58,232 nucleotides of DNA from positions 1 to 58,232 of the forward strand of contig CANJJI010000006.1 of NCBI GenBank assembly GCA_947474545.1. The letters run 5' to 3'. This DNA is from Beijerinckiaceae bacterium (lineage in GTDB: Bacteria > Pseudomonadota > Alphaproteobacteria > Rhizobiales > Beijerinckiaceae). Numbering within the stretch: position 1 is the stretch's first letter; the number at the start of each line of letters is the position of its first letter. Shown piece after piece: positions 1 through 58,232 of the stretch. Both the position numbers and the translations under genes were made by a program. A model generated the notes under the pieces. The model was not told where the DNA came from and ran no database searches. It saw only the letters and a program-made list of their open reading frames with translations.

Positions 1-234
1 ACATGGCAGGCGCCAAACGCGGCCCCCGCCAGGCCCTCCGGGAGCCGACAGGCGCTTGCAACGCGCCCGAACCAGCAAAAACGCGCAGCGGGTCCAAGTC
101 TTTGAATCCAGTCCGACAGGCTGCTAGGGAGCGCCAAAACCTTTAATTTCGAATGGATATTTTTGAATTTTGAATTCATGTATGTTCGTAGATGCTCACA
201 AAAAGCAGCGAACAATGGCCCAAGCAGGCAGCCA
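1..234. other. left edge, no supported complete gene
   Basis: A frame open from position 3 to the TAA at 144-146 (47 Arg/Pro/Ala-rich codons) could be the tail of an upstream gene or chance. Positions 111-126 (GTCCGACAGGCTGCTA) look like an insertion-sequence end, but this cannot be tested here. The stretch 145-180 is AT-rich, with TTGAATT repeated, and may hold the promoter of the first receptor gene. Confidence 0.35.
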
Positions 235-1287
235 ATGAATAGAAGAACACAGGCTGTGAAACATCTTGCACGTGCCATGACCCTCTCAGCAAGCCTTGCT
301 GTCAGCGGTGTTACACAAGCAGAAGATGCCACCGACACTTTTTATCGAAGCCGAACCATTTCCATCTATGTTGGCCTGCCAGCCGGTGGCACTTTTGACG
401 CCTATGCGCGGCTGACGGCGGCGCATCTTTCCGGGCATGTGCCGGGCCACCCCAATGTGATCGTGCAGAACATGCCGGGCGCGGGTTCGCTCCAGGCGGC
501 CAATTTTGTATACAACCGCGCACCCCAGGATGGCAGCGTCATTGGCGCCATGTCGTCCAATGTGCCGATCCAGCCGCTCCTTGATGCCTCGGGCGTAAAT
601 TACGACTCGCTGAAAATGAACTGGCTGCCCACGCCGTCCCATGCTGTGAGCGCACTCGTGGTCTGGCACACCTCGTCAGTGAAAAGCTTTGAGGACCTGC
701 GAACTCATGAAGCGCTGTTGGGCACACTCGCGCCGGGTTCTTCCCCGACGATTGCCATCGGGCTTTATAAACATGTGCTCGGTGCAAAAGTGCGAGCCAT
801 CCTTGGTTATCAAGGCCTGCCAGCTGTCATGCTGGCGATGGAGCGCGGCGAGGTGAACGGTTATTCGACTGTGCCTGTCGATGTACTACAGAACACCTAT
901 GGGCAATTGTGGAAATCGGGCCAACTCCGGGTGCTCGCACAAACCGGCAGTCTTCGCGATCCCTTGCTTGCTGATGTTCCCAGTATGGGCGAACTCGCTG
1001 CCACACAGGCCGCCAAACAAATCATCACGCTGGGCACCGCCTCCAGCCGCATGACATTTCCTTATGTGATGGGACCGGGCGTGCCGCCGGCGCGTGTTAC
1101 CGCCATGCGCTCTGCCTTCACGCAGATGCTTGGCGACAGCGCTTTTCTCGCCGATGCTGCGGCGCGGCACATGACGATTGCACCCGTCGGCAGCGAAGAA
1201 GTGCAGGCGATCATTCGCGAGATTTATGCTACACCACCAGAAATCGTGCAGCAGCTTAAAGACATAGTAGCTCTGCAGGGCAAATAA
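235..1287 (+). CDS. Bug/TctC-family periplasmic solute-binding receptor
   Basis: Probable periplasmic receptor of the tripartite tricarboxylate transporter (Bug/TctC) family, which captures small carboxylates. From the ATG at 235 the 350-residue protein opens with a signal peptide (basic start, hydrophobic core, Ala-Gln-Ala before Glu-Asp at about 29/30). The family's strand-loop follows at about 40-60, with a Gly-Gly-Thr-Phe-Asp ligand loop, then an Asn-Pro-Gly-Ala-Gly segment. Translation could also start at 163, but that adds a charged 24-residue leader before a clear signal peptide. Its closest relative in the window is the receptor at 2148; both carry MLAMERGEV. No TctA or TctB membrane gene is nearby, so it is an orphan receptor. 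Ligand unknown; an aromatic acid would fit the neighbours. Confidence 0.85.
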   Translation: MNRRTQAVKHLARAMTLSASLAVSGVTQAEDATDTFYRSRTISIYVGLPAGGTFDAYARLTAAHLSGHVPGHPNVIVQNMPGAGSLQAANFVYNRAPQDGSVIGAMSSNVPIQPLLDASGVNYDSLKMNWLPTPSHAVSALVVWHTSSVKSFEDLRTHEALLGTLAPGSSPTIAIGLYKHVLGAKVRAILGYQGLPAVMLAMERGEVNGYSTVPVDVLQNTYGQLWKSGQLRVLAQTGSLRDPLLADVPSMGELAATQAAKQIITLGTASSRMTFPYVMGPGVPPARVTAMRSAFTQMLGDSAFLADAAARHMTIAPVGSEEVQAIIREIYATPPEIVQQLKDIVALQGK

Positions 1288-1312
1288 CAAAAGCAAATCA
1301 CGGGGGAACAAA

Positions 1313-2080
1313 ATGGACGCGCTTGAAGTCGCAAAAATCGATCTGGTGATCGCCAATCGCGTACTCGCGCGCTGCGGCGCTGTCGAAGCCTATGGCCACG
1401 CCAGCGTGCGCCATCCCACCGATCCCAACCGCTTCCTGTGTTCGCGCTCGCTGAGTCCGGAGCTGGTGACGCGCGAAGACATCATGGAATTTTCGCTCGA
1501 TGGGAAACCGCTGAACGGCGACAATCGCGCCATCTATCGCGAACTCGTCATTCACTGGGCGACCTATGCCGCCCGGCCCGATGTGAATGCAGTAATGCAT
1601 GGCCATCCCAAAAAGCTTCTGCCGTTCACAGTGACAAAAGTGCCGCTGCGCCCTGTTTACTTTGGCGCCAATGAATGCGGCGCAGATATTCCCCTCTGGG
1701 ATATTCGTGACAGGTTTGGCGACACCAATATCCTCATACTCACAAAAGAACACGGCGAGGAGATGGCCAAAGCGCTCGGCCCCAATCGGGTCTTGTTGCT
1801 GCGCGGCCATGGCATGGTAGGCGCGGGGCGCTCGGCGATGCATCTGGTGCGCATCGCAAAATCACTGCTTACCAATGCAGAGATGTACTTGGAGGCCTTG
1901 CGGCTCGGCCCGGTCATCGAGATGACTCCCGGCGAAATGGCCGCACGTGATCAAAGTGTCAGCCATGATGAAACGTCGCCCGCCACGCTGCGCGGCTGGG
2001 ATTATGAAGCTCTCAAAGTTGGATGCGGGGATCTGCTTGAAGAACGACGTGAACGCCTCAAGCGCATGACGGCAGGGTAG
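1313..2080 (+). CDS. class II aldolase/adducin-family protein
   Basis: Cytoplasmic metal-dependent enzyme of the class II aldolase/adducin family, 255 residues. The zinc site is visible: His-Gly-His at 96-98 and a third His at 166 in LRGHGMV, with Glu77 as the likely acid/base. A GGGGGAA ribosome-binding site precedes the ATG, 25 bases after the receptor gene stops. Family members cleave sugar phosphates, but some decarboxylate dihydroxylated aromatic acids, for example the PhtC-type 3,4-dihydroxyphthalate decarboxylases. Lying between two receptors and close to a Rieske oxygenase and a UbiD protein, a role in degrading an aromatic or hydroxy acid is more likely than sugar metabolism. That is inference; the substrate cannot be read from the sequence. 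Confidence 0.85.
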   Translation: MDALEVAKIDLVIANRVLARCGAVEAYGHASVRHPTDPNRFLCSRSLSPELVTREDIMEFSLDGKPLNGDNRAIYRELVIHWATYAARPDVNAVMHGHPKKLLPFTVTKVPLRPVYFGANECGADIPLWDIRDRFGDTNILILTKEHGEEMAKALGPNRVLLLRGHGMVGAGRSAMHLVRIAKSLLTNAEMYLEALRLGPVIEMTPGEMAARDQSVSHDETSPATLRGWDYEALKVGCGDLLEERRERLKRMTAG

Positions 2081-2147
2081 CAAACCGGGGACAGAAACAT
2101 CCTCCATTACAAGAAACAAAACCTTCGGACTATTCAGGGAGATATTC

Positions 2148-3170
2148 ATGGCGCGCACCGGAAAGAACTGGCTGCCAATCCTGTGCGTTGCAATGCCAGC
2201 GCTTTTTTCTCATCAACACGCGGCCCGAGCCCAAAGCCCTGATGTATTCTACAAGGGCAGAACAGTCACGATGCTGATCGGTTATGGTCCCGGCGGCAGT
2301 TATGATCTCTATGGCCGCCTGGTTGCACGCCATATAGGCCGCCATATCCCCGGCGAACCGAACGTCGTGCCGCAAAACCGGCCCGGCGCTAATTCCTATG
2401 TCGCGGCAAATTACATGTACAGCGTAGCGCCGCGTGATGGAGCAACACTTGGAATTGTGACCCAGCAGGTAGCCCTTGACGAATCTCTCGGGACTGCAGC
2501 TGTTCAATACAAATCCGCAGAGTTTGGCTGGATCGGACGTGTGACATCCAATATCGGCCTCATCGTGTCGGGGAGTTCCTCAAAGGCCAAAACAATTGAA
2601 GATGCGAAGAAGTTTGATGTCCCCATCGCGGTGGCGGGCGATAACACGCCGCTGGTTCTGAACAATCTGGCGGGAACACGATTCCGGATCATAGCCGGGT
2701 ATCCCAGCTCGAACGCCAGCATGCTGGCCATGGAACGCGGCGAGGTCGACAGCACGTTTACCTCGTGGAATTCCATCAAGACGACCAAACAGGATTGGCT
2801 CCGCGACAAAACAATAAATCTCATCGTGCAATTGGCGCCCTACCGCCATGCCGATCTGCCCAATGTCCCGGATATGGTCAGCCTTGGCGAAACACCAGAG
2901 CAAAAGCAGATCCTCGCGCTTTATGGCAGCGTCGCCACCATTGGCCGGTCGATCTTTACAACGCCGGGCGTGCCGCCCGAACGTCTCAAGTCGTTGCGCG
3001 AAGCCTTCATGCTGATGACTAGGGATCCGGCATTGCTGGCAGAGATCGAGCAAACGAAATTGGAACTCGATCCGATGCCCGGCGAGGAATTGCAAAGAAT
3101 CGTAGCCAACGCCTCATTCCTGCCGCCAGACCTGCGCGAGCAGGCCCGTCAGGCGCTTAACAACAAATAG
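2148..3170 (+). CDS. Bug/TctC-family periplasmic solute-binding receptor
   Basis: Second Bug/TctC-type receptor of the block, 340 residues. It has a signal peptide ending near Ala-Arg-Ala-Gln at about 29, a ligand loop with GPGGSYDLYGR, and the NVVPQNRPGA segment. A GGGAGA ribosome-binding site lies six bases before the ATG. It belongs to the same subgroup as the receptor at 235: both start the mature part with a Phe-Tyr-x-x-Arg-Thr strand and share MLAMERGEV. The pair probably arose by duplication and then diverged around the aldolase-type gene. No membrane subunits accompany it. It may feed a TctAB pair elsewhere or serve as a ligand sensor; neither can be judged here. Confidence 0.85.
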   Translation: MARTGKNWLPILCVAMPALFSHQHAARAQSPDVFYKGRTVTMLIGYGPGGSYDLYGRLVARHIGRHIPGEPNVVPQNRPGANSYVAANYMYSVAPRDGATLGIVTQQVALDESLGTAAVQYKSAEFGWIGRVTSNIGLIVSGSSSKAKTIEDAKKFDVPIAVAGDNTPLVLNNLAGTRFRIIAGYPSSNASMLAMERGEVDSTFTSWNSIKTTKQDWLRDKTINLIVQLAPYRHADLPNVPDMVSLGETPEQKQILALYGSVATIGRSIFTTPGVPPERLKSLREAFMLMTRDPALLAEIEQTKLELDPMPGEELQRIVANASFLPPDLREQARQALNNK

Positions 3171-3175
3171 CGTGG

Positions 3176-4423
3176 TCACCCGAAATCAGACATCTTCCAC
3201 GCGCCGGGGTGCCGCACGGTCACGCCATGCAATTCTTCCACGGTCTTGCAGCCGAGCTGTCCCAATGTGGCGCGCACATCGTCCGTATAAACGTTGATGA
3301 GATGTCCCGGACCTTTTGGTCCAAGTGCGCCAAGGCTCCACAGGAAACTCTTGCCGGCGAAAGCTGCGTCGGCGCCGCAGGCAATAGCGCGCGCCACGTC
3401 GATGCCCGAGCGTATGCCGCTATCAAGAATAAGCGTCGCCTTGTTGCCGACTGCCGCCTTGATCGCGGGAAGCGCGTCGATGGAGGTCGGTAGCGCTTCA
3501 ATCTGGCGGCCGCCGTGATTGGTGACGAAGAGGCCATCGACACCCAGTGACACAGCCTTTTCCGCATCAGCAGGATGCAATACGCCTTTCAGAACCAGTG
3601 GACCTTTCCAGCGCGCGCGATATTTTTCCACCTCTTCCCAAGTGAAGGCCCCGCCCTGCTCGCGCCGCACGAAAGCAGCCGAATCCGCAAGGCTTGTATT
3701 GGGCGGCATATAGGGATTGAGCGATACAAAGCGCGGAATGCCATTCTTCGCCAGCGACGAAAGCCAATGCGGCGATGTCATCGCATCAAGGCGCAAGCGC
3801 ATGGTGAGCTTGAAGGGGTTGACGATACCGCTTTTCACTTCACGCGACCGGACGGTGCGGGCAGGCGTATCTATCGTCAGAACGAGCACGTGAACACCAG
3901 AGCGTTGCGCGCGGTCGACAAGATCCATGCCGATCTTGTGATCATTATTGGAGAAGCGATAGAGCTGATACCAGAGTACATCCGGCGCAATCTTTGCTGC
4001 ATCTTCAACCGTGATACCGGAAAGCACACCCAGCGTGTAGGGTACACGCGCGGCCTGTGCCGCACGCGCGAAATAGGTTTCAGCGCCGGGGAATGCCGTG
4101 CCCGGTCCGCCAATCGGGGCGATGCCGACAGGCGCAGAATAGGCGCGGCCAAACAACATCGTATCGGCCGGCGGCGGCGCGATCACTTTGCCATATCGCG
4201 GCACGAGTTCTACCGCATCGAGCGCAGCCCAATTGCGCTTGATGCCACCGTCGATGCCAGCCCCGCCGTCCATATATTCGAAAGCGAAATTCGGCATGAG
4301 ACGGCGCGCACGAGCGCGCAGATCCATAGCCGTGGGAAATTTGCGCATCAATGCAAGGCGCTCTTCCATCTCGGCGGGTGTAAGCACCGGCGCGGGTACG
4401 CGCACTTGTCTGCTATCGTCCAT
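3176..4423 (-). CDS. FMN-dependent alpha-hydroxy-acid oxidase/dehydrogenase
   Basis: Flavoprotein of the L-lactate/glycolate/mandelate oxidase family, 415 residues. It oxidises an L-alpha-hydroxy acid to the keto acid. Family marks in order are FEYMDGGAG near the N-terminus (catalytic Tyr region), the barrel strands, the TNHGGRQ active-site motif (catalytic His and Arg), and DSGIRSGIDVARA with GADAAFAGK for FMN phosphate binding. A GTG at 4447 would give eight more residues, but the ATG at 4423 follows GGGAGGAAGAG, so I prefer it. The gene converges on the receptor at 2148, five bases away, and diverges from the receptor at 4594. Its presence with the aldolase-type protein suggests a hydroxy-acid intermediate in the pathway. 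Confidence 0.88.
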   Translation of the reverse strand: MDDSRQVRVPAPVLTPAEMEERLALMRKFPTAMDLRARARRLMPNFAFEYMDGGAGIDGGIKRNWAALDAVELVPRYGKVIAPPPADTMLFGRAYSAPVGIAPIGGPGTAFPGAETYFARAAQAARVPYTLGVLSGITVEDAAKIAPDVLWYQLYRFSNNDHKIGMDLVDRAQRSGVHVLVLTIDTPARTVRSREVKSGIVNPFKLTMRLRLDAMTSPHWLSSLAKNGIPRFVSLNPYMPPNTSLADSAAFVRREQGGAFTWEEVEKYRARWKGPLVLKGVLHPADAEKAVSLGVDGLFVTNHGGRQIEALPTSIDALPAIKAAVGNKATLILDSGIRSGIDVARAIACGADAAFAGKSFLWSLGALGPKGPGHLINVYTDDVRATLGQLGCKTVEELHGVTVRHPGAWKMSDFG

Positions 4424-4593
4424 CTCTTCCTCCCGGAGCCGGCTCACGCCGTCGTTTCGCCAATTGATAGCCTTTTACGTGTGAATTGGCGAGAGGCGCT
4501 AGCCGGTCCCCCACGGCGAGCGGGGACAACGCCCTGTGCGCCTTGCACGAAGCGCCCGGACAGGGCAATCTTTCTGTAAAATGGGAGGAAGGA

Positions 4594-5631
4594 ATGCGGC
4601 GTCTCATCACAGCGGCGGCAATCGGCATGAGCTTGTTCGCTTCACACGCATTAGCCCAGCAAACCGTACCCATACGCGTGGGCATTACCAACAACGCCGC
4701 CGATGTCGGACTTTTCGTGGCTGACAAGCGCGGATATTTTGCAGCCGAAGGCATCAAGGCAGAATTTGTGTCCTTTGCGGCGGCGGCTCGAATGATTACG
4801 GCGCTGGGCTCGAATGATCTGGAAGTAGGTGGCGGCGGCGTCGCCGCCGGGCTGTTCAACGCGGTCGCGCGAGGCATAGGGCTGAAAATCGTGGCCGACA
4901 AAAGCACCTCGGTGCCGGGCTTCGGCTCCGGCGCGCTGATGGTCCGCAAGGATCATCAGGAGAGCGGACGCTTCAAGACGCTGGCTGATTTCAAGGGCTT
5001 CAAGATCGCCCTGCCCGCGCCTGGCACGGCCACCAGCACTTCGCTCGATATGGCTTTCGGTAAATCTGGCATCAGCCTGCGCGATATGGAGCCCATCTTT
5101 CTCTCATTTCCGCAGATGATCACCGCACTTGAAAACAAGGCTGTGGATGGCGGCTTTCTGACCGAACCCATGGTGACCATGGCCGCCAAGAGAGGCCTGG
5201 CGATCAAACTGCTCAGCGATGACGAAATCTTCCCCAATCATCAGATCGCCGTGACGCTCTATTCGGAAAAATTCATCCGCGAGAACCGCGAAAAAGCCGT
5301 CGGCTTTATGCGCGCATTGCTCCGCGGCAATCGCGATTATCATTCGGTCATCATCAATGGTCGCCTCAGCGGCCCCGGTTCCGAAGAGATGATCTCCATT
5401 TTGAATGAGTACAGCGCGATCAAAGACCCTGCCGTCTATCGCGGCATTCAGGTGCATAGCGCTGATCCCGATGGACGCCTGCGGCCGGAAAGCCTGCAGG
5501 CCGATCTCGATTATTTCCGCGCCCGCGGGCTCATTCAGGGCAATGTGGAATTGAAGGACGCCATGGATACTTCCATCGCCGCCGAAGCATTGAAAACGCT
5601 CGGCCCCTATCAGCGCAAGCCACAACAATAA
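4594..5631 (+). CDS. ABC-type solute-binding protein, SsuA/TauA/NMT1-like
   Basis: Secreted 345-residue substrate-binding protein of the NMT1/SsuA/TauA fold, which serves ABC importers of sulfonates, nitrate, pyrimidine-like or aromatic compounds. The start at 4594 follows GGGAGGAAGGA and gives a clean signal peptide ending Ala-Leu-Ala-Gln. The first lobe begins VPIRVGITNNAADVGLFVADKR in two adjoining blocks, typical of this group. No ATPase or permease gene is in the window, so this is a third orphan receptor. The stop is 13 bases before the Rieske oxygenase, which puts both in one transcript and suggests that the receptor binds the oxygenase substrate or a relative. Confidence 0.85.
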   Translation: MRRLITAAAIGMSLFASHALAQQTVPIRVGITNNAADVGLFVADKRGYFAAEGIKAEFVSFAAAARMITALGSNDLEVGGGGVAAGLFNAVARGIGLKIVADKSTSVPGFGSGALMVRKDHQESGRFKTLADFKGFKIALPAPGTATSTSLDMAFGKSGISLRDMEPIFLSFPQMITALENKAVDGGFLTEPMVTMAAKRGLAIKLLSDDEIFPNHQIAVTLYSEKFIRENREKAVGFMRALLRGNRDYHSVIINGRLSGPGSEEMISILNEYSAIKDPAVYRGIQVHSADPDGRLRPESLQADLDYFRARGLIQGNVELKDAMDTSIAAEALKTLGPYQRKPQQ

Positions 5632-5644
5632 GAGGACGCACACA

Positions 5645-6889
5645 ATGCTCTCGCAGGAAGATAATGATCTGCTTACTCGCGTTGGCCCTGGCACACCCAT
5701 GGGCTCGCTCATGCGTCGCTACTGGATACCCGCGGTTTTCACTCATCAGATTGAAAAGGCTGATGGTCCGCCCGTGCGCGTGCGCCTTATGGGTGAAAAC
5801 CTTGTCGCTTTCCGCGATACGCAGGGGCGTGTGGGCCTGATCGACGAACGCTGTCCCCACCGCACGGCCTCGATGTTTTACGGGCGCAACGAGGAATGCG
5901 GATTGCGCTGCGTCTATCACGGCTGGAAATTCGACGTTGAAGGCAAATGCGTTGACCTGCCGAGTGAGCCGCCAGGCAGCACCCTGCAACGCAAGGTCAG
6001 CATCAAGGCCTACCCCTGCCTCGAACGCGGCGGCGTTGTCTGGACCTATATGGGACCGGCTGAACTCAAACCCGAATTTCCAGAGCTCGAATGGACGATG
6101 GTCCCGCCCTCGCACCGCTATGTCACGCGCCACATTCAGGAATGCAACTGGCTTCAGGCCTTTGAAGGCGGTTTCGACACCAGCCACCTTGCCTTTCTGC
6201 ACGGCGGCACTGTTGATATGAGCGTCTCCAGTGTTCCCTCACGTTATGAAGTCGTGCCAACGGATTTTGGCTTTGTCGCCGGCACCGGCCGCGACGTGCC
6301 CCGGCAAGGCAGTAACGAGGCTGAAGTTTTCTGGTCCGCCAATGTCATGCTGATGCCATTTCACAAGATTATCGCGACAAAACCTGAAGGCGCGCATGTC
6401 TGGGTGCCCATGGATGACCATCACACCATGCTCTACAGCGTCGATTTCAGTCCCGACCATCCCTTGACCGACGACGATCTGAAAATGTCGAAAGACTATC
6501 ATTCCATCCACACCGAGAATATTCCGGGCACGGATATAGCCATCGCCAACAAGTCCAACGAATACATGCTTGATCGCGACCTGCAGGCGAGCGGAAAGTC
6601 CTATACCGGCATGCGCGGCCTCGGCATTCAGGATTGCGCCATCCAGGAGAGCATGGGCTATGTCGCCGACCGTACGATCGAGCATCTGGGAGTCAGTGAT
6701 ACAGCGATCATCAAGATCCGTCGCCTGCTTCTGCAATCGTTAAAGGATCACGCAGCGGGCAAGACGCCGCCGGGCCTCGACCCGCGCAGCTATCGCGTTC
6801 GCTCGGCGCGCTTCAAGGCGCCCGAGGGGATTGCCTTTGCAGATCAGGTCGAGGCGCGGGTCCGGATTGATAAAGTTGCCGCCGAATAG
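5645..6889 (+). CDS. Rieske aromatic ring-hydroxylating oxygenase, alpha subunit
   Basis: Terminal oxygenase component, 414 residues, of the phthalate 4,5-dioxygenase/vanillate demethylase-like group. The N-terminal Rieske domain has Cys70-x-His72 and Cys89-x2-His92 with 16 residues between the pairs, binding a 2Fe-2S cluster. The catalytic domain shows Asn168, Glu174, Asp178, His181 and His186 (EGGFDTSHLAFLH), the usual bridge and mononuclear-iron ligands. The protein should hydroxylate or O-demethylate an aromatic acid in the cytoplasm using electrons from a reductase. No reductase or ferredoxin gene is nearby, so that partner must come from elsewhere. The UbiD decarboxylase lies convergent 15 bases beyond its stop. 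Confidence 0.93.
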   Translation: MLSQEDNDLLTRVGPGTPMGSLMRRYWIPAVFTHQIEKADGPPVRVRLMGENLVAFRDTQGRVGLIDERCPHRTASMFYGRNEECGLRCVYHGWKFDVEGKCVDLPSEPPGSTLQRKVSIKAYPCLERGGVVWTYMGPAELKPEFPELEWTMVPPSHRYVTRHIQECNWLQAFEGGFDTSHLAFLHGGTVDMSVSSVPSRYEVVPTDFGFVAGTGRDVPRQGSNEAEVFWSANVMLMPFHKIIATKPEGAHVWVPMDDHHTMLYSVDFSPDHPLTDDDLKMSKDYHSIHTENIPGTDIAIANKSNEYMLDRDLQASGKSYTGMRGLGIQDCAIQESMGYVADRTIEHLGVSDTAIIKIRRLLLQSLKDHAAGKTPPGLDPRSYRVRSARFKAPEGIAFADQVEARVRIDKVAAE

Positions 6890-6904
6890 GCGGCGTGGCG
6901 GCAA

Positions 6905-8467
6905 TCAGTCTTTTTCCAGTGCACTGAAGACAGGTGGCAACCCATCGAGTCCCAGCTCCTTCCAGCGCGCGGCAGCGTTTTTGTAAACGCTGTCGCGCAA
7001 GAGAGTGCGCACGGGAAAATCCTTGATATACTGATGCGGCTTGCATGCGTCGATCATGGCTTTTGAACCATAGGGACGCAGCTCCGGCACATATCGGCTG
7101 GGATCCAGCCCGGTCGACCATGTCTTGCGCTGAAAGTCGATATCATCGACCGGATTGCAGCGCGTCGACATTGCCCATACCACCTGATTCATATCGGCAG
7201 GATCGACATCTTCATCCACAGCGATGATCCATTTGGTAAAATAGGCCGCCGCAGGGCATTGTGCCGCTGCCGCCAGAGCCTGCGCTACATGGCCCGCATA
7301 CATTTGCTTGATCGACACAACCACCATACCCCACCCAGAGGCAGCAGCCGGATGCGAATAGACGCCGCAAATACCGGGAATGCCAAATCGCGCCATATCA
7401 TCCCAGATCGCCGCCGACCGCATGATCGCATAATAGGCGCCGATCTCGCAGGCCGGATAGGTCGCCATCAAGGCCGCTGTGAGGATTGGCTTGCGCCGCA
7501 TATGCAGGGCTTTCACTTCGATCACAGGCTGTGGCGATTCCGGACGCCCATAATAGCCGGTGAATTCCCCGAGCGGTCCTTCCATCGCGACATCGCCCTG
7601 CCGCACAATGCCCTCGATCACGATTTCCGCACGCGCCGGGATGGGCAACGAAACCGCCACGCCTTTCGTAAGTTCCATCGGCACGCCTGTAAGCCCGCCA
7701 ATGATATCAAGCTCCGGCGTGTCGGCGCTGTAGCTTTGCGCAGCCACCATGAACGAGACGGGATCGATGCCGTAAGCCGCCACGACTTCGCACGGTTCGC
7801 CACGCGCCCACCAGGCTTCCCGGTCGAGAAGTCCGTGTTTGCCCGGCGAACAATACATGCCCACGTGGCGAGGCCCCTGCACCATCTGCCTGTAACAGCC
7901 GACATTAATACGGCCAGTGTCAGGATTTCGTGTGAATGTAATGTCGCCTGTACCAATATAATCGCCGCCATCGCGCGGCCAGAAACGCGGCGCGGGCAAT
8001 TTCGTCAGATCGATATCGTCCCCCGTCAGAATGATTTCATTCACCGGTGCAGATTCAGATGCAACGTCTACAGGCGAAATGCGCCGCGCGCCACGTTCCC
8101 GCATGGCAAGGATCAATTCGTTGGTGGAGAGATTCGGATCAAGTCCAACCGCGAGCGCAAACCGCCGCTTGCTAGCCCCCAGCATGTTGGAAAGCACTTT
8201 GGCGCCCGCATAATCGCCACTTTCAACTCTGCCAGAAATGTTCTCAAACAGCAGCGCGGCAGAATTTTCATCCTGCGCCACCATCAGCGTCAACGCCGAC
8301 AATTCCTCTTTGGCGCTGACTGACGCTGTGATGCGCTTCAATCCGCCATCAGCTTCAACGAGATCGAGCCATTCGCGCAGATCGCGCGGCCCGCGCTGAT
8401 TGTCGCCGCTCTGGCCTTTACCAGTCTCAACTTGTGTGTTGCCCGGCGCTTGTGAGTTCTGTTCCAT
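6905..8467 (-). CDS. UbiD-family prenylated-FMN decarboxylase
   Basis: UbiD-family (de)carboxylase, 520 residues from the ATG at 8467, which follows AAAAGAGGG; an upstream ATG at 8500 is less likely. The catalytic triad of the family is intact: Arg193 in CYRQ, Glu296 and Glu301 in EGPLGE, with the spacing seen in fungal Fdc1 (Arg173, Glu277, Glu282). These residues bind and use prenylated FMN, made by UbiX; no ubiX is in the window. The first 25 residues are polar and probably disordered. Family members act on cinnamic, hydroxybenzoic, vanillic and other unsaturated or aromatic acids. Next to a Rieske oxygenase it probably removes a carboxylate in a catabolic route. A ubiquinone role (true UbiD) is less likely in this setting. 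Confidence 0.92.
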   Translation of the reverse strand: MEQNSQAPGNTQVETGKGQSGDNQRGPRDLREWLDLVEADGGLKRITASVSAKEELSALTLMVAQDENSAALLFENISGRVESGDYAGAKVLSNMLGASKRRFALAVGLDPNLSTNELILAMRERGARRISPVDVASESAPVNEIILTGDDIDLTKLPAPRFWPRDGGDYIGTGDITFTRNPDTGRINVGCYRQMVQGPRHVGMYCSPGKHGLLDREAWWARGEPCEVVAAYGIDPVSFMVAAQSYSADTPELDIIGGLTGVPMELTKGVAVSLPIPARAEIVIEGIVRQGDVAMEGPLGEFTGYYGRPESPQPVIEVKALHMRRKPILTAALMATYPACEIGAYYAIMRSAAIWDDMARFGIPGICGVYSHPAAASGWGMVVVSIKQMYAGHVAQALAAAAQCPAAAYFTKWIIAVDEDVDPADMNQVVWAMSTRCNPVDDIDFQRKTWSTGLDPSRYVPELRPYGSKAMIDACKPHQYIKDFPVRTLLRDSVYKNAAARWKELGLDGLPPVFSALEKD

Positions 8468-8595
8468 TCCGTGCCCTCTTTTGAGGTGATGGTGCGCCAA
8501 GCGTCAGCTTCGCGCAACTGGCGACAACAAACTTGCGCTGGCTCAATTCCGTCAGGCGCGAAGAGCTCTATTATTATCATTCCAATAGGAGGCAA

Positions 8596-9048
8596 ATGAA
8601 CATGACCGCTGTGAAACTCGCCGAAGGGGAATGGGTAGTTGTATGCGATGGCGCCAAAGCGCTTATTCTCGAAAATATCGGCGACACCAAGTTTCCCAAC
8701 CTCAAAATATTGTCAGTACGGGAGCAGGATGATCCTCCAACCCGCGAATTGGGGGCAGAGCGGCCCGGTCGCGTACACGCCTCCAATGGCAGTGCGCATA
8801 GTTCGGTAGAACAGACCGATTGGCATGACCGTGCTGAGGAGCAATTCCTACATAAAATTGTGACCGATCTTGAAGCTCATATCGAGCATGGCAAGATCAG
8901 GGATCTGACCATCGTTGCCCCACCCCGAGCGTTGGGCATGATGCGCGCGCATTATAACCATGCCCTGAAAGAAATTCTCAGGCACGAAATCGCCCATGAT
9001 TACGTAAAAAAGCCGGTGAACGAGATAGAAAAACTGCTCACCACTTAA
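8596..9048 (+). CDS. host attachment protein-family protein
   Basis: Small cytoplasmic protein, 150 residues, resembling the bacterial host-attachment family (first linked to plant-cell attachment in Agrobacterium; related in fold to the release-factor-like baeRF families). The opening EWVVVCDGAKALILEN strand, the central His/Asp-rich DWHDRAEEQF helix and the closing IVAPPRALGMMR segment fit the family. An AGGAGG site lies three bases before the ATG at 8596 and nine before an in-frame ATG at 8602, so the true start may be 8602. It stands alone, divergent from the UbiD gene. The biochemical activity of the family is not well established, so I call family membership only. Confidence 0.75.
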   Translation: MNMTAVKLAEGEWVVVCDGAKALILENIGDTKFPNLKILSVREQDDPPTRELGAERPGRVHASNGSAHSSVEQTDWHDRAEEQFLHKIVTDLEAHIEHGKIRDLTIVAPPRALGMMRAHYNHALKEILRHEIAHDYVKKPVNEIEKLLTT

Positions 9049-9057
9049 GCCCGGCGT

Positions 9058-9375
9058 TTAAGGCTTTTTTTCAACCTGCCGCCTGCAGACAACGTCTTTG
9101 GGCTGGCAGGCGATGCCCGGGGTGGAACAGGCCGCAACGCCCGCTTCATTACGCTGGCAGACGACACATGAGTTGGTCCATTCCGCGCAATTGGCGTTGT
9201 CTGCGCCCCAACCCTGCACGGAAATCGCAGCGGGCTTTCCAGGTGGCGCAGGCTCACTGAGTGGCAAAGGCGCGCGCAACGGCGATGGTTGGGCCTCATC
9301 CGCGCCCGCCGGCGCAGCCAGAATGAGCAGGGCGGCGGCGCAAAGTATGGCCCGGGTGAATCGGTTATTTCTCAT
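9058..9375 (-). CDS. small secreted cysteine-rich protein of unknown function
   Basis: No named family recognised. The 105-residue product has a clear signal peptide (basic MRNNRFTR, hydrophobic stretch to about 25, Ala-Gly-Ala cleavage) and a Pro-rich linker. The C-terminal block holds six cysteines in about 40 residues: CAEWTNSC, CQR, ACS, AC and VVC. The even number suggests three disulfides in the periplasm or outside the cell. It is convergent with the host-attachment gene (nine bases between stops) and divergent from prmA. Signal, length and cysteine spacing make it a real gene; its role cannot be guessed. Confidence 0.65.
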   Translation of the reverse strand: MRNNRFTRAILCAAALLILAAPAGADEAQPSPLRAPLPLSEPAPPGKPAAISVQGWGADNANCAEWTNSCVVCQRNEAGVAACSTPGIACQPKDVVCRRQVEKKP

Positions 9376-9414
9376 GGCGTCAACCTAACCCAAGCCGCAG
9401 CCACCGCCAACCTG

Positions 9415-9459
9415 CCTCTCGCCAAGTCACCTCTCGCCAAGTCACCTCTCGCCAAGTCA
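9415..9459. repeat. three perfect 15-bp tandem repeats
   Basis: Three head-to-tail copies of CCTCTCGCCAAGTCA without mismatch at 9415-9429, 9430-9444 and 9445-9459. They fill the middle of the 92-base spacer between the divergent start codons of the Cys-rich protein (9375) and prmA (9468). Such an array can change copy number by slippage, which would alter the spacing of promoter parts. No function is shown. Confidence 0.95.
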
Positions 9460-9467
9460 ACCCGCCC

Positions 9468-10421
9468 ATGTTATCGCAGACCATGCTTGAAGGCCTGCCC
9501 CCCAACAACGCCGCCCATGTGTTCCGCCTCATTTGCGACGAGAAAGCCGCGCGCGCGGTCGCCGATCTTATCGTGGAAATGTTCGACCCTGCAGACGCCG
9601 CTGCGTCGGCTTTCGAGCTTAAGCCTGATACGAAAGACTGGGGCAGCCGCGAATGGGTGCTTGAAGCCTATTTCGGCGGCGAGCCCGACGAAGACTACGT
9701 GCGCGAGCTCGTCGCCAGCGCCGCGGGCGAAGACGCTGCCGCAGCTGGTGTTTTCTCGCTTATTGAGCAGAAGGACTGGATCGCCTCTTCCCTCGAAGGT
9801 CTGGCGCCTGTCCGTGCTGGCCGCTTCCTTGTGCATGGCTCCCATGACCGCAGAGCGCCAAAGCCCAACGACATCGCCCTGGAAATCGAGGCGGCCCTCG
9901 CATTTGGCACAGGGCATCACGGCACAACCCGCGGCTGCCTCGTGATGCTGGATGCGATTCTGAAATGCCGCCGCCCGCGTAAAGTGCTGGATGTCGGCAC
10001 AGGCACGGGCGTGCTCGCAATCGGCGCAGCCAAGGTTCTGCACGCCTCGGTGACTTCAGGCGATATCGATCCCATATCTGTAGAAGCCACGCGCGCCAAC
10101 GCCGTGCTGAACGGCGCAAGCCCCTGGGTTCGTCCTGTTACTGCAAAAGGCCTGGAGCATCCCTCGCTGCGCTCGGGCGGCCCCTACGATCTTATCCTGG
10201 CGAATATTCTGGCAAAGCCGCTGCGCGGACTTGCGCCCTCGATAGCCAAGGCCGCGACCGGTGACGCCGATATCATTCTCTCAGGCCTGCTGGAGCGCGA
10301 TGTGCCCGGTGTTCTCACCGCCTATGGCGCGCATGATCTGAAACTCGCCCGCCGGATCAATATTGATGGCTGGGCGACGTTGCATCTGCGCCGGGGTGGC
10401 GCCGCGGCGCGGCCCATCTGA
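9468..10421 (+). CDS. prmA: ribosomal protein L11 methyltransferase
   Basis: PrmA trimethylates lysines of ribosomal protein L11 with S-adenosylmethionine. The 317-residue product has a variable N-terminal substrate-recognition half, then AFGTGHHGTT (145-154), the SAM-binding DVGTGTG at 175-181, the acidic loop GDIDPISVEA and the NILAKPL motif that replaces NPPY in this family. No Shine-Dalgarno sequence is visible before the ATG at 9468 or the in-frame ATG at 9483, so the start is uncertain by five codons. The upstream region carries the 15-bp tandem repeats. It ends 18 bases before the aminopeptidase gene, likely one operon. Confidence 0.9.
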   Translation: MLSQTMLEGLPPNNAAHVFRLICDEKAARAVADLIVEMFDPADAAASAFELKPDTKDWGSREWVLEAYFGGEPDEDYVRELVASAAGEDAAAAGVFSLIEQKDWIASSLEGLAPVRAGRFLVHGSHDRRAPKPNDIALEIEAALAFGTGHHGTTRGCLVMLDAILKCRRPRKVLDVGTGTGVLAIGAAKVLHASVTSGDIDPISVEATRANAVLNGASPWVRPVTAKGLEHPSLRSGGPYDLILANILAKPLRGLAPSIAKAATGDADIILSGLLERDVPGVLTAYGAHDLKLARRINIDGWATLHLRRGGAAARPI

Positions 10422-10439
10422 AATCCCGGAGGCCAACGC

Positions 10440-12263
10440 ATGTTCGAAGGCTCTTACCAGACGTTTTTTGAAAACGCCGATCCGTCGCACGGCAAGGCCC
10501 GCATTGCAGCCCTACGCGAGGAACTCGCGCGCCAGAAACTCGATGGTTTCATTGTGCCGCGTGCAGACGAACACCAGAGTGAATACGTGCCGCCCTGCGC
10601 CGAACGTCTCGCCTGGCTCACAGGATTCACTGGCTCGGCTGGCCTCGCCATCATTCTGCGCGAGAAAGCTGCCATCTTCATTGACGGACGCTACACCCTG
10701 CAGGTGCGCGAACAGGTGGATGTGAAAATATTTGCGCCCGTGCCAATTGCTGAAACCAGCCCGCCACAATGGCTCTCGCAGAACCTGAAGAAAAATGCGC
10801 GTCTTGGCTATGATCCCTGGCTGATCACCCCTGGCGCCCGCGAGACCTATGCCAAGGCCGCAGCAAAAGCAGGCGCTACGCTTATTCCCTGCACATCCAA
10901 TCCACTTGATGCAGTCTGGACAGACAGGCCAGAAAAACCGGCCAAACCTGTACATCTGCACCCACGGCGCTTTGCCGGCATGGGTGCAACCGAAAAACTT
11001 AAGACTGTGAAGGCAAAACTTGGCGATGCCAGCGCCATGCTGATCAGCGACCCCCATGATATCGCTTGGCTGTTCAATCTGCGTGGTAATGATGTATCGC
11101 ACACACCCATTGCACTCTGTTTTGCCATTTTGCACACAAAGGGAAAGTCACAGCTCTTCATCGAGGCTTCACGCATCGAAGACGGTTTGACCAAGGCGCT
11201 GCGGCCTCTGGCAAACCTTGCTGCACCCTCTGCGTTGATGGGCGAATTGAAAAAGCTCGGCAAGTCCCGATCAACAGTCTGGATGGATTCATCCAGCGTC
11301 CCATCGCTGCTCGTTGATACACTGGAAAAGGCGGGCGGCAAGATCATGCTCGCAACCAGCCCCATCCGCGCGCTAAAAGCTGTCAAGAATGCAACGGAAC
11401 TTGAAGGCGCGCGCGCGGCGCATATTCGTGACGGCGCGGCCATCGTGCGTTTCCTGTGCTGGTTCGACGAACGCGCCATCAGCGGGAAGCTGACGGAAAT
11501 AGGTGCCGTGAAAGCATTGGAATCCTTTCGCCGGGAAACTGGCAAGCTGAAAGAGATTTCGTTTCCGACGATTTCAGGCGCAGGCGCCAATGGCGCGATC
11601 GTTCATTACCGCGTCACAGAAAAGACAAACCGCCGCATTCCAAAAGGCCTGTTCCTGTTGGACTCCGGAGCCCAATATGAAGACGGAACAACCGACATCA
11701 CCCGCACCATCGCAGTCGGAACTCCATCACGCGAAATGCGCGACCGTTTCACCCGTGTGCTGAAGGGCCATATCGCCATTGCTCGCGCTGTTTTCCCCAA
11801 GGGCACGCGCGGCCAGCACCTCGATATTCTCGCCCGCTCTTCACTCTATCAAGCAGGGCTTGATTACGACCACGGCACCGGCCACGGCGTCGGCTCTTAT
11901 CTGTCAGTTCATGAAGGCCCGCAGGGCATTTCCAAGGCCTCGGTGGCCGAGCTTGAAGCAGGCATGATCTGCTCCAACGAACCCGGTTATTACAAGACCG
12001 GTGCTTACGGCATCCGCATAGAAAACCTTGTCGTTGTCGAAATGCGCGAGATCGCGGGCGGCGAGCGGCCCATGTTCGGGTTTGAAACCATCACGCTGGC
12101 GCCCATAGATCTGCGTTGCATCGAACCATCCTTACTTACGCGCGACGAACTCAAATGGCTCGACGCCTATCACGCACGCGTCCGCAAGACCCTGTCGCCG
12201 CTGATCGATGCAAAAGAAAAGAAGTGGCTGACCCAGGCGACACAAGCCATAGCGAAAAAATAG
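10440..12263 (+). CDS. aminopeptidase P family protein (Xaa-Pro aminopeptidase)
   Basis: Metallopeptidase of the M24B family, 607 residues, removing N-terminal residues that precede proline. Its length fits the three-domain type: two creatinase-like N-terminal domains (about 15-300) and a pita-bread catalytic domain (about 310-540). A short C-terminal extension is rich in charge. The dimetal ligands are all visible: two Asp in DSGAQYEDGTTD, His in DHGTGHGVG, Glu in NEPGYY and Glu in FETITLAP. A GGAGG site lies seven bases before the ATG. It follows prmA closely, a linkage I would expect in alphaproteobacteria. The protein is cytoplasmic; no signal peptide is present. Confidence 0.92.
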   Translation: MFEGSYQTFFENADPSHGKARIAALREELARQKLDGFIVPRADEHQSEYVPPCAERLAWLTGFTGSAGLAIILREKAAIFIDGRYTLQVREQVDVKIFAPVPIAETSPPQWLSQNLKKNARLGYDPWLITPGARETYAKAAAKAGATLIPCTSNPLDAVWTDRPEKPAKPVHLHPRRFAGMGATEKLKTVKAKLGDASAMLISDPHDIAWLFNLRGNDVSHTPIALCFAILHTKGKSQLFIEASRIEDGLTKALRPLANLAAPSALMGELKKLGKSRSTVWMDSSSVPSLLVDTLEKAGGKIMLATSPIRALKAVKNATELEGARAAHIRDGAAIVRFLCWFDERAISGKLTEIGAVKALESFRRETGKLKEISFPTISGAGANGAIVHYRVTEKTNRRIPKGLFLLDSGAQYEDGTTDITRTIAVGTPSREMRDRFTRVLKGHIAIARAVFPKGTRGQHLDILARSSLYQAGLDYDHGTGHGVGSYLSVHEGPQGISKASVAELEAGMICSNEPGYYKTGAYGIRIENLVVVEMREIAGGERPMFGFETITLAPIDLRCIEPSLLTRDELKWLDAYHARVRKTLSPLIDAKEKKWLTQATQAIAKK

Positions 12264-12367
12264 CCAACGCCATCCCGGAATTTGCAACCTGCCTAAAAAT
12301 TTCGCCAAAGCAGGTCTGTGGCAAACAGCAGCCCCACTTATCGATTCGAAATTCTGCGCGCTTCAAG

Positions 12368-12895
12368 TCATTTCCATTCCTTCATCAATCCTCGCAACGA
12401 CCACGGATCCTTTTCAACACTGCCTGCGATATCGTCGAGCTTCCACGCGTTACCTTCGCGCACAAAATCATATCGCACGGTCTGCGGCGCAGCTTTTGGA
12501 TCTTCGAGCGAACCAAAAGTCGCCGCAACACGTGTTTTGCCGGCACTCTCGTTTTCAATCTTGAATTCCACTTTGCCGATGCTGGGGTCTTGCGAATTGG
12601 AGACTGGATCAAAATCCAATCCTAGATCGCCGCTCTTTTTGATCCGGGCTTGTGCAGCATCCCATTCGCGCAGAAAGGCTACAGAAAACAGTCGGCGAAT
12701 CGGGCCTTTCCCGCCAAAAATTGTGCCACCCTTTTGGCTGCCATCTTTTTCTTTCTTCACCGCTTCAGCATAAATCCACCGCACGATGTCTTCTGGCGTT
12801 TCCATTCTTGCCTTATTCGTCTGCGCAAGCGCAGGCCAGGCGGCGGACGAAGCTAATCCAGAAAATGTCAATTTCATAAATTTTCTGCGATCCAT
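12368..12895 (-). CDS. Tat-exported DUF3828-like protein
   Basis: Exported 175-residue protein. The N-terminus has a twin-arginine type signal (DRRKFMK, hydrophobic stretch, Ala-Leu-Ala-Gln at about 25), so it may be folded before export. The mature part, with PEDIVRWIYAEAV, a long FDPVSNSQDP segment, and the final VRYDFVREGNAWKLDDIA strand pair, resembles the DUF3828 domain seen in small periplasmic or lipoprotein products. No lipobox is present. The gene lies 27 bases downstream of ligA on the same strand and could share its transcript. Function unknown. DUF3828 membership is by eye and moderate. Confidence 0.7.
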   Translation of the reverse strand: MDRRKFMKLTFSGLASSAAWPALAQTNKARMETPEDIVRWIYAEAVKKEKDGSQKGGTIFGGKGPIRRLFSVAFLREWDAAQARIKKSGDLGLDFDPVSNSQDPSIGKVEFKIENESAGKTRVAATFGSLEDPKAAPQTVRYDFVREGNAWKLDDIAGSVEKDPWSLRGLMKEWK

Positions 12896-12922
12896 ATCAT
12901 TCTCCTCATGGGTTAGTATGGA

Positions 12923-15043
<2,121 letters not shown>

Positions 15044-15094
15044 TCAGATTTAGCGCGCCCGAAGGCTGCGGTGAAGGGCGTACCGCAATCTCGA

Positions 15095-17281
15095 TCAATA
15101 CTCCCCCGCCAAAGTCACGCGGATCGCACGCGGCTCGACCGGCTTGAAGTGACGGTCTGCTATGCCCGCCGCCGGTTCGCCCGGCAACCGGGACTCGTAA
15201 TAATAGTCGATCTGAGGCGATTTGCTGCCTAGCAGGTTCAGCGCATCCAGTTGCAGCTTCACACCATTTTCAAACTTGTAGCCAATCCTGCCGTTCACCA
15301 GCGCCGTCGCAGGCGATTTGACGCTGTTATCCTCGATCAGCGGCCGGGGCCCAAAATAACGCAGCTTCATGCTGCCAAACCATCCCTTGTCCTCGCCGAA
15401 TGTCACGCCTGCGGACGCAACAAACGCCGGAGCGCCCGGGACATAAGGTCCGGCAGGATCGTCATTGCGAAACCGCGCACGGGTCATCGCCAGATCAACG
15501 TCCAACGAGAGCCAGGACACCGGCTTATAATGATTGGTCCATTCCACACCCATGCGGCGGCTCGGGCGGCTGGCCACTGTGGTGCCAGCGTCGCCGACGA
15601 ACAGGTTCTCCGATTTGAAATCGAGCAAAAACAGCGCCAGCGTACTTTCAAAATTCGCAAAAGGCCTCGTCCTCACGCCAACTTCTGCGCCCTGCGAACG
15701 CACGAGAAACGGCACGCGATCAAGCGGAGTCACCTTGTCGGCCGGATCAACCCGGATCGTCGTGCCGCGCGCATCATTGCTGTGAAATCCTCGTCCTGCA
15801 TTGAAGAACAACTCGGTGTTGAAAAAGGGCCCAAACACCGCGCCAAATTTCGGGCTTGCAATGCCCTGCTGTGACCGCCCCGAATTGAGCGCGGTGTCTG
15901 ACTCAACCCGTGCCTGATAAAAATCACCACGCAGCCCTGCTGTCGTCCTCAACCAGTCAGTCCACCAGATGCGGTTTTCGCCATAAACGCCAATGCTGCT
16001 TTCGCGCACCCGGTCCATACGCACAGTGGAAAGCACCTGCCGCTGGGCAGTATTATTTAAACCCACGCGAATGTCATCGAAGCGGCCCTGCACACCAATT
16101 TCGTTCTCCATCCTGCGGCCAGCAAGATCACTCTTGAACGTGTGAGAAACATTGAAACCCAGGAGCGTGCGCTTGTCGTATTGATGGAATTGATCGCCGT
16201 TGACGGGATCGTTCAGGAAATAAGTGAAGTTATTGAAGAGATTCAATGTGCTGCGAATAGCATAGGCTTCGATACGCGAGGCGCTTTGGGCATCCGAGCG
16301 GCTCCAGCGCGTCGAGAGCGATAATCTGCTCGCGCTGCCACCATCGCTGGGATCGAGCGAACCGAATGGCCCGAGTATCGGAATAGCACGTAAGGGTATC
16401 TGATCAGTCGACGTCCAGCGATTGGAATAGGCCATGCCGGTCATCGAAAAACCGTTGTCATGAGTGCCCTGACTATATCGAATGACGGCGTTAAGCTTGC
16501 GCGTCCGATCGGGAACAGCCCAGGGGCCATCGTATAGGCTTGCTTCACCCGCAACCAGCAGGGTGCCCTGCCCCACCGCCTGGGAGATCACACCCAGCGC
16601 ACGCTTGTACCCAAAACTCCCGATGGTAAGCTGCGCAAGATTTTTGGGCAGGCCGTCGGCGAGACTAAGCCGAAGCGACCCTGCGGATGCAAAATCGCCC
16701 TCTGTAGCAAAATAGGGCCCTTTGCGCACGGCAGCCGAGCCAATGAGTTCCGGGATCAGGAAATTGAGGTCCGCATATCCCTGCCCATGGCCATGTGTCC
16801 GCATATTGACCGGCATGCCATCAATGGTGATGGCCAGATCGGTACCATGATCGAGATTGAAGCCGCGCAAAAAATACTGGTTGGCCTTGCCTTCTCCCGA
16901 ATGTTGCGTGGCAATCAATCCGGGAACAACTTCCAGTACCTCACCCGGACGGGTGACAGGTTGCGCGTTGATCTCCTGACGTGAATAGGCCTTCTCACTC
17001 GCAGCTGAAGAGGGGGAGGGAGAGACCGCAGCTGAAGTAGAAGCCGCCGGGGATGGAGGCGAAGACGGGGCGGCGGCAGCGGATGAGGCGGGTTCGGCCT
17101 GCACTTCAATATCCGGCAGCACTTCCACCTTGGCCTGGGCTCCAGCTTGCGAACCCGTCACAGCCAGCAGCACAAGCCCGGACGCCTGGCCAATCCAATG
17201 GACTGGAAGATTGCGAACACACTTTCCAACAAGCCCTGCGCACGCTATTTCGAATGCTCCATGCTCCCCACGCCCGTACAT
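15095..17281 (-). CDS. TonB-dependent outer-membrane receptor
   Basis: Outer-membrane gated channel, 728 residues from the ATG at 17281, which follows GGAG eight bases upstream. An ATG at 17320 exists but lies inside the repeated operator-like element and lacks a ribosome-binding site. The signal peptide's hydrophobic core (ASGLVLLAVTG) ends in Ala-Gln-Ala. An Ala/Ser/Pro-rich linker follows, then the plug domain (RPGEVLEVVPGL, QYFLRGFNLDHGTDL, VRKGPYF) and a beta-barrel ending in Tyr (VTLAGEY), as expected for barrel assembly. The IEVQAE stretch after the signal could be the TonB box. Ligand unknown: no siderophore, heme or cobalamin genes adjoin. It is divergent from a TonB-like gene, which probably energises it. 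Confidence 0.93.
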   Translation of the reverse strand: MYGRGEHGAFEIACAGLVGKCVRNLPVHWIGQASGLVLLAVTGSQAGAQAKVEVLPDIEVQAEPASSAAAAPSSPPSPAASTSAAVSPSPSSAASEKAYSRQEINAQPVTRPGEVLEVVPGLIATQHSGEGKANQYFLRGFNLDHGTDLAITIDGMPVNMRTHGHGQGYADLNFLIPELIGSAAVRKGPYFATEGDFASAGSLRLSLADGLPKNLAQLTIGSFGYKRALGVISQAVGQGTLLVAGEASLYDGPWAVPDRTRKLNAVIRYSQGTHDNGFSMTGMAYSNRWTSTDQIPLRAIPILGPFGSLDPSDGGSASRLSLSTRWSRSDAQSASRIEAYAIRSTLNLFNNFTYFLNDPVNGDQFHQYDKRTLLGFNVSHTFKSDLAGRRMENEIGVQGRFDDIRVGLNNTAQRQVLSTVRMDRVRESSIGVYGENRIWWTDWLRTTAGLRGDFYQARVESDTALNSGRSQQGIASPKFGAVFGPFFNTELFFNAGRGFHSNDARGTTIRVDPADKVTPLDRVPFLVRSQGAEVGVRTRPFANFESTLALFLLDFKSENLFVGDAGTTVASRPSRRMGVEWTNHYKPVSWLSLDVDLAMTRARFRNDDPAGPYVPGAPAFVASAGVTFGEDKGWFGSMKLRYFGPRPLIEDNSVKSPATALVNGRIGYKFENGVKLQLDALNLLGSKSPQIDYYYESRLPGEPAAGIADRHFKPVEPRAIRVTLAGEY

Positions 17282-17317
17282 CTTCGAAACTCCGATGAAA
17301 TGCCACTGAGCACTTTT

Positions 17318-17361
17318 CATACAAATGTCATGGACGTTTGAATGTCATGGACGTTTGTATG
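17318..17361. promoter_or_regulatory. duplicated palindromic operator candidate
   Basis: Two tandem copies of AATGTCATGGACGTTTG at 17324-17340 and 17341-17357. Each is centred on a near-palindrome, CAAATGTC-ATG-GACGTTTG, with one mismatch. The outer ends form a further inverted pair, CATACAAATGTC (17318-17329) and GACGTTTGTATG (17350-17361). The element lies 36 bases before the receptor start at 17281 and about 80 bases before the tonB-like start, so one regulator could control both genes. It does not look like a Fur box; its layout suggests a TetR- or LysR-type dimer binding twice. The binding protein is not known. Confidence 0.65.
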
Positions 17362-17443
17362 AAGTTAATCTAAATTCTTCCTACACACACCCCACCGGCG
17401 ATGCAACCGCCGCCCGGCACCACAGACCAACAGCTGCATTTCC

Positions 17444-18685
17444 ATGAATTTCATGTCTGACATGGCGCACCGGAACAATGAACTGGCGGACACAAGCCTC
17501 AGCGCGCCAACGGTAAAGTTGGTCATTACTAGTGGTCAGGGTGCACCAGACCTTTCCGCTGCTGTCCCAATTGGCCGGACGGGGATCTCCACTGAAAATG
17601 CCCCGCTTTTGACAGAAGCGCCCGTGGCGCTGGGCGCTCTCAAACCACTACCGGCCCCGCCGCCTGACAAGACGCGCGGACTGATCAGCACAATCACATC
17701 GTGCGGCGGACACGCGATACTGGTCTTTGCGTTGCTCTACGCGATTGGCGCAGCTGGAAAACTCGATAGTCCCGCTGATCGTCCGATCGAAGTGGACATC
17801 GTCGAGGAGGCATCGGCCGAAGCCACGCCACAGCCTGCACAAATGGCGCCGGAATCACCGGAAGATTCGCCGGAGCTGGAAATCCAGGTTCAGAAAATGA
17901 CGCCTACGGAAACCACGGTTGCCGAGCCACCGTCAGATACGCCTCCCCCGGCACAACGGGGCGGGCAAACTGAGCCTCCGCCAGCTGCAGCACAAGAGCT
18001 GCAGGAAGTCGCGGAAGTTATTCCACATGATGAAACGCCGCCAGAACGTCCCATTCCACCTGCACTTGAAGTTGAAGCGCCACAGGAAACCTTGCTGCAG
18101 GCAGAAGCGCCTCCGGCGCTCGCCTATGATCCGCCGCCTGCCCTTTCACCACAACCTGCGTTACCGGTGCCCGCCCCGTCAATCAGCCAGCCCCGGCCCA
18201 CCCCCGACGCACAGGCTGCAAGAACGCGCGCTCTCGAACAACGTGAGCGCGCCGAACGCGAGCGCGAACGCCGGCAGGCGGCGCGCGATCAGGCGAACGA
18301 AGCAGCACAGGAACGAGCGCAGCGGCAACGCGCCATCGCCCGGCGTCAACAGGCCCAGGCCGCAGCAAGCCGCGCTGCACCGCCGCCATCTGCTCCCGCC
18401 CGGGCGGCGCGCCCTGTTGGCAATGATGGCTATGCCCAGGTCGTCGCCTCGCGCATGCGCCGTTTTGCGCCGTCTTCGCGATCGATTGCAGGAACATCGG
18501 GAACCGTCGTTGTGCGGCTCTCAATATCGCCATCAGGTGCGTTGGCGTCTATCGGGGTCTCACAATCCAGTGGTTCCCCGGCGCTGGACCGCGCAGCCCT
18601 TGCAACGGTCCGCGCGGCGGCGCCATTTCCACCACCGCCGAATGGCGGAACGCGCAATTTCGTCCAGCGCATTGCCATCCGCTGA
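17444..18685 (+). CDS. TonB-family energy transducer
   Basis: Inner-membrane protein, 413 residues, that would carry proton-motive energy to outer-membrane receptors. It has an unusually long cytoplasmic N-terminus of about 80 residues, one transmembrane segment (about 81-103, with TSCGGHAILVFALLYAIGAA), a long Pro/Glu/Ala-rich periplasmic spacer and an Arg/Ala/Gln-rich charged coil (about 250-320). The C-terminal TonB domain (about 325-413) has YAQVVASRMRRF, SGTVVVRLSISPSG and the Pro-rich FPPPP strand. No clear ribosome-binding site marks the start; ATG codons at 17444, 17453 and 17462 are all possible. exbB and exbD are absent from the window. Divergence from the receptor gene suggests a dedicated pair. 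Confidence 0.87.
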   Translation: MNFMSDMAHRNNELADTSLSAPTVKLVITSGQGAPDLSAAVPIGRTGISTENAPLLTEAPVALGALKPLPAPPPDKTRGLISTITSCGGHAILVFALLYAIGAAGKLDSPADRPIEVDIVEEASAEATPQPAQMAPESPEDSPELEIQVQKMTPTETTVAEPPSDTPPPAQRGGQTEPPPAAAQELQEVAEVIPHDETPPERPIPPALEVEAPQETLLQAEAPPALAYDPPPALSPQPALPVPAPSISQPRPTPDAQAARTRALEQRERAERERERRQAARDQANEAAQERAQRQRAIARRQQAQAAASRAAPPPSAPARAARPVGNDGYAQVVASRMRRFAPSSRSIAGTSGTVVVRLSISPSGALASIGVSQSSGSPALDRAALATVRAAAPFPPPPNGGTRNFVQRIAIR

Positions 18686-18744
18686 TCGCAATGATGGACC
18701 TCACCGGCAACGGCCAGTAGGCTTGATGAGCAGGAGCCTTCCCG

Positions 18745-20442
18745 ATGCTGTTTCGTTGTCTGCCATTGATCGCTGCTTTGCTCTGTCCCGCTTCGACGAT
18801 AGCGCAAACTGATCGCATCTATTTCAACGGCAATATCATCACACAGGACGAATCGCGCCCGCATGTGCAGGCCATGTTGGTTTCTGGCGGCAGCATCATA
18901 GCTACCGGAACAAATGCCGAAATCCGGCAGGCTGCCGGGATAAATACACAGGCCATCGATCTGCGCGGCCACACTGTCATCCCCGGCCTGATCGACAGTC
19001 ACATCCATGCCGTCCGCGCCGGCTTGACCTATTCTAGCGAAGTCAGCTGGATCGATATTCCCGAGCTCGAAACGGGCCTGCGTCACATCGCGGACGCCGC
19101 TCGCGCAGATAAAGATGCATGGCTCGTCGTGGCTGGAGGCTGGAACATCCAGCAGTTTGCAACCCAGCGCCGCCCGGAGCTCTCCGACATTGAGGGCGCC
19201 GCTCCCGGTCGTGCGGTCTATATCCAGCTTGCCTACAATGCCGCATTGGTTTCACCGGAGGGCCTTCGGCGTCTGGCTATCGAGCGCGAAGACCAACTTC
19301 CCGAAGGCGCAAAATTTGAACGCAACAAACAGGGCGGGCCCACTGGTTGGATCATTGGCAGCGGCCCCGCCATCATTGCTCTGTTCGACCTTCTACCCAA
19401 GCAGACGCTTGTGAAAAACATCGAGGGAACAAAGCGTTTCTTCAAACAGCTCAATCGATACGGCATAACTGGCGTCATAGATCCCGGCGGCCACAATCTC
19501 AGGCCATCGGAATATGCAGCCTTGTTCGAAATGGCTGAACGCGGCGATCTCAGCCTGCGCGTCGCCTTCAGCGCGTTCGCGCCGCGCCCCGGCCATGAAC
19601 GCGAAGACTTTGAACGACTGATAGAAGACTACTCGTCACGCAAACACCCGCTGCTACAGTTCAATGGCATTGGCGAAGCGATCACATGGGGATTTTATAA
19701 CAACAACGACCCCACACCGGCTCAGCAAAGTGAATTCGAATCCGTTGCGTTGTGGGCAGCGTCGAAAGACCTGCGTCTTACTGTCCACTGGAACAACGAC
19801 GCCAGTGTAACTCATCTCCTCAATGTTTTAGAACGGGTCAATGCGAGCCATGAGCTCAAACCCTTGCGCTGGTCCATTGCCCATCTTCACGATGCCTCAC
19901 GAGCCACGATAGAGCGCATGCACAATCTCGGCCTCGGCTGGCTGGTGCAGAATGCGGGATATTTCGCCGCCCCATCCTATCTGCGAACGCGAGGCGATGC
20001 TGTGCACGAGAGCCCACCCATCGCCAGCGCTCTGCGCATCGGCATGCCGGTTGGCGGCGGTACAGACGCTCATCGTGTCATGAGTTTTAATCCGTTCCTG
20101 TCACTGCGTTGGATGATAGATGGTGTCACGGTTGGCGGCCTGAGCACCCGCAGATCAAATGAATTGCTGAGCCGTGAAGAAGCGTTACACGTGTACACGT
20201 CTGGCAGCGCATGGTTCACCGGCGATGAATCCCGCCGTGGTAAAATCAAAGCCGGGTACGATGCTGACTTCGCCGTGCTGGACCGCGACTATTTTGCAGT
20301 GCCACTCAAGGAATTCGGCAATATGGGCGCGCTGCTTACAAGCGTCGCAGGAACAATCGTTCACGCCGCCGGCCCGTTTTCAGACACCGCAACAACGAGT
20401 GCGCAAACAGGTGTCTCGACAGAGGCCTCACGCGCGCGATAA
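18745..20442 (+). CDS. exported metal-dependent amidohydrolase, YtcJ-like
   Basis: Amidohydrolase-superfamily enzyme of the YtcJ/NfdA-like group, 565 residues. A signal peptide (MLFRCLPLIAALLCPASTIAQ) implies periplasmic or secreted action. The metal-binding barrel shows SHIHA (His-x-His), later histidines in TVHWNND and IAHLHDA, and the catalytic Asp in GTDAHR. The beta-sandwich ends with KAGYDADFAVLDRDYF. An AGGAG site lies eight bases before the ATG. It starts 59 bases after the TonB gene and is probably co-transcribed, with a small exported protein following. Group members hydrolyse amide or ring bonds of diverse substrates, so the substrate is unknown. It may act on a compound delivered by the TonB receptor (inference). 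Confidence 0.88.
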   Translation: MLFRCLPLIAALLCPASTIAQTDRIYFNGNIITQDESRPHVQAMLVSGGSIIATGTNAEIRQAAGINTQAIDLRGHTVIPGLIDSHIHAVRAGLTYSSEVSWIDIPELETGLRHIADAARADKDAWLVVAGGWNIQQFATQRRPELSDIEGAAPGRAVYIQLAYNAALVSPEGLRRLAIEREDQLPEGAKFERNKQGGPTGWIIGSGPAIIALFDLLPKQTLVKNIEGTKRFFKQLNRYGITGVIDPGGHNLRPSEYAALFEMAERGDLSLRVAFSAFAPRPGHEREDFERLIEDYSSRKHPLLQFNGIGEAITWGFYNNNDPTPAQQSEFESVALWAASKDLRLTVHWNNDASVTHLLNVLERVNASHELKPLRWSIAHLHDASRATIERMHNLGLGWLVQNAGYFAAPSYLRTRGDAVHESPPIASALRIGMPVGGGTDAHRVMSFNPFLSLRWMIDGVTVGGLSTRRSNELLSREEALHVYTSGSAWFTGDESRRGKIKAGYDADFAVLDRDYFAVPLKEFGNMGALLTSVAGTIVHAAGPFSDTATTSAQTGVSTEASRAR

Positions 20443-20482
20443 ACTTGGCTCGTTGAGCGAGTACAACGGGAGGACGTACAAG

Positions 20483-20866
20483 ATGAAACCGCGCCTGCTC
20501 TATGCGCTCGCGATTTGCCTGCCTGCATCCCTGGCGACGGCCGGTGGCAGCGATCTTGACGGCAATGTCGAGGATCTTGAACTCGGCGCTTATTTTTTCG
20601 GCGAGGCCAAGGACGTCAAAGGGCTCAAGCCTCTTGAGGGTGTTCGGATCACGGCGCTAAAAAAAGGCACAAAAATGCCCGTCATGGCGAGCACAGATGA
20701 AGACGGCCGCTTCAAGATTCCCGGTTTCGGCAAGGAAGTGAACTCCGACGACATCACCGTCGCCTGCTCCAAAACAGGCTGGAAACTTCTCGATCTCTCA
20801 CGCCGCAAGATGGCGAATGATGGCGATGCCCCGGTGGAAATAGAGTGCCTGATGGAGAAGCTGTAA
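20483..20866 (+). CDS. small exported protein with carboxypeptidase-regulatory-like fold
   Basis: The 127-residue product starts at the ATG at 20483 behind GGAGG (nine bases). A signal peptide (MKPRLLYALAICLPASLATA) precedes a domain with LEGVRITALKKG, STDEDGRFKIPGFG and DDITVACSKTGW. This pattern is typical of carboxypeptidase-regulatory-like or transthyretin-like beta-sandwiches. Two cysteines (in VACS and IECL) could form a disulfide. It follows the amidohydrolase by 40 bases and stops exactly where recN stops on the other strand. Such domains often sit on the cell surface and bind partners; function unknown. Confidence 0.75.
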   Translation: MKPRLLYALAICLPASLATAGGSDLDGNVEDLELGAYFFGEAKDVKGLKPLEGVRITALKKGTKMPVMASTDEDGRFKIPGFGKEVNSDDITVACSKTGWKLLDLSRRKMANDGDAPVEIECLMEKL

Positions 20867-22537
20867 TTACCCGGCCCCTGCCAGCAGCTTTCCCGCCGCT
20901 GCCCGCGCTTCTTCGGTAATTGTTGCCCCCGAAAGCATACGTGCGATTTCTTCGCGCCGCTCATCAGGCGATAGCGGATCAATGCGCGTGGCGAAATTCT
21001 TCGATTTGCCCGATGCGCCCTTGGATATTCGCATGTGTGATGTCGAACGTGCAGCGACCTGCGGCGCGTGGGTAACGGCAAGCACCTGTACCTTTTCCGC
21101 CAGGCGGGCGAGCCGGTTGCCTATGGCGTCCGCCACCGCGCCGCCGACGCCTGTATCGATTTCATCAAACACCAATGTCGGCGCCGAGCCGCGGTCAGCG
21201 AGTGAAACTTTCAGCGCAAGCATGAAGCGTGCGAGTTCTCCGCCCGAAGCGACTTTCATCAAGGGACCCGGGCGCGTGCCCGGATTGGTCTGTACCCAGA
21301 ATTCAACCCGGTCCCACCCCTCCGGCCCTCCAGCTTTCGGGTCGCTCTCGATCGAAGTTGTGAATTTGGCATTCTCGAGTTTGAGCGGTGGCAACTCACG
21401 CTGCACGAACTTATCCAGTTCCTGCGCGCTTTTGCGGCGGGCTTGCGAAAGCGCCTCAGCCGCCTTGCGAAATGCGCCTTCTGTCTCTGTTACCTGCCGC
21501 TCCAGCGCATCGATATTGGCTTCGCCCGCATCGAGTTCTTCGAGTTCTTTGGCGTATTTTTCAGCAAGCGCCGCAAGTGCATCCGCCGGCACAAGATATT
21601 TGCGAGAAGCGGCGCGCAAAGCGAACAAGCGCTCTTCCGTGCGCTCGAGGTCGTGAGGATCGAAATCACAATCGCGCAACGCCTGATCGACAACCTGCGC
21701 TGCCGTATCGAAGGCATTCAGCGCATCGCTGAGCGCTTTCAATGCAGGCTCTATGATCTGCGGCGCCTGCACAGCCCGCCGCTCCAGCCGCCGCATCGTG
21801 GAAGCAATAACTGGCCCAGGCGCATGATCGCCACTCAGCGCGTCGACAGCATCGCGAATGTCGGACACGACTTTTTCCGATTGCTGCATCGTGGTGCGGT
21901 GCGTGGCGAGCTTCTCCTCTTCGCCAGGCTCCGGCGCAAGACGGGTCAACTCAGTGTGGGCATGTTGAAGAAAGTCGGCTTCCTTGCGCGCGGCCTCGAT
22001 TCGCGCGCGCGCTGCATCCAGATCGCCAACTACTTTGCGCCAGGCAACGTGGGTGCGCGTAACAGCCCGCACCTTGTCTTCCAATCCGCCAAATGCATCC
22101 AGTAACGCCCGGTGCATGGACGGATCCACTAGTGCACGGTCATCATGTTGCCCATGAATTTCGACAATCGTTCCACCAACGGCGCGCAAGGTCTGCACGC
22201 TGACCGGCTGATCGTTGATGAATGCACGCGTGCGTCCGTCTGCCATTTGCACCCGGCGCAGAATAAGTTCGTCGCCGATATCCGCTCCGGCCTCTGATGC
22301 AAGTGAAAGCGCCCGATGCCCGGGAGGTAGATTGAACGCCGCCGTCACCTGTCCTTGAACCTGGCCGCTGCGGACGAGTGTTCCATCGCCACGCGCGCCG
22401 AGCGCCAGCGAAAAAGAATCCAGAAGGATGGATTTTCCCGCGCCAGTCTCACCGGTCAGGACACTCAGGCCCCTGCCGATTTCGAGATCGAGCCTGTCGA
22501 TCAGGACTATGTCACGGATCGACAGCGCAACCAGCAT
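20867..22537 (-). CDS. recN: DNA repair ATPase RecN
   Basis: SMC-like protein of double-strand-break repair, 556 residues. It has LSIRDIVLIDRLDLEI at the N-terminus, Walker A GETGAGKS (about 30-37), and a long central region predicted to be coiled coil (about 160-370, with many Glu, Ala, Arg and Leu). The signature block PLMKVASGGELARFMLALK and Walker B TLVFDEIDTGVGG follow, then VLAVTHAPQVAA. All ATPase motifs are present. It lies 21 bases downstream of bamD on the same strand, an order expected in alphaproteobacteria, and converges with zero gap on the small exported protein gene. SOS control is known for the family in other bacteria, but I saw no clear LexA site. Confidence 0.96.
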   Translation of the reverse strand: MLVALSIRDIVLIDRLDLEIGRGLSVLTGETGAGKSILLDSFSLALGARGDGTLVRSGQVQGQVTAAFNLPPGHRALSLASEAGADIGDELILRRVQMADGRTRAFINDQPVSVQTLRAVGGTIVEIHGQHDDRALVDPSMHRALLDAFGGLEDKVRAVTRTHVAWRKVVGDLDAARARIEAARKEADFLQHAHTELTRLAPEPGEEEKLATHRTTMQQSEKVVSDIRDAVDALSGDHAPGPVIASTMRRLERRAVQAPQIIEPALKALSDALNAFDTAAQVVDQALRDCDFDPHDLERTEERLFALRAASRKYLVPADALAALAEKYAKELEELDAGEANIDALERQVTETEGAFRKAAEALSQARRKSAQELDKFVQRELPPLKLENAKFTTSIESDPKAGGPEGWDRVEFWVQTNPGTRPGPLMKVASGGELARFMLALKVSLADRGSAPTLVFDEIDTGVGGAVADAIGNRLARLAEKVQVLAVTHAPQVAARSTSHMRISKGASGKSKNFATRIDPLSPDERREEIARMLSGATITEEARAAAGKLLAGAG

Positions 22538-22558
22538 CTTGGAATGCCCGAAAGAGGA

Positions 22559-23401
22559 TCAGCGTGAGGCGAGCCCAATGGGGCGAAGGATCGTCGAAAT
22601 CCACGAACCAGAGCTGATCTTTGGTTCGTATCCCTCGCCTTTTAGCCGGCCATAGGCATCCTTGTACCATTGGCTGTCGGGGAAGTTGTGTCCCAGAACG
22701 GCAGCCGCCGTCTGCGCTTCATGGACAATACCGAGCGACAAATAGGCTTCCACCAGGCGATAAAGCGCTTCTTCCACATGCCGCGTGGTCTGGTATTTCG
22801 ACAACACTTCACGGAAACGGTTGATGGCGGCGGTATTGTTGCGGCGGCTCAGATAAAAGCGCCCGATCGACATTTCCTTGCCGGCCAGCTGGTCGCGTAC
22901 GACGGAAATCTTGAATTTCGCGTCATCCGCATATTCGGATTTCGGAAACTTCTCGACCAGCATCTGGAAAACCGCAAGCGCCTTTTCGGAGCGCTCCTGA
23001 TCCCGGCTGACGTCGGGTATCTGATTATACATCGACATACCCGTCAGATACATCGCATAAGCGGTTTCGTCGGTCGCCGGATAGAGACTGTAATAACGTT
23101 GACCGGAAATTGCGGCTTCCTCATATTTGCCGCCTTCGAAAAGCGCATAGGTCTGCATGATCAGGCCTTTGCGCGACCATTGCGAAAACGGAAACTGCTT
23201 TTCGAGTTCCTCGAATTTAGTCGCGGCGCCTGCGCCATCACGGCGTTGCAGCCGCGCCAGACCCTGATCATAGATATCATCAGCAGCCACGTCAGGAATG
23301 ATCTTGGTTTCGTATTTTTCACCAGCAAAGGGATTCAGATTTTCGATCGTCGAGCACGAGGCCACAAAGCCTGCGGTGGCCAACACGGCAAAGGCTCGCA
23401 T
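22559..23401 (-). CDS. bamD: outer-membrane assembly lipoprotein BamD
   Basis: Lipoprotein of the BAM complex that folds beta-barrel proteins into the outer membrane, 280 residues. The start at 23401 gives a lipoprotein signal, MRAFAVLATAGFVASC, with lipidation at the Cys of VASC. An upstream in-frame ATG at 23503 would bury this signal behind 34 residues and is rejected. Five TPR-like helix pairs follow: YDQGLARLQRRD, YEEAAISGQRYYSLYP, AMYLTGMSMYNQIPDVSRDQ, YADDAKFKISVVRDQLAGKE and the VEEALYRLVEAYLSLG pair. It lies between lpxC and recN on the same strand. A 13-bp direct repeat lies just upstream. Confidence 0.95.
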   Translation of the reverse strand: MRAFAVLATAGFVASCSTIENLNPFAGEKYETKIIPDVAADDIYDQGLARLQRRDGAGAATKFEELEKQFPFSQWSRKGLIMQTYALFEGGKYEEAAISGQRYYSLYPATDETAYAMYLTGMSMYNQIPDVSRDQERSEKALAVFQMLVEKFPKSEYADDAKFKISVVRDQLAGKEMSIGRFYLSRRNNTAAINRFREVLSKYQTTRHVEEALYRLVEAYLSLGIVHEAQTAAAVLGHNFPDSQWYKDAYGRLKGEGYEPKISSGSWISTILRPIGLASR

Positions 23402-23447
23402 AATACGGCTGCCTGTGAGCCTATTGCGGAACGAAAATCCGGACGGA

Positions 23448-23475
23448 TGGAAACCAGACACTTGGAAACCAGACA
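23448..23475. repeat. 13-bp direct repeat upstream of bamD
   Basis: TGGAAACCAGACA occurs at 23448-23460 and 23463-23475, a period of 15 bases. The copies lie 47-74 bases before the bamD start, where a promoter or activator site could be. No function is shown. Confidence 0.85.
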
Positions 23476-23846
23476 AGTTGACCACCCTCACTCTTGGCGC
23501 CACACCGGCACCCGGCCAGCATAAGACAGCGTCAGTCCATCAAAGAACTTTGACCGGAAAGACGTTTAACCGAAACTTCACCAAAATGCCACCAGGGGAA
23601 AGAACTACTATCCCGTATATTTGGCATTCCATGTGCCGGTGTGGTTAACGCGTCCGCTCAAATCCGATGCCGTACTATTACTCATTCAAATGTGGCTAAA
23701 ACCGGCCACATACACCTGGACCTGAAAATTTCAAGCCTGAGTGGCTTTGGCGCACTGCAGGATAAATCCATCGGCATATCAATGCAAACCGCATTGCGCC
23801 AATTGCACACCCCTGACGTTATGCGGCTTTGAAGAGAAGTCTGCGA
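23476..23846. other. non-coding stretch between lpxC and bamD
   Basis: About 370 bases with no convincing gene on either strand; the short open frames here lack ribosome-binding sites and family features. It holds a separated inverted repeat, AATGCCA at 23585-23591 and TGGCATT at 23622-23628, enclosing a GGGG/CCC pairing. No T-rich terminator for lpxC is clear. The bamD promoter is probably in this stretch. Confidence 0.6.
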
Positions 23847-24794
23847 TCAGTTCACGTCCGGGGCAAATGCTGCAGCGCCTGCCCAGGCAGCCTGAGCCTG
23901 ACGGCCAGACACCCAATTCCGCTGCCCTTCGATGATGTCATAAGCCGTGCCATCGGAGAAAAGCGCCTCCAGAACGGCAACATTCATCTTGTGACCGCCG
24001 CAATAGGAGCGGTAGGCGCCGACGATGGGAAGCCCGGCCAGAGCCAGATCACCAATGGCGTCCAGCGTCTTATGGCGCACGAATTCGTCCGAATAGCGCA
24101 ACCCCTCGGGATTGATGACCTTGTCATCATCAAGAGCGACGCTGTTTTCCAGAGAAGAACCAAGGGCAAAGCCCGCTTTCCACAGCCGTTCGACATCGCG
24201 AATGAAACCGAATGTGCGGGCCCGGGAAATTTCCCGCCGGAAAACAGCAGGGGTAAGATCAATTGAAGTGGACTGCCGTCCAATGATGCCTGTGCTGAAA
24301 TCGATTTCGACGTTGAGATGGAAGCCGGAAGCGGCAGGGCGAAGCTCGGAAAAGCCGCGGCCCATATCAATACGCACGGGTTTCAGGATTTTCAGGAACC
24401 GGCGTTGCGCCGGAATCTCGATAATGCCAACCTCGTCAATGGCTTCGACGAATCGGACGGCCGAGCCATCCATGATCGGCACTTCAGGCCCGTCGATCTC
24501 GACGAGAACATTGTCCACGCCCAGGCCCGAGAGCGCAGACATCAGGTGTTCAATCGTGGCGACGGAGCCTTCTGACGAATCACCGATGACTGTGCACAAT
24601 TCTGTCATGGTCACTTGCGACCAGATCGCCTCGATCACGCGGCTTTCACCACCGGGGAGGCCAGTACGAAGGAAAACGATGCCATGATCGGCTTCGGCAG
24701 GATGGAGAGTCAGCTTGACCGGAGCATTGGAATGAACCCCTGCGCCAGAGATGCACGCGCGTCGGCGCAGTGTCGTCTGCTTGACTGCCTTCAT
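23847..24794 (-). CDS. lpxC: UDP-3-O-acyl-N-acetylglucosamine deacetylase
   Basis: Zinc enzyme of the first committed step of lipid A synthesis, 315 residues from the ATG at 24794. Longer in-frame starts up to 25007 would add 71 Cys/Trp-rich residues unlike the family. Zinc ligands are clear: His83 in IEHLMSALSG, His241 and Asp245 in HKTLDAIGD, plus His268 (GGHKM). These sit at constant small offsets from E. coli His79, His238, Asp242 and His265. Other marks are SGAGVHSN at the start and EIDGPEVPIMDGS. The ribosome-binding site is weak. It is the next gene after ftsZ on the minus strand, but a 0.5-kb spacer and an ftsZ terminator separate them, so it has its own promoter. Confidence 0.96.
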   Translation of the reverse strand: MKAVKQTTLRRRACISGAGVHSNAPVKLTLHPAEADHGIVFLRTGLPGGESRVIEAIWSQVTMTELCTVIGDSSEGSVATIEHLMSALSGLGVDNVLVEIDGPEVPIMDGSAVRFVEAIDEVGIIEIPAQRRFLKILKPVRIDMGRGFSELRPAASGFHLNVEIDFSTGIIGRQSTSIDLTPAVFRREISRARTFGFIRDVERLWKAGFALGSSLENSVALDDDKVINPEGLRYSDEFVRHKTLDAIGDLALAGLPIVGAYRSYCGGHKMNVAVLEALFSDGTAYDIIEGQRNWVSGRQAQAAWAGAAAFAPDVN

Positions 24795-25200
24795 GACTTG
24801 ATCACCATTTGTCGCCTCGAGGTTTCGAAAGCGTCGACCGTCAGACATTGACTTATCTGTTCGGAGGACACTCCAAAACCAACCCCTATTGACCCGAGCG
24901 GCGGTGATTTCCTTTTTGGCGCTCCACCAGCAACAACCAGCTTCGCAAAGGCCCCACACACACCATTCAGACCGGACCGGCTGCCAGACGCGACACGGCG
25001 GCTCCAATCCACAGACAACATACGCATGGCCATACGCGACACCAAATCAAGCTTTCTTACCCTTTGTTACAATGCACAACATCAGTTAAGAAATTTGTTA
25101 GGCAAAAAATAAAATAGATATTTCAGCTATATAAACCATAGTCCTTCAAATCTGTGCCGCGGACGATCGCGCACCTCACAAAATTTTTCAACAAATACAA
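24795..25200. other. lpxC leader/promoter region
   Basis: About 400 bases without a supported gene between the ftsZ terminator and lpxC. The part at 25080-25135 is markedly AT-rich compared with its surroundings and is the likely promoter area. It contains TTAA-N7-GTTA at 25086-25100, one base short of the CtrA consensus TTAA-N7-TTAA; one near-match is weak evidence. No riboswitch or small RNA structure is recognised. Confidence 0.5.
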
Positions 25201-25225
25201 CAGCCCGGCTTTGAATGCCGGGCTG
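25201..25225 (-). terminator. rho-independent terminator of ftsZ
   Basis: A perfect nine-base-pair stem, CAGCCCGGC paired with GCCGGGCTG, and a seven-base loop. On the minus strand it is followed by TTGTATTTGTTG, a mixed T-rich tail. It lies 66 bases past the ftsZ stop and would end the dcw transcript before lpxC. Confidence 0.8.
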
Positions 25226-25291
25226 TGGTTTCGATAAACCGAACTGATTCGCTGATTCGCGCTGGCTTTACTGGCGCGAATCCGGCCCCAC

Positions 25292-27103
25292 TCAGCTGGA
25301 CTGTCTGCGCAAGAATGCAGGGATTTCAAACTGATCGTCTTCGGCGTTGCGCGGCGCCGGCATAGGGCGGCCGTGCAGGTCGAGTTGCGCCTGCTGAGCT
25401 CTGGCCGGAGCTGGAGCCGCTGGACGTTTCGCATATTCAGCGTGAACGGGACTTGGAGCGGCCTGATGGCGCGGCTGCAACTGTTGTGGCTGCGGCGGGG
25501 GAACGGGCCGAACCGGCGCAACCAGCGGACCCGGCTGCGAAGGTGCAGCTTCTTCATGTTCACGGGCAATACCGAACGAAGCCAGACGTTCGAACAAGCT
25601 CCGGCGCTTCGCGTCAGCCGCGGCTGGCGCATCTGCACGTTGCGCATTGATCTGGCGCTGTGCGGGCATCGGCAGATCTTCAACACGAGGCATGCGGGTC
25701 GCACGAAGCGGTTGCTCCGCGACCGGCGGCACATAATGCGCCGGAGCAGCTTGAACGGCAGGAGCCGGGGCTTGCTGAACCTGCGGCATATAAAGCGGCT
25801 GCTGCCGGGGTTGTACTGGCTGCAACATCACTTCGTCGATGACCTGCGGGGCGGACTGCAGCAATTGAGCCACAGCTGTGGGCGCATGGGTATGTGTTTG
25901 CACCGGGGCCGGCGCTGCATATTGCGCATATTGCTGATGATCCTGCTCAGGCGCAGGCTCGGCAGCAGCATAAACCGGCTCAGGTTCAGCCTGAACCGGG
26001 GCCTGCTGAACGGCAACCGGCTGGACTGTGCGCGTTTCGATTTCCACAGGGCGAGCGGCAGCAGCTGCCTGAGCGCGAAGTTTCTGAGCTGCTTCGGCGA
26101 TGCGCGCCTCGGCCGCCTGGAATTCGCGCGCATCAGCGGCCCGGTCGATACCGGTCGCTACGACTGAAACACGAACAATGCCATTGAGCGACTCGTCAAA
26201 CGTCGCGCCGAGGATGATGTTGGCTTCCTCGTCGACTTCCTGCCGGATGCGGCTCGCCGCTTCGTCCACTTCATAGAGCGTGAGATCGCTGCCGCCGGTG
26301 ATCGAAATCAGCAGACCGCGCGCGCCGCGCATCGAGGTTTCATCGAGCAGCGGATTGGCAATAGCAGCTTCGGCAGCCAGAACTGCGCGCTGATCGCCGG
26401 AAGCTTCGCCCGTTCCCATCATCGCCTTGCCCATCTCGCGCATCACAGCGCGTACATCGGCGAAGTCGAGGTTGATGAGGCCTTCCTTGACCATCAGATC
26501 GGTAATGCAGGCAACACCGGAATACAGTACCTGATCAGCCATCGCGAAAGCATCGGCGAAAGTGGTGCGCTCGTTGGCGACACGGAACAGGTTCTGGTTC
26601 GGGATGATGATGAGAGTATCGACGGCCTTGTGCAGTTCGGCGATGCCGCCCTCTGCCAGCCGCATGCGGCGTTGCCCTTCGAACTGGAACGGCTTGGTGA
26701 CAACACCGACCGTAAGAATGCCCATGTCGCGCGCAATCTGCGCAATCACTGGCGCTGCACCCGTGCCAGTGCCGCCGCCCATACCGGCGGTAACAAAACA
26801 CATATGAGCGCCCGACAGATGATCGCGGATTTCTTCCATCGCTTCTTCGGCGGCCGCACGGCCAACTTCAGGCTGTGAGCCGGCGCCAAGACCTTCGGTC
26901 ACCTGCAGGCCCATCTGGATGATCCGGTCTGCCCGCGACGAGGCCAGCGCCTGCGCATCGGTATTCGCTACAATAAAGTCGACGCCCTGCAAGCCTGAGT
27001 TGATCATGTTGTTGACGGCGTTGCCGCCAGCGCCGCCGACGCCGCAGACCATGATCCGGGGCTTTAATTCCCTGAGTTCAGGAGCTCTCAAATTGACACT
27101 CAT
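25292..27103 (-). CDS. ftsZ: cell division GTPase FtsZ
   Basis: Tubulin-like protein that polymerises into the division ring, 603 residues from the ATG at 27103 (preceded by GAGAGG). A GTG at 27145 is possible but less likely. The tubulin signature GGGTGTG is at 109-115. The GTPase core (to about 320) includes the [12 protein letters not shown]7 loop. A very long linker of about 260 residues rich in Gln, Pro and Ala follows, and the tail [13 protein letters not shown] is the conserved peptide that binds FtsA and other partners. E. coli FtsZ has 383 residues; long linkers are usual in alphaproteobacteria. It is downstream of ftsA, 105 bases away, and is followed by a terminator. Confidence 0.97.
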
Positions 27104-27208
27104 CGTCTGGCCTCTCGACTTTTGGGCATTGGCCCAGGGTTTCACTTAACTGCTCGGTTACTTCACCGTTTGAAGGCTGGCCGCCGCGCCAGCCCTTTCA
27201 CGGCAGAT

Positions 27209-28528
27209 TCAAAAACTGTCCCGTATCCACCGCCCGACCCGCGCGATGTAGCCATCACTGCCGGTCGCCAGCAGAACGCTCGACCTCTTCGGCTCGAAAT
27301 GTTCGAGCCCCGCCACCTGCGGGTAGACCAGCAACCCGACCGACGACGCGAAGGCGGGATTTTTTGCTGATTCTGGCAGGCCCTGGACACCTAGCGGGCG
27401 GCCAATTCTCACATTGGGAGACAGGATTTTGCGCGCCGCGTCGGCCATGCCGGTGAGCTGGCTCGCGCCGCCTGTCAGCACAATGCGCAGGCCGCCCTGT
27501 GGCGCATATCCAGCTCCAATCAGGCGTTCACGCACAAGCTCCAGAATTTCCTCGACGCGAGGGCGAATGATGTGAACCAGTTGCGATTTGGCCATATGGG
27601 TGGGGTGGTTTTCATCGTCGCCAACCTGCGCGACCGAAATGGTTTCCCGCTCGTCAGACGGAGACGAAATACAGGAGCCGTAATAGGTCTTGAGTCTCTC
27701 AGCGTCCGAGATACGCAACGTCAGCCCGCGCGCGATATCCGTCGTCACGTGGTTGCCGCCAACAGCGATCCCGTCCACGTGTGACAGGCGTCCGTCACTA
27801 AAGATCGCGATCGTGGTCGTCCCGCCGCCCATGTCGATAACGGCAGTACCCATATCGGCTTCGTCCTCCACAAGCACGGAAAGCGCGGCAGAATAGGGAG
27901 AAGCAACGACAGCTTCGATTTCAAGATGACAACGTTCGACCGCCAGCATCAGATTGCGGACAGCCGCTCCATCGCAACTGGCGACATGCATGTCGGCGCC
28001 AAGTACCTCGCCGATCATGTCCCGGGGATCGCGGATGGCGCGCGTGTCATCTAGCGAATATCCAACGGGAAGCGAATGCAGAACCGTACGCCCCGGCCCT
28101 GCAGTGTAGGAGGCTGCCGCTTCGAGTACGCGATGAATTTCGTAATCGCCGACAGAACGCCCGCCGATGTTGATCTGCGCGTTGAAGCGTTGCGAACCGA
28201 GACGGCCGCCGCTCACATTTACAATGACACTCTGTGCCTGCACGCCGGCCATCCGTTCAGCAGCGTCAACCGCATGACGGATCGCGTCTTCGGCCTCTTC
28301 CATGTCGACGACGGCGCCACCCTTAAGCCCGCGTGAACGCTGGTGGCCAATGCCGAGAATACGGCAACGATGGGTGCGCCCGCGCAACATGTCCGATTGC
28401 TCGGCAGGCAGCAGCTTGGCGATCAGACAGACAATCTTCGATGTGCCGACATCAAGCACACAAAGCACAGCACTTTTGCGCGCCGGCAAGGGTTTCATAC
28501 GGGGGGTGAAGGTGTTGCGCGCATTCAT
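27209..28528 (-). CDS. ftsA: cell division actin-like protein FtsA
   Basis: Actin-fold ATPase that anchors FtsZ filaments to the membrane, 439 residues. Phosphate-binding strands are visible: CVLDVGTSKIVCLIAK near 25-40 and the VIDMGGGTTTIAIFSDG block. The IVLTGGASQLTGM nucleotide motif follows, and a C-terminal helix (RVGRWIRDSF) looks amphipathic, as the membrane anchor should. The start codon overlaps the ftsQ stop by four bases (ATGA), implying coupled translation. An in-frame ATG ten codons later is an alternative start. Confidence 0.96.
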   Translation of the reverse strand: MNARNTFTPRMKPLPARKSAVLCVLDVGTSKIVCLIAKLLPAEQSDMLRGRTHRCRILGIGHQRSRGLKGGAVVDMEEAEDAIRHAVDAAERMAGVQAQSVIVNVSGGRLGSQRFNAQINIGGRSVGDYEIHRVLEAAASYTAGPGRTVLHSLPVGYSLDDTRAIRDPRDMIGEVLGADMHVASCDGAAVRNLMLAVERCHLEIEAVVASPYSAALSVLVEDEADMGTAVIDMGGGTTTIAIFSDGRLSHVDGIAVGGNHVTTDIARGLTLRISDAERLKTYYGSCISSPSDERETISVAQVGDDENHPTHMAKSQLVHIIRPRVEEILELVRERLIGAGYAPQGGLRIVLTGGASQLTGMADAARKILSPNVRIGRPLGVQGLPESAKNPAFASSVGLLVYPQVAGLEHFEPKRSSVLLATGSDGYIARVGRWIRDSF

Positions 28529-29502
28529 GCCGCACCTCCCTTCGGCCGGGCCTTTTTCGACCGAGCTTCAAGGCGTTGTGCAGCCGCCTCTTCAGAGAGG
28601 CGAACAACAATCCGTCCGGGCATGCGCATATCAATGCTGCTGATATCCTTGTCCGGCAGTTTGGAGCTGCGCGAAAGTTCCGCCAGCCGGGCGACCGCCG
28701 CTTCTGCATCAACTTCAGGCAGCCGAATTTCAACGCCGTTGCTGAGCTTCAGATTCCAGCGCCGCTGCGCGACGAGGACGCCCGCTGTTATCCGCGATTT
28801 CAGCTCACCAGCGGCTTCGGAGATTTTCAGATAGTCGGCAACACGCTCATTGGCGCCCTCGCCAACCACAAAAGGAAGCCGCGTGAAACGCTGGTCTCGC
28901 ATCTGATCGATAGCCTTCCCGTCGGCGGCAATCACTGAGACTTCGCCATCGAGCTGCCAGAGCGCGTAAGGTACGCGCTCGGTGACGGCAATCACCAGCT
29001 GATCGGGATAAAGTTTGCGGACTGTCGCTTCCCGAACCAGCGGCAACGCCTTGATCCGCTGACGGACCGCCTGCGCATCAAGGAACAGCACTGAATCGCG
29101 TGACGTGACGCCGGAGGCATCAAGGATTTCAGCATTCTGCAATTCCGTCTGGCCGCTGATGGCCACGACAGAAACGCCGAAACCGAACAGCCGCGCGAAG
29201 ATGTCCGCGGGACGTCCGGCTTCCGCCGCGAAAGTATCAAAGTGACCGCCGCGCACAAAACCATAAGACACGGAAGCGCTGAGAAAAATGGCCGCGAGCG
29301 CTATGCCGAATCCGCGCCGCGTAACAAGATGAGTCAGATGAGCGCCAAGCGTGCGCCGGGGCGCCCGTCTGCGCAGGGCAGGACGGCGGGCAAGCTTCTG
29401 CACTGGCACATCTTGTGCCGTAGCGTCACCCTTCAGGCGCGCAGGCAGTAGCACAGCGATTGCCCCCGTCATCGATTCAAGGAGGCGTCTTCCACCATCC
29501 AT
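28525..29502 (-). CDS. ftsQ: cell division protein FtsQ
   Basis: Bitopic division protein that joins the FtsB-FtsL complex, 325 residues. A basic cytoplasmic N-terminus of about 75 residues (RRPALRRRAPRRTLG) leads to one membrane segment (FGIALAAIFLSASVSYGFV). The POTRA domain (ISGQTELQNAEILDASGV) and the FtsQ beta domain with YPDQLVIAVTERVPYALWQ follow. The ATG at 29502 has GGTGAG upstream and overlaps ddl by 34 bases. An ATG at 29472 that overlaps the ddl stop as ATGA is an equally possible start, ten codons shorter. Confidence 0.95.
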   Translation of the reverse strand: MDGGRRLLESMTGAIAVLLPARLKGDATAQDVPVQKLARRPALRRRAPRRTLGAHLTHLVTRRGFGIALAAIFLSASVSYGFVRGGHFDTFAAEAGRPADIFARLFGFGVSVVAISGQTELQNAEILDASGVTSRDSVLFLDAQAVRQRIKALPLVREATVRKLYPDQLVIAVTERVPYALWQLDGEVSVIAADGKAIDQMRDQRFTRLPFVVGEGANERVADYLKISEAAGELKSRITAGVLVAQRRWNLKLSNGVEIRLPEVDAEAAVARLAELSRSSKLPDKDISSIDMRMPGRIVVRLSEEAAAQRLEARSKKARPKGGAA

Positions 29503-30392
29503 CGAACTAGCTCACCAAAACCAAGGCCCTCATAGGCCGCGAGTTCAGGCACCAAAGAAGTCTCCGTCATGCCCGGCTGAGTGTTCACTTCCAGAACCAC
29601 AAGCTCCCCGGTCCCCCCAGGCAGATCATCGTAACGAAAGTCTGAACGGCTCACGCCCCGGCATCCCAGTGCTTTATGCGCCCTTAACGCCAACTGTTGA
29701 ATCTCGAGGTAAATATTTCCTTTAATTTCTGCCGGAAGGATGTGAATTGATCCACCTTTCGAATATTTTGCGTGGAAATCGTACCAGCCGCCGTCTGCGG
29801 CCCGGATATCGATGACCCCCAGAGCCCTGTCACCCATCACGGCGCAGGTCAGTTCGCGCCCCGCCACAAATGTCTCGGCAAGCAATTCTTCACCATAGGC
29901 CCAGTCAGCCCGGCTCAATTCCTGGGGCGGATGCTCCTGCCCATCGCGAACTATGAACACGCCATAGGACGAACCTTCAGCGATCGGCTTGAGGACATAG
30001 GGCGGAGGCAAAACATGGGCCTTGGCCGCATCGGCCCGCTTGACAACTTTGCCCTTGGGCACTGGCACACCAGCAGCGGACATCACGATCTTGGCCATCT
30101 GCTTGTTCATCGCCACGGCAGAAGCCAAGACACCAGAGTGCGTGTAGGGAATCTGCAGAATTTCCATAAGCCCCTGAATCGAGCCATCCTCGCCCGCGGG
30201 TCCATGCAGTGCGTTGAACGCAGCATCGGGTTTCAGCCTGGCCAGAACTTCGGCAACGTCCCGCTGCACATCGACCTTCGTGACCCGATAGCCCTCGCCC
30301 TCAAGCGCCTTTGCGCAGGCATTGCCCGAACGCAATGAAATTTCCCGCTCGGAGGACCAGCCACCCATCAGGACGGCAACGTGTTTGGACAT
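29469..30392 (-). CDS. ddl: D-alanine--D-alanine ligase
   Basis: ATP-grasp enzyme making the D-Ala-D-Ala end of the peptidoglycan stem peptide, 307 residues. It has HVAVLMGGWSSEREISLRSG at the N-terminus in two adjoining motifs, LHGPAGEDGSIQGL, the ATP-binding VLKPIAEGSSYGV region and the metal-binding VLEVNTQPGMTETSLVPE block near the C-terminus. All catalytic segments look intact. It precedes ftsQ as is usual. Upstream, where murB would normally adjoin, there is an inserted segment of about 2.4 kb (Bug receptor, cupin, toxin-antitoxin), so ddl may need its own promoter or depend on read-through. Confidence 0.96.
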   Translation of the reverse strand: MSKHVAVLMGGWSSEREISLRSGNACAKALEGEGYRVTKVDVQRDVAEVLARLKPDAAFNALHGPAGEDGSIQGLMEILQIPYTHSGVLASAVAMNKQMAKIVMSAAGVPVPKGKVVKRADAAKAHVLPPPYVLKPIAEGSSYGVFIVRDGQEHPPQELSRADWAYGEELLAETFVAGRELTCAVMGDRALGVIDIRAADGGWYDFHAKYSKGGSIHILPAEIKGNIYLEIQQLALRAHKALGCRGVSRSDFRYDDLPGGTGELVVLEVNTQPGMTETSLVPELAAYEGLGFGELVRWMVEDASLNR

Positions 30393-30515
30393 CAGACAGA
30401 AGCTCCGGCTCGGACTCGAAATCAGCGATTCGCTGTCTTTTGTAGGCCGGAGAGTGGAAACAGACTGTTAAGCATGAAATTGAAATTGAGCCCCGCCAGA
30501 TCGGAGCGATTCCCT

Positions 30516-30542
30516 CCTGGCCCGCGAGAAGCTGAGGCCAGG
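30516..30542. other. hairpin between Bug receptor gene and ddl
   Basis: CCTGGCC (30516-30522) pairs with GGCCAGG (30536-30542) around a 13-base loop. It lies in the 179-base gap between the inserted receptor gene and ddl. Neither strand has a T tract after it, so it is not a standard rho-independent terminator; it may slow transcription or mark the insertion junction. Confidence 0.5.
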
Positions 30543-30571
30543 GGGCACGTGCTCATTCCAGATGGAGCCGG

Positions 30572-31573
30572 TCACTCAAACGTCAGGTTGGCCGCTTTCA
30601 CGACCTGCGCATAAACATCTATTTCCGCCTCGATCTGCTTTTGGAACTGAGCAGCGGGAATATTGCCGGGAGTCACTGCCATGCCCTTGAGCTTGGCGCT
30701 GACGCCGGGATCGGCGACAGCGCGCTGAAACACCTCTTCAAGCTTTTTGGTGATGGCGGGCGGCGTACCCGTTGCCGCAAACACGCCAGACCACAATTTC
30801 GCATTGACCTCCGGAAAGCCAGCTTCCTTCATACTGGGCACATCCGGCAATTCGGGCGAGCGCTCTGAACCCGTCACCGCGATGGCGCGCACGCGGCCAT
30901 CCTTGATCTGCGGGATCGCCGGCGGGCCATCGGAAATCGCCATCAGGCACAGAGCTTGCGCGACGCATTGCACCATCTCCATGCTGCTCTTTACTGGCAA
31001 CATGACGCCTGGCATACCGGTCTTCAGCTTCAGCAACTCAGTCGTGATTGTGAATGCTGGTGAAGTGCTGGCGTAGGTCGATTTGTCCGGATTTGCCTTC
31101 GCATAAGCCACAAGCTCGGCCACGGTTTTTGGCGGCAATTGGACCGGACTGACCAGTATCAGCGGAAAATCCGCGATCATCGCAAGCGCAATGAAATTCT
31201 TGGTGGGATGATAATTGAGCTTCGGCCACACGGCAGCAGCGATAGACATCACACCGCTCGCTCCAATAAACAGCGTGTAGCCATCGGCTGGCTGGCCGAC
31301 GACAAATTCTGCCGCTACGCGCCCCGCCGCCGCAGGCCTGTTCTCGACGATAATCTGCTGACCCAGAAACTCCGAGGCCTTGGCGCCAACCAGCCGTCCA
31401 AAGATGTCATTCCCGCCCCCTGCGGCAAACGGCACGATCAAACGAATGGCGCGATTGGGATAATTACCGGCGTCCTGCGCGCGCGCGGGGAAGGCTGCAG
31501 CTCCAAGCAAACCGGCAATCAGACCTGCGCCAAACGCCGGCCGCGCAAACGACATCATTTTCGAAACGTTCAT
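30572..31573 (-). CDS. Bug/TctC-family periplasmic solute-binding receptor
   Basis: Third Bug/TctC-type receptor in the window, 333 residues. A strong GGGAGG site lies six bases before the ATG. The signal peptide ends Pro-Ala-Arg-Ala-Gln. The mature protein has the classic Bug start YPNRAIRLIVPFAAGGGNDI and VENRPAAAG, and is closer to the standard Bug type than to the two receptors at the left of the window. No TctA/TctB genes are nearby. It lies between murB and ddl in the middle of the dcw cluster, together with a cupin gene 134 bases upstream, which is an unusual place for a transport gene. Ligand unknown. Confidence 0.88.
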   Translation of the reverse strand: MNVSKMMSFARPAFGAGLIAGLLGAAAFPARAQDAGNYPNRAIRLIVPFAAGGGNDIFGRLVGAKASEFLGQQIIVENRPAAAGRVAAEFVVGQPADGYTLFIGASGVMSIAAAVWPKLNYHPTKNFIALAMIADFPLILVSPVQLPPKTVAELVAYAKANPDKSTYASTSPAFTITTELLKLKTGMPGVMLPVKSSMEMVQCVAQALCLMAISDGPPAIPQIKDGRVRAIAVTGSERSPELPDVPSMKEAGFPEVNAKLWSGVFAATGTPPAITKKLEEVFQRAVADPGVSAKLKGMAVTPGNIPAAQFQKQIEAEIDVYAQVVKAANLTFE

Positions 31574-31707
31574 ATATCCCTCCCATGTATCAACGCCCCA
31601 TTGTTGTAGAAACCGGTGCGCTTATCTTCAGATGTTAAATCGTTTGCCGGAAAAGTGGAACCCGCAACCGTGGCAGCCCGGGCCTGTCTGATCTTCCAGC
31701 ACCGCAC

Positions 31708-32172
31708 TTACCCCCGGTGTACCGGATCAAGCCACAGCACTGTCTCCGGTTTCTCCACCGGCTCGATATCGAGATTGACCGCTGTCGCCTGCCCATCCGA
31801 ACGCACGAGCACGCATTCCAGCGTTTCATCCGGCGAAGCGTTGATTTCCTGATGCGGTACATAGGGCGGCACAAAGATGAAATCCCCCGGTCCGGCCTCC
31901 GCCGTAAATTCCAGAGCCTCACCCCAGCGCATGCGTGCCTTGCCCTTCACAACGTAAATCACGCTTTCCAGCGCGCCGTGATGATGCGCACCTGTCTTGG
32001 CATTGGCATGAATATGCACCGTTCCTGCCCACAGCTTTTGCGCGCCAGCGCGGGCAAAATCAATGGCGGCTGCCCGGTTCATGCCCGGCGTCTGCGGCGT
32101 ATTCGTATCGAGTTGATCTGCGCGAATGACACGAATGCCATCATGTTTCCATTTGGGGTCGGAGTTGGTCAT
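31708..32172 (-). CDS. single-domain cupin protein
   Basis: Cupin beta-barrel protein, 154 residues. The first cupin motif is GTVHIHANAKTGAHHHGALESVIYVVKG, read here as HIHAN and AHHHGALE, with His and Glu metal ligands. The second motif is PGDFIFVPPYVPHQEINA with the closing His. The end (EPVEKPETVLWLDPVHRG) is polar. An AGGAG site lies seven bases before the ATG, which is 20 bases past the end of the decayed toxin frame. Proteins of this kind include small dioxygenases, isomerases and sensors, so the reaction cannot be named. With the downstream Bug receptor it may form a small uptake-and-conversion unit. Confidence 0.85.
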   Translation of the reverse strand: MTNSDPKWKHDGIRVIRADQLDTNTPQTPGMNRAAAIDFARAGAQKLWAGTVHIHANAKTGAHHHGALESVIYVVKGKARMRWGEALEFTAEAGPGDFIFVPPYVPHQEINASPDETLECVLVRSDGQATAVNLDIEPVEKPETVLWLDPVHRG

Positions 32173-32191
32173 TCTATTGCTCCTGCCTTAT

Positions 32192-32563
32192 CTAATTTCT
32201 TGAGTTACCTAGAAACGATTTGATCCGCAAAACGACCACTTTCGTTTCCTTGACGCCCAGCTGTCCTATCCGCTGAATGATATGGGAAGGCTCTACGGCA
32301 GCAATCTTTACTGGCCGAACGAGGCACGGGACTCACAATCCGCATTGTGAATGATTCAGAATTGGCACATCATGCACCATGGCGCTTTGCCTTGCGCTGG
32401 TGATCATCACAATCCATACGACACCCTCACGCGACAGGGACGCATTCGACATTACCATCGCAGGACGCCGCTTTTCCGCGAGCTTGTCGGAGAACGGAAA
32501 CGGCACGACGGCCACATCGCCGCTCTTCAGATCGTTTGGTTCAAAGATCGGCAAAGACTTCAT
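32192..32563 (-). pseudogene. MazF/PemK-type toxin interrupted by an in-frame stop
   Basis: The intact frame gives 76 residues beginning with FEPNDLKSGDVAVVPFPFSD and RRPAMVMS, the usual start of a MazF/PemK endoribonuclease. It then meets TGA at 32335-32333, directly after CGL. Beyond the stop the same frame continues for 46 residues with family-like sequence (VPCLVRPVKIAAVEPSHIIQ, then RIGQLG) and ends at TAG 32194-32192. The total of about 123 residues is normal for the family. So a single nonsense codon has removed the C-terminal third. A sequencing error is the main alternative. It overlaps its antitoxin by 23 bases, as working pairs do. Confidence 0.8.
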
Positions 32564-32777
32564 CTTCCTCTACACTGGCCCATTCTGAAAATGCAGTAAA
32601 AGGAACATCTTCGATCAAAGGGCCGCTCTTTTCCATGTAAACGCCTTTGTCATCTATCCGGTAACGGATCCTGTCGCCGGGACAAATCAGCAACTTGTCA
32701 CGAACCTCGCGCGGCAAAACAGTCTGGCTTTTCACAGAAACTTTTGAATAGAAGACCGGCGGTTTGGCTTTGGGCAT
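32541..32777 (-). CDS. AbrB/MazE-type antitoxin
   Basis: The 78-residue protein has a SpoVT-AbrB swapped-hairpin DNA-binding domain: SKVSVKSQTVLPREVRDKLLICPGD is visible as KVSVKSQTVLPREVR and LLICPGDRIRY. An acidic C-terminal tail (EWASVEEDEVFADL) should wrap the toxin. GGAGAG lies four bases before the ATG. It overlaps the following toxin frame by 23 bases. It looks intact, whereas the toxin is broken, so it may persist only as a DNA-binding protein for its own promoter. Confidence 0.85.
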   Translation of the reverse strand: MPKAKPPVFYSKVSVKSQTVLPREVRDKLLICPGDRIRYRIDDKGVYMEKSGPLIEDVPFTAFSEWASVEEDEVFADL

Positions 32778-32849
32778 ACCACTCTCCGCAAGAATAAGAT
32801 TTACAATCTTATTACCCTACCACCTTACGAACAAGCGCCGATATCGGCC

Positions 32850-33773
32850 TTACGGCTTCACCCCAATTCTCCTAATCTCCCACCGCAAATCCACGCCACT
32901 GTTTTCCTTCACCCGGCGGCGCACTTCTTCGCCCAGACTTTCGATGTCCGCAGCGGTCGCCTTGCCGCGATTGATGAGGAAATTGCAGTGCATCTCGCTC
33001 ACCTGCGCATCGCCCACAATCAACCCCCGGCAACCCGCGGCATCGACGACTTTCCAGGCGCTTTGCGGCTTGGGATTGGCGAATGTCGAGCCACCGGTCT
33101 TCTCCCGGATTGGCTGGGATTCCTCGCGCTTGCGGGTGATTTCGTCCATACGCGCAAGAATATTCTCTTTCGTGTCCGGCTTTCCCTGAAACAACGCGCT
33201 GGTGAAAATCACATCTTCCGGCGCTTCGCAGTGCCGGTAGGAAAAGCCCATTTCATCATGTGTGAAAGTACGAATATTGCCAGCGCGATCGACGCCGCGC
33301 ACGTCCACAAGCACATCAGTCGTCTCACCGCCATGCGCACCAGCGTTCATGCGCAATGCGCCTCCAAGCGATCCGGGAATGCCGCAATAGAATTCCAGCC
33401 CAGCGACGCCCTTTTCGGCGAGCTCGCGCGCAAATTTCTGATCGGGCACCGCTGTTCCCACACGCACACGATAGCCGTCGAGAAACTCGATTTCACCGAA
33501 AGCCCGCCCACCCAACCGGATGGTGACGCCGGGGACGCCGCCATCCCTGACGATCAGATTGGAGCCAAGCCCGATGATCGTGACGGGAATATCACGTGGC
33601 AGATGCCTAAGGAAATAAGAAAGATCGGTTTCATCTGCTGGCAAAAACAGAACCTGCGCCGGCCCTCCCACGCGAAACCACGTGAACGGCGCCAGCGCCT
33701 GGTTCGCGGCCATCCGGCCACGCAATTCAGGCATTCTTGCAGTAAGTTCAGCAGTGATATCGGGAAAGCTCAT
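32850..33773 (-). CDS. murB: UDP-N-acetylenolpyruvoylglucosamine reductase
   Basis: FAD enzyme reducing enolpyruvyl-UDP-GlcNAc to UDP-N-acetylmuramic acid, 307 residues. It shows [16 protein letters not shown], the FAD-binding [43 protein letters not shown], the FSYRHCEAP segment and the [23 protein letters not shown] block with the catalytic Ser. The length and motifs fit the short type IIa enzymes. It starts three bases after the murC stop. Downstream the usual neighbour ddl is displaced by the inserted segment. Confidence 0.96.
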
Positions 33774-33776
33774 GGC

Positions 33777-35189
33777 TTAGTGCTCGCGTGGCAGCGCAGC
33801 AAGTTCACCCGGCAGGTTCGCAGCCCATTGCGTGATATTGCCCGCGCCAAGGCAGACGACGTAATCGCCTTCGGTTGCAATATCTCCGATTGTTTTGGCC
33901 AGAACTGCAGGCGACTCCAGCCCGATGACGCGCCGGTGTCCATGCGCCTTGATAGCAGCCACAAGATGATCCCGGTCAATGCCCTCAATCGGAGCTTCGC
34001 CCGCTGCATAGACATCCGCGACTACAACGAAATCAGCGTCGTTGAAACATGACGCGAAATCATTGAACAACGATTGCAGACGCGTATAGCGATGGGGTTG
34101 AACAATCGCGATGACTTTCGCTTTCGTCGAAGCGCGCGCCGCTTTCAGAACAGCAGCAATCTCGACGGGATGATGGCCATAGTCATCGAATATCAGCGCA
34201 CCGTTCCACTCGCCCACGCGTGTAAACCGCCGCTTGACGCCGCCAAACGAAGCCAGAGATTTGCGGATCGTATCGGCATCGACGCCAAGTTCATGGGCCA
34301 CTGCAATCGCGGCCGTCGCATTCAGCGCATTGTGATGGCCCGGCATCGGTAGTTCGAGATTCTGGATAAACGTTGCGTTGGACGAAATGCGGTCGCGCAC
34401 CAGCACATTGAAACGCGAACGTCCGCCTTCCAGATTCACATCCATCAACCGCACATCAGCTTGCGGATTTTCGCCATAAGTGATCACGCGCCGATCCTCG
34501 ATCCGTCCGACAAGTTCCTGAACAGTCGGATGATCCGTGCACATCACGGCAAAGCCATAGAAGGGCAGATTTTCGACAAGCGCCCGAAACGCGGCCTTGA
34601 TCGCATCAAAGGTCTTGAAATGATCGAGATGTTCTGGATCGATATTCGTGACAACGGCGATGTCTGCTGGAAGCTTCAGAAAAGTGCCGTCGCTTTCATC
34701 CGCCTCAACCACCATCCACTCGCCTTCACCCAGGCGCGCATTGGTGCCGTAGGCATTAATGATACCGCCGTTGATAACAGTCGGATCGAGGTTCGCACCA
34801 TCCAGCAAAGTCGCCACTAGCGAAGTCGTCGTCGTCTTGCCGTGCGTGCCTGCGACGGCAACTGAGCGCTTGATACGCATGAGTTCAGCCAGCATCTCTG
34901 CCCGGCGCACGACGGGAATACGTTTTTCACGCGCCATCGCAAGTTCCGGATTATCGCGGCGAATTGCGGTGGACACGACAACTACTTCAGCTTCACCCAG
35001 GTTCTTCCCATCGTGACCGATAAAGACCTTCGCGCCACGTTCGCGCAAACGCAGCACATTGGCGTTTTCGCTCGCATCCGAGCCCTGCACACGATAGCCT
35101 TGATTGAGCAAAACTTCTGCAATTCCGGACATGCCGATGCCGCCAATGCCAACAAAGTGGATGGGGCCAAGTTCGCGCGGCAATTTCAT
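33777..35189 (-). CDS. murC: UDP-N-acetylmuramate--L-alanine ligase
   Basis: Mur ligase adding L-Ala to UDP-MurNAc, 470 residues from the ATG at 35189, which follows GGAG nine bases upstream. The frame is open to 35390 but the extra 67 residues overlap murG and have no family character. Motifs: the UDP-binding [13 protein letters not shown] at about 10-22, ATP-binding GTHGKTT at 114-120, then [21 protein letters not shown] and DDYGHHPVE. It is complete and follows murG by 62 bases. Confidence 0.97.
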
Positions 35190-35251
35190 TTCGGACAACT
35201 CCGTGGACAGATCGCCAGCGCGAAAAATTAACGCACACCGCACCGGCAAAG

Positions 35252-36349
35252 CTATATCCCGGCAACCTCGCAGACGAGATCGGCGAGCCTTGCGGCCGCA
35301 TCGGGGATTCCGGCGCTCTTGGCCGCTTCCGCCCGCGCCGTCAACCCCTCCATGCGGCCCAATACCCGCGTCAACGATGCCGCGAGCCATTCCACGGTGA
35401 AATCACTCTGCCGGACCACTTCCACCGCGCCTGTCTTTGCCAGATGCGCCGCATTGGCTGCCTGATCCTGATCCAGCGCAAAGGGAAACGGCACCAGGAT
35501 CGCCGGACGGCCGATAACCGCCAGTTCGGACACTGTCGATGCGCCCGATCGCGCGATGACCAGATGCGCCCAGCCAATTCGCGCCGGAAGATCGCCAAAG
35601 AACGGCGCGACTTCGGCGTTCATGCCAAGCGCATTGTAGGCTTCGCGCACGCGTGCTTCATCTTCCCCACGCGCCTGTTGCACAATATCTAGACGCTCAC
35701 GCATCACCGGCGCCATCGCCGCGATTGCTGCCGGTACTATGTCGGACATCACCTTTGCGCCCTGCGAGCCACCCGTAACGAGCACCCGTAAACGGCCAGA
35801 TTGCGTCTCTGGAAAGGTCAATCGTGCCGCTTCGATCACTGAGGGACGAACGGGATTGCCCGTGTGCGTCACTTTAGCCGCGTTGGCGGCATCAACGCCG
35901 CCCAATTCAGGAAAACCCGTCGCGATACGATTAACCCTGCCCGCAAGAAATTTGTTCGCACGGCCCATCACCGCATTTTGTTCGTGCAGGATTGAGGGCG
36001 TACCCAGCATCGTTGCCGCCATCACCGGGGGCACTGTGGGATAACCGCCAAAACCAACGACACACAGAGGTTTTGTGCGTTTGATAATACCGCGCGCTGT
36101 CAGCGTGCCGCGTCCCAATTGCAACGCGGCCAGAACTTTCGAAACCATTCCGCCGCCCGTTGGCGTCGCAGCAGGTATAGTGTGGATTTCACGTGCCGGA
36201 AAGGATGCGCCATATCTGATAGCACGTTCATCCGTTGCAAGCTCCACCGCAATGCCACGGCGTTGCAACTCTTCACTGAGCGCCTGCGCAGGGAAAAGAT
36301 GTCCGCCCGTTCCGCCAGCGGCAACGAGAACAGCTCTGTCGCCACTCAT
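35252..36349 (-). CDS. murG: lipid II synthase MurG
   Basis: Glycosyltransferase that adds GlcNAc to lipid I at the inner face of the membrane, 365 residues. It has the Gly-rich [15 protein letters not shown] at 11-25, [29 protein letters not shown], the second Gly-rich VTGGSQGA and the UDP-GlcNAc site [24 protein letters not shown]. Its start overlaps the ftsW stop by four bases (ATGA), indicating translational coupling. Confidence 0.97.
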
Positions 36350-37479
36350 TTTTCGATGCGCTCCGCAATTTCAGACCGTGGCCGCTTGCGTGTAACTGCC
36401 AGCAGAAAACCCATCGCCAGACCGATGGAAATCAGCGACGAACCGCCATAGGAGATGAACGGCAACGTCATACCCTTGGCCGGCATCAGGTTGAGATTGA
36501 CCGCCATGTTGATTGTGCTCTGCACACCGAACAACATCACCAGACCAGCCGTTGCGAAGCGGCAGAACGGGTCTTCATTGCGCGAAGAAACGATCAACCC
36601 GCGCAACACAACAAAGGCAAAGATCGACATCAGAAAGATGCAGGCAATAACGCCGAACTCTTCGCCCGTGACGGCGAAAATAAAGTCAGTATGCGAATCC
36701 GGAAGGATACGCTTGTAAGTCCCTTCACCCGGGCCCTTTCCAAACCAGCCGCCAGAAACAAAACTTTCCATCGCCGTATCGACCTGGAATGTGCTTGTCG
36801 TGCCGGTTGAAGCCGTTTCGGGATACAGAAACTTGTCGATGCGCGAGCGCACGTGGCTGAGCCAGTGATAGGCCGCAACGACGCCCAGAAAACCGATGCC
36901 CCCGATGCCCGCAACCCAGATCCAGTGAAGCCCCGCCATGAAGAAAAGGCTCGCCCAGACAATGGATATCAACATCGTCTGCCCGAAATCAGGTTGCATC
37001 ATCAGCGGCGTAATTGTGAGCGGCAGCAGCAACAAGGCAAGCATATTGCCCGGCATGTCGTTGCGCCGCGCCCCTTCGGAAAAAGCCCAGGCGGCAAGCA
37101 CAACAAAAGCCGGCTTCACGAATTCTGACGGCTGTATGCCGAAAATCCAGCGCCGCGCGCCCTTCACTTCCGCCCCCCACAGTAGCGAGGCGACGACCAT
37201 ACCCATCCCCAATATGAATACGAACAGCGCCGCACGACGTACTTGCCGCGGCGAGAGAAACGAAGTCGCCAGCATCAGCAGGCCCGCAGGCACAAGATAA
37301 AGAATTTGCCGGTTCACAAAGTGAAAGGGTGCAAGCCCCAAACGTTCGGCTACAGGCGGAGAACCCGCCAGCGTCAACACAACCCCAAGCACGATCAGCG
37401 CCGTGATCGCTGAAATAAACCAGCGATCGACTGTCCACCACCAGTCAGATACCCAGGACCTTTCCGCGCGAGACATCAT
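36346..37479 (-). CDS. ftsW: SEDS glycosyltransferase FtsW
   Basis: Polytopic SEDS-family peptidoglycan polymerase of the division machinery, 377 residues with about ten hydrophobic segments. Family marks are RRWIFGIQPSEFVKPAFV, the MMQPDFGQTMLI segment, and LPDSHTDFIFAVTGEEFG with the catalytic Asp region. The end is MTLPFISYGGSSLI and a short basic tail. It works with the transpeptidase FtsI encoded in the same cluster. Both ends overlap their neighbours (murD and murG) by four bases. Confidence 0.96.
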   Translation of the reverse strand: MMSRAERSWVSDWWWTVDRWFISAITALIVLGVVLTLAGSPPVAERLGLAPFHFVNRQILYLVPAGLLMLATSFLSPRQVRRAALFVFILGMGMVVASLLWGAEVKGARRWIFGIQPSEFVKPAFVVLAAWAFSEGARRNDMPGNMLALLLLPLTITPLMMQPDFGQTMLISIVWASLFFMAGLHWIWVAGIGGIGFLGVVAAYHWLSHVRSRIDKFLYPETASTGTTSTFQVDTAMESFVSGGWFGKGPGEGTYKRILPDSHTDFIFAVTGEEFGVIACIFLMSIFAFVVLRGLIVSSRNEDPFCRFATAGLVMLFGVQSTINMAVNLNLMPAKGMTLPFISYGGSSLISIGLAMGFLLAVTRKRPRSEIAERIEK

Positions 37480-38927
37480 GATGGCTTCTCCTGACTTGCC
37501 GGATGGAGTTCACGCGCATCGCTTTGCATGGCCGCAACAAGACTTGCAGCGAGCGACCGGAACGCATCCCCTCGCACTTCGTAATTGGCAAACTGGTCAT
37601 AGGATGCGCAAGCTGGCGAGAGCAAAACAACCGGCTGCTTCGTATTGCATGCGTGCGCGTCGGTCGCCGCTGCCGACAAGGCCGCATCAAGCGTCCTGCA
37701 GACTACGAAATCAACATTGTTCAAGCCGAGCGTTCTGGCGAAATCGTCAGCCGCAGTCCCGATAAGATAAGCTTTACGCACGCGATCCATGAGCGGCATC
37801 AACGGGGCGATGCCACCCTCCTTCATCTGGCCACCGGCAATCCAGAATATATCATTGAAGGACAGAAGAGCCTTTTCGGCGGCATCCGCATTGGTGGCCT
37901 TTGAGTCATTGATAAAGACTACATGGCCAATGCGGCCGACTTCTTCCATACGATGCGGCAGACCAGGAAAAGTCTTCAAGCCCTCAACAATCGTTTCAAG
38001 CGGGAACCGCCAGAGATGCATGATTCCCGTCGCAAATGCGGCATTCTGAACGTTGTGCGCGCCCCGCAGAGTCGCAATCCCCGCAGTGTCGCCGATAACT
38101 TTGCCGGCGCCATCATGTAGCGTAGAGACGATCTTTGTCCCGTCAGCAAAAACACCGCGCCTTAACCTGCGATGGATGGACACGGGGCATGTGAAACGCG
38201 TTGCATCCTCACCCAGAATGTTTTCACGCGCCTTGCCGATTTCCCAGCAGTAGCGATCATCAACCCCAACTAGCGCCATCTTCGAAGCCGTTATCATACG
38301 GGCTTTTACAGCGGCGTATTTTTCCATTGTGCCATGACGATCGATATGATCGGGTGACAGATTGATCAATGCCCCGACCGTCGGGTTAAGTGAAGGCGCC
38401 AGATCAATCTGGAATGACGAGACTTCGATCACGTGCATGCGTTCATGCGAAGGCGGCATCAGTTCGAGTATGGGCGTGCCAATGTTGCCGCCCAGTTGCA
38501 CATCGATGCCTGCTTCAGATAACAGATGTGCTGTCAAAGCCGTTGTTGTCGACTTGCCATTGGTGCCTGTGATAGCGACGAACGGAGACCCCGGCGCAAT
38601 CGCTGCGCGTTCTCTGCAAAACAATTCGAGATCGCCGATGATTTCGACGCCTGCTGCGTGTGCTTTTTCGACAGTCCAATGCGGCTTGGGATGCGTTAGC
38701 GGCACACCCGGACTGAGGACAAAACTTTCAAAGTTGGACCAATCCTGTTTATCGAGATCGCCAACATCGATGCCCTCATTGCCTGCACGCGCGCGGGCCG
38801 GTGCGCTATCGTCCCAGGCCAGCACGTGCGCGCCTCCCGCAACCAGCGCACGCGCTGTTGCAAGACCCGATCCGCCAAGACCGAACAGCGCAACTCGTTT
38901 TCCAGAAAAGCAGGTGACTGGAGTCAT
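37476..38927 (-). CDS. murD: UDP-N-acetylmuramoylalanine--D-glutamate ligase
   Basis: Mur ligase adding D-Glu, 483 residues. The N-terminal Rossmann domain has VALFGLGGSGLATARAL (12-28), the ATP site is GTNGKST at 121-127, and later motifs include NLSPDHIDRHG and FINDSKATNADAAEKAL. The C-terminal domain has VLLSPACASYDQFANYEVRGDAF, the usual D-Glu-binding block. It is slightly longer than E. coli MurD (438 residues), mostly by a Gln/Glu-rich tail. It lies one base from mraY and overlaps ftsW. Confidence 0.97.
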   Translation of the reverse strand: MTPVTCFSGKRVALFGLGGSGLATARALVAGGAHVLAWDDSAPARARAGNEGIDVGDLDKQDWSNFESFVLSPGVPLTHPKPHWTVEKAHAAGVEIIGDLELFCRERAAIAPGSPFVAITGTNGKSTTTALTAHLLSEAGIDVQLGGNIGTPILELMPPSHERMHVIEVSSFQIDLAPSLNPTVGALINLSPDHIDRHGTMEKYAAVKARMITASKMALVGVDDRYCWEIGKARENILGEDATRFTCPVSIHRRLRRGVFADGTKIVSTLHDGAGKVIGDTAGIATLRGAHNVQNAAFATGIMHLWRFPLETIVEGLKTFPGLPHRMEEVGRIGHVVFINDSKATNADAAEKALLSFNDIFWIAGGQMKEGGIAPLMPLMDRVRKAYLIGTAADDFARTLGLNNVDFVVCRTLDAALSAAATDAHACNTKQPVVLLSPACASYDQFANYEVRGDAFRSLAASLVAAMQSDARELHPASQEKPS

Positions 38928-38928
38928 T

Positions 38929-40011
38929 TCACCTCACCTTGAGTGTTGCAAGGCCAATCATGGCCAGAACGAATGCGCAAATCCACAAGCGGATAACAAT
39001 TTGCGGCTCCTGCCATCCCATTTTTTCCAGATGATGATGAAACGGCGCCATACGAAAGACACGCTTGCCTGTAAGCTTGAAGGATACCACTTGGACGATG
39101 ACAGACAAAGCTTCAAGAACAAATAACCCGCCCACAATGCCCAGCACGATTTCATGTTTCACTGCGACAGCAATACTGCCAAGCAATCCGCCAAGCGCAA
39201 GCGATCCGGTATCGCCCATGAAAATCTGCGCAGGTGGCGCATTGAACCAGAGAAAGCCCAGCCCCGCCCCAATAAGCGAACCGACCACCACCGCCAATTC
39301 GCCTGTACCAGGAACATAATTGATGCCGAGATAGGTCGCGAACACGATATTGCCAGCAAGCCACGCAATCGCACCAAATGTTCCCGCCGCAATCATCACA
39401 GGAACAATCGCAAGACCATCAAGTCCGTCTGTTAGATTAACTGCATTGCCTGTTCCGACGATGACAAAGGGCGCGAAAACCAGAAAGAAATAGCCGAGAT
39501 CAAGCGCAAAACCATTCACTAGGGGAATCGCGAGTCCCGTCATATTATTGGGACCGAAATACATCATGGCGGCGCTAGCCGCACCGGCAACCAATATCTC
39601 CAGCGAGAGCCGCGCCTTGCCGGAAAAGCCATTGTGGCTCTGCTTGGTGACCTTGAGATAGTCGTCATAGAAGCCGATAGCGCCGAAACCCAGCGTAACC
39701 AACAATACGATCCAGACGAAGTGATTTTTGAGATTGCCCCAGAGCAATGTCGAGACAACCACGCCAGACAGGATCATCAGGCCGCCCATGGTTGGCGTGC
39801 CTTTCTTTGTCAAAAGATGACTTTCCGGACCATCTTCGCGAATGGGTTGCCCTTTGCCCTGCTTCAGCCTGAGCGCTGTAATGATGGCAGGTCCGAAATA
39901 AAACACAAACAGCAACGCCGTCGCTGTCGCACCTGCAGTGCGAAACGTGATGTATCGAAACAGATTGAGCGGACCCAATATGTTGGCGAAGTCCGCCAGA
40001 AAGCTCAGCAT
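38929..40011 (-). CDS. mraY: phospho-MurNAc-pentapeptide translocase MraY
   Basis: Integral membrane enzyme that makes lipid I from UDP-MurNAc-pentapeptide and undecaprenyl phosphate, 360 residues with about ten membrane segments. Conserved cytoplasmic loops are visible: [21 protein letters not shown] (the magnesium-binding Asp pair), [25 protein letters not shown] and the [15 protein letters not shown] loop with the His triplet. Length matches E. coli MraY (360). It starts four bases after the murF stop. Confidence 0.98.
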
Positions 40012-40015
40012 AGAT

Positions 40016-41455
40016 CTAGTCCTGTTTTATCGGTTCTACTGTGTTTGCGGCGTATGCATCTTTGAGCGCTTTTACGAGTGGCCCCATCCGGCTGCCATTG
40101 GAGCCTTTCACCATCACAACATCGCCCGCGCGCACTTCAGAAAGAAGAGCATCGCGAATTTCTGCGGACGTCGTGGCCCACTTTGCACGCTGTCCAGTAT
40201 CCAGCGCCTCGAACAAAGATTGTGTTAGCGGCCCCGCCCCGAAGACCAGATCAACTTGATTGGCAGCAATATCCGCCGCCAGCTCGGCATGAAGCTTTGC
40301 GCCATTTGGTCCCAGCTCCAGCATGTCACCGATGACGGCGATCCGTCTTCCTTCCACGCCCGGTTCCGCTGCGCCAAGCAAGCCCAATGCGGCACGCATC
40401 GAGGCAGGATTGGCGTTATAACTTTCGTCAATGAGCGTAAAGACGCCTTCCGGAGTGAGAATTTCCGAACGTGCGCCCCGCCCGGCAGGCGGCTTGAATT
40501 CGATCAACGCCGCCGCGATCTCGGCAACATCAAGACCGAGCGCACGCCCAGCCAACAGAACTGCAAGTGAGTTCAGCGCGATATGTTTACCTGGCGCACC
40601 TATGCGATACCGTAGATCGATGCCGAGAATCCAGGCATCCACAACACAGCCGTCTTCGTCGTTTTTAACAGCTATCAAGCGCGCGTCAGATTTCTCATCT
40701 TCGCCAAAGCTAAGAACCTGGGATGCTTGGGTCAATTTCGCAGCCGCACGCAAACGTTCGAACTGCGCGATATCGCGGTGTATTATGGCAACGCCATTTG
40801 GCTCAAGTCCGCTAAATATCTCCGCCTTGGCGTCCGCAATTGAATCAACGGACTCAAAAGCTTCCAGATGCACAGGAGCCACTGTCGTGACGACTGCCAC
40901 ATGCGGACGCACCATTGCTACAAGCGGCGTAATTTCGCCTGCATGATTCATCCCGATTTCAAAGACGCCAAACCGGGATTGCGCAGGCATGCGCGCAAGT
41001 GTCAGCGGCACGCCCCAATGATTGTTATAGGAGGCTGCCGAAGCATGCGTTTCGCCAAATTCCGAGAGCACAAGCCGCAGCATTTCCTTTGTGCCAGTCT
41101 TTCCGACAGATCCAGTCACAGCAACTATTCCAGCACGTGTGCGCTCCCGCGCGCGCCGGCCCAAAGATTCCAGAGACGCTAGAACATCCCGCACGACGAA
41201 TAGCGAACCCGTGCCCTTCAATTCATCCGCGTGGGCTTCATCAACGACCGCCGCCTCAGCCCCCGCTTCGAACGCCGCTTTGACATAATCATGACCGTCT
41301 GAATTCTCACCTTTGATCGCAAAATAGAGGTCACCCGGATGCAATGTGCGGGTATCAATCGATACGCCGAAAACAGCCTGCGGCAGCGCGCCGCCAGCGC
41401 GCGCACCCAACGCCGTAATGAGGTTGAAACCGTTCCACAACGGTGTCCTGTTCAT
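40016..41455 (-). CDS. murF: UDP-MurNAc-tripeptide--D-alanyl-D-alanine ligase
   Basis: Mur ligase adding the D-Ala-D-Ala dipeptide, 479 residues. It has the N-terminal uridine-binding segment [24 protein letters not shown] site [34 protein letters not shown] and [15 protein letters not shown], all typical. The start codon overlaps the murE stop by four bases. The substrate dipeptide is made by Ddl, whose gene is now separated from the rest of the mur genes by the inserted segment. Confidence 0.97.
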
Positions 41456-42924
41456 ACCCTTGTGCCCTTTACAGACAACGCCGAGATAGCCTCGCGTACA
41501 GCCTCATGATCGGAAAAGTGAAGAACCGTGTCGCCAACAATCTGGCCGGTTTCATGGCCTTTCCCCGCGACAATCAGGGCATCGCCGCTGCCAAGCATCG
41601 CGATCGCCGCGTTGATTGCGGAAGTACGATCGCCAATTTCGATGGCGCCAGGAGCCGCATCAAGAATCGCAGCGCGAATTTTCGCTGGCGCTTCGGATCG
41701 CGGATTATCGTCTGTAACAATAACGACATCCGCGTTGCGTACGGCTATTTCGCCCATGATGGGACGCTTGCCTGCATCGCGATCCCCGCCGCATCCGAAC
41801 ACCACAATCAATTTACCCCGAGTTACGGGACGCAAGGCCTGCAAAACCTTTTCCAGCGCATCCGGTTTATGGGCATAGTCCACGAAGACAGGCGCCCCTC
41901 TGAACTCGCCGACCCGTTCCAGCCGTCCGGGCGCGCCTTCAAGATGTTCAAGCGCAGTAAATACACGCCCCGGATCGCTGCCCGACGATATGCAGAGGCC
42001 CGCAGCAACAAGCGCGTTGGAAGCCATGAATGCGCCAGCAAGCGGCAGAACAAACTTATAACGCTTGCCTTCGTATTGAATATGTAACTGTGTCTGCGAA
42101 GCTTCACTGACAGCTTCAATGATCTTGATATCCGCACCATGCCGGCCTGTCGTCATGACAACAAGTCCGCGATCACGGCAGACTTTGATAACCTGGCCTG
42201 CCACTTCGCTGTCCGCATCAACCACTGCGCCCTGCCCGGCCTTCAGCAATGAATTGAAAAGCCGCATTTTAGCCGCCAGATAACTTTCAAGGTCCGGATG
42301 ATAATCAAGATGGTCGCGCGATAGATTTGTAAAGCCGCCGGCCGACAACCGCACACCATCAAGACGGTATTGATCGAGACCATGCGAAGAAGCTTCCATC
42401 GCAAGATGCGTAACGCCTTCCCTGGCCAATTGATCAAGCGTCTTGTGCAGCGAAACAGGGTCCGGCGTAGTGAGCGAGCCATAGACAGCGCCGGACGGCG
42501 TAATAACGCCGGTCGTTCCGAGCGCCGCCGCCTGCTCTCCACACTGAAGCCATATTTGGCGAACAAACGCAGCGACCGATGTCTTGCCGCTTGTGCCCGT
42601 AACAGCAACGATTGTCTGGGGCTGGAGCGGATAGAAGGCGGCTGCCGCATGCGCCAAAGCAAGCCGCACATCTTCGACTTCGATCCAATAAACGCCCAGC
42701 GCAGGATCTGCGGGCGCTTTGTGACAAACGACGGCGACCGCACCCGCTGCTATCGCTTGCGCTGCAAAGGCAAGTCCGTCGGCTTTCGTTCCAGACACAG
42801 CAAAGAAAACATAGCCCGGTTTTATTGTACGGCTATCGGCGCTCAGGCCAGCGACGGAACAGGCGCTGGCATCGGGCGCCAGCGCTTGTTTCGAAAGCAG
42901 ATCAGATAGCGTTTTCAGCGCCAT
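41452..42924 (-). CDS. murE: UDP-MurNAc-tripeptide ligase, meso-diaminopimelate type
   Basis: Mur ligase adding the third stem residue, 490 residues. ATP site GTSGKTS at 110-116; ASSHGLDQYRLDG; LSRDHLDYH; and the amino-acid selecting motif DNPRSE, which marks enzymes that add meso-diaminopimelate, as expected for a Gram-negative. Its start overlaps ftsI by ten bases and its end overlaps murF by four. No anomaly seen. Confidence 0.97.
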   Translation of the reverse strand: MALKTLSDLLSKQALAPDASACSVAGLSADSRTIKPGYVFFAVSGTKADGLAFAAQAIAAGAVAVVCHKAPADPALGVYWIEVEDVRLALAHAAAAFYPLQPQTIVAVTGTSGKTSVAAFVRQIWLQCGEQAAALGTTGVITPSGAVYGSLTTPDPVSLHKTLDQLAREGVTHLAMEASSHGLDQYRLDGVRLSAGGFTNLSRDHLDYHPDLESYLAAKMRLFNSLLKAGQGAVVDADSEVAGQVIKVCRDRGLVVMTTGRHGADIKIIEAVSEASQTQLHIQYEGKRYKFVLPLAGAFMASNALVAAGLCISSGSDPGRVFTALEHLEGAPGRLERVGEFRGAPVFVDYAHKPDALEKVLQALRPVTRGKLIVVFGCGGDRDAGKRPIMGEIAVRNADVVIVTDDNPRSEAPAKIRAAILDAAPGAIEIGDRTSAINAAIAMLGSGDALIVAGKGHETGQIVGDTVLHFSDHEAVREAISALSVKGTRV

Positions 42925-44783
42925 TGTCTGCCTTCCGTCGGAAGTCCATAGCCGCTGCGCGCAACAACTGGAAACGGCGCAGATGGCATATCATCGCGCG
43001 GCGGCAGACCGAGAATAGGCGATACGCGCTCAATGATCCTGCCAGTGACGGCGCCGGCATTCCACGCAGCCGTACGCTGACCTTTGGTTTCCGGCACCGC
43101 CTGAGGCTCATCATATAGCGTGAGGATGAGATAACGCGGTTTGTCCGACGGCATGATTGCGGTGAAGGTCGTCAACACCCTGTCATTGGAATATCTGCCG
43201 TTGACGACTTTGTTCGCGGTGCCTGTTTTTCCGCCCGCATAATAGCCAGCGACATCGATCTTCTTGGCCGATCCGACTTCAGCGTTCAGACGCATGAGAT
43301 AGCGCATCATCTCGCTGGTTTCCGGGGCAATGACTTGCGGCGCGCTTTCTGGCGTCTCGTGTGTCTCGCTGTTGAGGAATGTCGGCTTCGTCAAACGGCC
43401 GCCATTCACCAGCGATGACACTGCCATCATTGCCTGCAGAGGCGCCACAGCCAAACCATGCCCGAACGCAATGGTGGCAGTGTTCAGTTCACCCCATCTT
43501 TTCGGCACAATCGGCGCAGCGCTTTCCGGCAGTTCCGTGAGCATCCGGCTGGTCTGCCCAAGTTTCGCGAGGAAGCTCTTGTGATGATCCACGCCTAACA
43601 TCAACGCCAGCCTGCCGGTACCGATGTTGGAAGAATATGTGAAAACCTCAGACACCGTCAGAGCGCGCGACTGCGCGTGAAAATCATGAATTCTGAATCG
43701 TCCAAGCGCCAGCGCCTGGCGCGCATCTATACGCGAGTTCAGTCTCACACGTTTTGAATCCAGCGCCATGGCGAGCGTCAACGCCTTGAATGTAGAACCC
43801 ATTTCAAAAACGCCAACCGACATACGGTTGATGTTTTTGTTTTCCAAGGCTTCTGAGGGATTATTGGGGTCAAAATCGGGCAACGAGGTCAATGCGACGA
43901 TCTCGCCTGTGTGCACATCCATGATGGCTGCCGCCGCTGCTTTTGCCTTGAAGGTCTTCATGCCCTTGAGCAATTCGTCACGCACGGCATGGGTGGCCTT
44001 GACATCGAGCGACAGTTTGATCGGCTTCAGGTCTTGCTGGTTCGTCCTGAAACCGGCGTTGGATAGTTCGCTCAGTCCCAGACTGTCGATATATTTTTCA
44101 ATCCCGGCAATTCCGTGATTGTCCTTGTCAGTGGAACCTAAAACATGTGCGCCGATGGGCCCATTGGGATAGACGCGCTTGTGCTCCGGCCAGAAACTGA
44201 CACCTGGCAGTCCCAAGCGGAAAATCTCGTCGCGCTCGGAAGGACTGATCCCGCGCTTGACCCAGACGAAGCCTTTTTTCGTGGAAAGCTTGGCGCGTAA
44301 TTCCTTAGCGTTCACGTCGGGCAAAATCGCCGTAAGGAGCTCGACTGCCTCGTCCTTGTCTATGATACGGTTGGGCTCTGCAAACAACGAGTTGATCTTC
44401 AGATCCGTCGCCAGAATTTCGCCATTGCGATCCAGAATATCCGGACGCGAGCGCGATTGTTCCGTCAAGGCCTCCCGATGCAGGCCAGCCGGATCAGGTT
44501 TGGCGCCCAGCCACACCAGTTTGGAAGCAATTACGACATAGACACAGGTAAATGCACAGGCGACCAGCTTGATGCGCAATCCACTTTTGCCAATGCGCGT
44601 GGAGAATATCGACGCCAGTTGCGCTTTAAGCCAATCCTTCCAACTGGCTTTAGACGGCGGCTGTTCAGCTGCAGATGGAGCATACTCAGAACCGCCAGCG
44701 TTCATTGGGAAAAGATCCGGTTCGCCCGTCGCGTAGCCGCGTCCATCATGTGCCGCTGATACGCGGATATCTGGCGTGTTCAT
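42915..44783 (-). CDS. ftsI: septal peptidoglycan transpeptidase FtsI (PBP3)
   Basis: Class B penicillin-binding protein that cross-links septal peptidoglycan, 622 residues. A cytoplasmic N-terminus of about 70 residues (long for the family) precedes a membrane segment at about 71-93. The pedestal domain follows with RPDILDRNGEILATDL (113-128). The transpeptidase domain has STFK at 330-333 (catalytic Ser330), SSN at 384-386 and KTGT at 519-522. It partners with FtsW. It overlaps ftsL by four bases and murE by ten. Confidence 0.97.
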   Translation of the reverse strand: MNTPDIRVSAAHDGRGYATGEPDLFPMNAGGSEYAPSAAEQPPSKASWKDWLKAQLASIFSTRIGKSGLRIKLVACAFTCVYVVIASKLVWLGAKPDPAGLHREALTEQSRSRPDILDRNGEILATDLKINSLFAEPNRIIDKDEAVELLTAILPDVNAKELRAKLSTKKGFVWVKRGISPSERDEIFRLGLPGVSFWPEHKRVYPNGPIGAHVLGSTDKDNHGIAGIEKYIDSLGLSELSNAGFRTNQQDLKPIKLSLDVKATHAVRDELLKGMKTFKAKAAAAAIMDVHTGEIVALTSLPDFDPNNPSEALENKNINRMSVGVFEMGSTFKALTLAMALDSKRVRLNSRIDARQALALGRFRIHDFHAQSRALTVSEVFTYSSNIGTGRLALMLGVDHHKSFLAKLGQTSRMLTELPESAAPIVPKRWGELNTATIAFGHGLAVAPLQAMMAVSSLVNGGRLTKPTFLNSETHETPESAPQVIAPETSEMMRYLMRLNAEVGSAKKIDVAGYYAGGKTGTANKVVNGRYSNDRVLTTFTAIMPSDKPRYLILTLYDEPQAVPETKGQRTAAWNAGAVTGRIIERVSPILGLPPRDDMPSAPFPVVARSGYGLPTEGRQWR

Positions 44784-45190
44784 GGCGATTTCGGTTTCCT
44801 GCTGGAGGGTGTCGTCTGGCCCGAGGCCACCGCGGGAGACGCCGGCGTATTTGTCGGTTCTGACAGGCCCAGCATTTCCAGCTTACGGCCGATGGAATCA
44901 ACTTTCGGCGGGCGTTCAGGCAGTTCCTGAATGGTGCCGATCTGAAGCAGGTCAAGTTGTTGCAGATCGAGATGCTTGTCCGCAAGAGCCTGAATAAATT
45001 CGGGGCGTGTCAGGTGCGCCCATTCGGCGCGCAATATTCCGATCTGGGCTTGCAATGCCTTGTTAGCGTTGCGTGTCTTTTTCAGCCGCTCTGAATAAAG
45101 AATGGTTTCGTACTTGATGGAATAGGCATAGGCAGCCGATCCCATCAGGGCAAAAATTGCAAACATGTTAAGATAACGGCCGATCTTCAT
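44780..45190 (-). CDS. ftsL: cell division protein FtsL
   Basis: Small bitopic protein, 136 residues. A short basic cytoplasmic end and one membrane segment ([20 protein letters not shown]) lead into a heptad-like helix ([26 protein letters not shown]), the coiled coil that pairs with FtsB. The [19 protein letters not shown] block is typical of alphaproteobacterial FtsL. The tail is rich in Pro, Ser and Thr and probably unfolded. Position between rsmH and ftsI, with four-base overlaps on both sides, supports the call more than sequence alone does. Confidence 0.9.
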
Positions 45191-46191
45191 GGCCTGCCTT
45201 TCTTGCCGGCTGGACCGGCGGCCGCGCCAGTGCGGATCGCGTATCGCAAACGGGCCGATCGCGCGCGGGGGTTGGCGGCGCTTTCTTCTGCGCTGGCGGT
45301 CACGGGCTGCTTGCCCTCAAGCGTAAATGTGAATTCGGGCAATGGTGGCTCGCCGGGCAATAGTCGCGATCGCGCTTGCCCGCGTCCCGCCCGCTCGGCA
45401 AAAAACTGCTTTACGATGCGATCTTCCAGCGAATGAAAGCTCACGACGACAAGGCGTCCGCCAGGCTTCAGGATGCGCTCGGCTGCTTCCAGTGCCCGCT
45501 GCAATTCGCCAAGTTCATCATTTACAGCGATACGAAGCGCCTGAAAGGTGCGCGTCGCAGGATGAATTTCATTGGGCTTGTGATGTACAATACGCGCGAT
45601 CAACGAGGAAAGCTGCAACGTCGATGTGAAAGGCGTGCGGATACGGTCCATCGCGATCGCTTTCGCGATCTTGCGCGACAGGCGTTCCTCACCATAGCGA
45701 TAGATGAGATTGGCGAGCTCTTCCTCATCCGTCTCGTTGACGATATCGGCTGCGCTACGCCCACTGGATTCCATGCGCATATCGAGCGGGCCGTCGTGGC
45801 GGAACGAAAATCCGCGCCCGGCCTGATCAAGCTGCATCGAGGACACGCCGATGTCGAGAACGACGCCATCGACGCTGGCAAATCCAAGCCTTCGCGCCAC
45901 GCTATCAAGTTCGCCAAACCGCGCCGGTTCAAGCATGAGCCTGCCGGACATGTCAGAAACCAGAGATTGTCCAGCTCCAATCGCAGAAGGGTCGCGATCC
46001 AACGCGATGACCCGCACATCCGCTGCCGCCAGAAGTGCGCGCGTATAACCGCCTGCACCGAATGTACCATCAATGATGATCTGACCGTCGAGCGGATGCA
46101 GCGCAGAGATGACCGCCTCGAGGAGGACAGGAATGTGCCGGGCTGGTCCGCCAACGGCAGGAGTTAGTGACCCGCCGTGCCCCGCACTCAT
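45187..46191 (-). CDS. rsmH: 16S rRNA m4C1402 methyltransferase RsmH
   Basis: SAM-dependent enzyme methylating N4 of C1402 in 16S rRNA, 334 residues. The start at 46191 overlaps the mraZ stop as ATGA; the frame is open to 46872 but the extra part merely crosses mraZ. It has [13 protein letters not shown] at the start, SAM-binding [10 protein letters not shown] at 41-50, [28 protein letters not shown] and [13 protein letters not shown]. The tail is basic. Also known as mraW. Confidence 0.96.
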
Positions 46192-46709
46192 TCCTGTACT
46201 CCCCGAGGCTGCGGTTGAGCCTGATGCGAATTGTTTTGCGCACCCGCCCCCACATGTCTGGCCCCCAGCTGCTTCCGCAGTTCGCGCACCTGATTTCTGG
46301 CCTCTTCCAGATGCGAACGAAAACGCGCCGGTTCCCAGATTTGAAACTTGTATCCCTGCCCCACGAAGGTCACTTCGGACGTAAGTCCCGCAAAGTCCTT
46401 CAACGAGTCCGTCAAAATGATACGGCCCTCCGCATCCATTTTCAGCGTCTCGCTCACGCCCATCAACGCAACTGAATAGACATCGTGCTCCGGCGTGTAG
46501 GGCCTGAAATGATCCAGCAAACCGTCGATCTGCCGTATCAACCCATTCCCGCCGCAATCCAGCGCCTGCTGATCGAGCGAGGGGTGAACGTAGAGCCCCT
46601 CGAATCCGTCCTTCGCCATCACCGCCCTGAACGAGGCCGGTATGGAGACGCGGCCCTTGGAGTCGAGCCGGTTTGTAAAGTTTGCGACGAACCGATCCAG
46701 CACACGCAC
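46188..46709 (-). CDS. mraZ: transcriptional regulator MraZ
   Basis: Cluster regulator made of two SpoVT-AbrB-like halves, 173 residues. Each half carries the Asp-x3-Arg signature: DSKGR at 16-20 in [13 protein letters not shown], and DAEGR in [14 protein letters not shown]. The C-terminal tail after about 145 is Gln/Arg-rich and longer than in E. coli MraZ (152 residues). The likely start is the GTG at 46709 (GTG-CGT-GTG-CTG); a second GTG two codons later is possible. In E. coli MraZ represses its own operon through TGGGN repeats; matching repeats lie 143-177 bases upstream here. Confidence 0.93.
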
Positions 46710-46851
46710 CCAACCTGCGGTCAGAAAGGCTTACGCCCTCTTTCCCGCTATTCACGCTGACGCTCCCGGTCACGAAGATTGGCGCGAAGTCATTCCAACG
46801 CGCCGGCGCGGGCCGGCCCGGAAACGGTCTCGGGCAAATCACTGAACTCGA

Positions 46852-46886
46852 CGGGATGATTTGGGATAGCATGGGATTTTATGGGA
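46852..46886. promoter_or_regulatory. MraZ operator, four 5-bp repeats
   Basis: On the plus strand CGGGA, TGGGA, TGGGA and TGGGA start at 46852, 46862, 46872 and 46882, each separated by exactly five bases (TGATT, TAGCA, TTTTA). This is the known MraZ-binding arrangement of TGGGN repeats with five-base spacers. On the minus strand the array includes TAAAAT (46881-46876), a good -10 candidate for mraZ transcription, with TTGACG just ahead of it. MraZ bound here would block that promoter, giving autorepression. The promoter assignment is inference; the repeat array is directly visible. Confidence 0.88.
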
Positions 46887-46945
46887 CGTCAATGGTGCAG
46901 TTGAGTCGAAACGGGACGGAGTCCTGCTCTGGCCCATTAGCTATT

Positions 46946-46957
46946 GTTAATATTAAC
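46946..46957. promoter_or_regulatory. 12-bp perfect AT-rich palindrome
   Basis: GTTAATATTAAC, a perfect dyad, lies in the 376-base region between mraZ and the divergent opgC-like gene. It could be an operator or part of a promoter for either. It contains TTAATATTAA, but without the seven-base spacing of a CtrA box. Confidence 0.4.
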
Positions 46958-47085
46958 GAAGAGTTGAGAATCCCCGATTTTAGGCCATCAAAAGGGATTC
47001 TTTCTCGCTGGACTGCGCCCGCTGGACGCACAGCCCTGGGCGCGATAGATCAGTCACAGGCTGTATGGCCAGACGGAACGCCAGA

Positions 47086-48234
47086 ATGAGCGAGCAAACG
47101 GTGCGCCGCCCCGACCAAGCGCGCCCAAAATCGACAGTTTTTTTTCGCCCCAAGAAACGTCTGGCGAACGAAATCGATTTTTGGCGCGGTTTCGCGCTCG
47201 TCTCGATCTTCATCAACCACATCCCGGGCATCGTTCTGGAAAAGATCACTCACCGCAATTTTGGCCCATCGGATTCGGCTGAATTGTTTGTGTTTCTGGC
47301 GGGCTTCTCGCTTCGCTTCCTTTCAGAAAGCCGGTCTGAAAACCTGACCACACCGCGCCTGTTCATGCGCCTGGAAGCACGAACTTTCACGATTTACGCT
47401 GCCCATATTCTGACCGTCGTCCTGGCCCTCGCGCTTCTGGCAAGCGCCGCACTATGGTTCGAGACACCATTGATTTTGCAATGGCATAACGCCCAGACTT
47501 TTTTTCAGGACCCGGTACAGTCAATTATCGGAATCGCCGGCCTGAGCTATCAACTGGGATATTTCGATGTCCTGCCGCTCTATGTCGTGCTGATGGCAAT
47601 AGCGCCATTTATTGTTTTGCTTCATAGATTTGCACCTAACATCCTATTGCCCGTCTCGATCCTCATATGGGTCGCGACGCTCTATAACGAGGTGAACGTA
47701 CCCACATGGCCCATCGAAGGCCGTTGGTTTTTCAACCCCGTCGCGTGGCAATTGTGCTTTGTTACAGGTTTTGTCCTTGCGCGGCCGACAGGCATAGGCG
47801 CTTGGACCCGAAACAATCACTATTGGCTGCGTTGGATAGGCTTCCTGATTGTGCTTGCGGGACTGATCATCACGTGGTTTGCGCTGTGGCCCGATCCGTT
47901 TACCGCTCCTCAGCCATATCTATTTTTTGTTTTCGAAAAAACCTACCTGTCTCCTGGCCGGTTTATTCACCTTCTGGGGCTGGTAGCATTTGTATCGGGC
48001 GCCTACGTATGGCTTGATAAATTTAATATATTTCAATATATTGGATCATTTTTTGCGTTGCTTGGCCGCAATTCCCTGAACGTATTTTGTGCTGGGTCCC
48101 TGTTATCACAGGCCGGACAGATCACGCGCTTCGCCGCGCCAGTGAGTATTACGACTGATCTTCTTGTGGTAACTTTAGGTGTCATGATAATGACAGTAGT
48201 GGCCTGGATGAACGAATGGCGCAAACGTCTATGA
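47086..48234 (+). CDS. OpgC-like membrane acyltransferase
   Basis: Polytopic inner-membrane protein, 382 residues with about ten hydrophobic segments, of the OpgC family. OpgC succinylates periplasmic glucans in enterobacteria, and related proteins modify other glycans. Marks: NEIDFWRGFALVSIFINHIPG at the first helix, the FGPSDSAELFVFLAGFSLRF segment, ARTFTIYAAHIL and the WFFNPVAWQLCFVTGFVL helix. The ATG at 47086 is preferred over 47065, although neither has a strong ribosome-binding site. No glucan synthase (opgGH, ndvB or cgs) is present. Its stop overlaps the following SGNH hydrolase gene, implying that both act on the same glycan or surface polymer. Confidence 0.85.
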   Translation: MSEQTVRRPDQARPKSTVFFRPKKRLANEIDFWRGFALVSIFINHIPGIVLEKITHRNFGPSDSAELFVFLAGFSLRFLSESRSENLTTPRLFMRLEARTFTIYAAHILTVVLALALLASAALWFETPLILQWHNAQTFFQDPVQSIIGIAGLSYQLGYFDVLPLYVVLMAIAPFIVLLHRFAPNILLPVSILIWVATLYNEVNVPTWPIEGRWFFNPVAWQLCFVTGFVLARPTGIGAWTRNNHYWLRWIGFLIVLAGLIITWFALWPDPFTAPQPYLFFVFEKTYLSPGRFIHLLGLVAFVSGAYVWLDKFNIFQYIGSFFALLGRNSLNVFCAGSLLSQAGQITRFAAPVSITTDLLVVTLGVMIMTVVAWMNEWRKRL

Positions 48235-49148
48235 AATCGATTGCAAGCTTAGCCGCTTTTGCTGTCACTTTGTTTTCGGGTTTTGCATTGGCGCAGGACG
48301 CTGGCGGCGTTTCGCCTAACGTGTCCAGCCCCTCCATAGCCAGTCCCGTTGACCCGACCGCTTTGCCCGAAGTGGAGAGCACGGCTCATGACTGGCCAAA
48401 AATGCCTCCGGAACTCTCATTGATGAGTTCGCAATGTGCCGTTCCCTCGGCAGACCTTGCGACCCTTGTGCCCGGTCTCGGCCGGACTGTCGAAAAACTG
48501 GGCACGACGAAGAAACTGCGCATTCTGGCAATCGGCTCTTCATCCACCTGGGGCGTAGGCGCGTCCAGCCTCAAGCGCAATTATCCCTCGCGGCTGGAAG
48601 CCATATTATCCAATGTTTGGAAGGGCGTTGAACTCGAAATCATCAATCGCGGCGTCGGTGGCGAAGTCGCAGCCCAGACCGCAGCCCGATTACTGGACGA
48701 AATTGATCTGGCCCAGCCGGATATGATTCTTTGGCAGGTCGGCACCAATGATGCGCTGAACAATGTTCCGCTCGAAAGTTTTGAGAAACCTGTCCGCTCG
48801 ACGATAGCCGAAGTGCGACAGCGCAATATAGACATCGTTCTGGTGGGACTGCAATACACGCCCAAATATGCACGGCACGAACATTATTTCAAAATTCGCA
48901 ATCTCATGGAGATAATTGCTGCAAGCGAAAGCCTGCTTTATGTGCGCCGCTATCGCGCGATGGAATTCATAGCCAATACCAAAGCTAATCTGTCCATGAT
49001 GTCGAGTGACAATTTCCACCTCAATGATCTGGGATACCAGTGCATGGCTGAACATGTCGCACAGGCCGTCGTCGCTAATCTTTTTGTGCGCCGCAGCGAC
49101 AAATCCAAGGCGCTCGCCGGCGCGTCTGTGGTTGCGCGGCCAAATTAA
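48231..49148 (+). CDS. periplasmic SGNH/GDSL-type hydrolase
   Basis: Exported esterase-like protein, 305 residues. The start at 48231 overlaps the OpgC-like stop as ATGA and begins a signal peptide ending Ala-Leu-Ala-Gln at about 22. The SGNH fold residues are present: AIGSSST with Ser104 as nucleophile, Gly144 in NRGVGGE, Asn173 in GTND, and Asp260/His263 in DNFH. A linker of about 70 residues rich in Pro and Ser lies between the signal and the domain. Coupling to an OpgC-like acyltransferase suggests addition and removal of acyl groups on a periplasmic glycan (inference). A degenerate relative follows. Confidence 0.87.
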   Translation: MKSIASLAAFAVTLFSGFALAQDAGGVSPNVSSPSIASPVDPTALPEVESTAHDWPKMPPELSLMSSQCAVPSADLATLVPGLGRTVEKLGTTKKLRILAIGSSSTWGVGASSLKRNYPSRLEAILSNVWKGVELEIINRGVGGEVAAQTAARLLDEIDLAQPDMILWQVGTNDALNNVPLESFEKPVRSTIAEVRQRNIDIVLVGLQYTPKYARHEHYFKIRNLMEIIAASESLLYVRRYRAMEFIANTKANLSMMSSDNFHLNDLGYQCMAEHVAQAVVANLFVRRSDKSKALAGASVVARPN

Positions 49149-49307
49149 GCGCTTAGGCGCGTATAACAAGCGAAATGTATAGCATGCGGAACGGATCCAC
49201 TCGTCATGCAGTGCAGCAAGAACAGCCAAGACCGCGCTACATATAGTGTTCGTGCATTCATCTCAATTGTGCTAACGTTCATTTCAAACAATCGCTCAAG
49301 ATCCCTG

Positions 49308-50165
49308 ATGTCATTCAATACGCCCAGGATACTTTTCGCCGCCGCTGTGCTCATGCTGGCAGGCTCAGCTATTTCATGTGCGCAGGAAGCACCTGCGGAG
49401 CCTGCACAAAAGCCTGCGGATACGGCGCACGAAGCCCCGCCAGCAGCGCAGCTGCCCGAACCCAGCGTATTGAGCTTGCAATGCACAGTGCCCTCTCAGG
49501 AAATCGCGACCCCCGCGCCCCTGCCAGCAACGATCGCCAGATTGCAATCTGGCAAGACCCTTCGAGTCCTGGCAATCGGTTCCGCATCCGTGCAGCAATT
49601 CGACCGCAAGACAAACCGGGTCAATGAGAGCTCGCAATTCGCTAGCCTGCTTGGAAAGGTTCTGAAAGACGTCAAGATCGAAATCGTGAACCGTGGCGTC
49701 TCGGGTGAAGTCGTTTCAACAGCGGCTCAACGCCTGATCAACGAAGCAGTATTGGCGCGGCCCAATCTCGTATTGTGGCAGCTCGGGACCAGTGACGCGA
49801 TTTCACGCGTACCGGTCGACGAGTTCATAGACACCGTGCGTTCAACCGTTCAGCGCCTGCGAGCCAATAATATCGATGTCGTACTCGTTGGTTTGCAATA
49901 TACGCCGCAATTTGCCCGCGACGCACAATTCTATGCCATGCGTACCGCATTGACGAAATTGGCCAGCGATGAACAGATCGTCCTCGTCCGCCGCTATAAT
50001 GTGATGGATTTCATCGCCCGGACCAAGGCCAACCTGCAAGTGACGCCAGACGGCGAGTTCAACGCCGGTGACATTGGACCACAATGTATGGCCGAACACG
50101 TTGCCCAGGCAGTTATCGCGAGTGTGTTCCTGCGCCGTCCACGGAAACCCGGCAACAAGAGCTGA
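49308..50165 (+). CDS. degenerate SGNH-hydrolase paralogue, probable pseudoenzyme
   Basis: Exported protein of 285 residues clearly related to the preceding SGNH hydrolase: NRGVSGEV, DIVLVGLQYTP-like DVVLVGLQYTP, LVRRYNVMDFIA, ARTKANLQ and GPQCMAEHVAQAV align without effort. Yet catalytic positions differ: the nucleophile is Ala93 (GSAS), GTND has become GTSD (Ser162), and the DNFH block reads GEFN (Asn252 for His). Only the block II Gly (133) is kept. The frame is full length and shows no stop. The start at 49308 gives a signal peptide; a longer frame from 49206 exists. It may bind rather than cleave the substrate. Confidence 0.85.
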   Translation: MSFNTPRILFAAAVLMLAGSAISCAQEAPAEPAQKPADTAHEAPPAAQLPEPSVLSLQCTVPSQEIATPAPLPATIARLQSGKTLRVLAIGSASVQQFDRKTNRVNESSQFASLLGKVLKDVKIEIVNRGVSGEVVSTAAQRLINEAVLARPNLVLWQLGTSDAISRVPVDEFIDTVRSTVQRLRANNIDVVLVGLQYTPQFARDAQFYAMRTALTKLASDEQIVLVRRYNVMDFIARTKANLQVTPDGEFNAGDIGPQCMAEHVAQAVIASVFLRRPRKPGNKS

Positions 50166-50206
50166 AAGCCTGCCGGACACGTCCCACAAATTTATATTTT
50201 CTGAAC

Positions 50207-50224
50207 ATGGGCATATTTGCCCAT
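50207..50224. promoter_or_regulatory. 18-bp palindrome upstream of the metF-metH operon
   Basis: ATGGGCATATTTGCCCAT: seven-base arms ATGGGCA/TGCCCAT around TATT. It lies 79 bases before the ArsR-methyltransferase start, in a very AT-rich spacer, and could be that regulator's operator. No T tract follows on either strand, so a terminator is unlikely. A second small dyad, ACATA/TATGT, covers the start codon at 50293-50306. Confidence 0.5.
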
Positions 50225-50302
50225 AACAATATATATGCAAATTTTGAATTTTATTGATCCTGCCCACTTGCCAATTTTAATATAAGGTATAAACATATCT
50301 TT

Positions 50303-51334
50303 ATGTCAATTTATCACCCCAACGACCCCGCTCGTCCCGTCGCCCCGTTAGCGAACGTCCTTGATGCCCTTCAGGCTGCAGGCGAAATCACCAGGTTGCG
50401 CCTCCTCGCCCTGCTGGCAGAAGCCGAGCTGACCGTCAGCGAACTGGTTATCATTCTAGGCCAATCACAGCCAAGAATCTCTAGACATCTCAAACTATTG
50501 GTTGAGTCAGGTATGGTCGAGCGCCACCGCGAGGGCGCCTGGGCCTTCTTTCATCTGGCGCAGACAGGACCGGAAGTTCAGATGGCCCGCAACATTGTTC
50601 AGCGGATGGATCCCAATGACCCACTGATAGCCTCCGACCGCATTCGCCTTGAGGAAGTCCGGAATGGACGCGCGGATCGTGCCGCCCGTTACTTCGCTGT
50701 GCAGGCTTCCGATTGGGACCAAATCCGCTCACTACATGTGCCGGAAGCGCAGGTGGAAAACGCAATTCGCGAAATCGTGGGCAAGGGTCCATTCCAATCG
50801 GTTCTCGATCTTGGAACAGGAACCGGGCGCATGCTGGAAATCCTTGCGCCGGTCTCCGTGCGCGCCGTCGGCGTGGATTTCAGCCCTGCCATGCTGAACG
50901 TCGCGAGGGCCGTGATCGAGCGCAGCGGCCTGCGCAACGTGCAGCTTCGCCAGGGCGACCTCTACGCACTGCCTGTGGAAGCTGACGCCTATAATCTGGT
51001 CGTTCTCCATCAGGTGCTTCACTATCTCGACGATCCCGCCCGCGCCTTGCGCGAGGCTGCGCGCGCGCTTCGCCCCGGCGGCCGGTTGCTGGTCATCGAT
51101 TTTGCGCCGCACACGCACGAATTTCTACGCGAGCAACATGAGCACCGCCGTCTCGGCTTCGCTGCGGACGAAATCGCCGCCATGCTGCGCGACGCCGGTC
51201 TTGAGGTTGAGAGCCATCGTAATCTCGAACCCGCCTCGCGCGACGGGGACAAGCTTACAGTTTCGATCTGGGTTGCGCGCGATCGCCGCATTTTGACCGA
51301 TGTTCTCCCCCGAACTTCGACGGAGCTGGCATGA
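50303..51334 (+). CDS. ArsR-family regulator fused to a SAM-methyltransferase domain
   Basis: Two-domain protein, 343 residues. Residues about 15-95 form an ArsR-type winged helix with the recognition helix in QSQPRISRHLKLL (54-66). The Cys motif of metal sensors is absent. Residues about 125-330 are a class I methyltransferase with motif I DLGTGTGR at 169-176, GVDFSPAML, and RPGGRLLVIDFAPH. The methyltransferase part may have become a sensor of SAM or S-adenosylhomocysteine. Its stop overlaps metF (ATGA), so it is made with the enzymes of methionine regeneration and probably controls them. The spacer upstream is AT-rich and contains palindromes. No strong ribosome-binding site is visible. 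Confidence 0.9.
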   Translation: MSIYHPNDPARPVAPLANVLDALQAAGEITRLRLLALLAEAELTVSELVIILGQSQPRISRHLKLLVESGMVERHREGAWAFFHLAQTGPEVQMARNIVQRMDPNDPLIASDRIRLEEVRNGRADRAARYFAVQASDWDQIRSLHVPEAQVENAIREIVGKGPFQSVLDLGTGTGRMLEILAPVSVRAVGVDFSPAMLNVARAVIERSGLRNVQLRQGDLYALPVEADAYNLVVLHQVLHYLDDPARALREAARALRPGGRLLVIDFAPHTHEFLREQHEHRRLGFAADEIAAMLRDAGLEVESHRNLEPASRDGDKLTVSIWVARDRRILTDVLPRTSTELA

Positions 51335-52239
51335 TGGAAAAATCTATCACGCGACTGCCAAATAATGATTGCGCGCCCATCAGGGCCTCGTTCGAGTTTT
51401 TTCCTCCAAAAACTCCAGAAATGGAGCAGTCTCTCTGGCACGCAATCGAGCGGCTGGCCCCCTTGTCACCCAGCTTCGTTTCGGTAACCTATGGCGCTGG
51501 CGGTTCGACCCGTGAACGCACCCATGCAACAGTTGCGCGCATTGTGAGGGAAACCTCGCTAAAGCCGGCCGCGCATCTCACTTGCGTTGCCGCTTCCCGA
51601 GACGAAATTGATGATGTCGTGCGAACCTATCAGCAAGCCGGCGTCAACCACATCGTCGCGCTGCGCGGCGATCCGCCCGCTGGCATCGGCGCGCCCTACG
51701 AACCGCACCCGCAGGGGTATGCAACGTCCACGGATCTGATCAAAGGCATCCGCCGGCTCGGCGATTTTGAAATCTCTGTCTCTGCCTACCCCGAAAAACA
51801 TCCGGAAAGCGCCTCTTTTGACGCTGATATCGATGTCCTGAAAGCCAAGATTGATGCAGGCGCAACCCGCGCCATCACACAATTCTTTTTCGATAATCAG
51901 GTCTATCTGCGTTTTCTTGAGCGTGTGCGCGCCAAAGGCATAAATATACCCATCGTGCCAGGCGTCGTGCCCGTACAGAACTTTCGCCAGACAGCAGCCT
52001 TTGCGCAAAAAACTGGCGCCTCGATTCCCCAATGGCTCGCTGAGCGTTTTGAAGGACTGGACGACGACATTGACACCCGTCGCCTCGTGGCGGCGGCCAT
52101 TGCTGCCGAACAGGTGCTTGACCTCACCGAGCGCGGCGTGCGCGATTTTCATTTCTACACCATGAACAAAGCCGATCTCGTCTTCGCGATCTGTCATTTG
52201 CTTGGATTACGCACAAAAATCGAAAAGAAGGCCGCTTAA
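51331..52239 (+). CDS. metF: methylenetetrahydrofolate reductase
   Basis: FAD enzyme making 5-methyltetrahydrofolate, the methyl donor for MetH, 302 residues. It has [13 protein letters not shown] at the start (catalytic Glu in FEFFPPK), [52 protein letters not shown] and VPGVVPV. Length fits bacterial MetF (about 296). It overlaps the regulator gene by four bases; a second ATG follows at once (ATG-ATG). Its stop is one base before the metH start. Confidence 0.97.
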
Positions 52240-52240
52240 C

Positions 52241-55200
52241 ATGGCCCTGTCCTTCCGGCAAAAATCTGGGACTGAAATTCGCAAAGCATTCACGCAAATG
52301 GCGCGTGAACGCATCCTGGTGCTCGATGGCGCCATGGGCACGATGATTCAGGACCTCAAACTTGATGAAGATGGCTTCCGCGGCGCGCGCCTCGCGCAGC
52401 ATGGAAAATCCCTGCGCGGCAATAATGACATTTTGAATCTGACGCAACCGGACGCCATTCGCGACATACACCTCGCCTATTATCTTGCCGGCGCCGATAT
52501 CTGCGAAACCAACACATTTTCTTCCACCCGCATCGCTCAGGCCGATTACGATTGCGAACACCTCGTGACGGACCTGAACCGCGATGGTGCGCGCCTCGCA
52601 CGCACAGCCGCTGACCGGGCTGAAGCCGAGGACGGGCGGAGGCGCTTTGTTGCAGGCGCACTCGGACCAACCAATCGCACCGCGTCCATCTCGCCCGACG
52701 TCAGCGATCCCGGCTATCGCGCCGTCAGTTTCGATGATCTGCGCGCAACCTACAAAGAAGCCGCCCAGGCGCTGATCGAAGGTGGAGCAGACCTTCTGCT
52801 CATCGAAACAATCTTTGACACGCTCAACGCAAAGGCCGCGTGGGCAGGCGTGCGCGATGCATTCGATGCCCTGGGGGTTGAACGCCCGGTCATGCTGTCG
52901 GGCACGATCACTGACCTGTCCGGCCGCACACTCTCGGGCCAGACACCGGAGGCGTTCTGGAACTCGCTCAGACATATAAATCCCGTTTGCGTGGGCTTGA
53001 ATTGCGCGCTTGGCGCAAAAGAAATGCGCGAGCATATTCAGGAACTCTCGCGCATTGCCGATACGATGATCTGCGCCTATCCCAATGCCGGCCTGCCCAA
53101 TGAATTTGGTCTTTATGACGAGAGCCCCGAATACATGTCAGCATTGCTCGGCGAATTTGCCGATGCCGGGCTTGTGAACATCGTTGGCGGCTGTTGCGGC
53201 ACAACGCCCGAACACATCACAGCATTTTCCGAGCGGACGAAATCTATTGCGCCACGTGCGATTCCCACTATTCCGCCCCGCTTGCGGCTGTCCGGCATCG
53301 ACGCCTTCACATTGACGCCCGACATCAAATTTGTGAATGTTGGCGAGCGCACAAACGTCACTGGGTCAGCGCGTTTTCGCAAGCTCATCAAGAATGGCGA
53401 ATATGCTGCGGCGCTTGACGTCGCACGTGATCAGGTCGCAAACGGCGCGCAAATTATTGACATCAACATGGATGAAGGTCTGCTCGACTCCCAGGCGGCC
53501 ATGGTGCGCTTTCTCAATCTGCTTGCCGCAGAACCCGATATCGCGCGCGCGCCCATCATGATCGATTCATCTAAATTCGAAGTGATCGAAGCCGGGCTTA
53601 AATGCGTTCAAGGCAAGGCTGTCGTCAATTCCATTTCGATGAAGGAAGGCGAAGAGAAATTTCTGGAGCAGGCCCGCATCGTGCAGCTTTATGGCGCTGC
53701 CGTCGTCGTCATGGCGTTTGATGAAAAGGGCCAGGCCGATACGCTTGAACGCAAGGTCGAAATCTGTGGCCGCGCCTACAAGCTACTGACCGAAAAACTG
53801 AACTTCCCACCGCAGGACATCATCTTCGATCCCAACGTGTTTGCCGTGGCGACAGGCATTGACGAGCACGATTCCTACGGCGTCGCCTTTATTGAAGCGA
53901 CAAAGCAGATACGCGCCAACCTTCCCCATGCGCATATATCGGGCGGCGTTTCCAACCTCTCTTTCTCGTTTCGAGGTAACGAGCCTGTGCGCGAAGCCAT
54001 GCATTCTGTGTTTCTATTCCATGCCATTACGGCCGGCATGGACATGGGCATCGTCAACGCTGGGCAATTGTCGGTTTATGAAAAGATCGAGCCGGAACTT
54101 CGCGAAGCCTGTGAAGATGTCGTCCTCAATCGCCGTGCGGATTCAACGGAACGTCTTCTGGCAATTGCAGAAAAATATCGGGGCGGCGTGACCGAAACGA
54201 AAGTGCGCGATCTCGCCTGGCGCGAACAGCCCGTCGCCAAGCGGCTTGAACATGCCCTTGTCAACGGCATCACCGAATTCATCGATCAGGATGTGGAGGA
54301 AGCCCGCCTGTCCGTCGCACGTCCCCTGCATGTCATCGAAGGCCCTCTGATGGCGGGCATGAATGTCGTCGGTGATCTCTTCGGCGCAGGCAAAATGTTT
54401 CTGCCGCAAGTGGTCAAAAGCGCCCGCGTGATGAAACAGGCCGTCGCACACCTCATGCCTTTTATGGAAGCGGAGAAAGCCGGCGTGCGCGAAACCGCCG
54501 GCAAGGTGCTGATGGCTACAGTCAAGGGCGACGTACATGACATCGGCAAGAATATCGTCGGCGTCGTGCTCCAGTGCAATAATTACGAAGTCATCGACCT
54601 CGGCGTCATGGTGCCCGCAAAGAAAATCCTTGAAACGGCGCGCGAACACAACGTGGATGTGATCGGACTCTCCGGCCTGATTACGCCCTCATTGGATGAA
54701 ATGTGCCATGTCGCCAGCGAGATGGAGCGCGAAGGTTTTGATATTCCCCTTATGATTGGCGGCGCAACCACAAGCCGCGTTCATACGGCTGTGAAAATTC
54801 ATCCCAATTACCAGCGTTCGCAGGCTGTGTATGTCACCGACGCTAGCCGCGCAGTTGGTGTTGTCTCTTCGCTTTTGAACAAGGATACACGTGACGGCTA
54901 TATTGAAACCATTCGTGCAGAATATAAGAAAGTCGCCGATGCCCACGCGCGCGGCGAAGCCGACAAGCGCCGTCTCAGCATTCAAAATGCGCGCGCCAAT
55001 CGCTGGACTTGCGATTGGTCTTCTTATGTGCCGGTGAAGCCTTCCTTCACTGGCACGCGACCATTCCGCACTTATGACTTGGCGGAACTGATCAAATATA
55101 TCGACTGGACACCGTTCTTCCAGACGTGGGAGTTGAAGGGCCGCTTTCCCGCCATTCTCGATGATGAAAAGCAGGGCGTAGCTGCGCGTCAGCTCTTTGA

Positions 55201-55978
55201 AGATGCGCAGGTCATGTTGGAGCGTATCGTCAAGGAGAAATGGTTCAATCCCAAAGCTGTCATCGGGTTCTGGCCCGCGAACAGCGAGGGCGATGATATT
55301 GCACTGTTCACTGGCGAATCCCTCATAGAAAAGCTCGCGACATTTTTCACACTGCGCCAGCAGCTCAACCGCAGCACAGAACGTCCCAATCTTGCGTTAG
55401 CTGATTTCGTGGCCCCTGCCGGAAGCGGCAAAGCCGATTATATCGGCAGCTTCGTCGTTACCGCCGGACCCGAAGAAGAGCGCATCGCCGATCGCTTCGC
55501 CCGCGCTAACGACGATTACGGCTCCATCATGGTCAAGGCGCTGGCAGACCGCATTGCCGAAGCCTTTGCGGAAGTCATGCACATGCGTGTTCGCCGTGAA
55601 TTCTGGGGCTATGCGTCAGACGAAAACCTGTCTAGCGAAGACATTATCGCAGAAAAATATTGCGGCATCCGCCCTGCCCCCGGCTATCCCGCGCAGCCCG
55701 ATCACACCGAAAAGAAAACACTGTTCGAACTCCTCCACGCCGAACGGCGAATTGGTGTGAAACTCACCGAGTCCTATGCCATGTGGCCAGGCTCATCGGT
55801 TTCAGGGCTCTATATCGCCCATCCCGGTGCACACTACTTTGGTGTCGCCAAAGTCGAGCGCGATCAGGTGGAAGATTATGCTGTACGCAAGCAAATGAGC
55901 ATCGAAGAGGTCGAGCGCTGGCTCGCGCCCATCCTGAATTATGATCCCCTTGCCTACATGCGAGCAGCGGCAGAATAG
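52241..55978 (+). CDS. metH: cobalamin-dependent methionine synthase
   Basis: Transfers the methyl group of methyltetrahydrofolate to homocysteine through cobalamin, 1245 residues, complete in one chain. Domains: homocysteine-binding (about 20-335) with zinc ligands Cys255, Cys318 and Cys319; pterin-binding (about 365-630); cobalamin cap and binding (about 660-915) with the lower-ligand motif DVHDIGK (His766); and a C-terminal SAM-dependent reactivation domain ending [12 protein letters not shown]. Start at 52241, two bases past the metF stop; a frame from 52202 would overlap metF. Cobalamin must be made or imported. No cobalamin riboswitch is seen, and metF leaves no room for one. Confidence 0.98.
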
Positions 55979-55980
55979 AT

Positions 55981-56670
55981 CTACCAAGCCATTTCACCGC
56001 GCTGAAAGCTCATGAGCCTGCCTGTTTTTTCAACTGTGCAGGCGTCGATCTCGCCAAGCAAACCGCGCGCGCTGTCTTCAGGAGAGACAGTTGCAGCGGC
56101 GCCGCCCATATCCGTGCGCACCCAGCCCGGATGCAGCAACACGACGCTGACGCCGCGCGATTTGAGTTCGCGTGCAAGATGCCGGAAAATTCCGTTTAAT
56201 GCAGTTTTGGAAACGCAGTAAGCGAGTTTGGACCCATCATTATATCCAAACGTCCCCATGATGCTCGAGAGGACGGCGATCTTTCCTTTTGCAGCTTCAA
56301 CATTGGCAAGAAACGCCAGCGTCACACGCAATGGCGCAATTGAATTGACTGAGAGAACATGCTCCAGTTCCGCAAAATCCATATTCACAGGCGTTTGCGG
56401 ATCTTTCCCCATAATTCCAGCATTGTTGATCAGTACGTCGATGGGCTGCGTGCCGATCCGTGTCTTGAGAGCAGCGATAGACTCATCTGACGTGACTTCG
56501 AGCTGGCATATTTCAATCTTTCCATCACTGGCGGACGCGGCCTTTTGTAACTCCATGGCATGACCGGGATCCCGGCAAGTCGCAATGACTCGCGCGCCAC
56601 GAGCCGCCGCCTGCCGCGCCAGCTCCAATCCTATGCCCCTGTTGGCGCCAGTAATGAGATAAGTTGGCAT
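55981..56670 (-). CDS. short-chain dehydrogenase/reductase
   Basis: Classical SDR oxidoreductase, 229 residues from the ATG at 56670, which follows AGGAAG; the open frame continues upstream into the amidase gene but is not coding there. It has cofactor-binding TGANRGIGLELARQAAARG (TGxxxGIG) near the N-terminus, NNAGIM, catalytic Ser in VLSSIMGTFG, and Tyr-x3-Lys as YCVSK. HPGWVRTDMGG follows. It resembles the small CsgA/sniffer-like SDRs of unknown substrate. Convergent with metH, two bases between stops, and 19 bases after the amidase gene. Confidence 0.92.
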   Translation of the reverse strand: MPTYLITGANRGIGLELARQAAARGARVIATCRDPGHAMELQKAASASDGKIEICQLEVTSDESIAALKTRIGTQPIDVLINNAGIMGKDPQTPVNMDFAELEHVLSVNSIAPLRVTLAFLANVEAAKGKIAVLSSIMGTFGYNDGSKLAYCVSKTALNGIFRHLARELKSRGVSVVLLHPGWVRTDMGGAAATVSPEDSARGLLGEIDACTVEKTGRLMSFQRGEMAW

Positions 56671-56689
56671 CGCTTCTTCCTTTTTTCGT

Positions 56690-57490
56690 TCAGGCAATGG
56701 GTTTCTGCTCAGGCAAGGCCGCCAGCAGACTTTCCAGTGTGGCCAGTGTGGAGATATCCGCAATTCCATCAACTTGCATTGGACGAAAATGGCGCTGGAA
56801 CGCTCGCACGCATTGCAGGGTTGCTTCGTCATAAGCGCCAGTCACGGACAAGCCATAACCGTAACGCACCAGCTGTTGCTGCAATCGCGAGACCGTTTCG
56901 CCGCTATCGCCCAACATCAGTCTCGCACCGTCCGTGATTTCCACTGGCTTCACCCAATGCCCGACACCAGCGTGAAACAGAACTTCCCACGGAAAATGTT
57001 CGCCGGGATCGGCCTTGCGCGCCGGGGCAATATCAGAATGTGCGAGCACTCTTTCTGCCGCAATGCCGCGCCGCGCAACAATGTCATTGCAAAGTGTGAT
57101 GACACTTTCAATTTGTGCCCGGGGATAGGGAGGCAAGCCGCCAGCGTGACCTGTATTCACGATCTCGATGCCGATGGAGCATGAATTGATGTCGGCGCAA
57201 TCTTTCCAGGATCCGCGCCCCGCATGCCAGGCACGGCGATCCTCTGCAACCAGCTGAAAAACTCTACCATCGAGATCGACAATATAATGGCTGGAAACTT
57301 CGGCTTTCGGATTGATCAGCCAACGCAGGGCTTCACCGAAGGGATCCGCATTCCAGGCACTCAGGGCATCCTCGCGCAAGCCCGTATAATGCAGCAGTAA
57401 AGTATCAATACACGCACCTTGCGGGCGCTCGCCCTGATTGGGCGACATCACGAATTCGCAGACTGTTGTATCGGCTGATGGGGCGTTCAT
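56690..57490 (-). CDS. AmpD-type N-acetylmuramoyl-L-alanine amidase with peptidoglycan-binding domain
   Basis: Zinc amidase of the AmpD family, 266 residues from the ATG at 57490. A TTG at 57505 would add five residues. Zinc ligands match AmpD: His34 (LLLHYTG), His151 and Asp161 (HSDIAPARKADPG). The C-terminal third is a peptidoglycan-binding domain 1 (GDSGETVSRLQQQLVRYGYGL, seen as ETVSRLQQQL and DEATLQCVRAFQRHF). There is no signal peptide, which fits cytoplasmic recycling of anhydro-muropeptides, although the binding domain is more usual in periplasmic AmiD-like enzymes. No ampG or beta-lactamase gene is nearby. Confidence 0.9.
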   Translation of the reverse strand: MNAPSADTTVCEFVMSPNQGERPQGACIDTLLLHYTGLREDALSAWNADPFGEALRWLINPKAEVSSHYIVDLDGRVFQLVAEDRRAWHAGRGSWKDCADINSCSIGIEIVNTGHAGGLPPYPRAQIESVITLCNDIVARRGIAAERVLAHSDIAPARKADPGEHFPWEVLFHAGVGHWVKPVEITDGARLMLGDSGETVSRLQQQLVRYGYGLSVTGAYDEATLQCVRAFQRHFRPMQVDGIADISTLATLESLLAALPEQKPIA

Positions 57491-57517
57491 CCGGTATAGA
57501 TACAATATTTACCGCAA

Positions 57518-57543
57518 ACAAAAAGCCCGGCCAGAAGGCCGGG
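57518..57543 (-). terminator. rho-independent terminator of the glycine-zipper lipoprotein gene
   Basis: CCCGGCC (57526-57532) pairs with GGCCGGG (57537-57543) around four bases. Read on the minus strand the stem is followed by CTTTTTG. It lies 34 bases past the lipoprotein stop and 28 bases before the amidase start, so it isolates the two genes. Confidence 0.85.
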
Positions 57544-57576
57544 ACAATTTGCGATTGAGCTGCTTGAGTGACGCGA

Positions 57577-57864
57577 TCAATAGGCCGCCAGGCATACTGG
57601 ATTGCCATAGGGATCGTAGCCCCATTCTGCACAGCCAGGGGCTGGACCAGGTGCTGTTGCTGCCCCGAGAATAGCTCCGCCAGCCGCACCTATTGCGGCG
57701 CCGGCAAGCGCGCCACCCGGTCTGCCTGTCGCAGCAGCTCCCAGCAAGGCGCCGGATGCACCGCCAAGAACAGCACCGCCCGCAGCGCGATCCCCCGGGC
57801 TGTAGCAGGCGGATAATGACAGGCCGCAAGCCAGAATTGCGCCAAGGCCAAACACTTTCTTCAT
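57577..57864 (-). CDS. glycine-zipper lipoprotein
   Basis: Small lipoprotein, 95 residues. MKKVFGLGAILACGLSLSAC is a lipoprotein signal with lipidation at Cys20. A Gly/Ala-rich zipper (about 28-70: GGAVLGGASGALLGAA, then GALAGAAIGAAGGAILGAA) can insert in or pack against membrane. The tail CAEWGYDPYGNPVCLAAY carries two Cys that may form a disulfide. Such proteins resemble the OsmB/SlyB-like or 17-kDa antigen group; function is not established. A terminator follows. Confidence 0.8.
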   Translation of the reverse strand: MKKVFGLGAILACGLSLSACYSPGDRAAGGAVLGGASGALLGAAATGRPGGALAGAAIGAAGGAILGAATAPGPAPGCAEWGYDPYGNPVCLAAY

Positions 57865-58106
57865 TTTTCTCTCCTGTTAGAACCATAAGCGGATTGGAAG
57901 TTTGCGGATTTGTTGTAACGAACCTGCATGGAAAAAGTTCCCAGAATTCGGCCAAGAGATGGCGGGAAAAAGGCACAGGCGTCACGAACGTCCGGCTATG
58001 CCTTTGGTGTCTCTTGTAGCCTATTCAACATCACAATGTAGACATAATAAGGCCTCCACCAACCATCACACTGAATTGAAAACCTTGGCCATAATCTATT
58101 ATGAAA
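57865..58106. other. non-coding stretch upstream of the lipoprotein gene
   Basis: No supported gene on either strand. It should hold the lipoprotein promoter: an AGGAGAG ribosome-binding site is visible just before the start at 57864. The rest is unremarkable. Confidence 0.55.
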
Positions 58107-58232
58107 GAGCCTCTTGCAAAACTCTTCGGGGGATTCGCCAGCTTGGGGCTGATTTTGCCGGATAGCGCTGTTTCCGGGCGTTCGCCATACCGTTCTGGCC
58201 TTGCATGGCCCATTTTCCGTGATTGCGGACGC
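58107..58232. mobile_element. possible end of an insertion sequence, cut by the window edge
   Basis: GAGCCTCTTGCAAAAC at 58107-58122 resembles the GAG-CC-TTGCAAAA ends of some IS5-group elements, as I remember them. The following 110 bases have no supported gene. If correct, the element lies to the right of the window. No transposase or second end is visible, so this is tentative. Confidence 0.25.

Follow-up and report, generated by a model that had tools for sequence, protein, structure and literature searches.

The gene at 49308 to 50165 of the window, as we call the whole stretch of 58,232 nucleotides analysed here, encodes a secreted SGNH-fold protein from which the catalytic serine, asparagine and histidine are gone; judged from its alignments and its pattern of substitution, it is very probably a maintained pseudoenzyme. 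In agreement with the proposed link to an OpgC-like acyltransferase, it shares an array with a PF10129 gene, and the same holds for all three loci at which this protein was found. The array of the window contains three genes:

47065 to 48234, + strand: opgC, OpgC-family membrane acyltransferase (PF10129, Pfam E 1.2e-82).
48216 to 49148, + strand: A, periplasmic SGNH protein (PF25182 and PF13472, alignment).
49308 to 50165, + strand: B, secreted SGNH-fold paralogue without catalytic Ser, Asn and His (profile matches, alignment).

The OpgC neighbour shows both the PF10129 profile match and the motif DxxRx10H, formed in the window's protein by D38-x2-R41-x10-H52, and probably attaches acyl groups to periplasmic sugars. 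The first 19 bases of A are shared with the end of opgC. With A starting at 48216, the residues that the sequence-only reading had numbered Ser104, Asn173 and His263 become 109, 178 and 268, and by alignment the catalytic set of A is complete (Ser109, Gly149, Asn178, Asp265 and His268). The reading frame of B is intact. Its longest open reading frame starts at 49206; as in an 87%-identical relative the frame opens no earlier than 33 bases upstream of the matching start, and as a signal-peptide-like stretch comes after 49308, the latter is the better start. The gap between A and B (49149-49307) is poorly conserved. A separate promoter or terminator between the two genes was considered and rejected, a scan of 46700-50320 having found no site in this gap, with overall counts near those of shuffles (5 vs 3.1 ± 1.8 and 6 vs 3.8 ± 1.9). 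Downstream, 50303-51334 encodes an N-terminal ArsR-type HTH with a C-terminal methyltransferase domain and precedes metF; it is 91% and 94% identical in the two other genomes with B (G019, G003).

A and B are indeed paralogues, with 46% identity over 256 residues (E 1e-80, a value for one single comparison). B matches PF25182 (3.4e-40) and PF13472 (2.5e-08), both above cut-off, and its PF25182 score of 138.1 bits is similar to that of A (138.6, cut-off 80). By these matches it belongs to the SGNH/GDSL superfamily in fold, and solved SGNH proteins match it by sequence. PF25182 carries the name 'Non-GDSL lipase-like', which is silent on OpgC and on loss of catalysis; the phrase 'non-GDSL lipase' was absent from the literature searched. 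In the alignment to A and relatives, Ala93 occupies the nucleophile position of block I, Ser162 replaces the asparagine of block III and Asn252 the histidine of block V, while the oxyanion glycine of block II is retained as Gly133. The position of the block V aspartate is taken by Gly249, with Asp248 of B one residue earlier. Every residue named in the sequence-only reading, including the displaced aspartate, was right. A lipoprotein nature of B was considered as well and rejected, the cysteine near the signal peptide being missing in the G003 copy.

To these losses B adds purifying selection, the second mark of a pseudoenzyme. Nei-Gojobori dN/dS values were calculated by script over about 221 codons of the domain for B and A and over 389 codons for OpgC. 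Between the window's genome (G000) and G019, B has a dN of 0.037, a dS of 1.105, which lies in the range near or above 1 where estimates are imprecise, and a dN/dS of 0.034, with 18 differences at 495 non-synonymous sites vs 97 at 168 synonymous sites; the neighbours give 0.039 (A) and 0.087 (OpgC). For the pairs with G003 the values are 0.121 and 0.148 for B and 0.093 and 0.071 for A. Over this longer span B is somewhat freer than A, yet clearly constrained. The suggested selective upkeep of the frame is borne out by the closest pair, and neither relaxed selection nor a frameshift was found in the two relatives G019 and G003. A slowly decaying duplicate without function would fit the occurrence of B in only three genomes seen, in an OpgC-linked family that repeatedly loses catalytic residues; selection is too strong for it, however, with so low a ratio at a dS of about 1.1, and this most improbable of the readings was set aside. 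Faster-evolving dead pairs do exist elsewhere in the family, with dN/dS values of 0.356 (G084-G201), 0.288 (G082-G296b) and 0.286 (G231-G418).

The search for further copies of B covered 200 related genomes, 139 of which gave a B match with an E value of at most 0.001. Among the frames fetched and compared, only those of G019 (87%) and G003 (67%) are clear copies besides the window's: the G019 frame scores 516 bits to B vs 230 to A, the G003 frame 376 vs 250. Seven more frames (G048, G082, G146, G075, G491, G487 and G231) favour B over A by only 3-22 bits, and the six of them present in the tree fall outside the B group. G019 and G003 have the identical order OpgC, live A, dead B, a protein being called dead if the serine or the histidine is missing, and their arrays sit between mraZ and the ArsR-methyltransferase/metF genes. 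Two genomes of the window's genus that are more distant (L122, L123) have the same neighbours, with a single SGNH gene there. Across the three B copies the nucleophile is always replaced by alanine and the block III asparagine by serine, while the histidine has become Asn, Asn and Ser, so that no copy with an intact catalytic set was seen. As both other copies share the alanine and the serine, with Asn or Ser at the third site, these losses are not due to chance.

The copies also bear on the suggestion that B might be an enzyme of different chemistry with another centre, for instance at Ser94 or in the Asp99-Arg100-Lys101 loop. All three share Ser94, Gln96, Phe98, Asp99, Arg100 and Lys101, while Ser92, an asparagine in one of them, is not conserved. 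Nevertheless, nearly all live relatives (0.98) likewise have a serine at this place, next to the true nucleophile, and the histidine and block III asparagine that would support a nucleophile are gone. Hence we consider such a new centre improbable.

The loss of the active site recurs among relatives. Around matches in the same family and order, 136 SGNH reading frames were collected, of which 131 were counted; the genomes were reached via matches to A, B or their profile and part of the matches was fetched, and OpgC operons are unevenly surveyed in these counts. Left out were a frame cut by a contig end (G036), two of G017, and distant extra matches in G014 and G048. Of the five, three also look degenerate. 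Dead proteins number 46 of the 131: the three B copies, 12 in the window's genus, 22 in a genus here called g9, and those of G075/G076/G146, G082/G296, G084/G201, G204 and G406. The serine is still there in 31 of the 46, whose classification therefore rests on the histidine.

In the 12 dead partners of the window's genus the histidine has been replaced by Ser, Asn, Arg or Lys. In genus g9, arginine has replaced the histidine in all 22 genomes examined and the aspartate in 17 of them, with the serine kept in 15. It is probably Methylobacterium, since a g9 sequence has 92.7% identity over 84% of its length to a Methylobacterium bullatum replicon sequence that directly follows an OpgC and shows these altered motifs as well. 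The loci concerned are L108, L110, L163-L182 and L203, and the arginines could form an anion-binding pocket. In G084 and G201 (L096:3833-5956, L183:3899-4852), both OpgC-linked, the nucleophile alone has changed, from Ser to Ala, and Asn, Asp and His are kept. At L080:4724-6099, with no OpgC in view, a live SGNH gene has a degenerate SGNH frame directly upstream that extends to the contig end.

On the best tree, live and dead states change six times, and at least four changes are forced by well-supported branches; the 91-row and 131-row trees were built quickly and have long branches, and the changes may be losses or regains. By these trees the dead state occupies at least four branches and probably six or more. 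In a 41-row tree, B joins the 12 His-lost single partners at 73/68 support (best tree), while both alternatives, A with B (p 0.129) and A with the 12 His-lost proteins (p 0.353), stand under the AU test.

All 46 dead proteins among the counted rows lie in OpgC operons, 43 adjoining OpgC and the three B copies in third place. The restriction to counted rows is necessary because one left-out G017 frame, of 200 aa and running to the contig end, looks degenerate and has no OpgC in view. Among the 102 rows with a flag for adjacency to OpgC, 59 keep both Ser and His; some of the 26 live rows without this flag are frames at contig edges (G020, G099) or genes in third place of OpgC operons (G075, G406). 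Fisher's test of dead state vs OpgC linkage gives p 4e-6, a descriptive value that ignores kinship. All 22 g9 genomes examined have the dead protein as the immediate neighbour of OpgC. The acyltransferase itself carries DxxRx10H in all 61 aligned sequences, that of the window among them, and in each of the 95 OpgC reading frames of 300 aa or more from relatives. Beside a dead partner the motif is kept wherever it could be checked, in 44 of 46 cases, namely 41 of 41 complete same-locus frames and the complete copies of the window, G019 and G003, while G008 and G037 are fragments. Hence, the acyltransferase stays intact while the active site of its partner erodes.

What the dead proteins retain was compared at 31 positions that are near-invariant in the 59 live OpgC-linked proteins (numbering of A). 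Thirteen of these are kept in at least 45 of the 46 dead proteins, and ten in all of them: Cys74, Gly107, Leu131, Gly149, Trp173, Gly176, Asp179, Ala180, Arg245 and Cys276. The nine least kept are His268, Tyr274, Asp265, Gln213, Asn178, Ala105, Ser109, Ser110 and Gly115. The catalytic Ser109, Asn178, Asp265 and His268 are among the eight least kept, Ser109 being tied with two others; for Ser and His this low retention follows partly from the definition of dead, for Asn and Asp it does not. Arg145, Glu150, Arg158, Gln174, Met277 and Glu279 are also among the positions that dead proteins retain. In a crude hydrophobicity scan, all 46 dead proteins and 58 of the 59 live linked ones showed a hydrophobic segment ahead of the domain. 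The dead proteins hence look like folded, exported domains with a putative disulfide bond, export being suggested by hydrophobicity.

As B is well preserved and the same loss has occurred several times in relatives, it probably has a job other than catalysis. For 40 of the 46 dead proteins, the fetched stretch (1.1 to 4.6 kb downstream) contains no second SGNH match, an indication that their role is with OpgC itself. On the sequence evidence, we give about even chances to B being a non-catalytic periplasmic subunit of the OpgC acylation system. It would be an exported, folded SGNH domain unable to form the acyl-serine intermediate. OpgC would move the acyl group of a CoA donor (succinyl or similar) across the membrane and then either transfer it itself or hand it to live A, while B would bind OpgC and/or the acceptor glycan and so hold the acceptor in place. 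Most simply, OpgC would be able to carry out the transfer, with its SGNH partner contributing a function that outlasts the loss of catalysis, be it docking to OpgC, binding of the acceptor or both; live A of the window may supply an additional relay or editing activity. Several observations speak against a subunit role: the majority of OpgC-adjoining proteins (59 of 102) keep Ser and His, B was seen in only three genomes, most dead proteins (31 of 46) still have the serine, and some dead lineages evolve faster. An SGNH-like fold without an active site is used for binding in the OSK domain of Oskar, a eukaryotic RNA-binding protein; there is no close kinship to B, for which the OSK match (E 0.014) is below cut-off.

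As the main rival reading, B may regulate A or OpgC, as a decoy on the OpgC docking site of A or as a heterodimer partner of A, and so tune the degree of acylation. The co-location of A and B, the conserved non-catalytic positions kept by B, and other arrays with a live and a dead protein (G075, G146 and G406, in the order OpgC-dead-live) would suit a regulator. However, with most dead proteins lacking a second SGNH match in the stretch fetched, a regulator would often have no live neighbour to act on. Regulation in trans would be compatible with the genomes of the window's genus that have a His-lost partner, as 11 of these 12 have a live SGNH gene elsewhere, the twelfth being 73% complete. 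Overall, we rate a regulatory role as rather unlikely. In three of the 11 genomes the second live SGNH gene is next to a second OpgC; at these loci (L072, L073, L075) the second OpgC precedes the live gene, and the first OpgC has the His-lost partner. The second live gene may go back to a single inherited gain.

For the subunit role, the acceptor is likely a periplasmic glucan, since the window's genome has two OpgG-family genes, a frame at the expected place of opgH, and a second OpgC. At L130:4402-8186 of this genome, opgG (PF04349) is followed by a frame of 736 residues at the place expected for opgH, which it could be. No third relative of A and B was found in the window's genome, in which the second OpgC ends 214 bases before a contig end. 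More tentatively, and with less confidence than in a subunit role for B, we propose that the selected role of the SGNH partner in OpgC systems is structural, presenting the acceptor glycan while OpgC does the final transfer; on that reading, the repeated loss of the active site, up to a whole genus (probably Methylobacterium) in which OpgC has only a dead SGNH directly beside it, would follow.

OpgC has been placed in the TmAT superfamily, and DxxRx10H is an AT3-type motif (PMC12423673). The fused AT3-SGNH O-acetyltransferases OatA and OafA/OafB likewise combine a TmAT-superfamily membrane domain with a periplasmic SGNH domain, whereas here the two are encoded by separate genes and B is without the triad that OafA needs. 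In such fused enzymes the final transfer depends on the SGNH triad: S412A, H590A and D587A of OafA retain 0.36%, 0.87% and 10.13% of the wild-type signal (PMC7448272), and this need counts against a non-catalytic subunit role of B. The human acetyltransferase NXPE1 is reported to be abolished by Ser to Ala as well (PMC12216134). In PMC9558356, OpgC is credited with the succinylation of periplasmic glucan and described as acting alone; unlike such stand-alone OpgC/MdoC succinyltransferases, the operons here have one or two SGNH genes after OpgC. E. coli gave no match in a PF10129 control search, so MdoC and the window's OpgC may be distant. PatA/PatB and AlgI/AlgJ/AlgX also join a membrane acyl carrier to separate periplasmic SGNH protein(s) (PMC9487903), but PatA and AlgI are MBOAT proteins, and AlgJ and AlgX use a Ser-His-Asp triad. 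In the abstracts and passages covered by the literature searches, made in a collection with a minority of the subscription journals, dead SGNH partners of OpgC are nowhere described.

The value of the finding lies in the recurrence of catalytic loss among relatives, which was invisible to a reader of the window alone. The authors of PMC9558356 and PMC9833829 ask how stand-alone acyltransferases of this kind work, whether an SGNH partner is required and what the SGNH domain adds. Operons in which OpgC is accompanied by a live SGNH partner, a dead one or one of each amount to a natural mutant collection for these questions, which Methylobacterium would make testable in harmless laboratory bacteria. 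If the structural role holds, SGNH proteins paired with transmembrane acyltransferases would act primarily as adaptors and only secondarily as enzymes.
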